Positions 1 to 64,000 of a DNA stretch of 64,000 nucleotides are shown here, one piece after another. The position numbers and the translations under genes were made by a program. The stretch covers positions 1-64,000 of the forward strand of contig JAURZE010000005.1 in assembly GCA_030653545.1 (NCBI GenBank). The letters run 5' to 3'. The stretch is from Nitrospira sp. (GTDB lineage: Bacteria > Nitrospirota > Nitrospiria > Nitrospirales > Nitrospiraceae). Position 1 is the first letter of the stretch. Every line of letters begins with the position of its first letter. The notes under the pieces are model-generated. The model saw only the letters and a list, made by a program, of their open reading frames with translations. It was not told where the DNA came from and searched no databases.

Positions 1-1
1 G

Positions 2-139
2 AAAGGCACCGACCTGTCACGCTACTCGCAGACAGACTTGAACAAGATCGCGTTACGATTGAATCAACGGCCGCGGAAGACCTTGGGATTTCAGACGCCA
101 GCGGCTATATTGGACGCAGGTGTTGCGCTCACCGGTTGA
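2..139 (+). CDS. IS30-family transposase, C-terminal end (cut by window edge)
   Basis: The frame is open from the first bases to a TGA at 137-139 and encodes about 45 residues. They include GTDLSRYSQTDL and LNQRPRKTLGFQTPAAIL, the usual tail of IS30 transposases that follows the catalytic Glu. The rest of the gene lies left of the window, so completeness cannot be judged. It is not a copy of the transposase at 157-1170: the same segment there reads GTDLSGYTQRELNAIAHRLNTRPRKCL, so these are two different IS30 elements. The 3' end of the gene probably overlaps this element's right inverted repeat, as is common in the family. Confidence 0.85.
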   Translation, partial: KGTDLSRYSQTDLNKIALRLNQRPRKTLGFQTPAAILDAGVALTG

Positions 140-155
140 ACCCACCCTGGGCGGT

Positions 156-174
156 TTCAAGTTCCAAGTGCAAC
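156..174 (+). repeat. Left terminal inverted repeat of the IS30 element
   Basis: The sequence ending in CCAAGTGCAAC is the inverted partner of 1202-1220. The transposase stop codon lies inside the repeat, as in other IS30 members. Confidence 0.75.
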
Positions 175-1170
175 GGGTGAATGATGGCGCAATTGCGCAT
201 AGACTTCCAGGGGCGTGGCAAAGTCGAGACATTTCCTCGGGCGCGTGTTCAACCGATGGGCGATGGCGTTCAACTCGCGCTGGGTGTAGCCCGACAGGTC
301 CGTGCCCTTGGGCAGGTACTGGCGCAGCAGCCCATTCGTGTTTTCATTCGTGCCGCGTTGCCACGGGCTGTACGGATCGGCAAAGAACACTTGGATCGCG
401 AGCCGCTGGGCCAATTGCTCATGCTCGGCCATCTCTTTCCCCCGATCGTAGGTCAGGGTTTTCCGCAGCGGAGCCGGCACATGCCGGAGTTTTTTCGTGA
501 AGCCCTCACGGGCACTCCGCGCATCCGTCCCCTCCATCCGGGCCAGGATGACCAGGCGTGTCGTCCGCTCCACCAGGGTTCCGACGGCCGAGCCATTCCG
601 AGCCCCCTTGATCAGGTCGCCCTCCCAGTGGCCGGGCACCGTGCGGGTGGCCACGTCGGCCGGGCGCTCGGCAATCGGCGTCATGTTGGGGATTTGGCCC
701 CGCCGATCCGTCCCCCGCGCCCGAGGCCGGCGCGCCTTGCGCGCCTGACGCAACGCCGCCAGCAGTGCGCTCCGCAGGGTGCCGCGGGGCAGCACATACA
801 GCGCCGCATAGATCGTCTCGGCCGAGAGCTGTTTGCGCATGTCGTCAGGATACGCGCGTCGGAGGCGTCCGGCAATCTGTTCGGGCGAGCAGCCCTGAGT
901 CAGATGCGTCCGCACATACTGCCACAGCCAGGGATCCAGCAGTTTGCGGGGTCGCCGTGGCTGACCGGCTCTGGCAGCCGCCTGGACCTGTGCCGTACAG
1001 GCGCGATAGGGGCGGCCTCGCGTCGTGTTGCGGGCCGACTCACGGCTCACGGTGCTGGGCGCGCGACCCAATACCGTGGCCATCATCCGCAACGAATGGC
1101 CGCGGGCCAGCCCCAGACTCAAGGTTTCACGTTCTTCGGCACTCATGTGTCTATAAGATCTCGTTCGCAT
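157..1170 (-). CDS. IS30-family transposase
   Basis: A 337-residue DDE transposase that cuts and joins element ends. The N-terminal part has the IS30 helix-turn-helix signature (MSAEERETLSLGLARG, then an R-x-PSTVSRE-like recognition helix). The RNase H-like catalytic core follows: GHWEGDLI supplies the first Asp, LTYDRGKEM the second, and NENTNGLLRQYLPKGT the Glu. The length is normal for IS30 and no frameshift or stop is visible, so the enzyme may be active. The start at 1170 fits the usual N-terminus. The gene fills nearly the whole element between its inverted repeats. Confidence 0.95.
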   Translation of the reverse strand: MRTRSYRHMSAEERETLSLGLARGHSLRMMATVLGRAPSTVSRESARNTTRGRPYRACTAQVQAAARAGQPRRPRKLLDPWLWQYVRTHLTQGCSPEQIAGRLRRAYPDDMRKQLSAETIYAALYVLPRGTLRSALLAALRQARKARRPRARGTDRRGQIPNMTPIAERPADVATRTVPGHWEGDLIKGARNGSAVGTLVERTTRLVILARMEGTDARSAREGFTKKLRHVPAPLRKTLTYDRGKEMAEHEQLAQRLAIQVFFADPYSPWQRGTNENTNGLLRQYLPKGTDLSGYTQRELNAIAHRLNTRPRKCLDFATPLEVYAQLRHHSPVALGT

Positions 1171-1201
1171 GGCAACACCGTAGCCCTTCAGGGCCTGCAG
1201 T

Positions 1202-1220
1202 GTTGCACTTGGAGTTAGAA
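1202..1220 (-). repeat. Right terminal inverted repeat of the IS30 element
   Basis: GTTGCACTTGG followed by GTTAGAA is the reverse complement, with about three mismatches, of 156-174. It sits 32 bases upstream of the transposase start codon. Confidence 0.75.
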
Positions 1221-1222
1221 CT

Positions 1223-1429
1223 CAAGCATTCTATTTCAGCATTTACCAGATTGAGGGGCCGACAAACGCCAGAGCTTTCAAGGTCCAAGATAGTGCGTGG
1301 ATCAAGGATATGCAGAACGAGGGTGTAATGGGATTCGTTCTGCCCCAGTGCCAGCACTTTGTGATTGCGACGGACCACAAGATCATAGAAGTGCTTGCTA
1401 CCGACGAACCCGAAATCAAGGCATGCTAG
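1223..1429 (+). pseudogene. 3' remnant of a gene truncated by the IS30 element
   Basis: Immediately right of the IS30 inverted repeat a frame stays open for about 69 codons to a TAG at 1427-1429. Its peptide is protein-like (for example FKVQDSAWIKDMQNEGVMGF and HKIIEVLATDEPEIKAC), but no start codon with a ribosome binding site lies between the IS end and this segment. The simplest reading is that the element inserted into the gene and only its last third remains. I do not recognise the family. Confidence 0.6.
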
Positions 1430-1515
1430 TCGCTCGCAAGTGTGGCTGAGCTGTTCCCTGGTCTGCCTGACCTATAAATGTGAGTCTCTTGGTGTCGATA
1501 AGGGAGATCTGTGAA

Positions 1516-2154
1516 ATGAGACTAAAGCAATATATTGCGATGAGAATGAGCTTTGCGCTTGCGGTGTTGATAATGATCTGGCCTTGCCCGGCTTCTGCTG
1601 ATCAATGGCCGGCTCCGGCTCCACAGCACGGCATAAGCGAGAATGGTCAATATCTCGTCCGGGTTGTTCCAGGTGAGAGTCTGGGCGATACATTGGGTTT
1701 TTCAGGGTCGAAGAAGGGGGCCTACGCACGCGGGGAGTTTTATGAGAGGCAGCCGGATAGATCTTATCAGTTGATCGCAGATGTGGCTTTGCTGAATCCT
1801 GTAGCTCCGGCAAACATCTTGATTAGCAACCTCGGCTATATGGTGACGTTCGACAATTGGCAGAATGCGGGCTATGGAAAAGTGGTTGCGATCTACAAGT
1901 CAAACGGCCAACTGGTTCGTGCGTATGAGCTGGAAGGGCTGTATTCCTCCGAGCAGATTGAGTCGATTCCGCGGAGCCTATCGTCTCGTGGCTGGTTATC
2001 TCCTAATTACGGGTTCTTAAAGTCGGGAAATCAGGAGGAAGTATACGCCTACGATTTCTCTGGCGGTTTATGGCTGATCGAGCTTACTACGGGGAGTCGT
2101 GAGTACTGTGAGCGTAGCAAGGTTATGTCCTGCCTACGTCAGCACACCAAATAA
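1516..2154 (+). CDS. Secreted protein of unknown function
   Basis: A 212-residue protein starting at the ATG at 1516, preceded by AGGGAG at 1501-1506 with good spacing. The in-frame ATG at 1480 lacks a ribosome binding site. A signal peptide covers about residues 1-29: a basic start, a hydrophobic core (FALAVLIMIW), then PASA before DQW. The mature part contains HGISENGQYLVRVVPG and LGYMVTFDNWQNAGYGKVVAIY, which read like beta-strand-rich repeats in extracytoplasmic proteins. Two late cysteines (SREYCERSKVMSC) could form a disulfide. No enzyme motif is visible. It stands alone, downstream of the IS-truncated gene. Confidence 0.75.
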   Translation: MRLKQYIAMRMSFALAVLIMIWPCPASADQWPAPAPQHGISENGQYLVRVVPGESLGDTLGFSGSKKGAYARGEFYERQPDRSYQLIADVALLNPVAPANILISNLGYMVTFDNWQNAGYGKVVAIYKSNGQLVRAYELEGLYSSEQIESIPRSLSSRGWLSPNYGFLKSGNQEEVYAYDFSGGLWLIELTTGSREYCERSKVMSCLRQHTK

Positions 2155-2222
2155 ACTGCGGTGTCTTTTCCCGATGGCTCGTTCTGGCGGTGCTATGACT
2201 ATTCCATTAGACTGCCTGGGAT

Positions 2223-2555
2223 ATGAAGAATGTCTTGTTCATATGCAGCCAGAATAAGCTTCGTAGTCCTACTGCTGAGCAGGTATTTGCTTCGTGGCCA
2301 GGGATAGCGGTGGCTTCGGCGGGCCTGAATAACGATGCAGTGAGTCCTGTGACGCCTGAGTTGCTTGAGTGGGCCGATATCATCTTTGTGATGGAAAAAG
2401 CGCATCGCAATAGGCTCTCGAATAAATTCCGAGCGTTTATCAAGTCCATAGGCATTATCTGTCTCGATATTCCGGATGAATTTGAGTACATGGATCCAGA
2501 GCTTGTAAAGATATTGCGGGAGCGTGTTCCTCGTCATTTGCCGAGCTACAAGTAA
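2223..2555 (+). CDS. Low-molecular-weight phosphotyrosine phosphatase-like protein
   Basis: A 110-residue cytosolic protein. The N-terminus MKNVLFICSQNKLRSPTAE carries the C-x5-R-S phosphate-binding loop of the LMW phosphatase fold: nucleophile Cys8, Arg14, Ser15. A later Asp in EFEYMDPEL could be the general acid. The short length and the C-S-Q-N-K-x-R-S loop fit the small 'predicted protein tyrosine phosphatase' group (COG4551 type) better than the classical 150-residue enzymes. The substrate is unknown. The gene is separated by 70 bases from the secreted protein upstream and has no strong Shine-Dalgarno site. Confidence 0.85.
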   Translation: MKNVLFICSQNKLRSPTAEQVFASWPGIAVASAGLNNDAVSPVTPELLEWADIIFVMEKAHRNRLSNKFRAFIKSIGIICLDIPDEFEYMDPELVKILRERVPRHLPSYK

Positions 2556-2663
2556 GAATCAAGGGGAAAGGGCATCCAATCCTAAGCTCTTATGGATGGC
2601 GCGGCTGGGGGGCGTTGCATCACCGTTGACTCTGCTCATTCAAAGAACTCGTGAGGGTTTGTC

Positions 2664-2900
2664 GTGATTCCACCTGATACGCAGGGATATGCGCTCAAGC
2701 GCGGCGAGGGTTGGTCGATCGACTTCTGTGGGACGAAGATGACGGTGAAGGTGCTTGGCGCGCAGGTGGGCGAGTCTTACTCGCGGAACGCGCGCTCTCA
2801 AAAGGGCCTCGTCCGACGCGCGCACTCGAAGAGCGCTCAGGCCGCACTAGTGAAGAGAGCGCGAGTTTGGAAGGGCTGGTAGAGTGTTATTTGACTTGTG
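2664..2900 (+). pseudogene. Decayed cupin-domain gene fragment
   Basis: From the GTG at 2664 the frame gives IPPDTQGYALKRGEGWSIDF followed by CGTKMTVKVLGAQ. This resembles the start of a small cupin (typically 'GTLVTVKATGEDTGG'). After about residue 34 this frame loses cupin character, while the +1 frame continues with GGRVLLAERALSKGPRP, as a cupin would. The downstream histidine-rich metal motif is absent. The most economical explanation is a frameshifted, 3'-truncated relic. The resemblance is by eye only. Confidence 0.35.
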
Positions 2901-2990
2901 CTACGGCGAGAAAAGACTCCCGACACCTTTTCTCGCTTTGACATGCGTCTGGGTGGCATTTGTATCTGCGGCGCTTCCTTCTGCCATCAG

Positions 2991-3794
2991 TTAGAATCGA
3001 ACGCCCAACGAGAAGAGAGCGAAATTGTACCAGCCGAAGGCGTACCGGTCGTTATCGACTCCCCCTTCGAACACGCGATATCCGGCCGTCATGTACCAGG
3101 CATCAGTGAGATCGTAGCGAATCTTCACCGCTGCATCGATGGCCCGCCCCTGCGTGCCCACGAGCCCATCGAAATCCAGCAACGCCGTCCAGCGCGGACC
3201 AAAGTCATATTCCATGCTGGCGCTGAGCAGCGGGATGACCCCGACGTTACTGTCGGACGCCGTGACGCCTTGTTGACGTAACTCCACCCGGGTGTCCCGG
3301 ACGAATGCCGTAGCGCCGATGCGCCAGCGCCAGCGATCCGATTCGTGGAGGAGATAGCGATAGGTCAGCCGGTAGGAATCGAACTTGTACTCGGAATCCA
3401 CTGCGGCGCCCGGCGTGAAAGAGCCGCCGGCAAAGTTCACCGGCGTGCCGAATGCGCCCGTGCCGGAAAAAGCCAGCGGGGCGTAGACGAACCGGAGTGA
3501 ATGCCGGTGAGTGATGTTCCACGTCAACTCGACCCGTCGATGCGCTTCGGGGCCGTTCCCCTGGATATCGGTCAGAGCAAAGCGGGTTCCTGCGCTGCTG
3601 TCGGGAATCTGAATCTGATTGCGCGATTGCCAGACGGCTCCCGTTTCAAACTCCAATGAGAATCGATGATCGGGGAGGGAGGCTCCTGCGACCGGCGATA
3701 CGGCGCTCACGGTCATGGCCGCGACGGCTCCGATCAGGACTGTGATGTCCCGCAGGTGGCCATGCAGTTGACGCATTAAAGACCGACAAGCCAT
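2991..3794 (-). CDS. Outer-membrane beta-barrel protein
   Basis: A 267-residue protein with a signal peptide (hydrophobic stretch about residues 18-38, ending AGASLP). Alternating aromatic strands follow: RFSLEFETGAVWQ, HSLRFVYAPLAF, YRLTYRYLLHE, WRWRIGATAFV, AWYMTAGYRVF. It ends in FSLGVRF, a C-terminal Phe signature for BAM-dependent insertion. This suggests a small barrel of roughly 8-12 strands, with function unknown. There is no Shine-Dalgarno site before the ATG at 3794. Instead a TATAAT box lies 8 bases upstream, so the message may be leaderless. It diverges from the lipoprotein gene at 3870. Confidence 0.85.
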   Translation of the reverse strand: MACRSLMRQLHGHLRDITVLIGAVAAMTVSAVSPVAGASLPDHRFSLEFETGAVWQSRNQIQIPDSSAGTRFALTDIQGNGPEAHRRVELTWNITHRHSLRFVYAPLAFSGTGAFGTPVNFAGGSFTPGAAVDSEYKFDSYRLTYRYLLHESDRWRWRIGATAFVRDTRVELRQQGVTASDSNVGVIPLLSASMEYDFGPRWTALLDFDGLVGTQGRAIDAAVKIRYDLTDAWYMTAGYRVFEGGVDNDRYAFGWYNFALFSLGVRF

Positions 3795-3802
3795 GATGCG
3801 GC

Positions 3803-3831
3803 ATTATACCGAACAAGTCCCTTATCGTCAT
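3803..3831 (-). promoter_or_regulatory. Promoter of the barrel gene, leaderless type
   Basis: On the minus strand ATGACG (3826-3831), a 17-base spacer and TATAAT (3803-3808) form a sigma-70-like promoter. Only 8 bases separate the -10 box from the ATG at 3794, leaving almost no 5' UTR. Confidence 0.6.
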
Positions 3832-3869
3832 TGGCGGAGGGTTTGTCATGAGCATTATGGAAGGCGGAA

Positions 3870-4478
3870 ATGCTGATACGCCGGCGATGTGACGTATTTG
3901 GCTGGGTGGTCTGCCTCGTGGCGCTGCTTGCCCTGGCCGGCTGCGCGACGCCCTCGCTTGATATGTCAGGTGGACGGATCGAGCCTGCCGGACCGGATGG
4001 GGGAGTGGTGATCGGCTCGGTCCTTGTGCAGGCGGAGCAGGAACCGCCCAACTCCTGGTTCAATCGGCTGTTCGGCCGCAAGGCTGCCGGATTTGTCTAT
4101 GACTTTGAAATCGTCAAAATCGGCGGACATGATCCCGAAGGGGTACCGCCGTATGCAGATCGGTATGAATTGGATGCGAAGCCAGGGGAGGAGCGGATCT
4201 TTGTGGCACGCTTACCGATCGGCACCTATCTCTTCAAGACCTTTCGCCACGAAGGATTGTCGGCCATGGGCGGCGACCTGGGGCTGACCTTTTCAGTCGC
4301 TCCAGATGCCACCTGGTATATCGGCCGGCTGTTTCTGGAGGTGCCTCGGCGGGTGACAATGGGAGTTCCCTTCACCTATACAGTGCAAGATGCCCGTGAC
4401 GCCACACTCGCTGCCGTCCACAAGCAGCATCCTGACGTTGGGCAACAGGCCGTGGACGCACCGATGCAGGCCAGATAA
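3870..4478 (+). CDS. Lipoprotein of unknown function
   Basis: A 202-residue protein starting at an ATG preceded by GGAAGGCGGAA. The lipobox LAGC (LLALAGCATPS, Cys at about residue 25) marks it as a lipid-anchored envelope protein. The mature part has a proline/glycine-rich start, then a compact domain with PGEERIFVARLPIGTYLFKTFRHEG and FSVAPDATWYIGRLFLEVPRRV. That layout suggests a carboxypeptidase-regulatory-like beta-sandwich that presents a short 'PAGTY' turn. No catalytic motif is seen. It diverges from the barrel gene at 2991-3794, so the two may share a control region. Confidence 0.8.
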   Translation: MLIRRRCDVFGWVVCLVALLALAGCATPSLDMSGGRIEPAGPDGGVVIGSVLVQAEQEPPNSWFNRLFGRKAAGFVYDFEIVKIGGHDPEGVPPYADRYELDAKPGEERIFVARLPIGTYLFKTFRHEGLSAMGGDLGLTFSVAPDATWYIGRLFLEVPRRVTMGVPFTYTVQDARDATLAAVHKQHPDVGQQAVDAPMQAR

Positions 4479-4550
4479 GACCGGGGGTAATTCCTTCTCC
4501 GCAACGGCAATGCGGGATGTACGAGTCCCAGGCGAGAGATGCTCAACGTT

Positions 4551-5111
4551 ATGGCTCAGCGATACGACGAACTTTCTGACACGCATATCCAATTCATCGC
4601 CAAGCAGAAGATCTTCTTTGTCGGAACCGCGACGGCAGAGAGCCGGGTGAATGTGTCGCCCAAGGGGATGGATTCCTTGCGCGTGCTCAGTTCCCGGCGT
4701 GTGGTGTGGCTCAATGTGACCGGGAGCGGGAATGAAACGTCGGCCCATGTGCAGCAGGATCCGCGCATGACGCTGATGTTCTGCGCCTTCGACGGACCGC
4801 CGGTCATTCTGCGGCTCTACGGTGCCGCGACCGTTGTCCACCAGGGCGATGCGGCATGGCGCGAGCTGGCTTCGCTGTTCCCTCCGCTGCCCGGCGCACG
4901 GCAGATTTTCGACGTGACGCTCGATCTCGTGCAAACCTCCTGCGGGATGGCCGTGCCCTATCTCTCCTACACCGGCGACCGCGAGTTGCTGAACGAGTGG
5001 GCCGAGAAGAAAGGTGAGGAGGGGTTGCAGCAATATTGGAAGGAGAAGAATCAGCTCAGCCTCGACGGTCTTCCCACGAACATCCTCGAACAAAAAGGGA
5101 ATAATTCGTGA
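4551..5111 (+). CDS. Pyridoxamine 5'-phosphate oxidase-like FMN-binding protein
   Basis: About 186 residues of the split-barrel flavin fold. Diagnostic segments are the N-terminal IQFIAKQKIFFVGTATAES, VNVSPKGMDSLRVL, VVWLNVTGSGNETSAHV and MTLMFCAFDGPP, all typical of the COG3576-like group of stand-alone FMN-binding proteins. The C-terminus (AEKKGEEGLQQYWKEKNQLSLDGLP) is also conserved in that group. The start at 4551 gives the usual MAQRYDEL N-terminus; the ATG at 4539 adds four residues. It is probably a flavin or F420-dependent reductase of unknown substrate. It is a different subgroup from the two split-barrel genes at 13-15 kb. Confidence 0.85.
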   Translation: MAQRYDELSDTHIQFIAKQKIFFVGTATAESRVNVSPKGMDSLRVLSSRRVVWLNVTGSGNETSAHVQQDPRMTLMFCAFDGPPVILRLYGAATVVHQGDAAWRELASLFPPLPGARQIFDVTLDLVQTSCGMAVPYLSYTGDRELLNEWAEKKGEEGLQQYWKEKNQLSLDGLPTNILEQKGNNS

Positions 5112-5356
5112 ACGAAAACCTGTGGGCAAGATATAGAGGCCGGACTGCTGCCTCTTCTCCGCCGTATCAAGTGTTGCAAAGTGTGCAGTTTGGGTCAGTC
5201 CCCATCCATGCGAAGGTGCAACATCGATACATAGCTCAGGGGAGAGGGTCGATCGTCGGTTGGTATGCGAACGGCTGGACCAGTGGTCAGATCACTGATC
5301 GGATCAGCGATACAAAGCTGGGTTATCCCAGTGAGCGGGCCGAGAAAGGAATCGCG

Positions 5357-5794
5357 ATGAGAAAGACAGCACATTTTACGAGTGCCCATGATCCCAAGAC
5401 TTTAACCGTTCGGGACGTGATGGAGGATGCGATCGTCACGGTCAGTCCGCAGGCGAAGGGCTACACGATCGCCAGGCTCATGGCCGACGGGGACGTTGGG
5501 AGCGTTCCTGTCGTGGAAGAAGATCTGACGCTCGTCGGGCTGGTGGGTGAATTCGATCTGTTGCGGGTGATGGATGAGGGCAAAGACCTCGGTGAACTGA
5601 CCGCGACGGACATCATGACGCGCGACGTCGTCACCGTTACCGAGGAGATGCTGGTGACGGATGTGGTGCATCTGCTTCAATCGCGGCACTTGATTCGCGT
5701 GCCGGTTGTCAACGGCAACAGCCTCATCGGCATAGTTGCCCGCCGTGATATCGTCTTCGCATACGTGAGAGCCAAGGCGATCTACTGGCCATAG
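5357..5794 (+). CDS. CBS-pair regulatory protein
   Basis: A 145-residue protein made of one Bateman module: CBS1 at about residues 20-75 (VRDVMEDAIVTVSPQAKGYTIARLM to GLVGEFDLLRVM) and CBS2 at about 85-140 (ATDIMTRDVVTVTEEM to GIVARRDIVFAYV). Such modules bind adenine nucleotides and act as energy sensors for partner proteins. The ATG at 5357 is preceded by AAAGGA with 6-base spacing, so the longer upstream open frame is not used. A close paralogue lies at 9987-10430 with the same length, plan and ending (RRDI, Y-V-x-A, W). No effector domain is attached. Confidence 0.9.
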   Translation: MRKTAHFTSAHDPKTLTVRDVMEDAIVTVSPQAKGYTIARLMADGDVGSVPVVEEDLTLVGLVGEFDLLRVMDEGKDLGELTATDIMTRDVVTVTEEMLVTDVVHLLQSRHLIRVPVVNGNSLIGIVARRDIVFAYVRAKAIYWP

Positions 5795-6051
5795 GAGAGG
5801 ATTGGCCGGACGGGCTGTGGTCTTCGACCTTCTCAGCCGAATGCCGTGTGAACGGAATGCTCCGGTGCCGCGTGATGGTCGACAGGGGCAGGCGAACATT
5901 CGTGTGTGTCAGGGTTAAGCCGGCCACGCGGGTTCAGCGAAACTAGGTGGGGCTCGTCTCGTCCCTGCCGGCATCCTTGCGGTCACGATCGGATGTACTC
6001 CAAATGAGATAGGCTGGTGATCAACCGTTGTGACCGTTCATGGAGCGTCCG

Positions 6052-6396
6052 ATGAAACTGATCGAGAAGAAGCGTAGCGATGGAGCCGCGGTGCCGAAGT
6101 TGAAGGCCACCCGCGCGAGGGAGCTGTTGAAGCAGCTTTCCGGGAATTGGAAGATCAACGGGAGAGGGCATTTGGAGCGGCTCTACACTTTCGAGGACTT
6201 TGCGCAGGCGCTGGCGTTTGTGAGGAAGGTCGGGGCGGTCGCCGAGGCGCAGGGCCATCATCCCGATGTCTATCTGGCCTGGGGGAAGTGCAAGGTTGAA
6301 ATCTGGTCGCACAAGAGTAAGGGGCTGACCGAGAGCGATTTTCTCTTGGCCGCTAAAGCCGAACAGAAGTTCAAACCGTTTCGGGCGCCGGTATGA
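6052..6396 (+). CDS. phhB: Pterin-4-alpha-carbinolamine dehydratase
   Basis: A 114-residue protein of the PCD/DCoH family, which dehydrates 4a-hydroxytetrahydropterin. The signature AEAQGHHPDVYLAWGKCKVEIWSH contains the paired catalytic histidines. The FEDFAQALAFVRKVGAVAE helix precedes it and GLTESDFLLAAK closes the domain. The start at 6052 is supported by GGAG at 6042-6045. No aromatic amino-acid hydroxylase is nearby, so here it may serve molybdopterin or general pterin repair, as proposed for stand-alone bacterial PCDs. That last point is inference. Confidence 0.9.
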   Translation: MKLIEKKRSDGAAVPKLKATRARELLKQLSGNWKINGRGHLERLYTFEDFAQALAFVRKVGAVAEAQGHHPDVYLAWGKCKVEIWSHKSKGLTESDFLLAAKAEQKFKPFRAPV

Positions 6397-6442
6397 CGGG
6401 GCCGAATGCAGGCCTGTAGTACCCCAAACAGGTCCGCGTGAG

Positions 6443-6471
6443 TTGCCTCCCTAGTGCGAGAGGCGTAGCCT
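6443..6471 (+). promoter_or_regulatory. Promoter of the methyltransferase gene, leaderless type
   Basis: TTGCCT (6443-6448), a 17-base spacer and TAGCCT (6466-6471) are followed by exactly 6 bases and then ATG at 6478. Transcription would begin at the A of the start codon. Confidence 0.65.
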
Positions 6472-6477
6472 TATAAC

Positions 6478-6936
6478 ATGACGCTCGAACTTAAGATTCC
6501 TCCGGTGGCGGTCGTTCTGATTACTGTCGCCGGTATGTGGTTTGCGGCGCGGGCCGTTCCGGGCATTGAAGTTTCCTTTCCCGGGCGCGAGGTCGTTTCA
6601 GGTCTGGTGGCAGCGTCGGGCGGGATCATTGCTCTGTGGGGTGTGGTCGCATTCAGCCGGGCCGGCACGACGGTCAATCCCATGAAGCCCGGATCTTCGT
6701 CGGCACTGGTTCAATCAGGCATCTATTCCGTCACCCGCAACCCGATGTATCTGGGGCTGCTCCTGGTGTTGCTCGCCTGGGCGATCTATTTGGCCCATGT
6801 GCTGACCCTCCTCTTTCTCCCGGCATTCGTGTGGTACATGAACCGGTATCAGATCGAACCGGAAGAACGGGCGCTGACCTCCTTGTTCGGGCTGGAGTTC
6901 ACCGCCTATGCCGCCCGGGTGCGCCGATGGATTTAA
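6478..6936 (+). CDS. Isoprenylcysteine carboxyl methyltransferase (ICMT)-type membrane protein
   Basis: A 152-residue integral membrane protein with about four hydrophobic segments. The family's SAM-binding hallmarks are clear: SGIYSVTRNPMYLGLLLVLL and, near the end, YMNRYQIEPEERALTSLFG then EFTAYAARVRRWI. The PEMT/ICMT-like group methylates lipids or prenylated targets; the bacterial substrate is usually unknown. There is no Shine-Dalgarno sequence before the ATG, and a promoter -10 box ends 6 bases upstream. It is a single gene between the PCD and OsmC genes. Confidence 0.88.
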   Translation: MTLELKIPPVAVVLITVAGMWFAARAVPGIEVSFPGREVVSGLVAASGGIIALWGVVAFSRAGTTVNPMKPGSSSALVQSGIYSVTRNPMYLGLLLVLLAWAIYLAHVLTLLFLPAFVWYMNRYQIEPEERALTSLFGLEFTAYAARVRRWI

Positions 6937-7025
6937 CACACGTCAACGCGGTTGCTGTGTGAAGTAAGTACACACGTCGAAGGACAAGGAATCCGGTCGG
7001 TAATTCCATAACTACAGGAGGTCCC

Positions 7026-7451
7026 ATGCAACGCAAAGGCTCGGCTATCTGGCAAGGCGACTTGAAGTCCGGCAAAGGCACGGTGTCGACGGACAGCGGC
7101 GTGTTGTCGCAGACGCAATACTCCTTTTCGACGAGATTCGAGAGCGGCAAGGGCACCAACCCGGAAGAGCTGATCGCCGCCGCGCATGCGGGCTGCTTCA
7201 CGATGGCGCTGTCCGGCCAATTGGGCGCTGCCGGTCTGGTCGCTGAGAAGCTGGAAACGACGGCCACGGTCACGTTCGAGAAGCTCGAAGCGGGATGGAC
7301 CGTGACGGGCATCTTGCTGGACGTCAAAGGGAAAGTGCCCAAAGCGGATCAGGCTGCGTGGGAGAAGGCGACGCAGGCGGCCAAAGCCGGCTGCCCGATC
7401 TCGCGCCTGCTTAACACGACGATCACGATGCAAGCCAGACTGGAAGGGTAA
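7026..7451 (+). CDS. osmC: OsmC-family peroxiredoxin
   Basis: A 141-residue protein of the OsmC branch, which reduces organic hydroperoxides with paired cysteines. The first active Cys lies in AAAHAGCFTMALS (about residue 57) and the second in AGCPISRLLNTT (about residue 123). The N-terminus RKGSAIWQGDLKSGKGTVSTDSG is typical of OsmC rather than Ohr. AGGAGG sits 6 bases before the start. It is expected to act in the cytosol against oxidative or osmotic stress. Confidence 0.92.
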   Translation: MQRKGSAIWQGDLKSGKGTVSTDSGVLSQTQYSFSTRFESGKGTNPEELIAAAHAGCFTMALSGQLGAAGLVAEKLETTATVTFEKLEAGWTVTGILLDVKGKVPKADQAAWEKATQAAKAGCPISRLLNTTITMQARLEG

Positions 7452-7500
7452 TGCAGTCGCCGGAACCAAGGGGACAGGCCCGCTGATATCGGACGGTCTG

Positions 7501-7905
7501 CTACCTTTGTCTCCACGGGCGATGCGCGAGGAGCCATGGCATCGTGGCGAAGAGCAGCAGGCTCAGATAGTAGGCGGTTCCTGAAGCCGGATCGCGATTC
7601 ACCAGGACTTCCATCGGTGACAGGCCGCGCAGGGTAAGGCCGACCAGGAATTCCGCTGCCAGCATGCATCCGGTTGCGATCCCTCCAACGGCAAGTTGTT
7701 CCCGTGGCTCTGCGTGTTGAAGATACCGCCTGGTGATCCATCGGGCGGCCAGGACGATGACGGCGAGCATGAGGGGCATTTCCAGCAACTCTGCCGTCCG
7801 CTCGCCGAGAAGGGGAAGCGCGAACAGAACACGGACCGTCCCCAGCACAAAGCCTGCTCCGAAGACGATGAGAAAGTAAGCCAGCGCCGGTTTGAATCTG
7901 TGCAT
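7501..7905 (-). CDS. Small inner-membrane protein of unknown function
   Basis: 134 residues from the ATG at 7905 (MHRFKPALAYFLIVFG). Four hydrophobic segments are visible: YFLIVFGAGFVLGTVRVLFAL, MPLMLAVIVLAARWI, GIATGCMLAAEFLVGLTL and YYLSLLLFATMPWLL. Between the third and fourth the protein reads GLSPMEVLVNRDPASGTAYY. No catalytic motif is seen. A possible promoter (TTTACA, 17 bases, TACGCT) ends 9 bases upstream of the ATG and no Shine-Dalgarno site is present, so the message may be nearly leaderless. It converges with osmC. Confidence 0.75.
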   Translation of the reverse strand: MHRFKPALAYFLIVFGAGFVLGTVRVLFALPLLGERTAELLEMPLMLAVIVLAARWITRRYLQHAEPREQLAVGGIATGCMLAAEFLVGLTLRGLSPMEVLVNRDPASGTAYYLSLLLFATMPWLLAHRPWRQR

Positions 7906-8031
7906 CGCAGTTTGAGCGTAGCCGAGCCTGCGATCGCTGTAAATGCCCTGAGATCCAAACACGGGGTGTCGCGTTCTCCCTCTCCCTCTCCCTCATCTCA
8001 GTTGGTGAGTCCTTGATGCTTGCGGCCAGCG

Positions 8032-8060
8032 TTGACAGTTGTTTCTGACGGCAGTAGCCT
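8032..8060 (+). promoter_or_regulatory. Promoter of the DUF4395-like gene, leaderless type
   Basis: A perfect TTGACA (8032-8037), a 17-base spacer and TAGCCT (8055-8060) are followed by 7 bases before ATG at 8068. The stretch GCAGTAGCCTACCGC recurs at the promoter at 19719-19747. Confidence 0.7.
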
Positions 8061-8067
8061 ACCGCGC

Positions 8068-8580
8068 ATGAGCGACGCTCAACAGACAGCTTCCGCGTCG
8101 GTGACGCCGGTTGAGCGTCGTCGTGTCGAGGCGCAGGGGTTTCTCGGATTGGAGGATCGGCAGATCAGTCAGATCAAGTACTGGCTGCGTCTGTCGCCTG
8201 CGATCTGCATGACCTGGACGGCCTGCGGGACCGCGCTGCAATCCGCCCCGGTGCTCTGGGCTCTGTCTCCCTTCGCCTTGCTGGGCGCGCTGCTGCCCGG
8301 CCATCCGTTCGACCTCTTGTACACATGGGGCGTGCGACGATTGACCGGCGGGCCGGCGCTTCCCCGCTATCCGCTGCCGCGGCGGTTTGCCTGCTTCCTG
8401 GCGACGCTGATGCTCGTCGGGGCGGCCTGGAGTTTTCAATCGGGGTGGGTGCTCGCCGGTCAACTGTTCGGCTGGGGGCTGGTGGGTGCGGCACTCGTGA
8501 ACGTGACGACGGGATTCTGCATTCCCTCGTTCATCTACGGGCTCATCTTCGGAGCGCCCGGGTCCTGCCAGATCGAGTGA
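8068..8580 (+). CDS. DUF4395-type membrane protein
   Basis: A 170-residue protein with hydrophobic segments (LRLSPAICMTWTACGTALQ, VLWALSPFALLGALL, FACFLATLMLVGAAWSF, VLAGQLFGWGLVGAALVNV). The DUF4395-like ending is ALVNVTTGFCIPSFIYGLIF, with a conserved Cys. Members of this family are often linked to thioredoxin or sulfur chemistry, but nothing in the neighbourhood supports a specific role. The start is fixed at 8068 by the promoter 7 bases upstream. The ORF extended to 8020 would begin before the promoter. Confidence 0.8.
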   Translation: MSDAQQTASASVTPVERRRVEAQGFLGLEDRQISQIKYWLRLSPAICMTWTACGTALQSAPVLWALSPFALLGALLPGHPFDLLYTWGVRRLTGGPALPRYPLPRRFACFLATLMLVGAAWSFQSGWVLAGQLFGWGLVGAALVNVTTGFCIPSFIYGLIFGAPGSCQIE

Positions 8581-8634
8581 GCTGCCCGGCACTGTTGTAG
8601 GAAAGCCCTACAGGACAAGCTTCTCAAATTGTAC

Positions 8635-8655
8635 GGTCTGCACGGCTGGAGGACC
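8635..8655 (+). promoter_or_regulatory. Leader hairpin of the truncated L7/L12-domain paralogue
   Basis: GGTCT...GGACC enclose an 11-base loop, with the purine-rich Shine-Dalgarno region inside, 6 bases before ATG. The same 21-base layout and spacing is found at 12035-12055 ahead of the intact gene. Confidence 0.45.
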
Positions 8656-8661
8656 ATTCCT

Positions 8662-8775
8662 ATGATGCAAGATCCGACTCAGTCGTCCACCCTTTCCAAT
8701 GCGGCGGTCGAGTCGCTGTGGCGGGGGATCGATGCTCATCGCGCCGTTCTTGGCGAAACTGCCAGAACGGCTTAA
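8662..8775 (+). pseudogene. Truncated paralogue of the L7/L12-domain membrane protein
   Basis: The 37-codon frame begins MMQDPTQSSTLSNAAVESLWRG. It matches residues 1-22 of the protein at 12062-12343 (MTTDQTQSSKLSNATVEMLWRG) almost position for position. After that the similarity stops and a TAA follows at 8773-8775. The L7/L12-like fold and the membrane anchor are missing. About 35 bases of untranslated leader are also alike in both copies, so a segment containing leader and 5' coding region was duplicated and the rest was lost or replaced. Confidence 0.75.
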
Positions 8776-8843
8776 TCCGATGAGAGGTTTCGCTTGCAGA
8801 TCAAAGAGAAATCGTAGGCCCAGGTTGGGCTCACGGCACGCCT

Positions 8844-9289
8844 TTAGCGTACCTCGACTGTCAGATTGCTCAAGTGTTCCATGCCGAAGCACATGAGGGT
8901 GCAATACACCTTGTAGTGCTGCGCGCCCTTGTCGCCGGCAATGAATTTAGCGTGGACTCTCTATTCTTGAGGCTGAGGTCCTTTGTTTCCACAACGATCT
9001 CTTTGCCATTATGGAGGGCAAAGGCATGTACAAATCCATGCTGTTCATTGGCATCGCGCATGATATCGCGCAAGACTTCAGACGTTTTTTCGTCAAACAG
9101 AAATGTGAGACGCACGGCCTCACCCTTTTTCACCTGAAAGGGTGCGCTAATGAGCTGTCCGTTCGAATCATGAAAGCCCTCTTTGTTGATCTTGATCTTA
9201 AACTCAACGTCGGGGGTTATGGCCTCCACCTCAACCGTGGAGACAACGGAAATCAATACCGCCATACACAGCACTACGACTCGCTTCAC
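8844..9289 (-). pseudogene. Secreted cupredoxin-like protein, frameshifted
   Basis: From the ATG at 9289 the frame encodes a signal peptide (VVVLCMAVLISVVSTVEVEA) and a cupredoxin-type beta-sandwich (FQVKKGEAVRLTFLFDEKT, HGFVHAFALHNGKEIVVETKDL). Near 8942-8950 the frame is lost and the ORF ends at 8870 in an unrelated tail. A one-base shift restores IAGDKGAQHYKVYC and TLMCFGMEHLSNLTVEVR with a stop at 8844. That restored part carries the C-terminal copper-ligand loop (Cys, Cys, Met, His). The intact protein would be about 148 residues. A one-base deletion in the chromosome or a sequencing error would both explain it. Confidence 0.8.
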
Positions 9290-9986
9290 GGGTAGATCCT
9301 CCCTGCTAGTTATATTGATGGCCCTGCCGAGCTATGTTTAGCCCTACATCGCGTATCGTGACGTCAGCTATGTTCTCGTATCCTGCACCGCAGTAGGGTG
9401 TGGTGGTAGGCCCTGCGGGACTCGTTCCCTCTTCCCGAGTGCGAATCATTTCAACGGCAACACATCCCTTACACTCTATGGGTGCATGGGAATCAGGGTA
9501 ACCTTACGCACATTTTTCGTGGGCGCTACGGATTGGAAGAAGGGTGAGTTGATTAGCACTCTATCAGTTCGCGGTACTGAGTAGCAGTCTTGATAGATGT
9601 TTCCACGACAATGAGTGGAGCATGCTGAGTCTCCAGGTCGATGTTCTTGCGCGCGCTGTTCACGATCCAGACTTGGGGCCTTGCCCTTCTTGGTTGCGCG
9701 CCTCTCACATTACTGCTAGATTCGATTTGAAGTCTCACCTCTTGGCAGAGGCGCTCGTCAGAATCTCAACTGATTTGCGCCGCTTTCTATGTGGCCACTT
9801 CACCGACACTAGCCTGTGAGGCTCACCTTCACGGGGTGCATCACACCGCTCCCTTGTCTGCATCAGGCGAAGATACAATCTGGATTGCTCCGAGTGCCAT
9901 CGGCGCAAATAGGCAAGATGGAGCGAATTCTTCATGCATTCATGAAGAAGCCACTATTCATCTCTACCGTGAAGGAGAACCCGCGT
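9290..9986. other. Region without a supported gene
   Basis: About 700 bases between the broken cupredoxin and the CBS gene. A minus-strand open frame at 9553-9738 (GTG start, 61 codons, ending ATQYRELIEC) looks mildly protein-like (KNIDLETQHAPLIVVETSIK) but has no family I recognise and may be a relic. No tRNA, repeat array or clear promoter was seen. Confidence 0.5.
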
Positions 9987-10430
9987 ATGCGACGTGCTGA
10001 TTACATGGTCAATGTCAAAGATTTCGCCACGCTCAAGGCCGAACATTTCATGCAAGACGTGGTGTCCTACTACCACGTTGAGACCAAGGGAGATCGGCTG
10101 GCTGCGGCGATCACCGAAGGTGGGTTTGGAAGCGTTCCCATTTTGGCCAAAGACGGCAAGGTGCTGGGTATTGTAAGTGAGTTCGACTTGCTGAAGGTCA
10201 TCACGGAAGGCAAGGAACTGTCCTCGGTCACGGCTGGGGACATCATGACGAAGGGGGCGATTTCTGTGACCGGGGAAACGCCAGTCATGGAGGTCATGAA
10301 TCTGCTGCAAAGCAAACATCTGATCCGGGTTGCCGTAATCGATGCCGAAGGGAAGCTGGTCGGCATCGTTTCTCGCAGAGACATCCTCTTGGGCTACGTC
10401 AAAGCGACCAAGCCAATTTGGACGTTTTGA
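9987..10430 (+). CDS. CBS-pair regulatory protein (paralogue of 5357-5794)
   Basis: 147 residues from the ATG at 9987, which follows GAAGGAG with 9-base spacing; earlier in-frame starts lack such a site. CBS1 spans about residues 15-75 (AEHFMQDVVSYYHVETKGDRL to GIVSEFDLLKVI) and CBS2 about 80-140 (AGDIMTKGAISVTGETPVMEV to GIVSRRDILLGYV). Plan, length and the ending YVKATKPIW match the protein at 5357-5794, pointing to an old duplication. It is expected to bind adenine nucleotides. The partner is unknown and no effector domain is fused. Confidence 0.9.
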   Translation: MRRADYMVNVKDFATLKAEHFMQDVVSYYHVETKGDRLAAAITEGGFGSVPILAKDGKVLGIVSEFDLLKVITEGKELSSVTAGDIMTKGAISVTGETPVMEVMNLLQSKHLIRVAVIDAEGKLVGIVSRRDILLGYVKATKPIWTF

Positions 10431-11008
10431 TTTGGGGGCATGAACGAATCTGGACATGGGGGCAGCAACTGTCTTGAGTTTCACGCATGCTGCCCCTCAT
10501 GAGTCTGCCAAGGGGTCTGGTGCTTCAGCCTGGCTTGAGGATGTCTGCAATTTCTACATGCATGCAACTAGCCCGACTGTCTTGGCCTTGCCTGCCTCGC
10601 CGTTGATGGAACATCCGCATCGCGGAATTGGGCGAGGAACAAGAAAATGGGCCGGGAGTCCATACTTGATTGTCGCCTGTGCGTGATGCCAGCGATTGAT
10701 GCATCGAGCCGCTTGGCGTTGACCGGTCCAGCTGCCGGCAGTCGCTTAGCCTGTGTGGGAATTCCGATCTGGTCCCGCTCTTTTCTTACAGCGCGCCGAT
10801 GTATGTCCGCGATTTCCTCAGCGAGACCCCTCAATCCTTCCCACTCTCGAACGACCTGGAAGAGGTGGATCCCCACGGGGCTTTCCAGTAGACTTCCCTT
10901 GTAGTGAATGGCGAATGGTGTCGTGCTCTACGGCAACAGACATGTTGCGGTGCGACGCCATTGGCAACATCTCCGTATGTGAACGTCTGGCATAACAGGA
11001 GGCAGTAG
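10431..11008. other. Region without a supported gene
   Basis: About 580 bases. On the minus strand 10568-10876 an open frame of 102 codons contains HLFQVVREWEGLRGLAEEIADIHRRAVRKE. This looks like an amphipathic helix region and could be the remains of a gene, but there is no good start site and the rest of the frame is low quality. The last bases before 11009 carry GGAGG, the ribosome binding site of the ferritin-like gene. Confidence 0.4.
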
Positions 11009-11464
11009 ATGAACGATCAAGATACGCAACGGGCTGTCGGGATTCTCAACAAGATTATGGAGCATGAGTTGGCGGGCGTCGTCCGCTATATGCACTACTC
11101 TCTGATGGTCTACGGCTATAACCGCATTCCGATCGTCTCCTGGCTGAAGGGGAACGCCGACGAGAGTCTGGCCCATGCCCATAAGGCCGGGGAACTGGTG
11201 ACATTGCTGGGCGGCCACCCGTCGCTGAAAATCGGGACGCTCTTGGAAACCGAGAAGCATGATGTGGGGGATATCCTGCGGGAAAGCTTGGACCATGAAA
11301 AGGCGGCGGTTGCCGCCTATTACGAGTTGCTGAAAATCGCCGAAGGAAAGTCCGTCTTGTTGGAAGAATATGCGCGGGAGATGATCGTCGGCGAAGAGTT
11401 GCATCTTGACGAGGTGAATAAAATGTTGCGCAAGTCAGGTGATGTGCAGCCCTTTCGTTCCTAA
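11009..11464 (+). CDS. Ferritin-like / bacterioferritin-type protein
   Basis: A 151-residue four-helix-bundle protein. Iron-ligand motifs occur in each helix pair: EHELAGVVRYMHYS (Glu and Tyr), ADESLAHAHKAGELV (Glu and His), LDHEKAAVAAYYELL, and EEYAREMIVGEELHLDEV (Glu and His). The spacing fits the bacterioferritin/Dps-like branch used for iron storage or peroxide detoxification. A heme-ligand Met as in classical Bfr cannot be assigned with certainty. GGAGG lies upstream of the ATG. The HEAT-repeat gene follows 20 bases downstream and is probably cotranscribed. Confidence 0.85.
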   Translation: MNDQDTQRAVGILNKIMEHELAGVVRYMHYSLMVYGYNRIPIVSWLKGNADESLAHAHKAGELVTLLGGHPSLKIGTLLETEKHDVGDILRESLDHEKAAVAAYYELLKIAEGKSVLLEEYAREMIVGEELHLDEVNKMLRKSGDVQPFRS

Positions 11465-11484
11465 CGGTCAACGGAGCGGGAACG

Positions 11485-12027
11485 ATGGCGATGGTGACGT
11501 CATCAATCTTGCGCAAGCTCGAAGGCGGTGATCGCCGGTCGATCGGACGGTCCGACGAAGTCGTCGCAGGAGTGCTCGTCGATCCGACGCAGTTCGGCGA
11601 ACTGTTCAGAGGGCTGTTTGTGGAGGATCCGGTCGTGCGGGCGAGGGCGGCAGATGCCGTCGAAAAGATTACGGTCGTCCATCCGGAATTTCTGCACCCC
11701 TATAAATCGAACCTGATTGGTCCGCTTGTGGAGCGCGATCAGAAAGAGGTGCGCAGGCATGTGGCCCAGATGCTGCCGCGTGTTCGATGGAGCACACGCG
11801 AACAGCAACGGGTGTCTGACATCCTCCAGGGTTACTTGCGAGACTCCAGCAGTATTGTGAAGACTTGCGCGATGCAGGCTCTGGCCGATCTCACTCGGCA
11901 GGCGCCGGATCTTCGGCCTGCGCTTCTACGGCAGTTGCAGAAGCTGACGGTCAGTGGAACGCCGGCGATGAGGGCACGAGGCCGGAAGTTGCTCGGGGAG
12001 CTGAAGGGTAGTGCCCAGGCTACGTAA
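11485..12027 (+). CDS. HEAT-repeat protein
   Basis: A 180-residue soluble helical-repeat protein. Three to four HEAT-like units can be read: LFRGLFVEDPVVRARAADAVEKI, LVERDQKEVRRHVAQMLPRV, LRDSSSIVKTCAMQALADLT and LTVSGTPAMRARGRKLLGEL. Each has the Pro/Asp turn and Arg-Ala positions of the family. It likely acts as a protein-binding scaffold. It begins 20 bases after the ferritin-like gene, so the two may form a unit; a role in ferritin regulation would be speculation. Confidence 0.82.
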   Translation: MAMVTSSILRKLEGGDRRSIGRSDEVVAGVLVDPTQFGELFRGLFVEDPVVRARAADAVEKITVVHPEFLHPYKSNLIGPLVERDQKEVRRHVAQMLPRVRWSTREQQRVSDILQGYLRDSSSIVKTCAMQALADLTRQAPDLRPALLRQLQKLTVSGTPAMRARGRKLLGELKGSAQAT

Positions 12028-12034
12028 ATTGTAA

Positions 12035-12055
12035 GGTCCGCATGGCGGGAGGACC
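12035..12055 (+). promoter_or_regulatory. Leader hairpin enclosing the Shine-Dalgarno site
   Basis: GGTCC (12035-12039) pairs with GGACC (12051-12055). The GGGAGG ribosome binding site at 12047-12052 lies in the loop and 3' arm, 6 bases before ATG at 12062. The same structure with one wobble change stands before the truncated copy at 8662, which suggests it is functional. Confidence 0.45.
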
Positions 12056-12061
12056 GCTTGT

Positions 12062-12343
12062 ATGACAACCGACCAGACTCAGTCATCCAAGCTTTCCAAT
12101 GCGACAGTCGAGATGCTGTGGCGGGGAGATGTGATTGCGGCGATTAAGGTCGTGCGTGTAGAGCGGAATCTTGGTCTGAAAGAGGCCAAGGACTTGGTGG
12201 ACGCCTACATCCGCTCCCAACCATCCTTGCGACAGAAGCTGGAGCAGGCTCAAGCAGAGATGTGGCAGAAGCTGAAACGCGGGCTGATCGTTGCGCTGAT
12301 CTTTGCCGCCGCTGCGGCGTACTTCTTTTTTCAGAGCCGGTAA
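12062..12343 (+). CDS. L7/L12 C-terminal-domain protein with membrane anchor
   Basis: A 93-residue protein. Residues about 15-50 (LWRGDVIAAIKVVRVERNLG then LKEAKDLVDAY) match the ribosomal L7/L12 C-terminal fold, including the LKEAKDLV helix that contacts GTPase factors in the ribosomal protein. An acidic/basic linker and a transmembrane helix follow (LIVALIFAAAAAYFFFQ), ending in a few charged residues. The topology is therefore cytosolic domain then C-terminal anchor. Such stand-alone L7/L12-domain proteins are known but not functionally defined. The leader has a hairpin over the ribosome binding site. Confidence 0.8.
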   Translation: MTTDQTQSSKLSNATVEMLWRGDVIAAIKVVRVERNLGLKEAKDLVDAYIRSQPSLRQKLEQAQAEMWQKLKRGLIVALIFAAAAAYFFFQSR

Positions 12344-12466
12344 GCCCAGGCAGTTCCGTCATTCAGAAGTGTGCGCTCCTGACCTCCTTCCCCTTCAGTG
12401 CATCCCCTTCCGGCGATCCCGTAAGAGAGCATGAAGTGATTGTCACGCCACGTGACTCACATCAGG

Positions 12467-12721
12467 TCAGTTCTGCGCGGCTTCGGAGTCCGGGGGTTCC
12501 CAGATATCCAGATGCTTGCCTTCGATTTGAAATACCTGCTGCGCCCCGAAGATGTGCTCCACGTCCTCAGGAGAGGACATTTGCACGACCCCGACGAAAC
12601 ACCCTCGCGCATCCCGCAGGACTTGTACCGACTCTACCTTCCCGAACGGGACGAAGATCTGGCGGAGCTGTCCCTGGGTGTACGAGGGCGGAAACCCGCT
12701 GATGTAGATTTTTGACGCCAT
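12467..12721 (-). CDS. RRM-type RNA-binding protein
   Basis: An 84-residue single RNA-recognition-motif protein. RNP2 is KIYISGFP near the N-terminus and RNP1 is GCFVGVVQMSS at about residue 40. The aromatic content of RNP1 is lower than the bacterial norm (GFGFVEM), which may alter RNA affinity. QLRQIFVPFGKVESVQVL forms helix 1 and strand 2. GGAGG lies 7 bases before the start. Small bacterial RRM proteins bind RNA and are often cold-induced. It is a single gene, convergent with the L7/L12-domain gene. Confidence 0.9.
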   Translation of the reverse strand: MASKIYISGFPPSYTQGQLRQIFVPFGKVESVQVLRDARGCFVGVVQMSSPEDVEHIFGAQQVFQIEGKHLDIWEPPDSEAAQN

Positions 12722-13026
12722 GCCAACACCTCCATGTGAACGGAAAGCATTGTCTTGGTAAGCAAAGAGCGGAAACAGAAGTCCAGGAGAGAGGCCGAAA
12801 CGACGGCTTACCGGCTCTTGCGCAAGGCAATGTCCTCCTTGTCCCGAGTGTCTGTAATAACTCTACCAGCCAGGTTTCGGCTGCGCCACTAGGTGAATCC
12901 CTGGGTGCGTACTTTCAACTAAGATGCGAGCAAGGCTCTTTTAGGCGCCAGCTCGGTATCTGCCGCTTCAAACTATGGGGGGTGACGGGAAAATCTGGCG
13001 GACCGGTGCGGGGGCGATCGTTTGTC
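12722..13026. other. Intergenic region without a gene
   Basis: About 300 bases between the RRM gene and the 3' end of the GAF fusion gene. Apart from the RRM ribosome binding site near 12730 I see no coding signal, repeat or strong hairpin. Confidence 0.5.
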
Positions 13027-14415
13027 TCAGCCCGCCTTTTCGGAGAGCGCAATCGCTCCGTCCGTTTCGAGTGCAAACCGCCCCCGGCCACGCGGGATGA
13101 GCCGGATGTCCGGGCATTTCTGCTCCAGCCGTTTTCTCAAGAGGATCAACCGGCTTTCGAGATTGTCTTTCACCTCGGGCAGGCCGAGCCAGGGATCCAT
13201 GCGGAGTTCCCGATTGGTGAACTCCGCTCGTCCCTCGTCCCGATGCTGGGTGAGCAGACGCCAGAGAATGCGGCCCGGGACGTTCCGGATGAGGTATTCG
13301 CCGTCGACGAAGACGCAGTCGTCGGCGTGGAAAAAGCAGAAGTGTCTCGTGCGCGCCGATGCGCCTGATGGGGGAGCCGGTTTGCTCTCCATGGGCGCGG
13401 CTGGCGCGGTGTCGTCCAGGTCACGGTTGAGTTGTTCGATGCCTGTCGCCAGTTGGGCGGCGATGATGGTCAAGAGGCTGTCTTCTCGCGGCATGAACGC
13501 TAGCGACTCCAGGCTCTCGACGACCAGAACTCCGATCAGCCGGCCCCGCGTGACCAGCGGGACGCCGATTTGACAGGCGGTGCGGGACAGCCCGGGCAGG
13601 GGGATCTCGCGGCACACGGCCGCAGTGTTCCCGGAGGCTTGCGCCCGTTCGCGCACCGCCCGCGCATAGCGCAGGCTGTGGTCGATGGCGGACAGGTGGA
13701 GTGCGCGCTTCGACCGGGCGACCATGCCGATCAAGCCCTCGCCGAATCCGACTTCAGAGCCTGCTCCGTTTTCAGGATACCCGCGGCTGGCGATGGCGGT
13801 GAGGGTGGCGGTGGATTCGTCGGCAAGCAGCAGGATGGTGTGGCGAAAGCCCAGGCGTTCATCCAGCAACTGGAGCGCGGTTTCGAGCAGCTCTCCCAGG
13901 GTCTCGCAGCGGTTGAGGCGTTCGCTGATGAGGCGTAGCCGTTCGAGGTCTTCCGCGACGAACAGCCGGGACGGCAACTCCGACGGCGGCGGGGTGGGCA
14001 GGCTGGTAAATCCCTCGACGCGTTCGAGGCTTACGATCGCGTAGACGTCGGCGGCGAGGAGGCGGAACACGTTCGTCATGCCCGAGTGGGAGGCGATGGC
14101 CTGCAACTGGAGCGACATCGATTCGAAGAGCGGGCCGGCCGTTTCGGAATGGTCGAACCGCAATTGCAGGCGGTAGGCCTGCAGCGTTCTCGGATCGAGC
14201 AGCATGGCGCAGGCGTAGGGATGCTCGCGCACGTTCCGGTGGGTCTTGTTGAAAAACTGATGGGAGAGCGCGACGTGTCCGCTGTCGACGTAATAGACCT
14301 GGCTGACGTAGGTGACGTTCGGTATGCCGTCTTTGGAGCAGGTGCTCAACGCCGCCGGAATCATGCCCTGGAGGCAGGGCCACAGGTCTTCGATCGCGAG
14401 GGCGTTCGATTTCAC
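13027..14415 (-). CDS. FMN-binding split-barrel / GAF / winged-helix fusion protein
   Basis: A 462-residue protein with three parts. Residues about 1-134 are a pyridoxamine-phosphate-oxidase-like barrel (IPAALSTCSKDGIPNVTYVSQVYY, FNKTHRNVREHPYACAMLLD). Residues about 155-330 are a GAF sensor (LGELLETALQLLDERLGFRH, GFGEGLIGMVARSKRALHL, GVPLVTRGRLIGVLVVES). Residues about 355-455 look like an OmpR-type winged-helix DNA-binding domain (VPGRILWRLLTQ, FTNRELRMDP, ESRLILLRKRLEQKCPDIRL, GRGRFAL). This suggests a flavin- or ligand-sensing transcription regulator. The upstream gene at 14412-14873 overlaps it by 4 bases and encodes another split barrel, so the two are made together. Confidence 0.85.
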   Translation of the reverse strand: MKSNALAIEDLWPCLQGMIPAALSTCSKDGIPNVTYVSQVYYVDSGHVALSHQFFNKTHRNVREHPYACAMLLDPRTLQAYRLQLRFDHSETAGPLFESMSLQLQAIASHSGMTNVFRLLAADVYAIVSLERVEGFTSLPTPPPSELPSRLFVAEDLERLRLISERLNRCETLGELLETALQLLDERLGFRHTILLLADESTATLTAIASRGYPENGAGSEVGFGEGLIGMVARSKRALHLSAIDHSLRYARAVRERAQASGNTAAVCREIPLPGLSRTACQIGVPLVTRGRLIGVLVVESLESLAFMPREDSLLTIIAAQLATGIEQLNRDLDDTAPAAPMESKPAPPSGASARTRHFCFFHADDCVFVDGEYLIRNVPGRILWRLLTQHRDEGRAEFTNRELRMDPWLGLPEVKDNLESRLILLRKRLEQKCPDIRLIPRGRGRFALETDGAIALSEKAG

Positions 14416-14873
14416 GTTGACACCTTGTCGCCGGTGCCCGGGCCCGGCGTCTGATGGAAGACGTCGGTCACCTCGATGTCGACGGCCAGCGCCGGCTCCG
14501 TGATCCAGGCTTCACCCAGTTCGGTCGGCACGCCGATGGCGGCGATCTCGCCGATGAATTCGCGTTTCCAATTTCGTTGATGGGTCTGGTCTTGCCGGGT
14601 GGACGGCCGGATGATACGGACTCGGCCTTTGATCTGACAGGCCACGTGATCGGTCGGCCTGGTGCAGCTGACGGCCACCAAGCCGTTCTCGCGCAGGTTC
14701 TGCAGGGTCTTCCCGGCGATGGCTTCCGTGAGGAAGATGGTGACGGACCGGCGATCCTTGCCGAGTCGAATGCCCCAGGCGCGCGTGCATTCCGGCATGA
14801 AGGACGCGTCGCGCGTCCCGACGATGACGGAGACTCCTGTCTGCAGAAGATCGACGATCGCGGAAGGGATCAT
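14412..14873 (-). CDS. Small FMN-binding split-barrel protein
   Basis: 153 residues of the pyridoxamine-phosphate-oxidase-like fold: LQTGVSVIVGTRDASFMPECTRAWG forms the first strands, then VTIFLTEAIAGKTLQNLRENGLVAVSCTRPTDH carries flavin-contact positions. It ends GPGTGDKVST, overlapping the start of the fusion gene by 4 bases (ATGA-type coupling). It is probably a flavoprotein partner or signal source for the downstream regulator; substrate unknown. It diverges from the double-cupredoxin gene at 15051, with about 180 bases of shared control region. Confidence 0.82.
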   Translation of the reverse strand: MIPSAIVDLLQTGVSVIVGTRDASFMPECTRAWGIRLGKDRRSVTIFLTEAIAGKTLQNLRENGLVAVSCTRPTDHVACQIKGRVRIIRPSTRQDQTHQRNWKREFIGEIAAIGVPTELGEAWITEPALAVDIEVTDVFHQTPGPGTGDKVST

Positions 14874-15050
14874 GGCCGGTGCCCGATGCGCGGGTTTAGG
14901 AATAATTTAGGACAACGATAGCATATTCTTAGGACCTGCCGCGCGGCCCCCCGTGCTACGGTTTGCCCTGCCGCGGCGGTGATGGCCGCACCGAACCGGC
15001 GCTCTCGCAAATCATTCACATCGGCCGTATCGGATCGGAAGGAGGCTCCC

Positions 15051-15869
15051 ATGGTCAGTCTTGTGTTTCAATCGATGACGGCGGCGGCTCTGCTGCTTGC
15101 GTCTTCTGTCGCATTCGCCGGTGGTTCCCCTGTTGTGTTTACCGCGCATGATTATGGGTTCACCGGCCCTGAGCGGATTCCCGCCGGGCTCACGACGATG
15201 CAGATCGTCAACCGCGGGCAGGATCTCCATCAGATTCAACTTCTCAAACTTCAGCAGGGAAAAACGGCGGAGGAGTTTCGCGCTGCGATGGCCGCTCAGC
15301 CCGGGCGGATGCCGGACTGGGTGACATTCGTCGGAGGACCGAACGCCATTGTGCCGGGAGCGGATGCCGTGGCGGTGATGCCTCTCGCGGAGGGCGACTA
15401 TCTCCTGATCTGCCTGATTCCGAACGAAGAGGGGATCCCCCATCTGGCGCTCGGGATGCAGAAAGCACTGTCCGTCAGAGGCGCCCAACCGGTCGCGGTG
15501 GCAGCGCCGCGCGCCGATGTGACGATCACGCAGGAGGATTTCCGGTTCGGCCTGTCGCGCTCGATCCCGGCAGGGTTCCATACGCTGCGTGTGGTGAATC
15601 ACGGGGCGCAGCCGCATGAAGTGGTGGTGGTGAAGCTGGCGCCGGGCGCCACGGCGAGCGAGTTTGCGGCGGCGGTCGAACCGCGGACCGCCACGCCTCC
15701 ACCCGGAGCCCCCATCGGCGGAGTAGTCGGCATCGAACGCGGAGGAGACGCCTTTTTCACGGCCCAGTTCGAACCAGGTCGCTATGGGCTGGTCTGTTTT
15801 TTCCAGGACCGCGCCACGGGAACGCCGCATTTTGCGAAGGGTATGACGCTGGACTTCACCGTCCGGTAG
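15051..15869 (+). CDS. Secreted protein with two cupredoxin-like domains
   Basis: A 272-residue protein from the ATG at 15051 (AAGGAGG at 15039-15045). A signal peptide (VFQSMTAAALLLASSVAFAGG) is followed by two homologous halves. Domain 1, about residues 25-145, has VFTAHDYGFTGPERIPAGLTT and GDYLLICLIPNEEGIPHLALGM. Domain 2, about 155-272, has VTITQEDFRFGLSRSIPAGFHT and GRYGLVCFFQDRATGTPHFAKGM. Each retains a late Cys...His...Met order like blue-copper ligands, and QDLHQIQ / AQPHEVV supplies the first His. It is likely a periplasmic copper protein. It diverges from the split-barrel genes. Confidence 0.85.
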   Translation: MVSLVFQSMTAAALLLASSVAFAGGSPVVFTAHDYGFTGPERIPAGLTTMQIVNRGQDLHQIQLLKLQQGKTAEEFRAAMAAQPGRMPDWVTFVGGPNAIVPGADAVAVMPLAEGDYLLICLIPNEEGIPHLALGMQKALSVRGAQPVAVAAPRADVTITQEDFRFGLSRSIPAGFHTLRVVNHGAQPHEVVVVKLAPGATASEFAAAVEPRTATPPPGAPIGGVVGIERGGDAFFTAQFEPGRYGLVCFFQDRATGTPHFAKGMTLDFTVR

Positions 15870-15905
15870 CCGCTTGCGTGTTGTATTCAACGAGGGGAAT
15901 GGCTG

Positions 15906-15936
15906 AAGCCGGACGGTTCGCTGGACTGTCCGGCTT
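15906..15936. terminator. Hairpin between convergent genes
   Basis: AAGCCGGAC (15906-15914) and GTCCGGCTT (15928-15936) form a perfect 9-base-pair stem with a 13-base loop between the convergent ends at 15869 and 15954. A bidirectional terminator is likely, although the T-run is weak. Confidence 0.6.
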
Positions 15937-15953
15937 ATGGCTCCGTTCTTGCC

Positions 15954-16529
15954 CTATCGTCCCATCGGAATTTCGATCACGAGGCCTCCCATGGCCTCAT
16001 TCAGCTTAAAGTCTTTCTTGGCGCTCTGGGGGTGGGTGTTGTGGCACCCCACGCAAGACTGACTCACGGCCCGGTCGGCATAGATGGCTTGAAAGTACGT
16101 CTCGCTCCCTTGCGTGACCGTGCCGGTCACGACCTGTTCCGGGTGCGTGCGTAGCGACTCCAGGCCGGCCTTCTCTGCGGCACTTCGTGGCACATTGAGC
16201 GGATTGATCGGCCAGAGACTAATGAGCCGGTAACGGACCGATGTGCCAGTCATTGCTGAAAGTGCGCTGGATTCCATAAGGAACTGGGCTGGCAGGGGGA
16301 GGGTATTCTTCGTGGACCGCCAGTTTTCGGCTGCCGCCACGACCCCACTCCTCTGCAGCCGTTCGACCACGTGGATGGTGTAGAACGTCCGATCCGCTTC
16401 GATCACCGCATGGAGGTAGTTTGCGACGATCTCCGGCGGGATGCCGGTCTGTTCGCCGGCCAGCGATGCGGCGGGAATCGGCAGGCACTGAAGTACAATG
16501 AGGAGTGCGACGGCACTGATACGTCTCAT
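15954..16529 (-). CDS. DUF3365 monoheme c-type cytochrome
   Basis: 191 residues from the ATG at 16529 (GGAGG 6 bases upstream). The signal peptide ends about ...PIPAASLAGE. The DUF3365 (Tll0287-like) region follows: YLHAVIEADRTFYTIHVVERLQ, LPLPAQFLMESSAL, RLISLWPINPLNVP. The heme-attachment motif SCVGCHNTHPQS is near the C-terminus, followed by NEAMGGLVIEIP. The protein is expected in the periplasm. Such domains serve as heme-based sensors or electron carriers. No membrane-anchored kinase or cyclase is fused here, so an electron-transfer or free sensor role is open. Confidence 0.9.
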   Translation of the reverse strand: MRRISAVALLIVLQCLPIPAASLAGEQTGIPPEIVANYLHAVIEADRTFYTIHVVERLQRSGVVAAAENWRSTKNTLPLPAQFLMESSALSAMTGTSVRYRLISLWPINPLNVPRSAAEKAGLESLRTHPEQVVTGTVTQGSETYFQAIYADRAVSQSCVGCHNTHPQSAKKDFKLNEAMGGLVIEIPMGR

Positions 16530-16702
16530 GGCGGTACCTCCGGATGAAGGCTGGGACCGGCCTGACACCCGTAGCATAGTCTTCTCGCCCGTAGGTTACA
16601 AACCGGCGACAGGGTGTATTCCAGAGCCGGTGTGCGACGAGGGGAAGTCGAGTCCATAATGGACAAGCTTGTCGGGAATCTTCGTTGCCCGGTGGCGCGC
16701 GA

Positions 16703-17725
16703 TCATCTGTTGCTTTCCGGCCGCCATTGCAGCCCCAGGGTGATGATGTGCTGAAGCAGATTCGTGTACGGCATGCCTGATTGTTTGGCGGATTCGGCGA
16801 AATCTTCGTCCTGCGCGATTTGGGGATTCGGGTTCGCCTCCAGCACATAGATCCTTCCGTCTTTATCCAGCCGTAGATCAATCCGCGCATACCCGCTCAG
16901 TTCCAACGAACGGTAGACTCGTTTACTGAGGTGCCGTATGCGCTCGTTGGCGCCCTCGGGCGCGTCTTTGAGCTCGGCCGTTTGGATGCCGTATTTCTCC
17001 TGGTACTTTGGGTTCCATTTTACCCGCCCCGTGGCGATGCGGTGCACGTCGTCCGGCATCTTGGTAAATTGCATTTCCCAGACGGGAAAGGCACGCAGTC
17101 GTTGATTCCCCATGACGCCGACGTAGAGCTCCCGGCCGTCGATGAATTGTTCGACGAGGGCATCCGTGCCGATGCTCTCATGGATGAAGGCGATCCGCTC
17201 CCGCAACTTCTGCTCATCTTCTACGACCGAAGCCTGGGAGATCCCGACCGAGGATTCCTCCGTCAGCGATTTGACGATCAGGGGGAAGGTCAGATCCTTC
17301 GGCACGCGGAGCTTCTGTCCTTTCCGGAAGACGGCAAAATCGGGCATGGGGATGCGATGGTATGCCATGAGCTTTTTTGAGAGTCCCTTATCCTTGGCGA
17401 GCAGCAGGCCCCGCGGATTACAACCGGTATAGGGAATTTTCAGCAGTTCCAGATAGCTCACGACGTTTGGCTCGAAGATGGCGACATTGTGAAACGCTTC
17501 AAGCATGTTGAAGGCGATGTGAGGCTTAAAGGCATCGATGGCGTTGCGGATGATGCCCAGTTCTGTTTCCACCCCCAATGGCTCGACTTCATGGCCGATC
17601 TTCCGCAGCGTCGTCACCACGTCAAACTCCGTCTTCCATGCCGCTTTCTGCGTATCGATACCGGAGGTATTCTGGGGCGGCACCAACTGCTTGTCCATGA
17701 GCACGAGGACTCTGAGCGGTTTCAT
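16703..17725 (-). CDS. ATP-grasp ligase, D-Ala-D-Ala ligase-like
   Basis: A 340-residue ATP-grasp enzyme, shaped like D-Ala-D-Ala ligase. Residues about 1-100 form the pre-grasp domain (LRVLVLMDKQLVPP, HIAFNMLEAFHNV). TGCNPRGLLLAKDKGLSKKLM starts the ATP-binding region, FPLIVKSLTEESSVGIS is the ATP-binding strand and loop, and ALVEQFIDGRELYVGV contains the Glu contacts. ARIDLRLDKDGRIYVLEANPNPQIA carries the Mg-ligands Asp, Glu and Asn. It forms an amide bond between a carboxylate and an amine; the substrate is unknown. It overlaps the start of a zinc-peptidase partner by 4 bases and is expressed after it. Confidence 0.88.
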   Translation of the reverse strand: MKPLRVLVLMDKQLVPPQNTSGIDTQKAAWKTEFDVVTTLRKIGHEVEPLGVETELGIIRNAIDAFKPHIAFNMLEAFHNVAIFEPNVVSYLELLKIPYTGCNPRGLLLAKDKGLSKKLMAYHRIPMPDFAVFRKGQKLRVPKDLTFPLIVKSLTEESSVGISQASVVEDEQKLRERIAFIHESIGTDALVEQFIDGRELYVGVMGNQRLRAFPVWEMQFTKMPDDVHRIATGRVKWNPKYQEKYGIQTAELKDAPEGANERIRHLSKRVYRSLELSGYARIDLRLDKDGRIYVLEANPNPQIAQDEDFAESAKQSGMPYTNLLQHIITLGLQWRPESNR

Positions 17726-18795
17726 AGCGCCACCCGCCGCCCGCCGGTGTGGATATAGTTCATCGCTTGCACCGTCAAAAAGACTGTGAACTCATGTGTC
17801 GCCTGCTCTTCCGACACCGCCAGGCGAAGGTTGAGCGGGCGGCAATGTGCGATCAGGTCTTCGAAGACCTGATCGATCGTGTACTGGTACACACCTGTCC
17901 AGTCGGCGACGAGGCGGCGTACCGGCTTCCGAATCTTCATGAGGAAACGGATCGCCGTCATGTGGCCGGCGTGCTCCGGCGCACCGGAGAAGAACCGCTG
18001 CAGATCACGGTCGTTGAAATCCGGATGATCGACACCGTAATGCCGGCGCTTCTTCTTGTAATGCCGGCGCAGGGTGGTGCGCAGCCGCCTGAGCGGGTCG
18101 ACTTCTTCGGTGGAGACGTTGAGCGGAGGCTGGCCAACCAGAGTCTGCGAGAGTCGATCAACGTATTGAAGTTTTTTGAGCGCCGGCCATCCGGCATAGC
18201 GGGTCTCCCATTGAGAGTTGGGCGTCAACCACACGGCGAACGTTTCGGCGAAGTCCTCATCGGGATGGCTCTGCGCGTACCACGAGTCGAGATGCAGCAC
18301 GAAACTTTTGCTATACGGCTTGGGGGAATAGTCCTCGGGATACGGGACCGAGCTCTTCCCGAAGAGTTGCAGCCGCTGTCGCCGTCGCCGCAGCCTGAAG
18401 GCGTTCTCGATGGCATGGCCCGCCTCATGCCGCAGGATACGCATGCACGAGTCAGGATCGCCCCCTTCCACTTCCAGCATCTGGGTCAATTCGAGCTTGG
18501 CGAGCCGGGGATGGGCCAGATAGAACGGGATCGCGATGCCGGGCACATTATCCGGGCAGAACCATTCCTCAGACAGCCAAAAATGGGGATGAAAGTGAAG
18601 ACCGCGGCCATCAAGTTCGCCATAGAGCTGCGCGATGAGATCTTCAAGATGGCTCCCCGCAATCCTGAGATCGAGGTCGCATAGCCGAAGATCCAGCAAC
18701 TTCTCGTCCGGCCACGTTGTCCAATCGGTGAGATCGCTCCGTATCGCATCGAGGGATGCATCTTGTACCGGTTCGTTCTTGTCTTGAGTTGCCAT
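17722..18795 (-). CDS. Putative zinc metallopeptidase coupled to the ATP-grasp gene
   Basis: A 357-residue protein with a zincin motif RHEAGHAIENAF at about residue 127 (H-E-x-x-H). A downstream metal or structural region follows, DEDFAETFAVWLTP, whose Glu could be the third ligand. LHFHPHFWLSEEWFCPDNVPG and IAIPFYLAHPRL precede the motif. The family resembles the putative zinc-binding metallopeptidases of the Peptidase_Mx type. The C-terminal 130 residues form a helical extension (LRRHYKKKRRHYG, GVYQYTIDQVFEDLIAHCRP). It is translationally coupled to the ATP-grasp ligase, suggesting joint handling of a peptide. No signal peptide is seen, so it is cytosolic. Confidence 0.82.
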   Translation of the reverse strand: MATQDKNEPVQDASLDAIRSDLTDWTTWPDEKLLDLRLCDLDLRIAGSHLEDLIAQLYGELDGRGLHFHPHFWLSEEWFCPDNVPGIAIPFYLAHPRLAKLELTQMLEVEGGDPDSCMRILRHEAGHAIENAFRLRRRRQRLQLFGKSSVPYPEDYSPKPYSKSFVLHLDSWYAQSHPDEDFAETFAVWLTPNSQWETRYAGWPALKKLQYVDRLSQTLVGQPPLNVSTEEVDPLRRLRTTLRRHYKKKRRHYGVDHPDFNDRDLQRFFSGAPEHAGHMTAIRFLMKIRKPVRRLVADWTGVYQYTIDQVFEDLIAHCRPLNLRLAVSEEQATHEFTVFLTVQAMNYIHTGGRRVAL

Positions 18796-19161
18796 CGTTC
18801 AGGTCAAGGTCCCATAGCTGAAGAAGCTGAGACATTGTACGTTTTGCAAGGCAGCCAGTCGATCCCCAATGGCGGGATGAGAACATGGGGCAGGAACCCT
18901 GTTGATCTGACCCGCCGCGGCAGCCATGTTCATTCCTTCCCCACCACAAGAGCGGATAGCGTAGGGCGTGTGGTGCAAGCGCTCAGAGGTTTCATTGTTC
19001 GGACTGTCAGCTCTAAACCGTTGGCCATAGGTACTTCGGAGGCTCGTCTCGTATGATAGTGCCATGAATGAGGAACCCGGTCCCCCTTGTTATCATCTGA
19101 CTAACGGGGAATAATATAGAGCCAATTGCCCCGTTCGCTCCGTCCTGCCAAGGAGGCCGCT
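18796..19161. other. Intergenic region with a possible 16-residue mini-ORF
   Basis: About 365 bases. At 19064-19114 an ATG-started frame encodes MNEEPGPPCYHLTNGE. TATGAT (19052-19057) ends exactly 6 bases before it, as in the leaderless genes of this window, but no good -35 box is present. AAGGAGG at 19150-19156 is the ribosome binding site of the UspA gene. Confidence 0.4.
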
Positions 19162-19644
19162 ATGCGATTTCTTCTGGCCGTCGACGAGTCCGAGAATTCC
19201 CATCGCGTTGCCCGCTATGTTGGATCACTCCTGCGCCGTACTCCCGATGTCGCCCTTACACTCTTTCATGTGCTCAAGCCCATGCCCCGGGAGTTGCTGG
19301 AGCATGGCGGATCGGAGGATCCCGCCACCGAGGCGCAATTGGGGGTGCAGTTGCGCGGTGAGCAGGAGGCCTGGATCCGGAAGGAAGGGGACGCCGAGTG
19401 CCATATCCTGAAGCAGGCGTGCGAGACGCTGAACCAATCAGGATTCGACCCCGGCCGGGTGACGTTGAAGTATGGCCATGAAGACGATATCGCCAGAAAC
19501 ATTCTCGAAGAGGCGCGAATCGGACACCACGAAACCATTGTCGTGGGGCGGCATGGGATGTCCCGAAGCAAGCGGGTCTTCGGCGGCGTGACCGATCAAC
19601 TCCTGCGCGACGCCAAGGGTTTTGCGATCTGGGTAGTGGAGTGA
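19162..19644 (+). CDS. Universal stress protein, UspA family
   Basis: A 160-residue single-domain Usp. The N-terminus MRFLLAVDESENSHRVARYV has the conserved VDxS turn. The C-terminal ATP-binding signature is VVGRHGMSRSKRVFGGVTDQLL (G-2x-G-9x-G pattern), followed by DAKGFAIWVVE in place of the common CPVLVV strand. LFHVLKPMPRELLEHG is the usual second strand and loop. AAGGAGG is placed 5 bases upstream. It is a cytosolic stress protein, ATP-binding type. Its long 5' region may carry regulation. Confidence 0.92.
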   Translation: MRFLLAVDESENSHRVARYVGSLLRRTPDVALTLFHVLKPMPRELLEHGGSEDPATEAQLGVQLRGEQEAWIRKEGDAECHILKQACETLNQSGFDPGRVTLKYGHEDDIARNILEEARIGHHETIVVGRHGMSRSKRVFGGVTDQLLRDAKGFAIWVVE

Positions 19645-19718
19645 CGAGGTCGGGCTCCTCTGTGTGAGTGACGAAACCGGCACGGGCGCGCTTCTCCCTC
19701 ACGGAGTGTGTTCCCGCG

Positions 19719-19747
19719 TTGACAGGCTCCGCTACTCGCAGTAGCCT
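19719..19747 (+). promoter_or_regulatory. Promoter upstream of the FAD monooxygenase gene
   Basis: TTGACA (19719-19724), a 17-base spacer and TAGCCT (19742-19747). CCCGCGTTGACAGGC is shared with the promoter at 21107, and GCAGTAGCCTACCGC with the promoter at 8032. A GTG 7 bases after the -10 box opens a 19-codon leader frame (19755-19814) that ends where the ribosome binding site of the monooxygenase begins. Confidence 0.65.
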
Positions 19748-19824
19748 ACCGCCTGTGAGAAAGTCCCGAGCGGGTTTTCTTTCGCTCTCTCGTTCTGCAC
19801 CTGGCCTGGTCTGAGGGAGGATCT

Positions 19825-21045
19825 GTGGCAGGGAGCGTCTCAGTGCAATGCTGCATCGCAGGCGGCGGTCCGGCGGGCATGATGCTTGGACTGCTGCTTG
19901 CGCGCGCCGGTGTCGACGTGCTGGTGCTGGAGAAACACGGCGACTTTTTGCGCGACTTCCGCGGCGATACGATTCATCCCTCCACTCTCGAAATCATCCA
20001 CGAGCTGGGGCTGCTGGAGCAACTGCTCACGCTGCCGCATCAAAAGGCGCCGGGAATCAACGCCCAGTTCGGCGATCTGGCCCTGACGGTTGCAGATTTC
20101 TCCACCTTGCCGACCCGCTGCGGATTTATTGCCTTCATGCCCCAATGGGATTTTCTGAACTTTCTGGCGGAGCAGGGCTCGCGCTATCCCACCTTTCGCG
20201 TACTGATGCAAGCGGAGGTGACGGATCTCATCAAGCTGGCAGGAACGATTGTGGGGGTTCGGGCAACGACGCCCGAGGGGCCGATGGAGGTGCGCGCCGA
20301 TCTGGTGGTGGGCGCGGACGGACGACGCTCGGTCGTCAGGGATAGGGCCGGCTTGCCGGTGGAGGAGTTCGGGGCACCGATGGATGTGCTCTGGTTCGGG
20401 CTCCCTCGTCGCGCAAAGGATCCGGAGAGTCCGGTCGGTCGTTTCGATCGGGGCCGCATTTTCATCATGCTGAATCGCGGCGACTATAGGCAGTGCGGCT
20501 TTGTGATTCCCAAAGGGTCGCGCGCGCAACTGGAAACGCAGGGCCTGCCGGTGTTTCGCGAGACGGTCGGGAGGCTGGCGCCCTTTCTGGCGGATCGTGT
20601 GGACGAAATCAAAAGTTGGGAGCCGGTCAAGCTCCTGACGGTGCAGGTGGATCGGCTGCGGGACTGGTGTCGCCCCGGGCTGCTCTGCATCGGCGATGCG
20701 GCCCATGCAATGTCGCCGATCGGCGGGGTCGGGATCAATCTGGCGATACAGGATGCCGTGGCGACGGCGAATCTGTTGGCGGGGCTGTTACGGCGAGGGG
20801 CGGTGACGCCTGCGGATCTCCGGCTGGTGCAGGAACGGCGCGCCTGGCCGACGCAGATGACGCAACGGATGCAGCTCCTGCTTCAAAATAGAGTCATCAA
20901 GACCGTCCTTGCCGGCGACGGCTCGCTTGTGCCCCCTTGGCCGCTCCGGCTCATTGCCCGCTTTCCCCTTCTTCGGCGCATCCCCGCCCGCCTGATCGGC
21001 ATGGGTTTCCGTCCGGAACATGTCCGGACCTCAGCAGTGCGCTAG
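19825..21045 (+). CDS. FAD-dependent monooxygenase / oxidoreductase
   Basis: 406 residues of the PHBH-fold FAD_binding_3 family. The Rossmann dinucleotide motif GGGPAGMMLGLLLARAGVDV is at the N-terminus, the middle DG motif is VVGADGRRSVVRD, and the third FAD motif CIGDAAHAMSPIGGVGINLAIQD is near residue 300. The C-terminal helix region is hydrophobic (LRLIARFPLLRRIPARLIG). It should hydroxylate or oxidise an organic substrate using NAD(P)H and oxygen; substrate unknown. The start is a GTG at 19825 behind GGGAGG (19815-19820). A 19-codon leader frame and a strong promoter precede it. Confidence 0.88.
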   Translation: MAGSVSVQCCIAGGGPAGMMLGLLLARAGVDVLVLEKHGDFLRDFRGDTIHPSTLEIIHELGLLEQLLTLPHQKAPGINAQFGDLALTVADFSTLPTRCGFIAFMPQWDFLNFLAEQGSRYPTFRVLMQAEVTDLIKLAGTIVGVRATTPEGPMEVRADLVVGADGRRSVVRDRAGLPVEEFGAPMDVLWFGLPRRAKDPESPVGRFDRGRIFIMLNRGDYRQCGFVIPKGSRAQLETQGLPVFRETVGRLAPFLADRVDEIKSWEPVKLLTVQVDRLRDWCRPGLLCIGDAAHAMSPIGGVGINLAIQDAVATANLLAGLLRRGAVTPADLRLVQERRAWPTQMTQRMQLLLQNRVIKTVLAGDGSLVPPWPLRLIARFPLLRRIPARLIGMGFRPEHVRTSAVR

Positions 21046-21106
21046 GTCGGACTAAGTAGAGCCGGCGCATTGCGGATATTCTCCTTTTCGGATCGCTTCA
21101 CCCGCG

Positions 21107-21135
21107 TTGACAGGCCCCCTTGAGGATCGTACATT
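21107..21135 (+). promoter_or_regulatory. Promoter of a small membrane-protein gene
   Basis: TTGACA (21107-21112), a 17-base spacer and TACATT (21130-21135). The upstream part CCCGCGTTGACAGGC is identical to that at 19714-19728. Confidence 0.65.
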
Positions 21136-21174
21136 CTTCGGCTGAGATTCCATTGGCCGGAGGCTCGATTGCAC

Positions 21175-21375
21175 ATGGCCATATTGGGAAAGTTGCTGGT
21201 CTCGGCGTTCGGCGGCTATCTCGGCGGATTTCTCATCGGCATGGCGGTGGTCACGGCCTTCTCTTCGAATCGCCATGACAAGTCGACGGAGGCAGCGATG
21301 ACGGGGGCCTTCGTTTTCGGTCCGCTCGGGGCGGTGCTTGCGATGATCGCCGCATGGATCTGGTGGGGATCGTAG
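21175..21375 (+). CDS. Small two-helix membrane protein
   Basis: 66 residues from the ATG at 21175 (a TTG at 21169 is also possible, because GGAGG lies at 21159-21163). Two glycine-rich hydrophobic segments, LLVSAFGGYLGGFLIGMAVVTAF and AFVFGPLGAVLAMIAAWIWW, flank a charged loop SSNRHDKSTEAAMTG. The GxxxG spacing suggests helix-helix packing. Function unknown. It is driven by a strong consensus-like promoter shared in part with the monooxygenase gene upstream. Confidence 0.75.
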   Translation: MAILGKLLVSAFGGYLGGFLIGMAVVTAFSSNRHDKSTEAAMTGAFVFGPLGAVLAMIAAWIWWGS

Positions 21376-21394
21376 CTTCTGTGAGGACTGTTGT

Positions 21395-21910
21395 TCAGTC
21401 GCCTTGCTGATGCCACCGATAGGTTGTCCCGTCCCAGTAGAGCAGGGCGTTGGCAGATTCAAGCTTCTGTACGAGGAGGGCGTCGCCGCGTAGCGCAGGC
21501 GGTTTCTTTCCCGTGGCGCTCTGCTGAGCCGCCTGTTTAACGAAGACGCTCCAGGCATCCAACCACCCGAAGTCTGTCCCGCCGTTTCCGACGGCGCGCC
21601 CTGCTCCCAACACAATCGGGGTCTGTGCGCCGGCATGGAGGACCGCGATGCCCTGTTGTCCGCTCTTCTTGTGCACGATAAGTACGGCTACGTCGAGCCG
21701 TCCATCCCCGTTGAAGTCTCCGTGCAAAAAGAAAGGGTTGAGCCGTGTGGACAGGGCATAGGTGGAGGCGAAGGCCTTCTCCGTCAGGACCGGCGCGGTC
21801 CAGTCCGGAAGATTTTGCTGCTCCTGCCAGGTTGGTTCGCCGCCCGACACGAGGCTTTCGGTCATGAGGACGAGACCGACGACAAGCCCAAGTTCGCGAG
21901 CCATCTTCAT
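21395..21910 (-). CDS. Secreted protein with an FG-GAP / EF-hand-like calcium loop
   Basis: 171 residues starting MKMARELGLVVGLVLMTESLVSGGE, a signal peptide. A segment HGDFNGDGRLDVAVLIVHKKSG at about residue 65 has the D-x-N-x-D-G-x-x-D pattern of FG-GAP/VCBS calcium loops. AGRAVGNGGTDFGWLDAWSVF follows, then a C-terminal LLYWDGTTYRWHQQGD. It is probably exported. Only one repeat is present, so it is not a full integrin-like propeller. It converges with the small membrane-protein gene. Confidence 0.75.
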   Translation of the reverse strand: MKMARELGLVVGLVLMTESLVSGGEPTWQEQQNLPDWTAPVLTEKAFASTYALSTRLNPFFLHGDFNGDGRLDVAVLIVHKKSGQQGIAVLHAGAQTPIVLGAGRAVGNGGTDFGWLDAWSVFVKQAAQQSATGKKPPALRGDALLVQKLESANALLYWDGTTYRWHQQGD

Positions 21911-21953
21911 CAGGTCACCGCACCTTATCCGTCGTATCCTCCTGTTCAAACCA

Positions 21954-22133
21954 TCATGGATAGCGACGCACTTCCCTATTGAGCCGATGGGCGGCGAGTT
22001 GATTGGCCGCGTTCGCGCGGCTGTCCGGCGCGATACCGGTCGCGCGTCTCACGCGGCGCCAGGCATAGAGGTAAGCCAGATTGTTGTGTATGACGATGAG
22101 TTGAGCGATCTGAATCGGGTCAGTCGGTGCCAT
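21954..22133 (-). CDS. Small protein of unknown function
   Basis: 59 residues from MAPTDPIQIAQLIVIHNNLA, then YLYAWRRVRRATGIAPDSRA and an Arg-rich end. The composition is protein-like, but there is no family I recognise and no Shine-Dalgarno site. The support is mainly the reading frame and its place 43 bases upstream of the codirectional secreted-protein gene. A longer start at 22172 is possible. Confidence 0.45.
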   Translation of the reverse strand: MAPTDPIQIAQLIVIHNNLAYLYAWRRVRRATGIAPDSRANAANQLAAHRLNREVRRYP

Positions 22134-22210
22134 GGGGTGGCCATTGTGCGGCAAGGATCGGCTTGGGAGCAACAGTCCGGCTTCGCCTGCGATCAGCTCC
22201 GCTTCCCCAG

Positions 22211-22239
22211 TTGCGAGTATGTAGGCGGGAACGTATGAT
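22211..22239 (+). promoter_or_regulatory. Promoter of the small secreted-protein gene
   Basis: TTGCGA (22211-22216), a 17-base spacer and TATGAT (22234-22239). The ATG lies about 40 bases downstream with its own GGGAGG. Confidence 0.6.
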
Positions 22240-22280
22240 ATGTCTATCCGTTCAACATCTATCTAGAGGGAGGGTTGGTG

Positions 22281-22604
22281 ATGGCACTTTTTCTCGCACT
22301 CTATCTGCTCTTTGCTTCAGTCATTCCTGCCGCGGCGCTAGAGGGTTCCGCGTCGACCGCACCCACTGCGATCAAGGCGGATGTGATGTATTGGGAAGGC
22401 AATGAGCTCATCGTGAAAGAATTCTCCGGTCACGAGATGCGTCTCGTTGTGACCCCCGACACAAAAATTGAGGGCGTGGTGGCCGGACGACTCAAGACCG
22501 GCGACAAGATTGTGGCGCAGGTCGGCGAGGATCGACGGGCGCTCTCTATCGTTCTACAAGTCCCCGATGCCGCGAGTAGCGCTTCGCCAGCCGGTGCGCG
22601 CTAG
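22281..22604 (+). CDS. Small exported protein with a DUF5666-like beta domain
   Basis: 107 residues from the ATG at 22281, with GAGGGAGGG 8 bases upstream. The signal peptide is LFLALYLLFASVIPAAALE. The mature part, ADVMYWEGNELIVKEFSGHEMRLVVTPDTKIEG, then GRLKTGDKIVAQVGEDRRALSIVL, has the strand-turn pattern of small OB-like exported domains (DUF5666-like). A related layout (IDGKVRKIEGNIYVVEG, VGKDTKK, KVGDKI) is seen in the exported protein at 53060-53425, so the two may be distant paralogues. Function unknown. Confidence 0.75.
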   Translation: MALFLALYLLFASVIPAAALEGSASTAPTAIKADVMYWEGNELIVKEFSGHEMRLVVTPDTKIEGVVAGRLKTGDKIVAQVGEDRRALSIVLQVPDAASSASPAGAR

Positions 22605-22749
22605 CGCACACGTGTTTCTTAGGGGGTGTGAATCTTCGCGTCGTCTGCGTCTTTCGAGCGCGGTCTTCAGTCTGACCTGGCCGTGGCGGCACACGAGGTG
22701 GAGTGATGACCCGTCACTTGTTCACGGTTTTCCCCGTTTCATGCTTTTG

Positions 22750-22778
22750 TTGCGGTGAGGTTCTCCGCCTTGTATGGT
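22750..22778 (+). promoter_or_regulatory. Promoter of the PagL-like gene
   Basis: TTGCGG (22750-22755), a 17-base spacer and TATGGT (22773-22778). It implies a 5' untranslated region of roughly 190 bases before the proposed ATG at 22976, or an upstream start. Confidence 0.5.
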
Positions 22779-22975
22779 GTAACTGGGAGCGTTTTTACGG
22801 CCTATCGCATGCAATAGATCGAACGCGCCCGCCCACCCGAGAGACTACGGCGATTCATTGCGATCTCCACTATTCGAAGCCCAGCGGCCTTGGTCTTCCT
22901 GACGGCGCTCGCCTGGTGAATCTCATTGTTCAGCTCGGCTCCCTTCTGAGGAGCAGAGTAGGGCTGCGAGTCGCG

Positions 22976-23509
22976 ATGGTCGGACTGCTTGTCTTCCTCG
23001 TGACTCCCTGTGTGATTCAGGCAGAAGAAATTCATTTGGAGAGCATTGGGTTGCGCGGAGGGGCGAGCGGAAGCTCTCCCATCGGAAAGAAGGAGACGCA
23101 ATTCTTCAATGAATTTGACCTCATGGCCAGCTGGTCGCTTCCCTGGGGATGGTACTCTGACTCCGGATGGGGCATCGGCACGAGGCTGATGGGGAGTGTC
23201 GGCGCATTGAGGGCCTCGGGTGATACGGCCTTTATCGCGACGATGGTGCCTGGCGTGGTATTGGGAAAAAAAGATGGCTGGCTGTCCTTAGAGGTCGGGG
23301 CAGGAGTCGCCCTTCTCTCCATGCACCAATTCGCTAACCAGGATATGGGAGGCGCCTTCCAGGTGGTGGGGGATATCGCGCTTCGAGCGAAGGTCTATCG
23401 GGGGATCGGCGTGGGCTATTGGTTTCATCATCTGTCCGATGCCTCGCTCTATGGAGACAATGGCCGTGGATATGATCTCCATATGATCGAGCTCAGCTAT
23501 CGGTTTTGA
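22976..23509 (+). CDS. pagL: PagL-like lipid A 3-O-deacylase (acyloxyacyl hydrolase)
   Basis: About 177 residues from MVGLLVFLVTPCVIQAEE, a signal peptide; the frame is open further upstream, so the start is provisional. The barrel body alternates aromatic strands (FFNEFDLMASWSLPW, GWLSLEVGAGVALL). The PagL catalytic region is YWFHHLSDASLYGDNGRGYD, whose H-x-S pair corresponds to the catalytic His and Ser. The later Glu in LHMIELSYRF could complete the triad. The C-terminal Phe fits outer-membrane insertion. It would remove an acyl chain from lipid A and modify the outer leaflet. It is a single gene. Confidence 0.8.
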   Translation: MVGLLVFLVTPCVIQAEEIHLESIGLRGGASGSSPIGKKETQFFNEFDLMASWSLPWGWYSDSGWGIGTRLMGSVGALRASGDTAFIATMVPGVVLGKKDGWLSLEVGAGVALLSMHQFANQDMGGAFQVVGDIALRAKVYRGIGVGYWFHHLSDASLYGDNGRGYDLHMIELSYRF

Positions 23510-23564
23510 CGCAAGACGGCATCGGCGTCAGCAGTCTCCCCGCACCGCCTATTCTCTTCCTCCA

Positions 23565-23593
23565 TTGCGGCCACGCGCTAAGGCTCGTATGAT
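23565..23593 (+). promoter_or_regulatory. Promoter of the flavin reductase gene, leaderless type
   Basis: TTGCGG (23565-23570), a 17-base spacer and TATGAT (23588-23593), then exactly 6 bases to the ATG at 23600. No Shine-Dalgarno site is present. Confidence 0.65.
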
Positions 23594-23599
23594 GACCGC

Positions 23600-24334
23600 A
23601 TGACTGCTGATTCTGTCAGGCGCATTCAGTCGAAGCAGCCGGTGCCGTATGAGCTGACGGCGATTCATCTCGATACCCACGACACGAAGACCTTCCACTT
23701 TGCCCTTCCGAGCGATACCACGCTGGACATGTTGCCGGGTGACCATCTCTACGTCCACGCGACGATCGACGGGAAATCCGTCAAACGCCCCTACACGCCT
23801 TCGTCGATGCCCGGCGCCACGGGCTCCTTCGATCTGACTGTGAAGCGATACGAGACGGGGGTGATTTCGCGCTATCTCCATGATCGGCAAGTCGGGGAGA
23901 CGGTGCTGATGAGCGGGCCGAATCCGGGAGGCCATTGGGTAGACGGGATGGCGAAGAAAGTCGGTTTCGTGGCCGGCGGCTCCGGCATCACGCCGATGAT
24001 TGCGATCATTCGTTGGATTCTAGCCAGGAACCAGAACGTCGAATTGTTTCTGCTGTATGCGAACAAGACCGAGGCTGACATTATTTTCCGCGCAGAGTGG
24101 GATGCGTACGTCCGCGCTCACTCGAACTTCCATTGCCATCATGTCTTGAACGAGCCGCCTGTTGGCTGGAGTCAAGGAACCGGCCGCATCAGCGAGGTGA
24201 CGCTACGCACGCATCTTCCGGCGTCCGGTGCCGACACGGTCATCTTTCTCTGTGGCCCCCCGCCGATGGTCGATGCGATCGAAACGACGCTCAAATCGAT
24301 CGGTCACGCCGAGCAGGCGATCATCCTGCCGTAG
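23600..24334 (+). CDS. FAD/NAD(P)-dependent flavin oxidoreductase (cytochrome b5 reductase type)
   Basis: A 244-residue two-domain reductase. The FAD domain has GKSVKRPYTPSS (R-x-Y-T/S FAD motif) and YETGVISRYLHDRQVGETV. The NAD(P) domain has GFVAGGSGITPMIAIIRWIL, LLYANKTEADIIFRAE and the C-terminal FLCGPPPMVDAIE, with the Cys-Gly hydride-transfer motif. No iron-sulfur or heme domain is fused, so a separate acceptor is needed (cytochrome b5-like, flavodoxin or ferredoxin). The start is set by the promoter 6 bases upstream, which predicts a leaderless message. Confidence 0.9.
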   Translation: MTADSVRRIQSKQPVPYELTAIHLDTHDTKTFHFALPSDTTLDMLPGDHLYVHATIDGKSVKRPYTPSSMPGATGSFDLTVKRYETGVISRYLHDRQVGETVLMSGPNPGGHWVDGMAKKVGFVAGGSGITPMIAIIRWILARNQNVELFLLYANKTEADIIFRAEWDAYVRAHSNFHCHHVLNEPPVGWSQGTGRISEVTLRTHLPASGADTVIFLCGPPPMVDAIETTLKSIGHAEQAIILP

Positions 24335-24454
24335 CGAACGCACGCATCACTGGACATAGATCGGAGACGTGCGGCAGCACTTTCTGCGGTACGGTGTGTG
24401 TGCGCGCGCTGATTGCCGGCAGGTCTCTGTTCGGTACGACGTGCGAGACTGTCC

Positions 24455-27019
24455 TCACCGGCCGAGGAGCCCCTTCAACAGGTCTTTGCCTTGTTGTTGA
24501 AGGTCTTTAGGATTGGTCGTGCCTTCCAGCAGCCCTTTGACCGCTTCGTTCACTTTCTCTTTCACCTGCTCCTGGACTTTTCCGGTCAGCTCCTTGGTAT
24601 CTAACGCGTAGGCGGGAGCTTGTATGCTGCCGGTGATCTGGAAGGGGAGTCTGAGCCGCCCTTCCTTCAGCGCGATTCTGGCAATGGGTGAGGACGATGC
24701 CAGTTTCTGGCTGAGAGCGGGAGACAGGTGCAAGTTCACAGCAAGGTTGAGCGCCTGGTCGAATCCGACGGTGCCGGCGCCTGTGGCTTGGAAGTCGTGG
24801 CTATCGATCAGCAGTTTCTGCACAGTGACGAGGCCCTGCTTGATCATGACATCGGTTTCAATCGCCGAGAATGCGGTCGTTTTGAGGCGATCCGGCGAGA
24901 GGCCTGCCACCTTCAAGAGCGTGACCGCCTCCTCCATCAGGTTAATCCCTTCGATCTTCCCGTTCTTGATCCGCAGATGTCCCGGTCCCTCCAACGCCTT
25001 GGTCAGGTCCGGCATGGTGAAGCCGCTTCCTGTGACGGCCAGATCCATGGCAGCCGTTCCGCTCATTGAGACCTTGCTGTCCGGACTGATGGCCGCCAGC
25101 GCGGGGCCGAGTTGGAGTCCGTCGATCCTGACCTTGCCGCGAAACGGCGGAGTCGGCGAGGCTGTCGACATTTCTCCGTCCGCCTTGAACTGGCCGTCGA
25201 ACAGCTGGAAGGAGGCGTTGGAAAGACGCGCGTTCGGCCCCTTGAGATCGGCATTTATGAGCAGGTTTTTGAGTTCGACGGATTTCGCGAGCCCGGTATC
25301 GATCGGTAGATCTCCTGTCTGCACCGAGGGCGATGAGAGAATCACGTTCGCCTGGCCGCCCAGCAGGGTGCCTTTGACCGACAGAACAGATTTTCCCAGG
25401 ATGACCCCAAGGCGCAGGTCGGAGATATCAGCGATCTCCAACGGAGGTGCCGACGGTTTGAACGGCACACGGGTCTTGGCCGTGACGGTGAGATCCTTGA
25501 TCTCCACTGGCTTGGCTAGCGGGATGGCGATCGGCAAGTCAGCGGTATTGAGCGAAGGGGATGAGAGCGTCACATTGGCCTGACCGTTGAGAACCGTTCC
25601 TTTGAGGTGCAGGAGTGACTGGCCCAGCGCGACGGCGACCCGCAGGTCGGAGACATCGGCAATTTCCAATGGGGGTGCAGCGGGATTGAAGGGGACGCGT
25701 GTTTTGGCGGTGACGGACAGATCTTTGAGCTCCACCGGTTTGGTCAGCGGGACGGCGATCGGCAGGTCAGCGGTATTCACGGAAGGCGAAGAGAGGGTCA
25801 TGGCGGCCTGGCCGTTGAGGACGGTACCCTTCGCCTGGATCAGCGATTGGCCCAGTGCGATGGCGACCCGCAGGTCGGAGACATCGGCGATTTCCAGCGG
25901 CGGTGCCGTCGGTTTGAATGGCACACGGGTCTTGGCCGTAACGGTGAGATCCTTCAACTCCACTGGCTTGGTCATCGGCACGGCGATCGGCAGATCAGCG
26001 GTGTTGAGTGAAGCGGATGACACCGTCACATTGGCCTGGCCGTTGAGGACGGTCCCTTTGAGGTGTACGGAGGAGCGTCCCATGATGAGCGCCAGGCTCA
26101 GATTCGAGATGTCTGCCAGCTCCAGGGGCGACACTCCTTGCTTGAACGGGTATGGCGCTTTGGCGGTCATCAGCAGATCCTTGATCAGCACCGGCTTCTG
26201 CAGCGGCAAGGCCACGGGAAGATCGGCCGTATTGATGGCGGGAGCAGACAGGGTCGCATCCAACCTGCCTCCGACGAGTGCCCCCTTCACAGCGAGCGCG
26301 ACCTTGCCGAATCCCAAGGCGAAGTTGTACTGCTGCACTTCGAGTGTTTCGACCAGCGGGCCGAACTCACCGTCCAACGTGACCGGAAGATCATAGGGCA
26401 GCACTGTGGCCTTGAGGTGGACCGAAGGCGTGTGCCCGAGACGGACGGACTTCAGCAGCAGTTCAAGGTTCTGCACCTGGTATTCCGTGACCGGGGCCGT
26501 CGAAAGATCGCGATAGGTCAGCCTTCCGCCTTCGATCGAGACGCGATCCACGGCGAATAAGGCCAAGAGCTGCAACGGATCGCGTCCGGGAGGCGGAACC
26601 GTGCCAGGCTCTGCGGTAGACGGGGTCGTCGTCCTGGCTCCGATGGTCGACACATTCATCACGCCGTCTTTGTTGGTGATGACCGTGATAACCGGATCGC
26701 GGAGAGAAATCTCTTCGACTTCCACTTGCTGACTCAGGAGAGGCAGAAGTTTCACCCCGACGTCCAACGACGTCAGCGATGCAAAGGGCCCGGCACTGAA
26801 GGACGGATCGTCGAGGATGGTCACCCCGCCCACACGGGCGCCGAGGCGCGGCCAGATGGTCAGGCGGATATCTTGGAGCTGGACCTTGCGATTCAGCGCC
26901 TCTTCGATCAGCGGTTTGTACCGGTCTTGATACTGGTTTAGATCGATGAGAAACGGCAGCGCGAGGATCACGCCGACGAGGAGCACGAATCCGATAATCA
27001 GGCTGACGACAATTTTCAC
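24455..27019 (-). CDS. AsmA-family envelope protein with internal 76-residue repeats
   Basis: An 854-residue protein. The N-terminal signal anchor (VVSLIIGFVLLVGVILALPF) and LNQYQDRYKPLIEEALNRKV plus DIRLTIWPRLGARVGGVTI are typical AsmA/DUF748 features. The middle (about residues 250-590) is a tandem array of about five 76-residue units with the core AKTRVPFKPTAPPLEIADV. The C-terminal AsmA_2 region (GPGHLRIKNGKIEGINLMEE, FSAIETDVMIKQG, FQITGSIQAPAYALDTKEL) ends in a long helix. Proteins of this class bridge inner and outer membrane and are implicated in phospholipid transport. The start is a GTG at 27019 behind GGAGA. It has a consensus promoter. Confidence 0.88.
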   Translation of the reverse strand: MKIVVSLIIGFVLLVGVILALPFLIDLNQYQDRYKPLIEEALNRKVQLQDIRLTIWPRLGARVGGVTILDDPSFSAGPFASLTSLDVGVKLLPLLSQQVEVEEISLRDPVITVITNKDGVMNVSTIGARTTTPSTAEPGTVPPPGRDPLQLLALFAVDRVSIEGGRLTYRDLSTAPVTEYQVQNLELLLKSVRLGHTPSVHLKATVLPYDLPVTLDGEFGPLVETLEVQQYNFALGFGKVALAVKGALVGGRLDATLSAPAINTADLPVALPLQKPVLIKDLLMTAKAPYPFKQGVSPLELADISNLSLALIMGRSSVHLKGTVLNGQANVTVSSASLNTADLPIAVPMTKPVELKDLTVTAKTRVPFKPTAPPLEIADVSDLRVAIALGQSLIQAKGTVLNGQAAMTLSSPSVNTADLPIAVPLTKPVELKDLSVTAKTRVPFNPAAPPLEIADVSDLRVAVALGQSLLHLKGTVLNGQANVTLSSPSLNTADLPIAIPLAKPVEIKDLTVTAKTRVPFKPSAPPLEIADISDLRLGVILGKSVLSVKGTLLGGQANVILSSPSVQTGDLPIDTGLAKSVELKNLLINADLKGPNARLSNASFQLFDGQFKADGEMSTASPTPPFRGKVRIDGLQLGPALAAISPDSKVSMSGTAAMDLAVTGSGFTMPDLTKALEGPGHLRIKNGKIEGINLMEEAVTLLKVAGLSPDRLKTTAFSAIETDVMIKQGLVTVQKLLIDSHDFQATGAGTVGFDQALNLAVNLHLSPALSQKLASSSPIARIALKEGRLRLPFQITGSIQAPAYALDTKELTGKVQEQVKEKVNEAVKGLLEGTTNPKDLQQQGKDLLKGLLGR
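25262..26270 (-). repeat. Tandem 228-bp repeats inside the AsmA gene
   Basis: The segment around GAGATCCTTGA/CTCCAC...GGCGATCGGCA recurs at about 25262, 25490, 25718, 25946 and 26174, each 228 bases apart, equal to 76 codons. The three central units are nearly identical in DNA; the outer two are diverged. Confidence 0.85.
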
Positions 27020-27042
27020 AAGAGCATCTCCGATCTCATTGC

Positions 27043-27071
27043 AGTATAGGAAGCAAGTGGCTGAGGGTCAA
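27043..27071 (-). promoter_or_regulatory. Promoter of the AsmA gene
   Basis: On the minus strand TTGACC (27066-27071), a 17-base spacer and TATACT (27043-27048). The GTG start at 27019 lies about 24 bases downstream with its ribosome binding site between. Confidence 0.7.
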
Positions 27072-27251
27072 TGCAGGAGAGTGGCTCAGGTTGTGCGAGT
27101 GGAATGGCGACAGCTGTGCCGCAACCTCTTTTGGCCGTGGGGCTTACTCACGCTTTTCGGTGCTCTGTCTCAGGCCGACTGTCTATTGTTCCTGATGGAT
27201 TGTGACCGATATAGGATACGGGGCTTGGCAAGATCGTCAGGAGTAGATTAT

Positions 27252-27296
27252 ATGTGTGGCATTCTCGGTCTGGCAGGGCCTGTCCCGTCTGAATGA
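27252..27296 (+). pseudogene. Relic: first 14 codons of a class II glutamine amidotransferase
   Basis: An ATG at 27252, preceded by AGGAG with 8-base spacing, opens MCGILGLAGPVPSE and then a stop. MCGILGLAG with Cys as residue 2 is the N-terminus of asparagine synthetase-type enzymes, where the Cys becomes the N-terminal nucleophile. Nothing of the remaining enzyme follows. The simplest reading is a gene deleted down to its ribosome binding site and first codons. Confidence 0.6.
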
Positions 27297-27346
27297 AGGG
27301 GATTCTTTCCCGAGTTTGTTCAGGAGCCCGGCATGAAGGATCGATC

Positions 27347-28900
27347 ATGAACGACTCCGGGGATATCCACGGACTGGTCCCGGGATGTAACCGGCGGCAG
27401 TTTCTCTCGTGGGCTTTGGCGATGGCAGGAGTTTCCCTGTGTCGCCCTTCTCTCACCGGTGCGTGTAGCCATCCTCTCGCTCAGGCTCCTACTTGTGCTC
27501 CCGTAAATTGGCTTGATGGAGGACGGCCGGCCGTTGAAGGGTATTCCGACCGGCGGAGCTATCGGTCTGGAGATCAGGTCACCCTCTTCATGTCGGCCTC
27601 GCAACCCACCAGCGCCACTGTGGCGATCCATCGGCTTGGCGCAGAGGCGACGCTGGTCTGGTCGGCGTCTGCTTGGGTGCCGCCAAAGGCCATTCCTCCT
27701 GACGCATCTGAGCGCGGGTGTGGATGGGATGACGGAGAGAGTGGCCAGGTCTCTTTTGAAGTACCGGCGGGTTGGTCGTCAGGGTTTTACCGAATCACGA
27801 TGAGTCCATCCTCCAGTGACGGGCGGGCGCGCGACGGAGAAGCCTTTTTCGTAGTGCGTGCACCGGACTCCGTCCCACAAGTTTCCACCCTCCTGCTGGT
27901 CTCAACCAATACATACGGCGCGTACAATAATTATGGCGCCTCAACCGCAGCCGGGATCGTCACGACCCGCGGCGGCTTCTATGATCAGGCACGTGAGGTT
28001 TCTTTCCACCGGCCCTTGCCGGCAGGATTCCTCTCTCCCTACGACTGTCGTCGGAGTCACGATCCGAGCCGTCAGAGCCCGTATGCCGGATGGGATAAGT
28101 GGGAATGGCCTTTTGTGCAGTGGGCCGAACGGAACAAGATCGTCCTCGACTATGCCACGAACGAAGATCTGGAGCGGGATCCCGGTCTGTTGTCCCGGTA
28201 TCGTCTCGTTCTGAGCGTGGGGCATGATGAGTACTGGTCCATGGGAATGCGTGGGGCCCTCGATCGCTATATCCGGGCTGGGGGCAACGCGGCATTTTTC
28301 AGCGGGAACGTCTGCTACAGAAACGTCCGGTTGGATCTGGCGGGTTCGCGACTCATCTTGGAAGGCGACATGGACGGTGTCGCCTTATGGAGTCACCGCG
28401 ACGGGCCGAATCAGCCGGAGAATCGGCTAACCGGTGTCAGTTTCTGTTACGGCGCGCTACGCCCCGATCCGATTCCTTATACGATTTATCATCCCAAGCA
28501 TTGGATGTTCGAAGGCCTTTGGCCGGGAGGCTACCGCCCGGGACAGTTTCCTCTGGTGGGCTGCATCGGCTATGAGTGCGACGGCTGTGATATCGAGTGG
28601 GCCGGTGGGGTTCCTGCAGCGAGCCATCGGGACGGCACTCCTGCGAACTTTCAGATACTGGGGCTCGCTCCTGGTCGGATGCCGGACTATGAAGCCACCG
28701 TGCATTCGAATGCACTCTTTGGTCGTGGGGATGGGTTCACACCCTGGGGAAGAGACCTGCGCCAAGGAGCCGCTGTGTTGGGGCTATGGGCCGATGGCGG
28801 AACTGTTGTGACGGTTGGATGCACTGAATGGGCCCGTCATCTCGATGATCCGCTCGTGACCCAAATCACCAGGAACATCATCAGACGTCTTGCTTCGTAA
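27347..28900 (+). CDS. Exported N,N-dimethylformamidase beta-like protein
   Basis: 517 residues from the ATG at 27347 (AAGGA upstream). The N-terminus GCNRRQFLSWALAMAGVSLC is a twin-arginine signal. A beta-sandwich follows (SYRSGDQVTLFMSASQPTSA to SGFYRITMSPSS). The large C-terminal part contains STNTYGAYNNYGASTAAG, LDYATNEDLERDP, VGHDEYWSMGMRGALDRYIR and AAFFSGNVCYRNVRL, and ends with VTVGCTEWARHL; these are typical of the DMFase large-subunit-like domain. It may hydrolyse an amide in the periplasm; the substrate is unknown and no small subunit is adjacent. Its start lies 50 bases after the amidotransferase relic. Confidence 0.8.
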   Translation: MNDSGDIHGLVPGCNRRQFLSWALAMAGVSLCRPSLTGACSHPLAQAPTCAPVNWLDGGRPAVEGYSDRRSYRSGDQVTLFMSASQPTSATVAIHRLGAEATLVWSASAWVPPKAIPPDASERGCGWDDGESGQVSFEVPAGWSSGFYRITMSPSSSDGRARDGEAFFVVRAPDSVPQVSTLLLVSTNTYGAYNNYGASTAAGIVTTRGGFYDQAREVSFHRPLPAGFLSPYDCRRSHDPSRQSPYAGWDKWEWPFVQWAERNKIVLDYATNEDLERDPGLLSRYRLVLSVGHDEYWSMGMRGALDRYIRAGGNAAFFSGNVCYRNVRLDLAGSRLILEGDMDGVALWSHRDGPNQPENRLTGVSFCYGALRPDPIPYTIYHPKHWMFEGLWPGGYRPGQFPLVGCIGYECDGCDIEWAGGVPAASHRDGTPANFQILGLAPGRMPDYEATVHSNALFGRGDGFTPWGRDLRQGAAVLGLWADGGTVVTVGCTEWARHLDDPLVTQITRNIIRRLAS

Positions 28901-28972
28901 TCAGGCTCCGCGCAGCATGCCGCGCGACTTCCCTTGTGTTCGATCACGCGCGACTACTGACGGAGTGGTGCG

Positions 28973-29854
28973 TTACAGTTTGCCATCTGATGATCTGTTA
29001 AAGCGATCGGCGAGGAGAATGCCCGTGGTTTTCAGCTTCTGCTCACTGATGGTGGACCGGACGGCCGAGAGCCGGTTGGAAAAATCAGGATGCGTTTTGA
29101 AGAAGGCCCGGTCGTCGCCTTTGAGGGTCCGTAACCGGTCCAGAAACGTCTCGTAAGCAGTTGGATCGTACCCCACGCGCGATGCGAAGGTGACTCCCAA
29201 TCGGTCGGACTCCAACTCTTTTCCCTGGTCCAGCCCCTCATCCAACAGCTTCTTGACCGCTCCATCGATCACATTCTTGAACGCGTCGGGATTCTTGTTC
29301 GCGTAAGCCAGGCCTGCTTCTGCCACGCCGGCGATCTGTTTGGACCGCTGAATGACGTCAAGGATATGTTTCTGGGTGACGTGACCGATCTCATGGCCCA
29401 ACACCGCCGCAAGCTCGGCTTCGTTCTTGATCGTTTTCAACAACCCGCGGGTGACGAAGATGTAGCCGGCGGGGGCGGCGAAGGCGTTGATCGAGTCGTG
29501 GTTGAGGACGGCAAACCGATAGTCGATGTCAGCCCGATCACAGGTCAACGCGACGCTGCGGCCGACCAGGTTCACATATCGGGTCAGGTCCGGCTGATCG
29601 TAGATCCCGCCATAGCGGGCCACGACCTGCAAGGCGATCGCTTGCCCGATGGTTTGCTCCTCTTCGTATCCGATGGGTAGTAGCCCGCCGATGAGCGTTC
29701 CGCCGCCGTGAATTGTTTTTGCCAGCCGTTCGTTTCCCGAGCTTCGCGCGGCGCCTTCGGCGGCCTTCTGCATTTCCGCGCAGCCGGTCAGACCGGCGGT
29801 CGCGTACAGCACCAGACCGGCAACCAGGAGCCCGTGTGATGACCTATTCTGCAT
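28973..29854 (-). CDS. M48-family metalloprotease lipoprotein
   Basis: 293 residues from the ATG at 29854. A lipobox (ATAGLTGCAEMQ) anchors it to a membrane. The peptidase core has FVTRGLLKTIKNEAELAAVLGHEIGHVTQKHI, with the zinc motif HEIGH, and a third-ligand region ELESDRLGVTFASRVGYDPTAYETF. The C-terminal FFKTHPDFSNRLSAVRSTI is the usual M48 tail. It is a periplasmic BepA/LoiP-like protease probably involved in outer-membrane quality control. Its start overlaps the end of the SH3 gene by 11 bases. It is the last gene of the cyclase operon. Confidence 0.92.
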   Translation of the reverse strand: MQNRSSHGLLVAGLVLYATAGLTGCAEMQKAAEGAARSSGNERLAKTIHGGGTLIGGLLPIGYEEEQTIGQAIALQVVARYGGIYDQPDLTRYVNLVGRSVALTCDRADIDYRFAVLNHDSINAFAAPAGYIFVTRGLLKTIKNEAELAAVLGHEIGHVTQKHILDVIQRSKQIAGVAEAGLAYANKNPDAFKNVIDGAVKKLLDEGLDQGKELESDRLGVTFASRVGYDPTAYETFLDRLRTLKGDDRAFFKTHPDFSNRLSAVRSTISEQKLKTTGILLADRFNRSSDGKL

Positions 29855-30362
29855 ATTCGCCGAGCCTCCCGGCTTTGAGGAATGCCTGGATATCATCCTC
29901 AGCAATCTTGTTGGCGGTCATTCGATCCACGGCGTCGCGATGCTGCTGGGTAATCCCCGCCCGATTGGCATAACCCTCCGAGGCTTTATCAAGCCCGCGG
30001 GCGCCGGCCGAAGCGGTGACGCCCGAGGCCTCGGTTCGTCTGAACCCTTTCCCCAGGGCGGCCAGCTCGTTGTCCCCTCCCGCCGGTTTCGACTCGGACA
30101 CATGATTGGCATAGATCCACCCTTGGACCCCCTTGGCGGTTCGTACTTGCAGCCAGCGCTCCTCGCGTTTCACCACTTCCAGGCTCTCGCCGAGCTTGAG
30201 GCTGGCGACGACCGGGTCCAGGGACGTCTTTCCTGAGCGCAACTGCGCGCTCTTGGCCGCGACGTATAGGGTTTCGCCGAAGGCGGCGTCGGTCATGGCG
30301 ATGACCATGAAGACCATGGCGGCAAGGAAGGCATGTCGGTGATTCACGGGAGCCTCGCTCAC
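29844..30362 (-). CDS. Exported SH3-domain protein
   Basis: 172 residues. A signal peptide (FLAAMVFMVIAMTDAAFG) precedes a bacterial SH3 (SH3b) domain at about residues 30-90: LYVAAKSAQLRSGKTSLDPVVASLKLGESLEVV, EERWLQVRTAKGVQGWIYANHV. The C-terminal half is helical and charged (DKASEGYANRAGITQQHRDAVDRMTANKIAEDDI). SH3b domains often bind peptidoglycan. The gene overlaps both neighbours (cyclase by 4 bases, protease by 11), so it is translated in series with them. Confidence 0.88.
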   Translation of the reverse strand: MSEAPVNHRHAFLAAMVFMVIAMTDAAFGETLYVAAKSAQLRSGKTSLDPVVASLKLGESLEVVKREERWLQVRTAKGVQGWIYANHVSESKPAGGDNELAALGKGFRRTEASGVTASAGARGLDKASEGYANRAGITQQHRDAVDRMTANKIAEDDIQAFLKAGRLGEYAE

Positions 30363-32536
30363 TTTGAGGTGAGTTCATACACGCCATCCCACTGTTCGGG
30401 AGGCGGAGCTATAAGGTACTCTTTGGCTCTTTCCAAGTAAACCCGTGCCGGGCCGTCCTTCGGGTCGAGTGCCAGAGCCGCCTCAAAGTGCGTGGCCGCG
30501 GCTTTGAAATCCCGTTGCTTGTAGGCCTCGAGCCCCGCTCGATAGGCCTCAATGACACGGCGCCGTTCGTCAGGCAGCTCTCCCTTGCGGGCGAGCAACT
30601 CGAAGACCATCACGGGTTCCCGTTTGCCTTTGACCCGCATGCGGTCGACTTCCCGCGCTTCGATGTCCCCGGCAGCGAGTTCGTAGGTACGGGGACCCAA
30701 CAGGATCAGCGTGTCATAAAACTTGTTCGCGCCCTCCAGGCGGGACGCCAGATTCACGGCATCGCCCATCACCGTGTATTCCATCCGGGCCTGCGATCCC
30801 ATATTGCCGACCACGAGCCAGCCGGAATTGATTCCGATGCGCGCGCTGATCTCCGGCTGTCCATCGGCTTTCCACCGCTCGCGCAGCCTCGCGAGCTCCC
30901 GTTGCGAATCCAGGGCGGCAAAGCAGGCAAGGGTGGCATGGTTGGGCTCTCCGCGCGGCGCCCCGAAGATCGCCATGATGCCGTCTCCCAGGTACTTATT
31001 CACATTGCCCCGGTGGCGGAGAATGATCTCCGTCATGGCCGAGAGATACTGGTTCAGGAGCTCGACGAGCCTCTCCGGATCCATCTGTTCCGAGATGGAG
31101 GTGAATCCGGCGATATCAGAAAAGAGCACCGACAGTTCTTTTTTCTCGCCGCCGAGCCGGATGGCTTCCGGATTCCGCATGATCTCATCGACCACCTCAG
31201 CCGCCATGTATTTGTCGAAAACCGTCCGCAGTTGCCGGCGCTGTCTTCCTTCCGTCAGGTACTCCACGGTCGCGGCGGTTGCAAACGAGGCGGCCAGCGC
31301 GCCTTCGGGTATGGCGAGATCGAGCCAGAGTCCGTGCGAGGTAAAGGCGTGGACGGCGAGTCCGTAGTAAGCGGTGGCCAGGCCGGCGATGGTGGCGGCC
31401 TTGATCCATTGGGATTGCATCAACATGAAGGCCCACGCGGTCGCCAGCGCGAGGACGAGTGTGGAGGCCGCGAAGACCACCCACGAGGCCGGCTGGAGAT
31501 GGCGATGTCTCAGCATATTATCGAGCGCCGACATGTGGATGAGGACGCCCGGTGCGAAGGGGGACAGCGGGGTCACACGCAGATCGTACGTCCCGGCGGC
31601 GGTGGTGGCAATGAACACGATTTTGTCGCGAAACAGCGCCGGGTCGAGCAGGGGCGGCTTCCCGCCCTGCCTGTCGATATAGGAGCGGAGGACGGCTCCG
31701 ATGGGATAGACGGGGTAGACGTGATTCTCCAGCGATCCGTGCCAGTCGATGACCATGTCCTGTTCCGCAGTCAGGGGAATCGTCACCGGTCCGAGGCGAA
31801 GTTCCCGAGGATGCAGGGAGGCTCGATCCGCTTGCAGGAGGTCCCGCGCGACGGTCGTGCTGATGTGCAGGAATGCCTGATGGTGCGCGTATGCCAGTGG
31901 AGGGAGGCGGCGGGTGGTTCCGTCGATGTCCGGAGTCAGATTGATATATCCGAGACCGTGAGCGGCCTGCGCGAACAGCGGCAAGGGCAATTTGGCCCCG
32001 GCGTAGGTCGGGACTGTTCCGGCCGGCAGCGCATTCTGATCGTCGAGCGGGATCGTCGCTTTTTTCATGATCTCGAGCGGGTACTCTTGCACACCGTCAG
32101 GGGAAGCGGTCGAGCCGCCGGAGGGCTGTTGCTCGTTCTGCATCAGGAACGGCAGATAAACGTTTCCGGCGGCCCGCATCTCTTCGGCGAATACCGCATC
32201 AAACTCTTCCCCTGATCGATCCGGTTCGAGAAACAGGAGATCGAAGACTACGGCTTTGGCGCCGGCCTCTTTTAGGTAGTGGACGACGTACCCGTGCCGG
32301 TCACGGGACCAGGGCCACTGGCCGTAGGCTTCCAGGCTGGCCTCATCCACCGCGACCAGTACGATGTCGCTCCCGGCCTTGGTGGCATCTGCGTATCGAT
32401 GGAATCGATGGTCGAGTGTCTTGAGTTCGGTGACGGTGAGCCATCCGGACCAGTGCAGGGCCAAGGCGAGGAGCCCTATCGCGCCTCCCACTACCGCTCC
32501 GGAGATGACCTTGTTGTATCGCGTGGCGGCTTGCAT
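30359..32536 (-). CDS. CHASE2-sensor adenylate cyclase
   Basis: A 725-residue membrane protein. A first transmembrane helix (VVGGAIGLLALALHWSGWL) is followed by a periplasmic CHASE2 domain (about residues 35-345: LKTLDHRFHRY, IVLVAVDEASLEAYGQWPWSRD, AAGTYDLRVTPLSPFAPGV). Two or three more helices come next. The class III cyclase domain spans about 465-640: LFSDIAGFTSISEQ (metal Asp), NKYLGDGIMAIFGAP (second Asp and a Lys for adenine), EYTVMGDAVNLASRLE (transition-state Asn and Arg). A TPR-like tail follows (YKQRDFKAAATHFEAAL). It should make cAMP in response to a periplasmic signal. It sits between a cNMP-domain MscS gene and the SH3 gene. Confidence 0.93.
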   Translation of the reverse strand: MQAATRYNKVISGAVVGGAIGLLALALHWSGWLTVTELKTLDHRFHRYADATKAGSDIVLVAVDEASLEAYGQWPWSRDRHGYVVHYLKEAGAKAVVFDLLFLEPDRSGEEFDAVFAEEMRAAGNVYLPFLMQNEQQPSGGSTASPDGVQEYPLEIMKKATIPLDDQNALPAGTVPTYAGAKLPLPLFAQAAHGLGYINLTPDIDGTTRRLPPLAYAHHQAFLHISTTVARDLLQADRASLHPRELRLGPVTIPLTAEQDMVIDWHGSLENHVYPVYPIGAVLRSYIDRQGGKPPLLDPALFRDKIVFIATTAAGTYDLRVTPLSPFAPGVLIHMSALDNMLRHRHLQPASWVVFAASTLVLALATAWAFMLMQSQWIKAATIAGLATAYYGLAVHAFTSHGLWLDLAIPEGALAASFATAATVEYLTEGRQRRQLRTVFDKYMAAEVVDEIMRNPEAIRLGGEKKELSVLFSDIAGFTSISEQMDPERLVELLNQYLSAMTEIILRHRGNVNKYLGDGIMAIFGAPRGEPNHATLACFAALDSQRELARLRERWKADGQPEISARIGINSGWLVVGNMGSQARMEYTVMGDAVNLASRLEGANKFYDTLILLGPRTYELAAGDIEAREVDRMRVKGKREPVMVFELLARKGELPDERRRVIEAYRAGLEAYKQRDFKAAATHFEAALALDPKDGPARVYLERAKEYLIAPPPEQWDGVYELTSK

Positions 32537-32575
32537 GTTACGGCTCCACCGTCGATGACCGGAGCCGGTCGGGGA

Positions 32576-34060
32576 TCAGTTCCCGGACCGACGGAAGAAT
32601 TGGAGAATCTTCGCGGTGAGCGATTGTCCATCCTCTGCGACAGACCTCAGCTTTGACGCGCGATCGGCGGTTTCGCGCGTGGCCGCCAGCGCCGACTGCC
32701 GGGTCGCGAGGATTGTGCCGAATTGTTCTGCCAGGCCGGGGGTCTTGGATATCACCTGGCTCATGGCGCTTTTACCGATGACTGTGACGGTCAGTTGGGA
32801 TTTTGCCTGGACCGTGGCGGAGCGTGGGGCTCCGGTGAGCAGGGACATTTCGCCGAAGAACTGCCCTTTCTTGAGCGCGGCGACCGGCGTGGTCCGATCG
32901 CCCGTCTTGATCACGACGTCGGCTTCGCCCTTCATGACCACGAAGAGCTCCTCTCCCGGTTCGCCCTCCCGCACGACCTGCTCACCGGGCAGGTAGACGC
33001 GTCTCTGCGCATGTTCGGCCAGCGAGTGCAGCCCCTCTGCGTCGAGTATGGCTAAGAAATCGATCGCACGAAATTGCTCCTTCATGCCGGCCAGCTCGAT
33101 GGCCCGCAGCGCCGTCAGGTCGGGGGGCTGGGTGGTATGCACGACACGTTGGGGATAAGGGATCTCGATACCATTCCGCTGGAAGGCATACCAGACGTAG
33201 GCCATCACCTCGCCCTCAAGGCGTTCTCGGCCTCCGTAGTCATGGAAAAAGAACTTGAGCTTGTAGGAGATGCCGGACTCTTTGAATTCCTCGACGAAGC
33301 TGATCGGCGCCGGAGAGGCGACGACGCCTGGGACCGCCAACGCAGATTGCACGAGGATTTCTTTCACCTGCATCGGGGGATGGGCATAGTTCGCTTCGAC
33401 GTGAATGGCTCGGGCGCACAGGCTTTCCGGCCGGCTATGGTTGGTGATGGCGGATTGGGAGACTGCATCGTTGGGGAGCATGATGTAATCGTAGGCGCGC
33501 GTTCTGATCGTGATGTAATCGAAGGCGATGTCGGTAACGACGCCCTCTTTGTCCATCAAGGTGACCCAGTCGCCGACGTGGATCATGCGGCCGAGTTGGA
33601 TGCCCGAGGCCAGGCGCGCGATGACGTCTTTGAGCGCAAACCCCACCACGGCGGTGGCGATGGTCGGGAGCGCGATCAAGGTCAGCGGATCCATTTCGAG
33701 CACCGCCCGTAGCAGGACGAGGCCTGCGAGTGTGACCCCGACGAGCAGGAAGATCAGGCGGAGCATCCGGGGGATGTATTTCCCCCGCTTCTCGACGAGG
33801 TAATCTTCGATGAACAGCAGATCCAGGGTTTTCAGGATGACGAAGGACATCGCCAGGTAGGCGATGAAGGCCAGCCAGGGCTGCGCCCACTGGGGCACAT
33901 GTGAGATCAAGCCCTGTGTCGTGAGCTCCAGCAGGAGCACGAGCAGGATCGTGGAGAGACATCCCGCGTAGAATTCAAGCCCGGCAGGTTTTTTACGGAC
34001 AGCGCTGAGGTACGCGAGCAGTCCGATGGTGATCAGGCCGAGAATCGACGCTACGCCCAT
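32576..34060 (-). CDS. MscS-type channel with cyclic-nucleotide-binding domain
   Basis: A 494-residue protein. About four transmembrane helices are followed by the MscS pore helix and beta domain (VVGFALKDVIARLASGIQLGRMIHVGDWVTLMDKEGVVTDI, YDYIMLPNDAVSQSAITNHS). Residues about 350-470 form a cNMP domain (EQVVREGEPGEELFVVMKGE) with the phosphate-binding cassette FGEMSLLTGAPRSATV, which keeps the Glu and Arg needed for cAMP or cGMP. This is the bacterial cyclic-nucleotide-gated MscS architecture. The adenylate cyclase gene begins 39 bases downstream in the same direction, a likely source of its ligand. Confidence 0.93.
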   Translation of the reverse strand: MGVASILGLITIGLLAYLSAVRKKPAGLEFYAGCLSTILLVLLLELTTQGLISHVPQWAQPWLAFIAYLAMSFVILKTLDLLFIEDYLVEKRGKYIPRMLRLIFLLVGVTLAGLVLLRAVLEMDPLTLIALPTIATAVVGFALKDVIARLASGIQLGRMIHVGDWVTLMDKEGVVTDIAFDYITIRTRAYDYIMLPNDAVSQSAITNHSRPESLCARAIHVEANYAHPPMQVKEILVQSALAVPGVVASPAPISFVEEFKESGISYKLKFFFHDYGGRERLEGEVMAYVWYAFQRNGIEIPYPQRVVHTTQPPDLTALRAIELAGMKEQFRAIDFLAILDAEGLHSLAEHAQRRVYLPGEQVVREGEPGEELFVVMKGEADVVIKTGDRTTPVAALKKGQFFGEMSLLTGAPRSATVQAKSQLTVTVIGKSAMSQVISKTPGLAEQFGTILATRQSALAATRETADRASKLRSVAEDGQSLTAKILQFFRRSGN

Positions 34061-34340
34061 AATTGTCTGCCAGCTTCCATAGGAAGTGATCGCCGGATTC
34101 TAAGGCCGCGCCGCTGACACAGCCACGGGCGCGCCAGGCAGAAGATAGACCGGATGATCTTGGGATGCAAGATGGCGGGATGAGGCACGGTTATGTATTC
34201 AGACGGGGCAGGGCGGCCTCGTGGGAATGCGGCGGGTTCGTCGCCAGCTCTAGCCCGTCACACAGTTTCTTGCAGTCTGCCTAGTGGGGGCAACTGCACA
34301 AGGCCGGTGTTAAGATCTCGTTCTGTCTCAGGGAACGGGC
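34061..34340. other. Intergenic region between divergent genes
   Basis: About 280 bases upstream of the channel operon on one side and the promoter of the gene at 34376 on the other. No coding signal was seen. Promoter elements of the operon could not be fixed with confidence. Confidence 0.5.
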
Positions 34341-34369
34341 TTGTGTGAATGCAATTTCGTTTGTATGAT
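34341..34369 (+). promoter_or_regulatory. Promoter of a small exported-protein gene, leaderless type
   Basis: TTGTGT (34341-34346), a 17-base spacer and TATGAT (34364-34369), then 6 bases to the ATG at 34376. No Shine-Dalgarno site is present. Confidence 0.6.
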
Positions 34370-34375
34370 CTCAAC

Positions 34376-34795
34376 ATGAATCTTCGTCTCCGCATCGCAT
34401 CGTTGTTGTTCGCGTTGCTGGCTATTCCCGTCGGGGGCCATGCAGCGGATGGCCTTCAAGTAGCCGACTCTCCCGCCTTGCAGTCGCTGAATCAGCAGTT
34501 TTCTCGGGGAGGCGTGGCGTCCGAGGTGCCGTTCTACGCGCCGGACTCGTTACCGCTGTCCTCTCCGTCATCGTCGATCTTTCGGGATATTCCGTCGATC
34601 AGCGGTCGCTATTCGGTCGGGGGCCGCACCATCATGCCGTATCTCGGGGCGGGATTCGGTGGCGGGTATACGTCGGAGTTAAATCGTTCGTTGACCGGTC
34701 CTGCTCCCGTGCAACCCGACGTCGGGTTACGCAGTCCGTTAGGGCAGGGGCTTTCGCTGAATGAGTTTCAGATGGGCCTCCGCATTCCTTTCTAA
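34376..34795 (+). CDS. Exported protein of unknown function
   Basis: 139 residues from MNLRLRIASLLFALLAIPVGGHA, a clear signal peptide. An upstream in-frame ATG at 34349 lies within the promoter and is unlikely. The mature part is rich in Ser, Pro and Gly (APDSLPLSSPSSSIF) and ends with LSLNEFQMGLRIPF. The middle MPYLGAGFGGGY and the terminal Phe recall a short outer-membrane strand pair. No family recognised. The 6-base gap to the -10 box predicts a leaderless message. Confidence 0.7.
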   Translation: MNLRLRIASLLFALLAIPVGGHAADGLQVADSPALQSLNQQFSRGGVASEVPFYAPDSLPLSSPSSSIFRDIPSISGRYSVGGRTIMPYLGAGFGGGYTSELNRSLTGPAPVQPDVGLRSPLGQGLSLNEFQMGLRIPF

Positions 34796-35012
34796 TAGAG
34801 GTTGGCTCCGATTGTGCACGTTTGCTCAACGCCCGACTTCTTCTCCCTCCATTGAGCGTGCCGGTCTGAAGGGGGTATCGTTCGGTACAACGCGTAGAGA
34901 TCTCCGTGAATTGAGTCAAAGATGCGTGCAACGTGATTTGTTGATCAAACGGCTTCTTACGGGCAAAGCGGGGCGTGACTGTCAACCTGACGAGGCGTGA
35001 GGAGGAACGACG

Positions 35013-35372
35013 ATGGCATTAGGATGGCGGGTCGGGATCTCAACGGCGGTCTGCGTAAGCGGACTGCTTTATGGCGGGATCGTCCAGGGAGAACCTGAGT
35101 CCAAGGTTCCGCGCGCCGATTCGGCGCGCGGCAAGACCCTTTTTATCAGAAATTGCGCCGGTTGCCACGGGGCTGCGGGTGGGGGAGATGGCTATCGGCT
35201 CCTGGGGCCGGATCCGGCGAATCTCACGTCACCGTCGACCAGCAGAAAATCCGATGCCGACCTGCTGAAGACGATCCACCATGGCAAACCGAATATGCCG
35301 GCCTGGAAGGGAAATCTTTCGGAGAGCCAGAGCCGGGATGTGCTGGCCTACATACGCACCCTCGGGAAGTGA
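35013..35372 (+). CDS. Small periplasmic cytochrome c
   Basis: A 119-residue monoheme class I cytochrome. A signal peptide (VGISTAVCVSGLLYGGIVQG) precedes GKTLFIRNCAGCHGAAGGGDG with the C-A-G-C-H heme site. HHGKPNMPAWKGNLSES supplies the distal Met ligand, and SRDVLAYIRTLGK the final helix. GGAGG precedes the ATG. It lies tail to tail with the MauG-type peroxidase, a plausible electron partner. A second, decayed copy of its C-terminus lies on the other side of the peroxidase gene at 36607-36720. Confidence 0.93.
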   Translation: MALGWRVGISTAVCVSGLLYGGIVQGEPESKVPRADSARGKTLFIRNCAGCHGAAGGGDGYRLLGPDPANLTSPSTSRKSDADLLKTIHHGKPNMPAWKGNLSESQSRDVLAYIRTLGK

Positions 35373-35397
35373 CGCGGGGTGATGGGCCTCGCGTCAC
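35369..35397. terminator. Hairpin between cytochrome c and peroxidase genes
   Basis: GTGACGCG (35369-35376) and CGCGTCAC (35390-35397) form an 8-base-pair stem that overlaps the cytochrome stop codon. It lies between convergent genes and is likely bidirectional, although T-runs are absent. Confidence 0.55.
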
Positions 35398-35419
35398 ACC
35401 GGGGTAAGCAGGGACTACG

Positions 35420-36499
35420 CTACTTCGGGAGCTTGGGCATCTGGAACTTGATCGGCTCTCCCGTGAGTGCCTTGAGAAAGGCCACGAGGTCGGTCTTTTC
35501 CTCAGGCGTCAGGTTGAGCGGTTTCATAAGGGTGCTCAGGTTCTGGTTAGCCCCGCCCCCCTCGTTCAGGAAATCTACGACTTCTTCGAGCGCCTTGAAG
35601 GCGCCGTCGTGCATGTACGGCGCTGTCTCTACGATGCTGCGCAGCGTCGGGGTTTTGAAGGCGCCTTTGTCCTTCTCCGCCCGCGTCACGTTGTACCGTC
35701 CCAGATCCTCTTTTGCCGGTCCCACTTGCGGGACGCCCAGGTTGTGGAACTGGTTGTCTGTGAAGTTCGAACCATTGTGGCAGAGGATGCAGCGCGCCTT
35801 GCCTTTGAATAAAGCCATTCCCTTGACGGCAGCCTCATCCATGGCCTTCGGGTCTCCCAGCACATATTTGTCGAAGGCGGAGTTCGTCGAAATGACCGTC
35901 CGCTCATAGGCGGCGATGGCGTTGGCCAGATCCTGGAGATTCACATCCGATCCGAACACGGCGCGGAATTGCTGCTGATAGCCTTTGACTTTGCCGAGCT
36001 TGCGGACCACGTCCTCGTGGGTCTCGCCCATCTCAATCGGATTGTGTATCGGACCGATGGCCTGCTCTTCCAGCGAGCGGGCTCGACCGTCCCAGAACTG
36101 GAGGTGGTTGAAAGCGGTGTTGTAGACCGTCGGCGACTGGCGCCCGCCCACACCGCCGCCGATCCCGATGGAGGTCTGCCGCGGGTCGGCGAATCCGGTT
36201 CCTGGATTGTGGCAGAACGCACAGGAGATCGCGCCGCTCTTGGAGAGGCGGCCGTCGAAGTAGAGCTGCTTGCCCAATTCGATCTTGGCGGCGTAAGTCA
36301 GATTTGTAGACGGCGTCGGCGTCGAGGTCGGCAGCGGCCCGATGTCCGGCACGGTCACGCCGTCGATGGTGACGGTTCCGTGAGGGGCATGGCCGGATGG
36401 AGAGGCCTGGGCCGTTTGGACAAACGGCGAGAGCGCCGTCGCACTGATCAACCCGAGTACTCCGATGAATCCTGCTGACGCCAGTCTCATCCGCATCAT
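35420..36499 (-). CDS. Diheme cytochrome c peroxidase, MauG family
   Basis: 359 residues from the ATG at 36499 (GGAGG, 6-base spacing). A signal peptide ends near QTAQASPSG. Heme site 1 is ISCAFCHNPGTGFAD, followed by the family-typical FWDGRARSLEEQAIGPI and NPIEMGETHEDVVRKL. Heme site 2 is ARCILCHNGSNFTDNQFHNLGV. FKTPTLRSIVETAPYMHDGAFKALEEVVDFLN is conserved near the C-terminus. It reduces hydrogen peroxide in the periplasm or oxidises a protein partner. Proximity to the small cytochrome c suggests a redox pair. Confidence 0.93.
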   Translation of the reverse strand: MMRMRLASAGFIGVLGLISATALSPFVQTAQASPSGHAPHGTVTIDGVTVPDIGPLPTSTPTPSTNLTYAAKIELGKQLYFDGRLSKSGAISCAFCHNPGTGFADPRQTSIGIGGGVGGRQSPTVYNTAFNHLQFWDGRARSLEEQAIGPIHNPIEMGETHEDVVRKLGKVKGYQQQFRAVFGSDVNLQDLANAIAAYERTVISTNSAFDKYVLGDPKAMDEAAVKGMALFKGKARCILCHNGSNFTDNQFHNLGVPQVGPAKEDLGRYNVTRAEKDKGAFKTPTLRSIVETAPYMHDGAFKALEEVVDFLNEGGGANQNLSTLMKPLNLTPEEKTDLVAFLKALTGEPIKFQMPKLPK

Positions 36500-36606
36500 A
36501 ATGCGCCTCCTGGAATATGCCGGTTGCGCGGAGGATAGCACAGGCACAAGATATTCGGGAGGCCTCTGGAGCAGAGCGCTGCTCATGGGGACGATGCGGC
36601 AGGCCT

Positions 36607-36720
36607 GTATTTCTCAAGACGATTCATCACGGCAACCCCAATATGCCGGCCTGGAAAGGCAATATTTCGGATGAGCCAAGCCGGGTTGTGCTCGACTATA
36701 GGCGGAGGTTCCCCAAATAG
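36607..36720 (+). pseudogene. Relic of a second cytochrome c (C-terminal end only)
   Basis: The frame ending at 36720 reads LKTIHHGNPNMPAWKGNISD then EPSRVVLDYRRRFPK. The intact cytochrome at 35013-35372 ends LKTIHHGKPNMPAWKGNLSESQSRDVLAYIRTLGK. The heme site and signal peptide are absent, and the segment before it overlaps the peroxidase 5' region. It is a 3' fragment of a paralogous gene. Its last codons form one arm of a hairpin. Confidence 0.8.
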
Positions 36721-36734
36721 CGGTTTGGGGAACC
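36707..36734. terminator. Strong hairpin at the end of the cytochrome relic
   Basis: GGTTCCCCAAA (36707-36717) and TTTGGGGAACC (36724-36734) form a perfect 11-base-pair stem with a 6-base loop. It lies before the 3' end of the convergent MFS gene at 36777. Confidence 0.7.
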
Positions 36735-36776
36735 CGGTTGATGACGGCTGAGTGTGGCCGACTGCGAGGTGCATAG

Positions 36777-38099
36777 TCATCTTCGCAGCGTGAGGGCGAC
36801 TGCGAAGGAGACGGCCGCACAGAGGCTCAAGTAGAAGGCGGGGGCCAAGCTATTTCCGCTCCATTCGATAAAGAGTGTGGCCATCAGCGGCGTAGTGCCG
36901 CCGAACAAAGCCGCGCCGATGTTGTAGGCGAGCGAGAGGCCTGTATAGCGCAGTGGCGTGGGGAACAATTCAGTGACAGCGGCAAAGAAGGGCCCCATAT
37001 AACAGGCCACCAACAGGGTCAGCAACGTTTGCGCCGTGATCATGCGGATCAGGTCGTCGCTGGTGAGCCAGAGAAAGCACGGGTACGACAAAAGCGCGAT
37101 TCCCGCCGCTCCGGCGATCAGCAGCGGTGGTTGTCCGATTCGATCCGACCAGGCGCCCATTACCGGAATCAACAGGGCCAGCAGTGCCATGCAGCCTGTG
37201 TTGAGAATGAGGAGTGTCGCGGGAGTAACGGTCGTGACCGTCGCCAAATAGGTTGCCAGATAGACATACAGCAGGTAGAACGCCACGCCGTGCAGCCATA
37301 CGAGGCCGATGACTTTCGCCAGGGCCCGTCGCTGCGTGGCGAATACGTCCCGAACGGGGGAAGACGCGAGTTGTCCTTCCCGGCGGATTATTTCGAAAGC
37401 CGGCGACTCTGCCACTCGGGTTCGCAGGTACCATCCCGCCACGGCAATGAAGCCCCCCATCACGAAAGGAATCCGCCAACCCCATTGACGGAGCGCCTCT
37501 TCCGGGAGGCTCGTGGCGATCAACGCCCCCACGCCGGATCCCACCAGCGCACCGATCTGGGCGCTGAAACCTGCCCAGCTCCCGACATAGCCTCGTTGCG
37601 AACCGGCCGCATGTTCGACGAGAAAGGTAGCGGAGCCGGTGAATTCTCCCCCGACCGACAATCCCTGAAGAAACCGGCAGAGGGTCAAGGTGATCGGCGC
37701 GAGCACGCCGATCGTTTCGTAAGTCGGGAGGAGTCCCACCAGGCAGGTCGGGGCGGCCATGAGCAGGACCGACCAGGCCAGCGCGTGGCGTCGCCCCACC
37801 GTGTCGCCCCAATAACCGAACAGCAGCGCGCCGAGCGGGCGTGCCAGAAAGCCAACAGCGAAGACGCCGAAAGCGGCGATCAACGAGGTGGAGGCAGAAT
37901 CGGAGGGAAAGAACAGAGCGGCGAAGACGGGAGCGAAGTAACCATAGAGGGCGAAGTCGTACCATTCAAGCACATTACCGATGGCCCCGGCCAAGAGTGT
38001 TCTCTTCCTCACTGGCGCGACACGTTTCGGCATTATCGTGTTCGGCAAATCGGCAGCCACTTTCCGGCCGGCTTCAGTCGCTCTGATCCTGTGCGGCAC
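36777..38099 (-). CDS. MFS transporter of the metabolite:H+ symporter type
   Basis: 440 residues, 12 predicted helices. The MHS-type signature is at the N-terminus (GNVLEWYDFALYGYFAPVFAALFFP), followed by GFLARPLGALLFGYWGDTVGRRHAL (loop 2-3 motif) and RFLQGLSVGGEFTGSATFLVEHA, as in ProP, KgtP and citrate permeases. WGWRIPFVMGGFIAVAGWYLR is the usual mid-protein segment. It should import an organic acid or osmolyte with protons. The N-terminal 28 residues are longer than typical, so MPKRVAPVRKR (internal Met) may be the real start. Confidence 0.9.
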   Translation of the reverse strand: MPHRIRATEAGRKVAADLPNTIMPKRVAPVRKRTLLAGAIGNVLEWYDFALYGYFAPVFAALFFPSDSASTSLIAAFGVFAVGFLARPLGALLFGYWGDTVGRRHALAWSVLLMAAPTCLVGLLPTYETIGVLAPITLTLCRFLQGLSVGGEFTGSATFLVEHAAGSQRGYVGSWAGFSAQIGALVGSGVGALIATSLPEEALRQWGWRIPFVMGGFIAVAGWYLRTRVAESPAFEIIRREGQLASSPVRDVFATQRRALAKVIGLVWLHGVAFYLLYVYLATYLATVTTVTPATLLILNTGCMALLALLIPVMGAWSDRIGQPPLLIAGAAGIALLSYPCFLWLTSDDLIRMITAQTLLTLLVACYMGPFFAAVTELFPTPLRYTGLSLAYNIGAALFGGTTPLMATLFIEWSGNSLAPAFYLSLCAAVSFAVALTLRR

Positions 38100-38120
38100 T
38101 GTCGGCCCTAAACTTGGTTC

Positions 38121-38738
38121 CTAGCCGCGCTGACCGGTGCTGAATGTGCGCGGATCGAGCGTTTGTCCGGTGGCGGTGCCTTCGACGCCGGCGAGATAGG
38201 TTTGCGCGACAGTGGCGGCGGGGAGGCCGATCGAGGGATCCATTTTTCTGGCGATCAACGTTTCGGTCACCCAGGGCGGACTCACGACGTTGATGCGGAT
38301 GCCGCGCGGAAGCTCCAGGGCGGCGGCGCGGGCGAAGCCTTCGAGTCCCGCATTGACCATGCTGATCGATGCACTGCCCTTCATGGGCTCGCGGCTCAGG
38401 ACGCCGCTGGTGAGGGTGAAAGAGCCGTTGTCGTGGATATACTGCCGGCCGATGCGGACGAGGTTGACCTGCCCCATCAGTTTGTTGGACAGCCCGAGCT
38501 GAAAATCCGCATCTTTCAGATCGTCCAGGCTTCCGAACGCAGCCCGGCCTGCGGCGCACAGAAGGGCATCGAAGGCCTCGACCGTGCGAAACATCTGGAT
38601 AATGGACTCTATCGATGCGAGGTCCACGCGAATCGCGCCACTCTTATGCCCGACACTGACCACCTCATGTTGTGCGGACAACGCAGCGACCACTGCAGAC
38701 CCGATCGTTCCCGTTGCCCCGACGACGATGATGCGCAT
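38121..38738 (-). CDS. Atypical short-chain dehydrogenase/reductase-like protein
   Basis: 205 residues from MRIIVVGATGTIGSAVVAAL (GAAGGAAG upstream). The nucleotide motif G-A-T-G-x-I-G is intact, and CAAGRAAFGSL stands in place of NNAG. The segment where classical enzymes have Y-x-x-x-K reads ISMVNAGLEGFARAAALELP then RGIRINVVSPPWV, so the catalytic Tyr and Lys are missing. A known divergent SDR subgroup shows the same. It may bind NAD(P) without classical catalysis. It is codirectional with and upstream of the MFS gene, with a 21-base gap, so they are probably cotranscribed. Confidence 0.85.
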   Translation of the reverse strand: MRIIVVGATGTIGSAVVAALSAQHEVVSVGHKSGAIRVDLASIESIIQMFRTVEAFDALLCAAGRAAFGSLDDLKDADFQLGLSNKLMGQVNLVRIGRQYIHDNGSFTLTSGVLSREPMKGSASISMVNAGLEGFARAAALELPRGIRINVVSPPWVTETLIARKMDPSIGLPAATVAQTYLAGVEGTATGQTLDPRTFSTGQRG

Positions 38739-38949
38739 GTATCTTCCTTCTGGAGAAAAGCCAGTCAGTCCATGTTCTCGATGATTCAGTGAAGAGATTA
38801 GCGTCGGGTTTGTTCGGACGCAAGAGGGCCTATGATCCGTCACGTAGTAACTCCGCGATGGACGCCGGCTTGTCAGATTCTTTATTCTAAGGGAGGCGAT
38901 CGTGTGATCCACGCGAGCTGTGCAGGATTCCGGGATACGAGCAACTGTC

Positions 38950-39897
38950 ATGATGCGACACCGTTCCACCCGTATCGGGGTACTTGTGGTGCTGGCCATG
39001 GTCGTCTCCGCGCTGGCGGCCTGCAGTCAGTTCGAGCCGCGCGATAAGCGGTTCTACTACCGTGCGCTGTGGAACTTCGCGCTGCGCGAAGATCTGGTCG
39101 AGCTCGACAGCGAGTTCAACGGCGTCGATTTCGGTCACTCCAATCTCTATGAGAACCTCTTGCTGACCGGCGGGAAGGATGTGCCGGCCATCGAGGAGCG
39201 GGCGCGCAAGGAGACGCTCGCCTTCATTGCGACGAAGCCCCGGCTGAATCCGAACGAAGAGGCCATCGCGCCGACCTACATGAAGCTGGCCTGGCGCGCG
39301 CAGAATACGTTCGATGAAGCGCACGCCCTGCATCGCGCCACCTACGACATCATGGCCTCCGACGAACCTGACAAAGCGCGCGCGCTCCGTGACGTGCAGG
39401 CCTATTATCAAGAAAGCGCCTATGCCATTACGGCCCAGCGGCTGGACCATCATCGGCTGGATCAGTTTCCCTATTCCAAGACCTTCCGCAACCGGTTTCC
39501 GTTGTTCAATGCGACGATCTGGTCGTATCACTACCTGCAAGTCGCTGTGTATGATCCCTTGCAGGCGGCGCGCGATTTAGCAGCCAAGGCCCAGGCCGTG
39601 CGGCCCATTCTCGCCACCTATCGCCGCTATCTCGACCGGCCGCCGGTGGAGTGGACTTTCATGCCGCTGACGGCGGAGCTGAGTCCTTCGTTCGCGGCGC
39701 GCTATCCGGAGATCGCCAACATCTTCGACAATCTCCACATGCTGCATGACAACATCAGCGACATCCTCGCGAGCGAGGTGCTGCCGACATGGGAGGCGAA
39801 GCGGGCGGAGATCTATCGTCTGGTTGACACCTACTATCTGGCAAGCGCCGATGCGACGAATCCGATGATCATGCAAGACCGGGAGCATCACCATTGA
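38950..39897 (+). CDS. Lipoprotein of unknown function
   Basis: 315 residues from MMRHRSTRIGVLVVLAMVVS, with the lipobox LAACSQF. The mature part is helical and acidic/basic, without enzyme signatures: YYRALWNFALREDLVELDSE, TKPRLNPNEEAIAPTYMKLAWRAQ, HALHRATYDIMASDEPDKA, SYHYLQVAVYDPLQAARDL, YPEIANIFDNLHMLHDNISDIL. It ends in a His run (DREHHH). It overlaps the start of the barrel gene by 4 bases, so the pair is translationally coupled and likely works at the same envelope site. Family not recognised. Confidence 0.8.
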   Translation: MMRHRSTRIGVLVVLAMVVSALAACSQFEPRDKRFYYRALWNFALREDLVELDSEFNGVDFGHSNLYENLLLTGGKDVPAIEERARKETLAFIATKPRLNPNEEAIAPTYMKLAWRAQNTFDEAHALHRATYDIMASDEPDKARALRDVQAYYQESAYAITAQRLDHHRLDQFPYSKTFRNRFPLFNATIWSYHYLQVAVYDPLQAARDLAAKAQAVRPILATYRRYLDRPPVEWTFMPLTAELSPSFAARYPEIANIFDNLHMLHDNISDILASEVLPTWEAKRAEIYRLVDTYYLASADATNPMIMQDREHHH

Positions 39898-40673
39898 GAC
39901 GGTCCGCCTGGCCTATAGTCAGCGCGATGCTCGTGCTCGTGCTGTTGCCTCTGCGCAGCTTTGCCCTGGACCACGATAATCTCGATCCGAACCGGCCGAT
40001 CGGGATGGAAGACGCCTACGCGATTCCGAAAGGCGAGATCGGGATGGAAGGCGGCGTGCGCTTCAACGACCGTCGGGAAGGCCGCACCCGGGTGACCTTC
40101 CAGCCGCAGATTATCTACGGCGCGTTCTACAATACGCAGATCGAAATTCAGGGGGATCTCATGTCCGATCCCAATACCCTCGTCGGCGCGGCGAAGTCGG
40201 GCGACCTGCATGTAGGGGTGCTCTACAACTTCAACACCGAAACGATCAGCCTGCCGGCGTTTGCGGTCCGTGTCGCGATGGAGTTGCCCACCGGGGTGAA
40301 TTCGAAGGGCGTAGACACGCAGATGACCGGCATTCTCACCCGTTCGTTCGGGCGGCTGCGCGCGCACCTCAATGCGGGCTACACCATCCTTGGCTCGCCG
40401 CAGGGGCAGGAGCGGCCCGGAACGTATCGGGCGGTCGCCGCGGTGAGTTATCCCTTAGGCTATCCGACAAGCTTCAGCGACACGTTGATTGCCAGTGTGT
40501 ACACGCGGGAATCGGATCTCCGCGGCCAGCGCAACCACACCGGGATTGAGATCGGCCTGCGCCATCAACTCACGTCCCGGATGGTCCTGGACGGAGGGCT
40601 CGGCACCGAATTCGTCGGGCCGGCGGATCGGGCCGCCCTCTTGGGCACGATCGGATTGTCGGTGGGGTTCTGA
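39894..40673 (+). CDS. Outer-membrane beta-barrel protein coupled to the lipoprotein
   Basis: 259 residues. The signal peptide MLVLVLLPLRSFALDHD is followed by NRPIGMEDAYAIPKGEIGMEGGVRFND. A series of amphipathic strands comes next (VTFQPQIIYGAFYNTQIEIQG, DLHVGVLYNFNTETISLPAFAVRVAMELP, RLRAHLNAGYTILG, HTGIEIGLRHQL). It ends LLGTIGLSVGF with a terminal Phe. The pattern resembles the MetA-pathway phenol-degradation / transporter-like barrels. It overlaps the lipoprotein gene by 4 bases. Function unknown. Confidence 0.85.
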   Translation: MRRSAWPIVSAMLVLVLLPLRSFALDHDNLDPNRPIGMEDAYAIPKGEIGMEGGVRFNDRREGRTRVTFQPQIIYGAFYNTQIEIQGDLMSDPNTLVGAAKSGDLHVGVLYNFNTETISLPAFAVRVAMELPTGVNSKGVDTQMTGILTRSFGRLRAHLNAGYTILGSPQGQERPGTYRAVAAVSYPLGYPTSFSDTLIASVYTRESDLRGQRNHTGIEIGLRHQLTSRMVLDGGLGTEFVGPADRAALLGTIGLSVGF

Positions 40674-40729
40674 GCAGGTTCTAGTCGAATGTGCCGCCAG
40701 GGACAGTGTCTACTCACGCAGCGGCCTGC

Positions 40730-40735
40730 TAGAAT
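40730..40735 (+). promoter_or_regulatory. -10 element of the MFS gene, leaderless type
   Basis: TAGAAT lies 8 bases before the ATG at 40744, where there is no Shine-Dalgarno site. No convincing -35 hexamer was found. Confidence 0.4.
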
Positions 40736-40743
40736 GCCCCGCC

Positions 40744-41973
40744 ATGCCCGACACAACGATAACCAGTCAGCCGCGTAAGGCGGCGGCCCTCTTCATCCTC
40801 TTCACTGTGCTGCTCGACATGCTGTCCTTCGGGATCGTGATCCCGGTGTTGCCGAAGCTCGTCGAAGAGTTTCTGTCGGGCGATACGGCCCGCGCGGCGG
40901 AGATCTTCGGCTACATGGGGACGGCCTGGGCGCTGATGCAGTTTATCTGCTCGCCTATTCAAGGCGCCTTGTCCGACCGGTTCGGCCGGCGGCCGGTCGT
41001 CCTGCTGTCGAACTTCGGATTAGGACTCGACTACATCCTCATGGCGCTGGCGCCGAATCTGGCATGGCTGTTCGCGGGGCGCGTGATCGCCGGGATCGCG
41101 TCGTCGAGCTTCAGTACCGCCGGGGCCTACATTGCGGATGTGACGCCGCCGGAGCAGCGGGCGGCGGCGTTCGGCAAGATCGGGATGGTCTTCGGTCTCG
41201 GGTTCATTCTGGGACCGGCGTTGGGCGGATGGCTGGGGGGGATTGATCCGCGATTGCCGTTCTGGGGCGCCGCGCTCCTCAGTCTCTTGAATGCCTGTTA
41301 CGGATTCTTTGTCTTGCCGGAATCGTTGCCGCGTGAAAAGCGGGCGGCCTTTGCCTGGAAGCGGGCGAATCCGATCGGTTCGCTGGTGTTGCTGCGGTCG
41401 CATCATGAATTGTTCGGGCTCGCAACCGTCGCGTTCCTCGGTTATCTCGCCCACGCGGTGCTGCCAAGCGTCGCCGTGCTCTACATGGGCTATCGCTATG
41501 GATGGGACACGGCCAGCGTCGGTCTGATGCTTGCCGGTGTGGGAGTGGCCGCCATGATCGTGCAGGGGGTGCTGATCCGGCCGCTCACGGCGCGATTCGG
41601 CGAACGCACGACGTTGCTCGCGGGATTACTCTGCGGCGCGGTCGGCTTTGCGATCTACGGAGTCGCGTCGGAGGGGTGGATCTTCTGCCTGGGCATTCCG
41701 ATCATGGCGTTCTGGGGACTGGCCGGCCCGGCGACCCAGGCCTTGATGTCGCGCCGCGTGAGCGGCTCGGAGCAAGGCCGGCTCCAAGGGGCGACGGCGA
41801 GTATCAACGGAGTGACCGGGCTGATCGGACCGACGCTCTTCACGCAGATCTTTGCGCACTTCATCGGGGCGCAGGCCGGGTGGCAGGTGCCCGGCGCGCC
41901 GTTTCTCCTCGCGTCCTGCCTGCTTCTGACCGGGGCCGGCCTCGCCTGGCGAGTGACTCGATCGGGTCCGTAA
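40744..41973 (+). CDS. MFS efflux transporter, tetracycline-resistance (TCR) type
   Basis: 409 residues, about 12 helices. Hallmarks of the DHA1 drug:H+ antiporter group: LDMLSFGIVIPVLPKLVEEF, then GALSDRFGRRPVVLLSNFGLGLDY (motif A), IASSSFSTAGAYIADVTPPEQRAA and FGLGFILGPALGGWLGG (motif C, antiporter motif). It resembles TetA-like pumps, which are often general exporters in environmental bacteria; resistance cannot be concluded. There is a -10-like TAGAAT 8 bases before the start and no Shine-Dalgarno site. Confidence 0.9.
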   Translation: MPDTTITSQPRKAAALFILFTVLLDMLSFGIVIPVLPKLVEEFLSGDTARAAEIFGYMGTAWALMQFICSPIQGALSDRFGRRPVVLLSNFGLGLDYILMALAPNLAWLFAGRVIAGIASSSFSTAGAYIADVTPPEQRAAAFGKIGMVFGLGFILGPALGGWLGGIDPRLPFWGAALLSLLNACYGFFVLPESLPREKRAAFAWKRANPIGSLVLLRSHHELFGLATVAFLGYLAHAVLPSVAVLYMGYRYGWDTASVGLMLAGVGVAAMIVQGVLIRPLTARFGERTTLLAGLLCGAVGFAIYGVASEGWIFCLGIPIMAFWGLAGPATQALMSRRVSGSEQGRLQGATASINGVTGLIGPTLFTQIFAHFIGAQAGWQVPGAPFLLASCLLLTGAGLAWRVTRSGP

Positions 41974-42098
41974 GCGCGTCGTGGTCCGCGTCAGCCTAGA
42001 TTCAACTCGCTCGCCGCGCGTCACGCCCGTTCCGTCTTTTTCCGTCACCCCGTTCGTCTCGCACCCTGATCGTTCTTCCGCCTGCAGAAGAAGGCTGC

Positions 42099-42128
42099 TT
42101 GCCTCGTTTATTCGGCAAGGCGTATGAT
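42099..42128 (+). promoter_or_regulatory. Promoter of the CBS-domain gene
   Basis: TTGCCT (42099-42104), an 18-base spacer and TATGAT (42123-42128). AAGGAGG (42154-42160) then precedes ATG at 42165, so this message has a normal leader. Confidence 0.55.
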
Positions 42129-42164
42129 CGATCATCCCACCGCGTTTATCTATAAGGAGGTGCT

Positions 42165-42932
42165 ATGACCGTCCTTACCAATTCCAAAAAACCGCGAGTG
42201 TCCTTTGACCGCAGTATAGAACGTATGCGGGAACAGCTGGCCGAACTTGCCCCGTTTCTAGGCAAAGGGAAGCCTACCCGCAGCCTGGACGAATTCGATT
42301 TCGAAACGGAACAGTTGATCGGCGACTTGCTGGGGCAGACGTCCGATCTGTTGCATGCGTATGAATATGCCGAACTGGGCGAGGCGGCCGGCCTGGTGAA
42401 TATGACGGATGAGGCGCCGGAAGGCACCGGCATGGACAGTCAGCGGCAGAGTCTCTTGCAACGCAGCCGGGTGTTGGAGAGTTGCATCTCTGAATTGGAA
42501 GCGCGCCGGTCTGCCGAACCGAAGAAGCCCAAAGTGGGGCGGACCCTCATCGGTCCGCAAGTGGCCGAACACATGTCCCCTGAAATACGGAGCCTGTCTC
42601 AGGACGCCACCCTCCAGGAGGCGGGGCAGCTTATGCAGAAATGGAAAACGGGCTCGTTACTCCTGACGGATAAGCAATCCTATGTCGGATTCATCACGGA
42701 TTCCATACTCGCGCGCGAGGTGGTGGCCAACGGTCTGAATCACGCCGCCACGGCCGTCAAAACCTGCATGCGAACGCCGGTTGTGGCGATCGCCGGCGAC
42801 CGTCCGATTATCGAGGCGGTGCGCATGATGAAAGAGCAGGCCACCCGGCACCTGGCCGTGACGCAAGACGGCCAGATCATCGGCGTGATCTCGGTATCCA
42901 ACATTTTGCGCTATTACTCCGGCGTCGTCTGA
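42165..42932 (+). CDS. CBS-pair protein with N-terminal helical region
   Basis: 255 residues. Residues 1-115 are helical and charged (FDRSIERMREQLAELAPFLG, EFDFETEQLIGDLLGQTSDLL, RSRVLESCISELEARRSAEP). Residues about 125-255 form a Bateman pair: CBS1 GPQVAEHMSPEIRSLSQDAT to VGFITDSILAREVV, CBS2 VKTCMRTPVVAIAGDRPIIEAV to IGVISVSNILRYYSG. It is a third CBS-only protein in this window, unlike the short paralogues at 5357 and 9987 in having an extra domain. A zinc-ribbon gene begins 42 bases downstream. Confidence 0.88.
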   Translation: MTVLTNSKKPRVSFDRSIERMREQLAELAPFLGKGKPTRSLDEFDFETEQLIGDLLGQTSDLLHAYEYAELGEAAGLVNMTDEAPEGTGMDSQRQSLLQRSRVLESCISELEARRSAEPKKPKVGRTLIGPQVAEHMSPEIRSLSQDATLQEAGQLMQKWKTGSLLLTDKQSYVGFITDSILAREVVANGLNHAATAVKTCMRTPVVAIAGDRPIIEAVRMMKEQATRHLAVTQDGQIIGVISVSNILRYYSGVV

Positions 42933-42974
42933 GTCTGTGGCCTGAGTGCCCTCATCCCAGCATGGAGGTGGAGC

Positions 42975-43334
42975 ATGGGACCTACCAAAGCGATCGTCAA
43001 AGCGCACGCGCTTTATGAGGCGTTAAGCGGACACATCATCAAGGACGGTTTTGCGAACCGCGCCGACCTTGAGGACTATGTGAACCATCACTATCTTGTG
43101 TTGCCGGTTCTCGACAATGCGGGCCAGCCGTGGCAGCTGGACGGGAAACCCGTCTACTGTCTTCGCGGCAGCCAGTACGAGACGCTTGGCGGACAGAAAA
43201 TCCAGCTGGCCCGCTGCCCGGATTGCGGCGGCATGGGGATCAGAACGGACGAATTCACGGTCGAGTCGGATTGCATCCACTGCACGGCCTGCGGGCACGA
43301 GTTCGATGCAAGACTCGAAATGATGGAGACGTAA
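42975..43334 (+). CDS. Small zinc-ribbon protein
   Basis: 119 residues. The C-terminal part has a four-Cys ribbon: RCPDCGGMGIRTDEFTVES then CIHCTACGHEFD. The N-terminal 80 residues (VKAHALYEALSGHIIKDGFAN, DLEDYVNHHYLVLPVLDN) are helical with no motif. Two more Cys-free strands read PWQLDGKPVYCLRGSQYETL. GGAGGTGGAG precedes the start. It lies in a probable unit with the CBS gene upstream and the SDR gene 77 bases downstream. It is possibly a nucleic-acid- or protein-binding adaptor. Confidence 0.82.
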   Translation: MGPTKAIVKAHALYEALSGHIIKDGFANRADLEDYVNHHYLVLPVLDNAGQPWQLDGKPVYCLRGSQYETLGGQKIQLARCPDCGGMGIRTDEFTVESDCIHCTACGHEFDARLEMMET

Positions 43335-43411
43335 CGGCGGCGGTTCGCTTCGCAGCCACGATCCCGTGGCGGTGACGGGTTGTCATCTTTTAGGAGCCAT
43401 GAGGTCACCGG

Positions 43412-44134
43412 ATGGGACGATTAACGGGCAAAGTTGCGATTGTCACAGGGAGCAGCAGCGGCATCGGTAAGGCCACTGCCCTGCGCTATGGCGCAGAAGG
43501 GGCGAGGGTTGTCGTGACAGCGCGGCGGCTGGCACTGTGCGAGCAGACGGTAGACCAGATCAAGGCCAAAGGCGGGGAGGCCTGGGCAATTCAAACCGAC
43601 GTGGCCGATGAGCAGCAGGTCGAACGGCTGATCGCGGAGACGATGAAGCGCTATGGACGGCTGGATCTACTGGTGAATAATGCCGGCATCATTGCCGGTG
43701 GACGGCGACTGGCCGAGACGAGCACGAAGGATTTCGATGCGGTCATGAATGTGAATCTGCGCGGGACGTTTTTCTGCTGCCGGGCCGGATTCAACCAGAT
43801 GAAGCAACAGGGCGGGGGCACCATCATCAATATGTCGAGCGTCGCGGGTGTGCAGGCCTGGGCCGGTACCGGCATCTATAGCGCCTCGAAGCACGGCATC
43901 ATGGCGTTGACCAAGTCGCTGGCCGACGAAGGCCGCGCGCACAATATCAAGGTGGCCGCTATCTGTCCGGGCGGTGTGGCGGACGAGCTTGTCGATGCGT
44001 CAGCAGAGGAGATCCTGCGCAGCGAAAAGATCGATCCGTTCGACATCGCCGAAGCGGCGGTCTATCTGGCGACGTTGAGTAAGCACACCGTCGTACACCA
44101 GATCGTGATCGATCGGCTCGGCGCGGATTGGTAA
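43412..44134 (+). CDS. Short-chain dehydrogenase/reductase (classical)
   Basis: 240 residues with every classical SDR element. The cofactor loop is VTGSSSGIGKATALRYGAEG, followed by DLLVNNAGIIAGG. The catalytic Ser is in IINMSSVAG, and Tyr and Lys in GIYSASKHGIMALTKSLADEG. The basic RRLA after strand 2 suggests NADP(H). It resembles 3-oxoacyl-ACP reductase-like enzymes, but the substrate is open. GAGG in the leader lies 6-10 bases before the ATG. Confidence 0.92.
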   Translation: MGRLTGKVAIVTGSSSGIGKATALRYGAEGARVVVTARRLALCEQTVDQIKAKGGEAWAIQTDVADEQQVERLIAETMKRYGRLDLLVNNAGIIAGGRRLAETSTKDFDAVMNVNLRGTFFCCRAGFNQMKQQGGGTIINMSSVAGVQAWAGTGIYSASKHGIMALTKSLADEGRAHNIKVAAICPGGVADELVDASAEEILRSEKIDPFDIAEAAVYLATLSKHTVVHQIVIDRLGADW

Positions 44135-44294
44135 GGGGGCGATCGAGGCAGGGGCGAGGGGGGCGCCAACGTACTACGGAAACCGTCGTGGTCTTTGTGC
44201 TAGCATAAAATGTCTTCTCCTGATCGCCGGTCTGGCCGGACCCGGCGCGTGAGAGTCCTGCAGGCCGTCGTATGTTCATCGCTGGGTAACCATC

Positions 44295-45476
44295 ATGCCG
44301 TTAATTCCCGAACCGCTGCACCATCGTCTCATCCAGCTGCGCCGTGTGCTTCATGAATATCCTGAACTCAGCGGGCAGGAGGCCAACACGGCGGCAGTGA
44401 TTTGTAAATTTCTCGATGGACTCGCCATCAAGTATCGAGCGCACGTCGGTGGCCACGGGGTGATTGCTGAGATTCCCGGACGCGCCGGAGTGCCCTGTGT
44501 TGTGTTGCGCGCCGACATGGATGCGCTGCCGATTCAGGAAGACACCGGCCTGGAATTCGCGTCGGTCCATGACGGCATCATGCACGCCTGCGGGCATGAC
44601 GGGCACACGGCGATGCTGCTCGGCGCTGCCGCGCTGCTCTCGGAGGAGAATGAGCTGCCCGCTCCGGTGCGGTTGATTTTTCAGCCCGCCGAGGAAAAAG
44701 GCACCGGCGCGTTGGCCATGATTCACGCCGGCGCGTTGGAGGGGGCGGGCATGATATTCGGCGGGCATCTCGACCGTCACTATCATCCGGGAGGCATTGC
44801 CGTGGCCGAGGGCGCCGTCAACGCGTCGTCGGATAATTTCACGATCGAGATCATCGGACAGGGTGCGCACGGCGCGCGTCCCCACGAGAGCATCGACGCG
44901 GTCGTGGTCGGGAGCCTCATGATCATGGCGCTGCAGACGATCGTGTCGCGTGAAGTCGACCCCGCGCGGCCGTCGGTCGTCTCCGTGGGGCAGTTCCATG
45001 CGGGGACCGCGCCGAACGTGATCGCGGGCCAGGCCAAGTTGGAGGGGACGGTCCGTGCTCAGGATCCTATGGTGAGGCAACAACTCCTCGCCTCCATCCG
45101 CCGCATCGCCGAATCCATTGCCCAGCTGCATGGAGCGAAAATTCAGGTCGCCGTGACAGAAGGCACGCCGCCGCTGATCAACACGCCGGACATGGCCAGC
45201 CTCGCGCGCCGCGCGGCGGTCACTGCCGTGGGGGAGGCCAACGTATTGCCGCTCAAGACGGCCAACATGGGGGCCGAGGATTTCAGTTACTACATGGAAA
45301 AGATTCCGGGCGCCTATGTCCGATTCGGGGGGCAAGTGCCCGGCAAGGAAGGGTATCCCGCGCATTCCAGCAAGTTCGATTTCGATGAAGCAGCTTTGGC
45401 CGTCGGTGCGGCCTATTATCAGGCCATTGCCAGGCTCGCGGGCCAGCGGTTGCGCGATCAGACCACCGGTTTCTGA
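44295..45476 (+). CDS. M20-family amidohydrolase / aminoacylase
   Basis: 393 residues of the M20D (hippurate-hydrolase-like) family. Metal- and substrate-binding motifs: LRADMDALPIQEDTGLEFAS, MHACGHDGHTAMLLGAAALL (Cys and His metal ligands), LIFQPAEEKGTGALAMIHAG (Glu-Glu), and the C-terminal MGAEDFSYYMEKIPGAYVRFG. The dimerisation domain lies between about 185 and 300 (ASSDNFTIEIIGQGAHGARPHESIDAV). It cleaves N-acyl amino acids or similar amides. The acetyltransferase gene starts 20 bases downstream, so both are likely in one transcript. Confidence 0.92.
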   Translation: MPLIPEPLHHRLIQLRRVLHEYPELSGQEANTAAVICKFLDGLAIKYRAHVGGHGVIAEIPGRAGVPCVVLRADMDALPIQEDTGLEFASVHDGIMHACGHDGHTAMLLGAAALLSEENELPAPVRLIFQPAEEKGTGALAMIHAGALEGAGMIFGGHLDRHYHPGGIAVAEGAVNASSDNFTIEIIGQGAHGARPHESIDAVVVGSLMIMALQTIVSREVDPARPSVVSVGQFHAGTAPNVIAGQAKLEGTVRAQDPMVRQQLLASIRRIAESIAQLHGAKIQVAVTEGTPPLINTPDMASLARRAAVTAVGEANVLPLKTANMGAEDFSYYMEKIPGAYVRFGGQVPGKEGYPAHSSKFDFDEAALAVGAAYYQAIARLAGQRLRDQTTGF

Positions 45477-45495
45477 CCCAGCTTACGGGACGGCC

Positions 45496-47124
45496 ATGAT
45501 TCGGATCAGAGAAGCCTGCGAAGAAGATGTCGGCCAGATCCGCGAGATTTTTCTCGCGGTCTACGGCACCGACTACCCGCATCGCGAACTCTACGATGAA
45601 TTGTGGCTGAAGCGCTCGGTCTTCACGGACGATGCGCTGATTCTCGTCGCCGAAGATACGGAGGCCAATCGGGTGATCGGTACGGCTTCCGTGCTGTTTG
45701 ATTTCGGAGCCCATTCCGATCTCGTGGGCGAGTTCGGCCGGCTCGCGGTCCATCCGGACTATCGCCGGTTGCAGGTCGGTAAGCTGCTGATGGAGAAGCG
45801 CCTGGAGGTGATTCAGAACCGCCTCCACGTCGGCCTCGTCGTCGCCCGTACCGTCCACCCCTATGCCCAGCAGATCAGCCTCGCGCACGGGTTCACCCCC
45901 ACCGGGTTTCTGCCGCTGAAGCATTTCTTTCGCCACCGCGAGAGCTTTGCTTTGCTGGTCCGGTATTTCGGCGATGCACTCGCCTTGCGCCGCAACAATC
46001 CGCGGATCATTCCCGAGGTCTATGCCCTGGCGAATCTCGTGATGAGCCACCCGCCGCTGACCCCGGATTTCATCGTCGACGAAGACTCCGCTCCGTATCC
46101 GGCCGGGGGCGACTACACCATTGAGCAACTGCAGTCCGAAGGCTATCCGGCCTTACTGCGTATTGAGCGGGGGCGGGTGCGCAACCGGGAAATCTTCGGC
46201 CCCATGCGGCTGGATTACGGGTTTTTCAAACTCCATTCGCGGCAAACCAGTTACTTTCTGGCCCGCTCCGGCGGCCACATCGCCGGAGCCGTCGGTTATA
46301 TGATGGATCCGGTCGAACACACCGTCCACGTATTCGAGCTCATTGCTCTGGCCGACGATGTCGTGCGTTTTCTACTCGTTGAACTGGAGCGGAAGTGCCG
46401 GGAGGAGATGGGGATCGAGTACATCGAGATCGACGTCAGTGCCTATGCCCCCCGGATGCAGCGCACGCTTCTGGAGCTAAACTTTATGCCAGTTGCCTAT
46501 GTGCCGGCCATGGTGTTCTATCAGGTGGAGCGGCTCGATATCGTAAAGATGGTGCGGCTGAACAAGCTGCAAGATCTGGGGCCGCTCGCACTGACGGAAC
46601 AGGTCCGGGTCGTCGCCGATGTGGTGATGCGCGGGTTCTCCACCTGCGTCATCGCCCCGCGCATGGCACAGGCCATCAAGGAGATTCCATTGTTCCACGG
46701 CATGAACAGTGAGCAGGCAATCCGGCTGGCGGGAATCTGTACGGTGCGGGAATGGCAGCCAAGGGATTGTCTTTTTGTCGAGCGCGATCCAACAGACCGG
46801 CTGTATCTGGTGCTGCAGGGGCGAGTCGTCATCAGCGGCGGCAGCCCGCCGGTGACAATCGGAACCGTCCGCACCGGGGAGACCTGCGGGGAAGTGTCAC
46901 TGCTCTCGGCCCGGCCGCACTCCGCGACGGCTACGGCGGAGGGCCCTGTCGAAGCGGCCGAACTGCTCCAGCGCGATCTGGCCGATCTCATCCGCCGGCG
47001 TCCTGACATCGGGGTCATTATCTACCGCAACCTGGCCGTCGGCCTCGGCGAGAAACTCCTGCGCTCCGGCCATTCCATGCGGGGCCATGAACCTGCCCAT
47101 TCGGAAGTGCTTCATTTTACCTGA
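45496..47124 (+). CDS. GNAT acetyltransferase with cyclic-nucleotide-binding domain
   Basis: 542 residues from MIRIREACEEDVGQIREIFL. The first GNAT domain (about residues 1-150) has FGRLAVHPDYRRLQVGKLLMEKRL, the acetyl-CoA loop. A second GNAT-like region (about 210-360) contains SGGHIAGAVGYMMDPVEHTV, ALADDVVRFLLVELERKCRE and LLELNFMPVAYVPAMV. The C-terminal cNMP domain (about 395-515) contains VEREPTDRLYLVLQGRVVISGG-like strands and the cassette GEVSLLSARPHSATATA. The usual phosphate-binding Arg is replaced by His, so nucleotide binding is doubtful. Fusions of GNAT and cNMP domains occur as cAMP-gated protein acetylases in mycobacteria, with different domain order. Confidence 0.85.
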   Translation: MIRIREACEEDVGQIREIFLAVYGTDYPHRELYDELWLKRSVFTDDALILVAEDTEANRVIGTASVLFDFGAHSDLVGEFGRLAVHPDYRRLQVGKLLMEKRLEVIQNRLHVGLVVARTVHPYAQQISLAHGFTPTGFLPLKHFFRHRESFALLVRYFGDALALRRNNPRIIPEVYALANLVMSHPPLTPDFIVDEDSAPYPAGGDYTIEQLQSEGYPALLRIERGRVRNREIFGPMRLDYGFFKLHSRQTSYFLARSGGHIAGAVGYMMDPVEHTVHVFELIALADDVVRFLLVELERKCREEMGIEYIEIDVSAYAPRMQRTLLELNFMPVAYVPAMVFYQVERLDIVKMVRLNKLQDLGPLALTEQVRVVADVVMRGFSTCVIAPRMAQAIKEIPLFHGMNSEQAIRLAGICTVREWQPRDCLFVERDPTDRLYLVLQGRVVISGGSPPVTIGTVRTGETCGEVSLLSARPHSATATAEGPVEAAELLQRDLADLIRRRPDIGVIIYRNLAVGLGEKLLRSGHSMRGHEPAHSEVLHFT

Positions 47125-47157
47125 GACGGTATTTCAGGTCGCACACTCATCGTGTGT

Positions 47158-48054
47158 TCACCGAGTCTGCCGGAGCGCTCGATTCCCCGCTGCCAGATGC
47201 GCGAATTGCTGCTTCAATCCATTGATGCGCGCCAGGTAGGTGTTCACATCGTGGTCGCCGCAGCGCTGGTGGGGAAGGAGCCGGAAACCGCGCCTCGCGT
47301 AATCCTGGCCCGCTCCTGCTCCGCAGAGGTGGATGATGGCGGCGAGATCCTGCTTTTTCTGGAGCGTCGCCGATGCCGCCCGCCGGTGGCCCATCGCGGC
47401 GGCGACATTGCGGTCGAGCAGTGCGGCCGTCATCTCGATCGCATGGCTCGGCACGACGCGGGAATAGAGGCGGTTGAACCAGCAGGAGCTGAAATTGTTC
47501 CAGGGGCCGTCTTCGACGACCTCGTGATCGTGAACGCAGTAGCGCTTTGCCAGCTGAAACGTTCCGTCGGTGAGCTGGTACATACCCACCGCGCTTGACG
47601 CCGGCTGATACCACTCCAAGGGATTCCACGAAGCCCGCCATCGCCAGTAGGTCCGCGCCACGGGGTTGCCCGCTCCTTCGCTCTGGGCCAGTGCGGCGAG
47701 CAGTTCCGGCGCGATGACGGCGGTCGAATGTTCACGGAAGAGCGCGCCGTATTCCTGCCAGGTTTTCGCCGGGCTCTTGTCGAATGCGTTGTCGAGGGGG
47801 AACAGGACTTCGGTGGGTTTGTGGAATGCATGGTACATCCAGTTCACCGCCAGCCAGAGCACGAGAATCAGCGCAACGCTGACGACGATTCGCACCGCCG
47901 GCGTCGTTTTTCCCAGTGCCCGAAAGAATGTGCGACACTCCTGCCAGCGGGACCGCATGAAGCGGCGGGATCCGGCAAAGCTGCGTCGATGGCGCGAGCG
48001 TCCCGCTCTGCGGCGAGGGGAACGGGCGTTGCGGCGATGGGATCGGGGCGGCAT
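47158..48054 (-). CDS. Lytic transglycosylase-like (SLT) membrane protein
   Basis: 298 residues from MPPRSHRRNARSPRRRAGRS. A very basic cytosolic tail is followed by one transmembrane helix (VVSVALILVLWLAVNWMY). The periplasmic part has the lysozyme-like fold: APELLAALAQSEGAGNPVAR (catalytic-Glu region), WYQPASSAVGMYQLTDGTF (GLMQ-like motif) and a Cys-rich segment (CVHDHEV, SSCWFN, LCGAG, RCGDHDVNTYLARINGL). It should cleave or sense peptidoglycan. TATAGT stands exactly 6 bases before the ATG, suggesting a leaderless message. Confidence 0.85.
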   Translation of the reverse strand: MPPRSHRRNARSPRRRAGRSRHRRSFAGSRRFMRSRWQECRTFFRALGKTTPAVRIVVSVALILVLWLAVNWMYHAFHKPTEVLFPLDNAFDKSPAKTWQEYGALFREHSTAVIAPELLAALAQSEGAGNPVARTYWRWRASWNPLEWYQPASSAVGMYQLTDGTFQLAKRYCVHDHEVVEDGPWNNFSSCWFNRLYSRVVPSHAIEMTAALLDRNVAAAMGHRRAASATLQKKQDLAAIIHLCGAGAGQDYARRGFRLLPHQRCGDHDVNTYLARINGLKQQFAHLAAGNRALRQTR

Positions 48055-48060
48055 GCCTGT

Positions 48061-48066
48061 ACTATA
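48061..48066 (-). promoter_or_regulatory. -10 element of the transglycosylase gene, leaderless type
   Basis: TATAGT on the minus strand ends 6 bases upstream of the ATG at 48054. No Shine-Dalgarno site is present and the -35 region is weak. Confidence 0.45.
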
Positions 48067-48269
48067 ACTCAAAAATGGAGGCATGCCTGCATGTTGAGCG
48101 CAGGGAAGGATTGATATCGGCCTCATAACAGTCGACAAATGCGTTTCTGGGGAAGGAGATGACGGTCTTCCCATCTTCAGATGGTTCAGTCAAAAGCGGG
48201 TTGCGTTGAGGGTGCCTCTAGCGTGGCGGGCTGGCCGTTCGTTTCCGCACAGCTTCTCACGGGCTGGAT

Positions 48270-48992
48270 CTATGAGGGACCGAAGTTGGTCTCATCTGTT
48301 TCTTCGGCGGCTTGAAGGTTCTCGTCGGATAGCGCGACATAATGGCGGGCCCACGTCAGATACATATATCCGCTGTCGCGCATCACGCCGGCACCCTTAA
48401 GCAGTTTGTCGATCAACTCGGCATCTCTGCCACCCGATTCAAGTGTTGCCGCATGCCGCTGCAGCGCCGGGGAGAATGCCGTCATCAATGCCGACATCTC
48501 ACCGATGAGCTGTTGGAGATGCGCTTGTTCACTGTTCATGGAGGCATTTCCCTCCCTGAGGGAGGGCACAGTATCAGTGACGCTTCCTACCTTGGTCACC
48601 GGCCGGTGGGCGGGCGTCTCGGACGGAAGCGGATAGAGTTGCTCGAGTCGCTGGATCAACGGCAGCGCTTCCGGAGTACTGGTCCAGGTCGGTTCACTGG
48701 GTGAGTGGTCCCAGCTCAACGTTTGAATACCCGCGTTCGTCAGCACGGTGCGGATTGTCTCGACCATCGCATCCAGCGTCGTTTCACTCCAGGGACGGAG
48801 ATCGATGACGCGCTTCTCCCGCTCATCGGGTGGAGGGCTTTCATGGATGAGCATCCAGCATCGGTCGAAGAGTGCCGTACGCACGTCATCGGGGACATTG
48901 AGTGAAGTCAGCCGGGAGGTGCACAGCGCCGTGACGAGCAGGACGAACTGAAGGTCCGGCATCCCGGGGCGATCGATATCAAGCGTCTGCAT
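48270..48992 (-). CDS. Soluble protein of unknown function
   Basis: 240 residues from MQTLDIDRPGMPDLQFVLLV, with GGAAAGG upstream; the longer open frame beyond 48992 has no ribosome binding site. The N-terminal half includes TSRLTSLNVPDDVRTALFDRCWMLIHE and ALPLIQRLEQLYPLPSE. After a Ser/Thr-rich linker the C-terminal half is helical (SEQAHLQQLIGEMSALMTAF, AALESGGRDAELIDKLLKGAG-like, HYVALSDENLQAAEETDE). No signal peptide or known motif. It is probably two small domains. Confidence 0.65.
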   Translation of the reverse strand: MQTLDIDRPGMPDLQFVLLVTALCTSRLTSLNVPDDVRTALFDRCWMLIHESPPPDEREKRVIDLRPWSETTLDAMVETIRTVLTNAGIQTLSWDHSPSEPTWTSTPEALPLIQRLEQLYPLPSETPAHRPVTKVGSVTDTVPSLREGNASMNSEQAHLQQLIGEMSALMTAFSPALQRHAATLESGGRDAELIDKLLKGAGVMRDSGYMYLTWARHYVALSDENLQAAEETDETNFGPS

Positions 48993-49060
48993 GATGGCCT
49001 TTCCAGACGGCCGCAGAATCCTTTTCGGCGGTTCCAGGCTCCGGTCATGAATCGCGGTGC

Positions 49061-49297
49061 TTACGTTTCTGCATGGATCTCGAAAAATGCGTCGACGCTC
49101 TCCAGTAACCGCGCTTTGATTTCTTCCGGCGTGCCGTTGATCACATGCAGGGTGATGTTGCCGGTCGATCCGTCGGGCAGGACGATCGGCATGTGCGGAT
49201 GCGCCTCTTCTGCACCGGTCCCTGGATCCAGCCGCATGCCGTAGGTCAGTGTAAAAGGAGTCTGTGTATTCCTGATGCGTGCTGTGGAGTCCGTCAT
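49061..49297 (-). CDS. Small protein of unknown function
   Basis: 78 residues from MTDSTARIRNTQTPFTLTYG, with GAGG 6 bases before the start. RLDPGTGAEEAHPHMPIVLP, then DGSTGNITLHVINGTPEEIK and ARLLESVDAFFEIHAE. It looks like a compact alpha/beta protein with a C-terminal helix. Not recognised. It is codirectional with the OFOR beta-subunit genes upstream, about 100 bases away. Confidence 0.6.
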   Translation of the reverse strand: MTDSTARIRNTQTPFTLTYGMRLDPGTGAEEAHPHMPIVLPDGSTGNITLHVINGTPEEIKARLLESVDAFFEIHAET

Positions 49298-49396
49298 GGT
49301 GTACCTCGGTCGAATTATCGGCAAGGCGTGCCGGGTGAAGGGTGGAAGACCCGGGCGGTGCATCGTGCCCGGCTCCCGAATCTTCCACCTATCCTG

Positions 49397-50287
49397 TCAC
49401 GCCTGTACGACAGCAGCAACCGGCTTCGGCAGAAATTCCTTGTAGCCGTACCGCTCGGCCAGATAGGCCTTGGCCTCGTCGCTGACATACTCGGTGAATT
49501 TGTAGCGATCGTCCTCGACGTTCTTGGCATCTTCCATAACCTTGTCGGTCGGGATCGCATACTCGATATTGCAGGACGTATAGGCTTGAATATAGGTCGG
49601 TCCGACTTCCCGCGCGATCAGGACGGCCTTCTTGATGCAACTTTCCACCCGCCGAGGATTGTTCGGCACCACGGTGGCGATATAGGCGCAGCCGGCGATT
49701 TTGGCCATGCTGACCATATCCATCTTTTCGAACTTCTTGCCGAGCGGCGCCATCTTGAGGACCGCGCCTCTGGTCGTCATTCCGCTCTCCTGCCCGCCGG
49801 TATTGCCGTAGACCTCGTTGTCCAGCATGATCGTCGTGAACCGTTCTTTTCTGAACCAGGAATGGAGCACTTGCTGGAATCCGATATCGGCGGTTCCTCC
49901 GTCCCCCGCGATCACCACGACATCCTTGGGTTTGTCGCCGAAGCGGATCCTCAACCCGCGCGACAACCCGCTGGCGACGCCGTTCTGGTCGCCGTAGTTG
50001 CCGTACACGAAGGGAATCGCCGCCTGAGAAATGGCTAACCGGCCGCATCCGGCCGTTCCAACCGTAATGGTGTCTTCGGGATTGGGAAACGCGATGATCG
50101 CCAAGCGGATAAACAAGGTCATCGCGCAGCCGGCGCACATGGGGTGTTCTTCGAGGATTTCCTTGAAGCTGCCCATCTGCGAGACGGTTGTTTTCTTTCC
50201 GAAGGGCCCGTGCTCCACCATATCCTTATATTCTTTCGGCATGAACGCATCGAACCCCGGGGTGAATTTCACATAATCGAGACTCAT
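49397..50287 (-). CDS. 2-oxoacid:ferredoxin oxidoreductase, beta subunit (second copy)
   Basis: A 296-residue TPP-binding subunit of a pyruvate/2-oxoglutarate:ferredoxin oxidoreductase. Motifs: EEHPMCAGCAMTLFIRLAI (cluster/TPP region Cys), GTAGCGRLAISQAAIPF, VIAGDGGTADIGFQQVLHSW then MLDNEVYGNTGGQESGMTT (the GDG...N TPP-Mg motif). CNIEYAIPTDKVMED contributes another conserved Cys. Such enzymes fix CO2 in the reductive TCA cycle. It lies downstream of a homologous beta subunit with a 46-base gap. No alpha, gamma or delta subunit is nearby. Confidence 0.9.
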   Translation of the reverse strand: MSLDYVKFTPGFDAFMPKEYKDMVEHGPFGKKTTVSQMGSFKEILEEHPMCAGCAMTLFIRLAIIAFPNPEDTITVGTAGCGRLAISQAAIPFVYGNYGDQNGVASGLSRGLRIRFGDKPKDVVVIAGDGGTADIGFQQVLHSWFRKERFTTIMLDNEVYGNTGGQESGMTTRGAVLKMAPLGKKFEKMDMVSMAKIAGCAYIATVVPNNPRRVESCIKKAVLIAREVGPTYIQAYTSCNIEYAIPTDKVMEDAKNVEDDRYKFTEYVSDEAKAYLAERYGYKEFLPKPVAAVVQA

Positions 50288-50333
50288 CTGGCACCTCCGC
50301 TCTGTGTGTAGGCCGCAGCTGCGGCGATCCTTG

Positions 50334-51239
50334 TTATGCCTGGGATGACGCCAACTGCTTCGCGGCGTCTTTCTTTTCTTTTGCCTTCGCAGCGAGTTCC
50401 GCGATGAGTTCCTTGGCCGGCTCGCTCATGTATTCCTTGTAGGCGAAGCGCTCGCTCGGCTTCTCCGCGTCGCGCATTTCTTGTAGTCCCTCCTGGCTGT
50501 CCTTGCCGATTTCGAGAATGCAGGGCGTATACAGCTGCACGTAGGTGGGGCCGATCTCGCGCGCCACGAGCACGGCGTTCCGGATCACTTTCTCTACCAG
50601 GGAGGGTTTGCTCACCGTACAGTTCACGACGTAGTGGCACCCGGCCTCCCGGGCAATTTCAGGGAGCCGCACCTTGTCGAAACTCTTGCCCATCGGAGCC
50701 ATTTTGGCCACGAAGCCTTTTTGCATGAGCCCGCTTTCCTGACCGCCGGTATTGGCATACAACTCATTGTCGAAACAGATCGTGGTGAATTTCTCCTGGC
50801 GGAACCACGCCTGCAAGGTCATGTCGAGTCCGATGTCCACGGTAGCGCCGTCGCCGGCCAGCACGACCACATCCTTGATTCGTCCTGGAAAACGGACGGT
50901 CAACGCCCGCTTCAGGCCTGATGCCACGGCATTTTGATTGCCGAACAGCGAATGAATGTTGTGGAGCGCGACATGAGGAAAGACAAGACTGGTGCAGCCG
51001 GTCGATCCGACCATGACGGTATCTTCGGGATTGGGGAGCGAGGCTAAAATGTAACGAAACGCCATGGACTCAGGACAACCGGCGCAGAGCGAGTGCTGCT
51101 CAATGAGTTCCTTGGCCGTGCCGATATCCTTCCACCCCCGGTCTTCCTTGCCGTAGGTGGCCTTGGTGACAAGGTCCTGATATTCGGGCGGCATGATGTC
51201 GTAGAGGTCGGGTGAAATGGTGATGCGTTCTTTGCTCAT
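50334..51239 (-). CDS. 2-oxoacid:ferredoxin oxidoreductase, beta subunit (first copy)
   Basis: A 301-residue homologue of the next gene, with EQHSLCAGCPESMAFRYILAS, GSTGCTSLVFPHVALHNI, LAGDGATVDIGLDMTLQAWF and CFDNELYANTGGQESGLMQ. The TPP motif is complete and the Cys positions match. The C-terminal tail is Lys/Ala-rich (AAKAKEKKDAAKQL). The two beta subunits are clearly different proteins, probably for different 2-oxoacids or as a pair in one complex. The A-type Fe-S carrier gene lies 57 bases upstream and is codirectional, so cluster delivery to these enzymes is plausible. Confidence 0.9.
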   Translation of the reverse strand: MSKERITISPDLYDIMPPEYQDLVTKATYGKEDRGWKDIGTAKELIEQHSLCAGCPESMAFRYILASLPNPEDTVMVGSTGCTSLVFPHVALHNIHSLFGNQNAVASGLKRALTVRFPGRIKDVVVLAGDGATVDIGLDMTLQAWFRQEKFTTICFDNELYANTGGQESGLMQKGFVAKMAPMGKSFDKVRLPEIAREAGCHYVVNCTVSKPSLVEKVIRNAVLVAREIGPTYVQLYTPCILEIGKDSQEGLQEMRDAEKPSERFAYKEYMSEPAKELIAELAAKAKEKKDAAKQLASSQA

Positions 51240-51296
51240 GTATATCTCCTCTCAGCCTTGCTGAATTTCAATGTTTGACGTTGAGGCACACTGCCT

Positions 51297-51617
51297 CTAT
51301 GCGCTGAATGAACTGCCGCATCCGCACGTCGTTTTCGCTTGCGGATTCTTGATCGCAAAACCTGAGCCCTGCACGCTATCCGTATAATCGACTTCGCAAC
51401 CGTTCAGCAGCGGGGCGCTTTGGGAATCCATGATGACTTTCACATCGCCCATTTCCACGACGGTGTCGTCCTCGCTCATCTTGGACTCGAACGCCATCCC
51501 GTACTGATAGCCGTGGCAACCTCCGCCTTTCACGTAGACGCGCAGGCCGATCGTATCCTGCTCTTCCCGCATCAGTTCACGAATCTTTTCTTCAGCCGTT
51601 GAGGTCACTGTAATCAT
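51297..51617 (-). CDS. erpA: A-type iron-sulfur carrier protein (IscA/ErpA family)
   Basis: 106 residues from MITVTSTAEEKIRELMREEQ, with AGGAGA before the start. The three ligand cysteines are in GGGCHGYQYGMAFE and TTCGCGSSFS, the signature of IscA/ErpA/SufA proteins. QSAPLLNGCEVDYTDSVQGS is the conserved middle. It binds and transfers Fe-S clusters to apoproteins. The position just upstream of two Fe-S/TPP oxidoreductase subunits suggests a dedicated delivery role. ErpA or SufA-like assignment is by resemblance only. Confidence 0.9.
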   Translation of the reverse strand: MITVTSTAEEKIRELMREEQDTIGLRVYVKGGGCHGYQYGMAFESKMSEDDTVVEMGDVKVIMDSQSAPLLNGCEVDYTDSVQGSGFAIKNPQAKTTCGCGSSFSA

Positions 51618-52022
51618 GGCGGTATCTCCTCTACTGATGTGTGAAGCCTGCGCAATGCCTCTTACGAAGCGCGCGTAGAAGTCCCGTTCAACGCCGGACG
51701 CCGAAGAGCGCTTCCGGTTACGGAGAAACTCGACAAAAGGGAGTGAAAGAACCGCTGGCGTAGGAAGCGGCGGAGACCGGAGAATCAGTCGCGCAGAGCA
51801 GAGTGCGGGAGCGCGAGGGATGGGACAGTCAGCGGGGCTTGAGACGTCACTAAATTCACTCTGGGCGCAAATGAAGTCGTAGTCAAGCGCTATTAAGGGT
51901 AAGGTCACGCCGGTGATTCAGCGATTGTCCTGAGGTATTGGCCGGGGAATCCGGTGGGGCCGTTGTGTGAGCGTTCTGGTTTGCCGGGGGAAGGCAGGTT
52001 TTCGGTGAAGGCGGCCTGCCGA
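51618..52022. other. Intergenic region without a supported gene
   Basis: About 400 bases between the Fe-S carrier and the PilZ gene. The reading frame of the carrier stays open upstream to 51908, but its composition is low quality and a ribosome binding site fixes the start at 51617. No promoter could be assigned with confidence. Confidence 0.5.
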
Positions 52023-52349
52023 TCAGCTACGACCGGGTTGGCCTGCGAGCTGTTGGAGTGTGCCGTCCAGTCGTTCTCGATGAGGAGAGGCGAGCGACGG
52101 GAACTCAATTCCAATTCCATGGGCCCCGGCCCAGCGGATGGTGGCGCGCTGGATTAGTACGGGAACTGGTTCGTCACTGAGGTAGAGGAGTAGATCCACT
52201 CGTGTGCCGGCAACGACCTGTACGGAACTTTCGAGCCGGCACCCTTTGCGTGAGAGATCCACCGAGTTTGTAATCGTATGGGGATGGTTCTGATAGACCA
52301 GCGTGCCGGAGAATGGCGCATGGTAGCGGGGGTGTTGTCGTAGCACCAT
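52023..52349 (-). CDS. PilZ-domain (c-di-GMP-binding) protein
   Basis: 108 residues. The N-terminal MVLRQHPRYHAPFSGTLVYQ provides the R-x-x-x-R motif, and SVDLSRKGCRLESS the D/N-x-S-x-x-G motif, both needed for c-di-GMP. The beta-barrel continues through GTRVDLLLYLSD and RATIRWAGAHGIGIEFPS. It is a single-domain PilZ protein, probably an adaptor for motility, exopolysaccharide or transcription control. No diguanylate cyclase is adjacent. Confidence 0.92.
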   Translation of the reverse strand: MVLRQHPRYHAPFSGTLVYQNHPHTITNSVDLSRKGCRLESSVQVVAGTRVDLLLYLSDEPVPVLIQRATIRWAGAHGIGIEFPSLASPHRERLDGTLQQLAGQPGRS

Positions 52350-52593
52350 AGGTTACCTCGTACTCGGTCGTGGTTCGATGCGGTGGATCTTTTGACCGGG
52401 TTGGTGCAGGTGCGATGCCTGAGCTGAATCGTGCGAGGTCGCGTATTTCCCGTCTTTTGCGCTGAAAGGCTCTGTAGAGGACGAGATTCGCCGTTCTTTG
52501 CTGTGCGTCAGTGAAGGGGCGGGGCCACACTGAGATGGCCTACGGCGATCAGGAGACTGGTAGTGTCGTTCGTTGGCGATCACAGGGCCTGAG

Positions 52594-53004
52594 ATGATGG
52601 ATGAGAAGTTTTTCCGAGCTTTTGCCGCGGAGTGGATCGATGCCTGGAACGCTCACGATTTGGATCGGGTGTTGGTACATTATGCGGACGACTTAGAGAT
52701 GCGGTCTCCGCTCATCGTCACGATTGCCGGTGAGCCGAGCGGGTGTCTCAAAGGGAAAGCGGCGGTGCGGGCTTACTGGAGGAAGGGACTGCAGCTCCTC
52801 CCGGACTTGCATTTTCAGTTGGTCTCAATTCTGGCCGGGGTGCAGGGGCTCACGCTGATGTATCGTGGCCATCGTGGTCTGGTGGCCGAGGTGTTTCGAT
52901 TCAGCCCGGATCGAACAGTGGTCGAGGTGAGTGCGCACTATCTTTTGCCAGACTGGCTTGCGGAGGCTGGAAGAGGGGCTGAGTTCACAATGAAAGCGGG
53001 CTGA
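52594..53004 (+). CDS. SnoaL-like / NTF2-fold protein
   Basis: 136 residues from MMDEKFFRAFAAEWIDAWNA. It has the NTF2-like pattern AEWIDAWNAHDLDRVLVHYADDLEMRSP, then GCLKGKAAVRAYWRKGLQLL, PDLHFQLVSILAG and the strand set LTLMYRGHRGLVAEVFRFS. It resembles the SnoaL-like polyketide cyclase/isomerase group that includes many small-molecule binding proteins. No catalytic residue can be assigned. A hairpin overlaps its stop codon. Confidence 0.85.
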   Translation: MMDEKFFRAFAAEWIDAWNAHDLDRVLVHYADDLEMRSPLIVTIAGEPSGCLKGKAAVRAYWRKGLQLLPDLHFQLVSILAGVQGLTLMYRGHRGLVAEVFRFSPDRTVVEVSAHYLLPDWLAEAGRGAEFTMKAG

Positions 53005-53024
53005 TCCTTCCGGACCAGCCCGCT
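52995..53024. terminator. Hairpin between convergent genes
   Basis: AGCGGGCTG (52995-53003) and CAGCCCGCT (53016-53024) form a perfect 9-base-pair stem overlapping the stop of the SnoaL-like gene. It lies before the convergent end at 53060. Confidence 0.6.
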
Positions 53025-53059
53025 GTAAGGTTGACGGATATGTGGGAAGCGGCGGGGCG

Positions 53060-53425
53060 CTATTGGATGGAATTGGCGAAGCCGCCCTGCGTCAGCTCCG
53101 CGCGAATCTTATCTCCCACTCTTTTGTCCCCGCTGATCTTCTTGGTGTCTTTGCCGACAAAGACGCGGATTTCGTTGGAGTTGGCTCCTCCCCCGATCGC
53201 ATTGTAGGCAGGACCTTCGACCACGTAGATGTTGCCTTCAATTTTTCTGACCTTCCCGTCGATGGTCGTAAATGCCGGACCTGGTTTAGTATCCAGCTCC
53301 TGGGTCTTCGGGTTGGATGAGGGAGCGTACTCGGCTTCCGCCCATGCCAGGCCGGCGCTCACGGATCCTGTGATTCCGATAGCCAGAGCCAGTGCCATTG
53401 TTGATTTCATGCCAATCGTTTTCAT
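53060..53425 (-). CDS. Exported protein of unknown function
   Basis: 121 residues from MKTIGMKSTMALALAIGITG, with AAGGAGG upstream. The signal peptide runs to about AGLAWAEAEYA. The mature domain TTIDGKVRKIEGNIYVVEG, NEIRVFVGKDTKKISGDKR, VGDKIRAELTQGG resembles small beta-strand exported domains and, by plan, the protein at 22281-22604. Function unknown. It is convergent with the SnoaL-like gene. Confidence 0.8.
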   Translation of the reverse strand: MKTIGMKSTMALALAIGITGSVSAGLAWAEAEYAPSSNPKTQELDTKPGPAFTTIDGKVRKIEGNIYVVEGPAYNAIGGGANSNEIRVFVGKDTKKISGDKRVGDKIRAELTQGGFANSIQ

Positions 53426-53861
53426 CTGATCTCCTCCTTGGTGTCTGCCAGGGGCACGTGAAAGACTCGTTTGTTTTTCGGTCGTTCCCGGCCTTCGATG
53501 AGTTTTTCAGCAAGCATTATGCCGAGGCCTACGGCAGGAGATTTCAGATGTTTTGGAGGGGATTTTACGACAACCCGGCGCTTGAACGGCTAGGTATCTC
53601 CACGCAGACTGACAAAACATTGTCTCTCCGTGCAATTGTGGGCGGACACCCATGCTCCCCATCAACGGTAATCGTGGGAATGTTTTTCGGAGCGAGATGC
53701 CGAATGCAGAATTGAAGGTCGGCATATGGGCTAGGGGACTTCTGCACGGACCTAGGCGATGGACGGCCGGGGCAACTCTCGTTGCATTGCGGCAGCGGCG
53801 TCCTGATAATGAGTGAATGATGCTGAGCCCATATCTGACCATATGCGACGAGAGGTATTGA
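53426..53861. other. Intergenic region without a supported gene
   Basis: About 435 bases. Open frames on both strands (53392-53715 plus, 53507-53890 minus) have odd composition and no start signals. No repeat or RNA gene was recognised. Confidence 0.5.
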
Positions 53862-55202
53862 ATGTCTTCTGTGTCTCTGGCCCTACTCATTTTTGGCGTG
53901 TGCTATCTCGTCATCATCACCGAGCGGATTCACAAGACGATCGTCGCGCTGTTCGGAGCAGCGGTCATGATTGGGCTGGGGGTGATGTCGCAAGACGAGG
54001 CGTTCTACTCTCATGAGTTTGGCGTCGATTACAATGTCGTGTTTCTGCTGATCGGGATGATGGTGATCGTCAACATTGTCCGAGAAACCGGTCTCTTCGA
54101 GGTCTTGGCGATTTGGGCCGCGCAGCGGGCGGATGCAAGGCCGTTTCGTCTCCTGGTGTTGTTGTCGCTTTTGACTGCCGGGCTTTCGGCGATGCTCGAT
54201 AACGTGACGACTGTCTTGCTCATGGCGCCGGTCACGCTGTCCATTACCAAGCGGCTGGCGCTCAATCCTATTGCCTTCCTGGTGACCGAGGCGCTGGCGT
54301 CCAATATCGGCGGGACGGCAACGCTTGTCGGCGATCCGCCGAATATCATGATTGCGAGCAAGGCCGAATTCGGGTATCTCGATTTTTTGCTGATTTTGGG
54401 GCCAGTGGTCATACTTATCATGGCCGTTTTCCTGCTTTCCATCTGGGGTATCTTCGGGCGTAAAATGACCGTGGCACCCCATCTTCGAACCGCCGTGCTG
54501 GCGTTGAACTCCGGGGATGCCGTGTCGGATCGACCCTTCATGCACCGCTGTCTCTGGCTATTGGGAATCGTGAATGCGGGCTTCTGTCTGCATTCGCTTA
54601 TTCATCTTGAGCCGGCGACGATCGCTCTCCTGGGGGCGAGCCTCTTCATGTTACTTGGACATGCGAGGCGGGCCCCCGAGGATATCGAGGACTTGTCGTA
54701 TCTCACGGACGTTGAGTGGAAAACCATCTTCTTTTTCATCGGCTTGTTTATTCTGGTCGGTGGATTGGTCAAGGTTGGCGTGATTCGCTACCTGGCCGAT
54801 CAGTTGGTGGCGGTGACGCAGGGAAATCTTGGGGGAGCCACTATGGCGGTGCTGTGGGGCTCGGCTCTGCTTTCGGCCGCGGTGGATAACATTCCCTATG
54901 TTGCCGCGATGAATCCGCTGATTGTGGATCTTGCGCGATCCTTACACCCGGAAATTACCGACTATGCCACGTTGGTGCATCAGCCGGATATCATTCCTCT
55001 CTGGTGGGCGCTCGCGCTCGGCGCCTGTTTGGGGGGGAATGGCACGATTATCGGTGCGAGTGCCAATGTGGTGATCGTGGATATCGCCCGCAAAGCGGGG
55101 TATCACATCTCCTTCTGGCAGTTTTTTAAATTTGGATTTCCTGTCATGATCGGATCAATCCTCATGAGCTCCGTCTATCTATGGTTCCTCTTCCTGCGTT
55201 GA
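53862..55202 (+). CDS. Anion / Na+:H+ permease (ArsB-NhaD superfamily)
   Basis: 446 residues, 11-12 helices. ITERIHKTIVALFGAAVMIGLG (superfamily N-terminus), YNVVFLLIGMMVIVNIVRETG, LSAMLDNVTTVLLMAPVTLSI, ASNIGGTATLVGDPPNIMIAS and the C-terminal SAAVDNIPYVAAMNPLIVDL are typical of the ArsB/NhaD/P-protein group. It transports either sodium against protons or an anion such as arsenite or a dicarboxylate; the sequence alone does not decide. It is a single gene. GAGAGG is 6-8 bases upstream. Confidence 0.9.
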   Translation: MSSVSLALLIFGVCYLVIITERIHKTIVALFGAAVMIGLGVMSQDEAFYSHEFGVDYNVVFLLIGMMVIVNIVRETGLFEVLAIWAAQRADARPFRLLVLLSLLTAGLSAMLDNVTTVLLMAPVTLSITKRLALNPIAFLVTEALASNIGGTATLVGDPPNIMIASKAEFGYLDFLLILGPVVILIMAVFLLSIWGIFGRKMTVAPHLRTAVLALNSGDAVSDRPFMHRCLWLLGIVNAGFCLHSLIHLEPATIALLGASLFMLLGHARRAPEDIEDLSYLTDVEWKTIFFFIGLFILVGGLVKVGVIRYLADQLVAVTQGNLGGATMAVLWGSALLSAAVDNIPYVAAMNPLIVDLARSLHPEITDYATLVHQPDIIPLWWALALGACLGGNGTIIGASANVVIVDIARKAGYHISFWQFFKFGFPVMIGSILMSSVYLWFLFLR

Positions 55203-55239
55203 CCGGTTGCTGCTGCATAGGACGGGAACGTCCATTGAA

Positions 55240-55466
55240 TTATGATGAGGAGTTAGTCGGCGTGGGTTCTGACGTCCTGTCCGGCAAGATAACGTGAAGT
55301 TGAAAGGCATCGAACGAGTATGTCTTCTGGAAGAGCGTGATCGCCGAATTTCACCGTGAGCCGTAAGAATCTGACGCCGGTGGCCTAGCCTCTCGTATCT
55401 ATCAAAGAGCAGCGTCTGACTCTGGATGCGGCCCGCCGCATCCAGAGCAAACACCGGTCTTTCATC
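55240..55466 (-). pseudogene. Relic of an exported beta-rich protein with two frameshifts
   Basis: Read on the minus strand, one frame gives ERPVFALDAAGRIQSQTLLF then DRYERLGH. The +1 frame takes over with VRFLRLTVKFGDHAL, and a further shift gives FQKTYSFDAFQLHVILPDRT to a stop at 55240. The three pieces join into one sensible beta-strand pattern, as at the C-terminus of LolA/LolB-like lipoproteins (DUF4292-like). The N-terminal part is missing. Family resemblance is by eye. Confidence 0.5.
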
Positions 55467-55519
55467 AGCCGAGAAGTCTCACCAGATTGAGTCCCGGTGA
55501 TAGTCCGGGCTCTATTGAG

Positions 55520-56524
55520 CTATTCTGACCAGGCCTTCATTCGCCCGTACGCCAGTTCCGGAACATCGTTCGTGCGTAACTCTCGCTGACCGATGTCAGC
55601 CGGAAGCGCCCGTGCTCGGGCTACGGGTACTTCCAGGCAGGGCAGCGCGGTTGGTTCAAAGTGCTCACGCCGCAGTTCGTTCCCGGTTCTGCTTCGATAG
55701 ACGAGTTCGTCGGTGTCTAGATCGTATTCAGGGATCTCCGGATTTTCCCATCGCTGCTCAAAGTAATGCGTGTAGAGCGTGTAGAGCCCGTGGGTCTTTC
55801 GATTGTGCCGCAGTACATATTCCGGCATGGTCTCGATATCAAGGTCTGCGTGGTAGTGCTGGAGCCACAAATAGTCACCCAGAACAACCATTTTGACCAG
55901 AGGCGGATCGGCATATAGCTTGAGCTTCACAACTTTGCCCATCGCCTTCAGGCGTTTGAGCAGCGTGATGCTTTGCCGGACTTCCTCGCGGAATCCGTCC
56001 AGGGTAAATTCAGGATGGCCGATAGCCTGGATGCGAGCACTGGCCTCCTCGCTGTATGGATTGACCAGGAGGATTTGTGCGCCCAGACACTTGTCGAGCA
56101 CCGAAGAGAGGTCCCCTACCTGGTCGACCAGAGTGCTGTACCCGCTTGACCCGATCACCTTGATGGTGCGGCCCGTCCCCTGATCTTCTTTGAGTTGTCT
56201 GATACGTCGTTCCGCGCCTCGGGCACGCCGGGGGAAGAAGGAGACGAGCCCGGCTCCGGTCGCGTACGCCGCCAGGGTTCGGTCGCGAAGGCTCCGATGG
56301 AGAAAGTTCAGTCCTGCGATCAGGAGCACGGCGACCGACATTTCTACGGCGATCAGCGAGAGCTTGTTGTGCTCGACCTGAGACCAGAAGGAGAGAAACT
56401 GTTTGGCTCCCGCTGGCAGCAGGAGGGCGATGCCTCCGCTCAGCGCAACAATTGTAATGTGGTAAGCGCTCCCCGCGGCATTGCGAAGGAGAGCTCGAAA
56501 CGTGGACGAGAATTCATGAAACAA
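55520..56524 (-). CDS. Membrane protein with phospholipase-D-like domain lacking HKD
   Basis: 334 residues from a TTG at 56524 that follows AAGAGGTGC; the longer frame beyond it lacks a ribosome binding site. Two transmembrane helices (VALSGGIALLLPAGAKQFLSF, LIAVEMSVAVLLIAGLNFL). The cytosolic part (RTIKVIGSSGYSTLVDQVGD, GAQILLVNPYSEEASARI, KVVKLKLYADPPLVKMVVLGDYLWLQHYHADL) has the strand order of a PLD-like half, but no H-x-K. YVLRHNRKTHGLYTLYTHYFEQRW follows. It may be a ligand-binding or toxin-related relative. Alone in the window. Confidence 0.7.
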   Translation of the reverse strand: MFHEFSSTFRALLRNAAGSAYHITIVALSGGIALLLPAGAKQFLSFWSQVEHNKLSLIAVEMSVAVLLIAGLNFLHRSLRDRTLAAYATGAGLVSFFPRRARGAERRIRQLKEDQGTGRTIKVIGSSGYSTLVDQVGDLSSVLDKCLGAQILLVNPYSEEASARIQAIGHPEFTLDGFREEVRQSITLLKRLKAMGKVVKLKLYADPPLVKMVVLGDYLWLQHYHADLDIETMPEYVLRHNRKTHGLYTLYTHYFEQRWENPEIPEYDLDTDELVYRSRTGNELRREHFEPTALPCLEVPVARARALPADIGQRELRTNDVPELAYGRMKAWSE

Positions 56525-56848
56525 AATGCACCTCTTGAAAATGTGACAACAAACCACGCGACGGTGTCGGACTGGTCTTGCGAGCGATGGGTGTGAGGCC
56601 AACGGGGACTGCTCAGCAGATGCAGGACGGTCTTGTGCGGGCAAACAAAAATCGCGTCAGACTTCGGTGTGCCGGGGGATACTGCGGCCTCTAAACTCCG
56701 GAGGTCTTACGCGATCAAGTGTCACCCTAACAGGATGTTGGCGGTAACACAAGGTGTATCGTGATGCTGGGCGGGATCTTGTGCGTGGGGCCGGCGGCGT
56801 CGAATGAACGCTGATGCGGTCACCGAGACATCGCCGGAAGATGATGAG
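56525..56848. other. Intergenic region without a supported gene
   Basis: About 325 bases between the PLD-like gene start and the end of the VOC gene (both on the minus strand). Nothing coding or repeated was seen. Confidence 0.5.
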
Positions 56849-57463
56849 TTATTTGCGTGAAGTCTCACGCGGCGCAGTCGACTTCATGAGACTGTCGGCT
56901 TGTGGCGGTAGAAATCCTTGGTATCCCTCGTGTCGTTCGGCCAGTTCCAGCACCGAGAAGGGATGGCCATCGACCATTTCAGGCGATGAGAAAATCTGCC
57001 GGAGTGAGTCTCCGCGTGCCCCGACGATGTGTCCGGCGAATAGGATGCCTCTTTTGTTGAGTTGCCGGACGGCTTTCTCGATATCCTCCACGCGAACCGC
57101 GATATGGTGAAAGACCTGGTCGCCGAAGTTCTGAACCCATCCGGGAATAATGCTGGTTCGTCCGCGGTCGCCCGCATAGGCTTGATCCACAAAGAGCGCA
57201 GGGTAGCCGGATTTCCGATAGACTTTGGCGTACCAGTCGTCGTACTCCAGCGTTTCGTCGTAGGCATATCCGAGGGCGATGAATGGCTCGGCCCGGCGAT
57301 CGATATCGAGCGTCCGCAAGGTCACATGATCGATCACGGGCGTGAGGCCGACTCCCGCCTCGTCGAGCATGGCTTGCAGCGTTTTTCCGGCCTGATTGTG
57401 CAGGACGAATTCCCCCACCATGCGCACCATGAGTCCATCGAGTTCCCGATTCTGATCCATCAT
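56849..57463 (-). CDS. VOC-family (glyoxalase/dioxygenase fold) protein
   Basis: 204 residues. VIDHVTLRTLDIDRRAEPFI begins the fold with a metal-type His, FGDQVFHHIAVRVEDIEKAV provides a His pair, and the late PFSVLELAERHEGYQG provides the Glu. That is the order His, His, Glu of VOC metal sites. It resembles the half-domain of 4-hydroxyphenylpyruvate dioxygenase-like enzymes. It is the third gene of an operon with aminoadipate-semialdehyde dehydrogenase and saccharopine dehydrogenase, so a role on 2-aminoadipate or 2-oxoadipate is plausible but unproven. Confidence 0.85.
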   Translation of the reverse strand: MMDQNRELDGLMVRMVGEFVLHNQAGKTLQAMLDEAGVGLTPVIDHVTLRTLDIDRRAEPFIALGYAYDETLEYDDWYAKVYRKSGYPALFVDQAYAGDRGRTSIIPGWVQNFGDQVFHHIAVRVEDIEKAVRQLNKRGILFAGHIVGARGDSLRQIFSSPEMVDGHPFSVLELAERHEGYQGFLPPQADSLMKSTAPRETSRK

Positions 57464-57501
57464 GGTCTCCCTTCTCTCCCGGAGTTGCAGCCGTCAGCTA
57501 T

Positions 57502-59028
57502 TCAGCCGAACGTGATGCCCTGCGCGAGCGGCAGATCCGTGCCCCAATTCACCGTGTTGGTCTGACGGCGCATGTAGGCTTTCCAAGCGTCTGAGCCGGC
57601 TTCCCGTCCGCCTCCCGTTTCCTTCTCGCCGCCGAATGCCCCGCCGATTTCCGCACCGGATGTGCCGATGTTGACGTTGGCAATTCCGCAATCGCTGCCC
57701 GCCGAGGACAGAAACCGCTCACTGTGCTGCAGTCTTGTGGTGAACAGGGCCGATGAGAGGCCCTGCGGCACATCGTTCTGGAGCCGGATGGCTTCGTCGA
57801 TCGTACGGAACGTCATGACATAAAGGATCGGGGCGAAGGTCTCACGCTGGACCACGGGCCAGTGGTTCTGTGCGAGTACGATCGTCGGTTCGACGAAATG
57901 TCCCGGCCGCTGCAGCACCTGTCCGCCGTAGAGAATCTTGCCACCTTCCTTTTTAATCTCGTCGATGGCGGCACGGAAGGTGTCGACTGCGGCCTGATCA
58001 ATCAGCGGGCCCATCAGGACGTCAGGCTCCAGGGGGTTGCCTATGCGAATGTGCGCATAGGCGTTCACGAGTGCGGCCGTTACCGCCTCATAGCAAGATT
58101 CGTGGACGAGCAGGCGTCTGGTTGTTGTGCAGCGCTGGCCGGCGGTGCCTACGGCTCCGAAGAGAATGGCGCGCACGGCGATATTAAGGTCTGCGGTCTC
58201 ATCGATGATGATGGCGTTGTTACCGCTGAGTTCGAGCAGCGCCCGCCCCAATCGGCTGCCGACGGTTGATGCGATCCGGCGGCCGACCGCCGCGGATCCT
58301 GTGAACGAGATGAGAGGCAGGCGCGAGTCCTGGACCATGGTCTCGGCCAGGCTGGATTGATCCGTGACGAAGAGCGAGAACACGCCGTGACAGCCCTGCT
58401 GCTGCATCGCACGATTGCAGATCTGTTGAACCGCGATTGCGCAGAGCGGAGCCTTGGGGGATGGTTTCCAGATGACGGTATCTCCGGCGATCGCGGCCAG
58501 GAAGGCGTTCCATGCCCAGACGGCAACGGGGAAATTGAAGGCGGTAATCACCCCAACGGGGCCGAGAGGGTGCCACTGTTCGGACATGCGATGCGCCGGC
58601 CGTTCGGAGTGCATCATCGTCCCATAGAGCATGCGCGATTGCCCGACTGCGAAATCGGCCATGTCGATCATCTCCTGAACTTCGCCGTCTCCTTCAGCTT
58701 TGATCTTGCCGACTTCCAGAGCGATCAAGGTGCCGAGGTCATCCTTCCTCTCTCTGAGTGCCTGGCCGATGAGTCTCACGAGTTCCCCGCGTTTCGGTGC
58801 CGGGACCATTTTCCATGATTGGAATACATCAACCGATACTTTTGATATACTGCTGTAATCATCTGATGAGCATGGTATTACTCTGGATATCATTTCTCCT
58901 GTTGCCGGGTTAATCGATGGCAATAAAGGCTTGCCGGATTGACTGGACCACCACCCTGAACCAGTGCTTCCGCCAGGGTTGATCGCTTGAATACCAAGCT
59001 CCTTGAGGGCGGTTTGGATTGTGCTCAT
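57502..59028 (-). CDS. amaB: Alpha-aminoadipate-semialdehyde dehydrogenase (ALDH7 type)
   Basis: 508 residues from [13 protein letters not shown] at 59028; the ATG overlaps the stop of the preceding gene in an ATGA. ALDH motifs: [53 protein letters not shown] (catalytic Glu), [16 protein letters not shown] (nucleophile Cys). The C-terminal [20 protein letters not shown] is typical of antiquitin/ALDH7 enzymes. These oxidise alpha-aminoadipate-6-semialdehyde (with piperideine-6-carboxylate) to 2-aminoadipate in lysine breakdown. The saccharopine-dehydrogenase partner supports this reading. Confidence 0.92.
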
Positions 59029-60113
59029 CGGAAGCATGCTCCAAAGTCGTTGGCGAGGAAGTTCTTCAGCGAAATAGATTCCTGTGTGACAAAGCCATGG
59101 TAATGGGTTGGATCGCGCAGGACGAGGTCCAGCACCGTGCAGAGGCTGGAAGCGGTCGTGACTTGAATTGCCGACCAGAGCCTGCCCTTGATGCATTGAG
59201 GGTAAACCTTCTTGACGTAGTTCTCTTCAAAGAATCCCCCCTCTTTGGTCCCGGTGACCGAGGCGTAGATCAGGACGACATCCTGGAGCGTTTGCGGAAC
59301 GGCGTGCTCCAGTACTCGCTTGAGCGTGTCCCTGTCTTCGTTTAGCTTCAGGTCCTTCATCAGGAGATGGATCTTTTCGCAATGCCCCGGATAGCGCAAC
59401 GTCTTGTAATTCATCGTCTGCACTTGCCCGGCATATGTATCTGCCAGCGTGCCCAATCCTCCGGATGTGTTGAAGGCCTCGTAGAGTAGCCCATCCAGCT
59501 CGATGGTCTCGTAACCCTCCAGCGGCTGGAGCGGGACTTTCTCGCCCCCTTCGATGCCGTAGCACAGGTTGCCGTATTCATTGATCAGGCCATCGGTCGA
59601 CCAGGTCAGCGAGTATTTCAGCGCATTGCTGGGATGGACCGGCAGCGCGCCGACGCGCATCTTCACGGTATCCAGCTTCTGGAAATGCGTCATGAGGTCG
59701 TGCGTCACAATGCTGATGAACCCCGGCGCCAGGCCGCACTGCGGCAGGAAGGCTTGGGAGGCGCCGGCGCTCAACACGCGAATCTGGCTGGTCACCTCGA
59801 TGTCTTCGGTCAGATCGAAGTAATGGACGCCGTGAGTCAGGGCCAGCCCCGCCACGGTGGGGTTACAGAAATAGGGGAGACTGGAGACGATCGCATCGAC
59901 GGGATGCATCGAGAGGTACGTGCTGACCATGTCCGGGTGGCGGACGTCGAGGAGGCAGGGAGTCACTCGCTCAAGTTTGAGATCCGCGACGAGGCGGCTC
60001 GCTCCGTCCAGATTTACATCGCCGAGATGCACCTCGTAACGGCCGTGTTGAGAGAGCAGGCCTACAATGAGCGAACCGATCTTTCCTGCACCGAGGACCA
60101 GTACTCGATACAT
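59025..60113 (-). CDS. Saccharopine dehydrogenase (lysine pathway)
   Basis: A 362-residue LYS9-type protein. N-terminal Rossmann motif [20 protein letters not shown], followed by [20 protein letters not shown] and [20 protein letters not shown]. The substrate domain has [38 protein letters not shown] and [20 protein letters not shown], all conserved in the glutamate-forming saccharopine reductase/dehydrogenase group. It should convert saccharopine to glutamate and aminoadipate semialdehyde. It heads the operon with GAGAGGCGC before the start. No lysine-ketoglutarate reductase gene is seen in this window. Confidence 0.9.
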
Positions 60114-60248
60114 AATGCGCCTCTCGTATTCTCAGTATACTCCTCTCCGGGACATTCACCAGCCGTCCAGTCTTGACAGGTGAAGGGTGGCCCTAGTACC
60201 GTTTCGCGTTTTTTGAGGTGTTCATGACGATTGCGCAAGGAACTATTC

Positions 60249-61624
60249 ATGGAATCATTCTCGGTCGAGCCCACGTCGTCTTCTGCTCCGTTTTCCCATT
60301 CTGTCGAGGATCGGCCCGTCTGGCTGAGTGTTGACCTTCGATTCGTCATTGCGACAGTCATCGTCTTCAGTGCGGTGGTGGCGACCACGATTCGATTCAG
60401 CCACGAGGTGTTTGACCCGCTGGCCGATGCGCTGAAGATTCAAGGGTGGGCCGCGATTATCGCGCGTCCCAGTCTTCTCTGGTTTACGATGGGTATGGCG
60501 CTCATCGTCATTCGGACGTTGCTCTGGGTGCGGTATCATCCGGTGGCCGCGGTCTCTCATGATGAGGCGCCGCGGATGTCGATTATTATTCCCGCGTATA
60601 ACGAAGGGGCGATGGTGCGGAAGGCGGTGGACGCCTGCGCGCGGGCCGAATATCCAAGAGGGCGTCTGGAAATCATTGTGATCACGACGGCAGCACAGAT
60701 GACACCTGGAGGCACGTGGACGCGGCGCAACGGGGGCGCCCTGACCTTGTGCAGACGATCCGGCTTCCGGTGAATGCCGGGAAACGGGCCGCGCTCGCGG
60801 CCGGGTTTGCCAGGGCGACTGGGGAGATTCTCGTCACGGTCGATTCCGACAGTCTGGTCGAACGAGGCGCACTGCTGGCGATCGCCGGCCCGTTCCGGAA
60901 TGAACGTGTCGGTGCGGTGGCGGGCAAGGTCTGTGTGCTGAACCGGTTTCAGTCGGTCCTGCCGCGTATGTTGCACGTTCGGTTTGTGCTCTCGTTCGAT
61001 TTTCTGCGCAGCGTGCAATCGACCTACGGCACCGTCTATTGCTGCCCGGGGGCCTTGTCAGCCTATCGTGCGTCGGTCGTGCATGCCCTGGTTCCTGCCT
61101 GGGTGCATCAGCGGTTTCTCGGCGAGGTGTGTACGATCGGCGAGGATCGGGCGTTGACGAACGATGTGCTGGCCGCCGGCTATCGGGCGGTGTACCAGCG
61201 TACCGCCGTGGTGCAGACGCTGGCGCCGGAGACCTATCGGAAACTGTGTCGGATGTTCCTGCGGTGGGACCGCAGCTATATTCGGGAGGAAATACGGCTC
61301 TGGAAGATTATGTGGACACTGCCGTTCCCGGCGATGGCCTTGACGTTGATCGAGACGACGGTCACAAATCTCCGGTATCCGGTCGCCTATAGTTCGCTGG
61401 GATTGATGCTCTATTTAAGTGTGCAGGATCCGCTGACCGTCGTCCGTTTGTTGATCTCCATCGGCATCGTATCCATTTTTTATTCGCTCTATTTCCTCCA
61501 TAGCGAACGTTCCCGCGAATTCTTCTATGGCGTTCTCTATGCCTATTTTCATTTCGTGAGCCTTCTGTGGATTTTCCCCTACGCGCTAGTGACGGTGCGA
61601 AATCGTTCCTGGATGACTCGCTAG
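60249..61624 (+). pseudogene. Glycosyltransferase family 2 membrane protein, frameshifted
   Basis: From the ATG at 60249 (AAGGAA before it) the frame encodes two transmembrane helices and the start of a GT2 domain (MSIIIPAYNEGAMVRKAVDA) up to EIIVI. It then goes out of frame. The other frame begins VDAAQRGRPDLVQTIRLPVN and carries GKRAALAAGFARATGEILVTVDSDSLV, FLGEVCTIGEDRALTNDVLA (acceptor ED) and RKLCRMFLRWDRSYIREE (Q/R-x-x-RW), then C-terminal helices. Adding one G after 60683 restores IVIDDGSTDDTWRHVD, exactly the nucleotide-binding DDGS motif. The intact enzyme would be about 458 residues, NodC/hyaluronan-synthase-like. Confidence 0.88.
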
Positions 61625-61770
61625 GTCTGGCCCATGTCAGCCCGTCTTGTTGGCCGGTGAGTCGAATGCACGACTCCCGCCAGTTGTTCATTCCCATCAG
61701 CCAGGGGGATCGGTATACTAGCCGCCAGTGTTGTCGCGCACAGGGCCAATATGAAACGGGGAGGGAAAGA

Positions 61771-62100
61771 ATGGAATATCGAAAAGGTTGGGTCAGTGTC
61801 GGCCTGATGGTGCTGCTGCTCTGCGTGTTGGGTGGGGTTGGTGGAGCCGTGTCGTCCGTTTGTGCCGACGAACCGGTTGTCGACCTGAATAGTCCTGAGG
61901 CGATCCGCCATACGCTCGAGCAGCAGGCGGGCAAGCGAGTAAAGCTGAAACTTCAATCCGGACAGGAGTTGGAAGGCAAAATCTCCAAGGTCGGATCCCA
62001 TGTCGTTGTCGTCAGCGAGCTCAGCGGGATGGAGTTTTTCGATGCGACGGTGCGGGTCGATCAAGTCGCCGCAGTCATCGTCCGGGTTCGCACGAAGTAG
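61771..62100 (+). CDS. Small exported protein, SH3/Sm-like fold
   Basis: 109 residues from MEYRKGWVSVGLMVLLLCVL, a signal peptide cleaved near VSSVCADEP. The mature part LNSPEAIRHTLEQQAGKRVKL is helical, then KLQSGQELEGKISKVGSHVV and VVSELSGMEFFDATVRVDQVAAV form a small five-stranded barrel of LSm/SH3 type. It is likely a periplasmic protein of unknown role. GGGGAGGGA precedes the ATG. It stands 150 bases after the glycosyltransferase. Confidence 0.78.
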   Translation: MEYRKGWVSVGLMVLLLCVLGGVGGAVSSVCADEPVVDLNSPEAIRHTLEQQAGKRVKLKLQSGQELEGKISKVGSHVVVVSELSGMEFFDATVRVDQVAAVIVRVRTK

Positions 62101-62175
62101 GCGTGCTGTCCAGGAGCCTGCTGGGCGGTTCGCCGGTTCTCGAATGTCCTGATGATGGAGGCTGAGTCTTGCGGC

Positions 62176-63120
62176 TTAGCCTAGCCGAGCCCGACCATGG
62201 GGGGTGGTGAGATCCTGATCGGGACCGACCGGGACGATGCGAGTAGGGTTGATGTCGTCATGCGTGACGTAGTAGTGCCGCTTGATATGGTCGAAATTGA
62301 CGGTCTCGGCGATGCCGTCAGTTTGGTAGAGATCCTTGAGATAGCCGAAGAGATTCGGATAGTCGATGATGCGACGAATGTTGCATTTGAAGTGGCCGTG
62401 ATAGACCGCATCGAACCGGACCAGGGTGACGAACAGCCGCCAGTCGGATTCGACGAATTCCGAGCCGAAGAGATAACGTTGATGCGCCAGCCGCGCATCG
62501 AGGCTATCCAGCGCATCGAACAGCCGATGCACCGCTTTCTCATAAGCCTGCTGTGATGTCGCGAATCCTGCCCGGTAGACCCCATCATTGACGTTCTCAT
62601 ACAGAAAGGAATTGAGATCGTCGATCTCTTTGCGAAGACCTTCCGGATAGATATCGATCGGGCTCTCGGTGAAGCGATTGAACTCGCTATTGAAGATACG
62701 CATGAGATCGTCGTCGGAGTTGGTGACGATGCGGGTGGTCGCCCGGTCCCACAAAGCCGGCACGGTAATGCGTCCGATGTAGTGCGGATCGGTGGCCTTG
62801 TAGGCCTCGCTCAAAAAGTGAAATCCATTGACGGGGTCGAGTGAATGACCCGGGCCTTCGCGAAAGGCCCAGCCCCTCTCGTCGCGAATCGGGTCGACGG
62901 CGGTCAGCCCGATAATCCCCTCCAGGCGTTTGAGCTTCCGTACGATGATGGTGCGGTGTGCCCAGGGGCAGGCCCAGGATACATAGAGATGGTAACGGCC
63001 GGCTTCGGCTGGATAGCCGGAACTTCCGGTGGAGGTCACGTAGTGGCGAAAGGCATCCGCCTGACGGGTGAACTCGCCTTCACCGGTTTGCTCATCGGGA
63101 AACTGTGCCTGGATTGTCAC
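62176..63120 (-). CDS. yqjG: Glutathionyl-hydroquinone reductase (YqjG/ECM4 type)
   Basis: 314 residues from a GTG at 63120 with AGGAG about 10 bases upstream (an ATG at 63162 gives 14 more residues). The thioredoxin-like domain has LYVSWACPWAHRTIIVRKLK, with the catalytic Cys of the CPWA motif. The C-terminal helical GST domain follows (VYRAGFATSQQAYEKAVHRL, HQRYLFGSEFVESDWRLFVT, YPNLFGYLKDLYQTDGIAET). It reduces glutathionyl-hydroquinones, and the sequence keeps the full family length and motif. Its presence implies glutathione chemistry in this organism. Confidence 0.92.
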   Translation of the reverse strand: MTIQAQFPDEQTGEGEFTRQADAFRHYVTSTGSSGYPAEAGRYHLYVSWACPWAHRTIIVRKLKRLEGIIGLTAVDPIRDERGWAFREGPGHSLDPVNGFHFLSEAYKATDPHYIGRITVPALWDRATTRIVTNSDDDLMRIFNSEFNRFTESPIDIYPEGLRKEIDDLNSFLYENVNDGVYRAGFATSQQAYEKAVHRLFDALDSLDARLAHQRYLFGSEFVESDWRLFVTLVRFDAVYHGHFKCNIRRIIDYPNLFGYLKDLYQTDGIAETVNFDHIKRHYYVTHDDINPTRIVPVGPDQDLTTPHGRARLG

Positions 63121-63329
63121 GTCGCATCCGCTCCTGGTCGGTCGGAAAGTTACTAGTTCCATTATCGCATAGGTCTGTCTTCCTGGGGCAGGTTTCTAAG
63201 CTCTTGCCTGCTGGTCGGAGAGCGGTTGCAGCTAAGGGCGACGTTCAGTAGAGTACAAGAACGTGAGGGCTGAACCAAATCGTTCAGCGAGGCTCCGGTT
63301 TGAGGCCGGGGAGAGCGGAGAGCAGGGAG

Positions 63330-63968
63330 ATGAATGTGAATCGCAGGATGCTTGTGTCGGCGGGGTTGTTAGTTTGGTACGTTGCGGTGTCCGTATGGAT
63401 GGCGCAGGCGCCGGCCGACCCCCAGTTCTGGTTGATCGCGAGTATTCTGCCGGCGCTGTTTGTCGTCGTGCTGATCGCGACCTACCGCCACCTGCCCATG
63501 TCACCCGCTTCCTATGGCCTCATCACCGCGTTTCTCACGCTGCATACCATCGGCGTTCACTATACCTACGCGGAAGTGCCGGTCGGGTTGTGGATGGATC
63601 AAGTCCTGCACCTCGGACGCAATCATTTCGATCGGATCGTGCATTTCAGTTTCGGGTTTCTGCTCGCCTATCCCATGGAAGAGGTGTTTCGGCTGAGTGC
63701 GACTGTGCAGGGGTGGGTAGTGTACTATCTTCCGGTTATGACCGTCCTTGGGCTGAGCGGACTCTGGGAAATTGTTGAATCATGGGTAGCCAGCGCCGTG
63801 CATCCCGAGTTGGGCGTGACCTACTTGGGTTCGCAGGGGGACATCTGGGACGCCCAGAAGGACATGGCCGCGGCGCTCTACGGAGCCCTGCTTTGCGTGT
63901 CGATCCTTATGGTGGTTCGGGCGCTGAGAGGAGCCCGGTCCGAGCTTCAAACCGAGATAGCTGAATAA
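63330..63968 (+). CDS. DUF2238 inner-membrane protein (YjdF-like)
   Basis: 212 residues from MNVNRRMLVSAGLLVWYVAV, with an earlier in-frame ATG at 63300. Six predicted helices. The family signature is HYTYAEVPVGLWMDQVLHLG, then RNHFDRIVHFSFGFLLAYPM and GLSGLWEIVESWVASAVHPE, with HFDRIVHF and WEIVE as conserved polar clusters. YLGSQGDIWDAQKDMAAALY closes the motif set. Function unknown. The Asp/His/Glu pattern in helices recalls membrane metal or lipid enzymes, which is inference. Confidence 0.9.
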   Translation: MNVNRRMLVSAGLLVWYVAVSVWMAQAPADPQFWLIASILPALFVVVLIATYRHLPMSPASYGLITAFLTLHTIGVHYTYAEVPVGLWMDQVLHLGRNHFDRIVHFSFGFLLAYPMEEVFRLSATVQGWVVYYLPVMTVLGLSGLWEIVESWVASAVHPELGVTYLGSQGDIWDAQKDMAAALYGALLCVSILMVVRALRGARSELQTEIAE

Positions 63969-64000
63969 TCTCCATATGAACGCCGGGGTGACAGGGCTGC

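Follow-up and report, generated by a model that had tools for sequence, protein, structure and literature searches.

When an adenylate cyclase gene lies beside the gene for a channel with a cyclic nucleotide-binding (cNMP) domain, does the cAMP made by the one act on the other? The question is raised by four adjacent genes of Nitrospira sp. (assembly GCA_030653545.1), which lie in a stretch of 64,000 nucleotides (contig JAURZE010000005.1, positions 1 to 64,000), hereafter called the window; G000 denotes the genome holding it, and coordinates given without a locus handle are window positions. We know of no established physiological role for cAMP-binding MscS channels in bacteria. On balance, we favor the reading that, in some Nitrospiraceae, the four genes form an envelope-sensing operon inherited together, in which cAMP from a CHASE2 cyclase would act on the adjacent MscS-type channel.

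Organization of the four-gene locus

The initial annotation described four overlapping or closely spaced minus-strand genes, and we confirmed this arrangement: all four open reading frames are present at the expected positions with the named domains, in the order channel, cyclase, SH3, and M48. The gene for an MscS-superfamily channel with a C-terminal cNMP domain (32576..34060, minus strand, 494 amino acids) is separated by 39 bp from that for a CHASE2-domain class III adenylate cyclase (30359..32536, minus strand, 725 amino acids). The GTG start of the third gene, encoding an exported bacterial SH3-domain protein (29844..30362, minus strand, 172 amino acids), overlaps the cyclase stop by 4 bp (GTGA), and the start of the fourth, encoding an M48 zinc metalloprotease (28973..29854, minus strand, 293 amino acids), overlaps the SH3 stop by 11 bp. 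All four are under purifying selection (dN/dS, 0.05 to 0.31), and because of these values and the conserved gene order described below, the four genes go beyond chance.

The intergenic region between the channel gene and a divergent gene at 34349 (34061..34348) is presumed to be the promoter region of the four-gene unit. The promoter scan found no sigma-70-like match in it, and the promoter and terminator scans gave no signal clearly exceeding that of shuffled sequences. Rfam and tRNA scans returned no matches, and all matches in the plasmid searches were below 60% identity and mostly from rhizobia. Elsewhere in the window, an AsmA-family protein (24455-27019, minus strand) has several internal repeats with overlapping matches.

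Domains and conserved residues of the four proteins

In the channel, PF00924, PF21082, and PF00027 each exceeded the Pfam cutoffs, the last with 70.8 bits. Hydrophobic N-terminal segments are followed by the MscS beta domain (approximately residues 146 to 210), the C-terminal MscS domain (222 to 300), and the cNMP domain (354 to 439), which contains GEMSLLTGAPRSATV (E404 and R413). The earlier reading that the cassette Glu and Arg are kept was borne out, as E404 and R413, inside FFGEMSLLTGAPRSATV, were invariant in 32 homologues with identity down to 26%, and this region aligns to the GE...RSA cassettes in cNMP domains of known structure. MscS-family structures also matched the channel. The channel has the MscS beta and C-terminal domains and a cNMP domain with the phosphate-binding Glu and Arg that mark bCNG channels; by domains and residues it is of the bCNG type, and its opening by a cyclic nucleotide is predicted. 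AlphaFold2 models built from shallow alignments had mean pLDDT values of 52 for the channel and 56 for the SH3 protein, too low for fold searches.

The cyclase consists of a CHASE2 domain (PF05226, E value of 3e-53, residues 21 to 367), a catalytic Guanylate_cyc domain (PF00211, E value of 4e-25, residues 465 to 643), and a weak TPR match at the C terminus (665 to 694). The metal-binding Asp pair and the adenine-recognizing Lys claimed at first sight are indeed present as D474, D518, and K514, which, with T588, N595, and R599, were invariant in seven diverged homologues and aligned with Pseudomonas aeruginosa CyaB (3r5g). We take T588 to be the second base-recognizing position, which would place the enzyme in class IIIb; the combination of Lys and Thr is that of class IIIb. 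With two metal Asp residues, the adenine Lys, Thr, Asn, and Arg, the protein has the residues of a class III (IIIb type) adenylate cyclase, and its product would be cAMP. A response to bicarbonate has been reported for class IIIb cyclases, and bicarbonate is an alternative candidate input for the cyclase of an autotroph. A second CHASE2 class III cyclase of G000 (L037 4913-6982, from contig C25) is approximately 33% identical and adjoins an FecR-like gene, with neither a channel nor an M48 gene beside it.

The SH3 protein matched PF08239, and its C-terminal motif VTASAGARGLDK was invariant in the SH3 proteins paired with M48 proteases. The M48 protein (PF01435, E value of 4e-29) belongs to the wider M48 family and keeps both HEIxH (HEIGH at 154 to 158) and ExxxD (213 to 217). 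We replaced its TTG start at 29905 with the ATG at 29854 as the most likely one, since the latter gives a predicted lipoprotein signal (lipobox LTGC) whose Gly-Cys is common to all aligned homologues. Its best solved relative was 3c37, followed by BepA. An assignment to BepA or LoiP was rejected, as the scores (113 of 570 bits and 55 of 365 bits, respectively) were far under the family cutoffs; like them, the protein is a zinc HEXXH envelope protease, but it lacks a BepA-like C-terminal extension and is paired with an SH3 protein.

Candidate producers and receptors of cAMP in the genomes

The initial annotation considered it plausible that cAMP raised by the cyclase gates the channel, and counts of PF00211 and PF00027 proteins across whole genomes make the two the obvious candidate cAMP pair. 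PF00027 domains were counted in eight genomes, with the cassettes aligned on that of the channel and a weak G002 match (C16) set aside; the counts cover cyclases of class III (PF00211) and receptors with a PF00027 domain. In G000, there are two PF00211 proteins (class III cyclases) and nine PF00027 domains, among which the channel alone has the Glu and the Arg with the following Ser-Ala (GE plus RSA). A CRP-like protein of this genome (C4:3451) keeps Glu and Arg with Pro in place of Ser/Thr after the Arg (RPA), and in each of the remaining domains the binding Arg or the Glu is missing. The cassette cyclase is the sole PF00211 protein in G040, G039, G364, and G383, and the channel carries the sole canonical cNMP cassette in G040, G039, and G383, as well as in G122, where the genes are unlinked. 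Canonical cassettes beyond the channel number one in G364 (SPRSATA) and one in G002 (a PycTIR-like protein), and some other cNMP proteins of G122, G383, and G172 keep the Glu and the aligned Arg without Ser/Thr-Ala. Degenerate cassettes may nonetheless bind. Because four genomes have a single PF00211 cyclase and three of those a single canonical cassette, the counts suggest a cAMP circuit with one maker and one receptor, the channel being its end point.

Besides, we observed five near-alike CRP/FNR-type regulators in G000 (L167, L168, L170, L171, and L173, on contigs C4, C17, and C28), four of which are without the binding Arg (Q, C, Y, and C). In the window, a protein encoded at 45316-47124 (plus strand) joins a GNAT-like region to a cNMP domain and resembles Pat-type acetyltransferases; His replaces its binding Arg (GEVSLLSARPHSATA). 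G002, which has no PF00211 cyclase, encodes a cNMP-TIR protein (L197, G002:C18:36214-36462) that scored above 300 bits against PADLOC models of Pycsar/TIR effectors.

In the favored reading, the CHASE2 sensor would read the periplasm, and the catalytic domain would make cAMP in the cytoplasm. The adjacent MscS-type channel would be the main or only standard cAMP receptor, and cAMP would shift the opening of this osmotic or solute-release pore; cAMP as product and as ligand, and its gating of the channel in one direction or the other, are inferred. The SH3 protein and the M48 lipoprotease would form an older pairing, linked to the cyclase and acting upstream, most likely by shaping or processing the envelope state that CHASE2 would sense. 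Their action on the wall or outer membrane, which the initial annotation also proposed, is speculative.

Conservation and history of the gene order

The four-gene cassette was found in 7 of the 79 genomes (species) of genus g1 (G000, G068, G014, G023, G051, G040, and G039), with a partial cassette in G002; an apparent channel deletion in G051 proved to be a string of N in its assembly. Outside the genus, the identical order was found in two other genera (G383 in g4 and G364 in g7) and in the diverged metagenome-assembled genome Nitrospira sp. RSF151, whose cassette has 56 to 74% identity and dS values of approximately 1.2 to 2.0 (values above 1 being near saturation). Conservation of the order, as first expected, thus held in four lineages (g1, g4, g7, and RSF151), but the genes were not inseparable: the trio of cyclase, SH3, and M48 genes and the channel each occur without the other, the two are unlinked in g2 and g5, and most of the cassette is lost from G002. 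The flanks of the cassette mostly differ among the lineages; the exception is L063, which shares a few genes with the wider window (22275-22604, 23600-24334, and 36777-38099).

In each of the two protein trees, the linked genes group in a single clade (support of 99/100 for the channel and 100/100 for the cyclase), with RSF151 branching first, and therefore the simplest account is that channel and cyclase became linked once and stayed so. This history itself weighs against coupling, because the persistence of a linkage that appears to have arisen once would be one event plus retention.

The trio was present without an adjacent channel in L107, L108, L143, G385, and the sister genera g2 and g5, the latter two having both channel and trio in the genome, apart. 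In g2, 25 of 29 genomes have channel and cyclase, unlinked in the loci examined; two have neither (G095 and G422), and two have the cyclase alone (G221 and G419, the latter of 66% completeness). In L147, a Tll0287-like gene and a trypsin/FGE-domain gene (Pfam) precede the trio, and L142 has an upstream layout alike by sequence. Without this cyclase, the SH3-M48 pair has a wider distribution in the phylum. From this nesting, with the pair wider than the trio and the trio separable from the channel, we infer that the SH3 protein and the protease belong with the cyclase, not with the channel.

Channels outside the cassette clade, at 26 to 49% identity, had no relative of the cyclase, the SH3 protein, or the M48 protease in the flanking stretches examined, a point against the favored reading. 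In g2, the channel homologue of L078 (8678-12567) comes after recJ and relA/spoT genes (Pfam), and that of L066 is likewise beside them, a neighborhood (Pfam checked for L078) that hints at a different regulatory link; a 4Fe-4S protein near the L078 channel was read as a nitrite oxidoreductase beta subunit. In a sample of 396 genomes of the phylum, a high-scoring channel and a trio-type SH3 gene occurred together in 30, the channel alone in three (G002, G306, and G409; G403 gave a partial match), and the SH3 gene alone in three (G221, G349, and G385); these counts are confounded by descent, the co-occurrence tracking the family tree.

Alternative explanations

The four genes may instead be envelope or osmotic-stress genes that are under shared regulation but not directly coupled: tension would gate the channel, its cNMP domain would be modulatory or bind another ligand, and the operon would serve joint expression only. 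We consider this rather unlikely, and it is nevertheless the rival that survives best. It would accommodate the unlinked channel and trio of g2 and g5, and it has a precedent in the halobacterial dacZ-mscS2 operon, whose operonic channel was judged not to be a main c-di-AMP target under the tested conditions (PMC6741144). That operon resembles ours in that a nucleotide cyclase and an MscS channel share one conserved operon, dacZ being linked to osmotic homeostasis, and differs in using c-di-AMP where the present one would use cAMP. Furthermore, G002, a 99% complete genome, has no PF00211 protein: only the first 159 codons of its cyclase remain, frameshifted, and the SH3 and M48 genes are absent, with the channel intact and constrained (dN/dS of approximately 0.18, within the range of the others). 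We regard G002 as the strongest evidence against an obligatory form of the putative coupling. However, the cyclase remnant is still approximately 82% identical, and the loss of the trio may therefore be recent; either this is so, or the channel is useful without cAMP. The canonical cassette invariant in 32 channels and the few or no alternative canonical receptors also argue against an uncoupled channel.

It is less probable still that the functional unit is the trio, serving envelope protein quality control, with the channel a bystander joined once and cAMP acting on CRP/FNR-type or unrecognized receptors. The trios lacking an adjacent channel (L107, L108, L143, and those of g2 and g5), the wider SH3-M48 pair, and the CRP-like protein C4:3451, with its Glu, Arg, and following Pro, would fit such a unit. 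On the other hand, the four-gene order has held through the divergence to RSF151, and the binding Arg or Glu is missing from most other cNMP proteins.

A Pycsar-like anti-phage system, in which a nucleotide cyclase acts on a cNMP-binding membrane effector, is very improbable and membership was rejected: the weak and partial PADLOC matches (cyclase to PycC, channel cNMP domain to PycTIR/effector models) cover shared domains only, the PycTIR-like protein of G002 scores more than 300 bits as against 45 here, and the canonical adenine-type cyclase residues, the CHASE2 sensor, the SH3 and M48 partners, the vertical-looking inheritance, and the constraint all speak against it.

Relation to known systems and significance

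Judging by the titles in the reference list of PMC4560390, MscS channels with a cNMP domain have been published as bCNG channels (Caldwell 2010; Malcolm 2012); as far as these titles tell, they share with the present channel an MscS pore and beta domain joined to a cNMP domain, and the present one differs in lying in an operon with a CHASE2 cyclase, an SH3 protein, and an M48 protease. The cyclase encoded next to mtxA in magnetotactic bacteria (PMC4439547) and the C25 paralogue of G000 likewise combine a CHASE2 sensor with a class III cyclase domain, but have no cNMP channel gene beside them, whereas SH3 and M48 genes follow the cyclase gene here. In the literature searched, with partial coverage, we found no description of the four-gene unit, the cyclase-SH3-M48 trio, or the one-maker, one-receptor count, and no paper bringing together CHASE2, adenylate cyclase, and Nitrospira. 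The parts are of known families; the unit, the trio, and the circuit count are new as far as the literature was searched.

Our analysis defines a cyclase-SH3-M48 envelope module. A lineage having its only recognized cyclase and its only canonical receptor in one operon offers a clean natural test system for the role of such channels, and does so in the group that includes the nitrite oxidizers of nitrification. It is possible, though we would not call it probable, that cAMP in these Nitrospiraceae serves a closed single-purpose circuit of one membrane cyclase and one channel receptor, with no cAMP-dependent transcription regulator. If this is true, bacterial cAMP would serve as a messenger that gates a channel and not as a catabolite or transcription signal.
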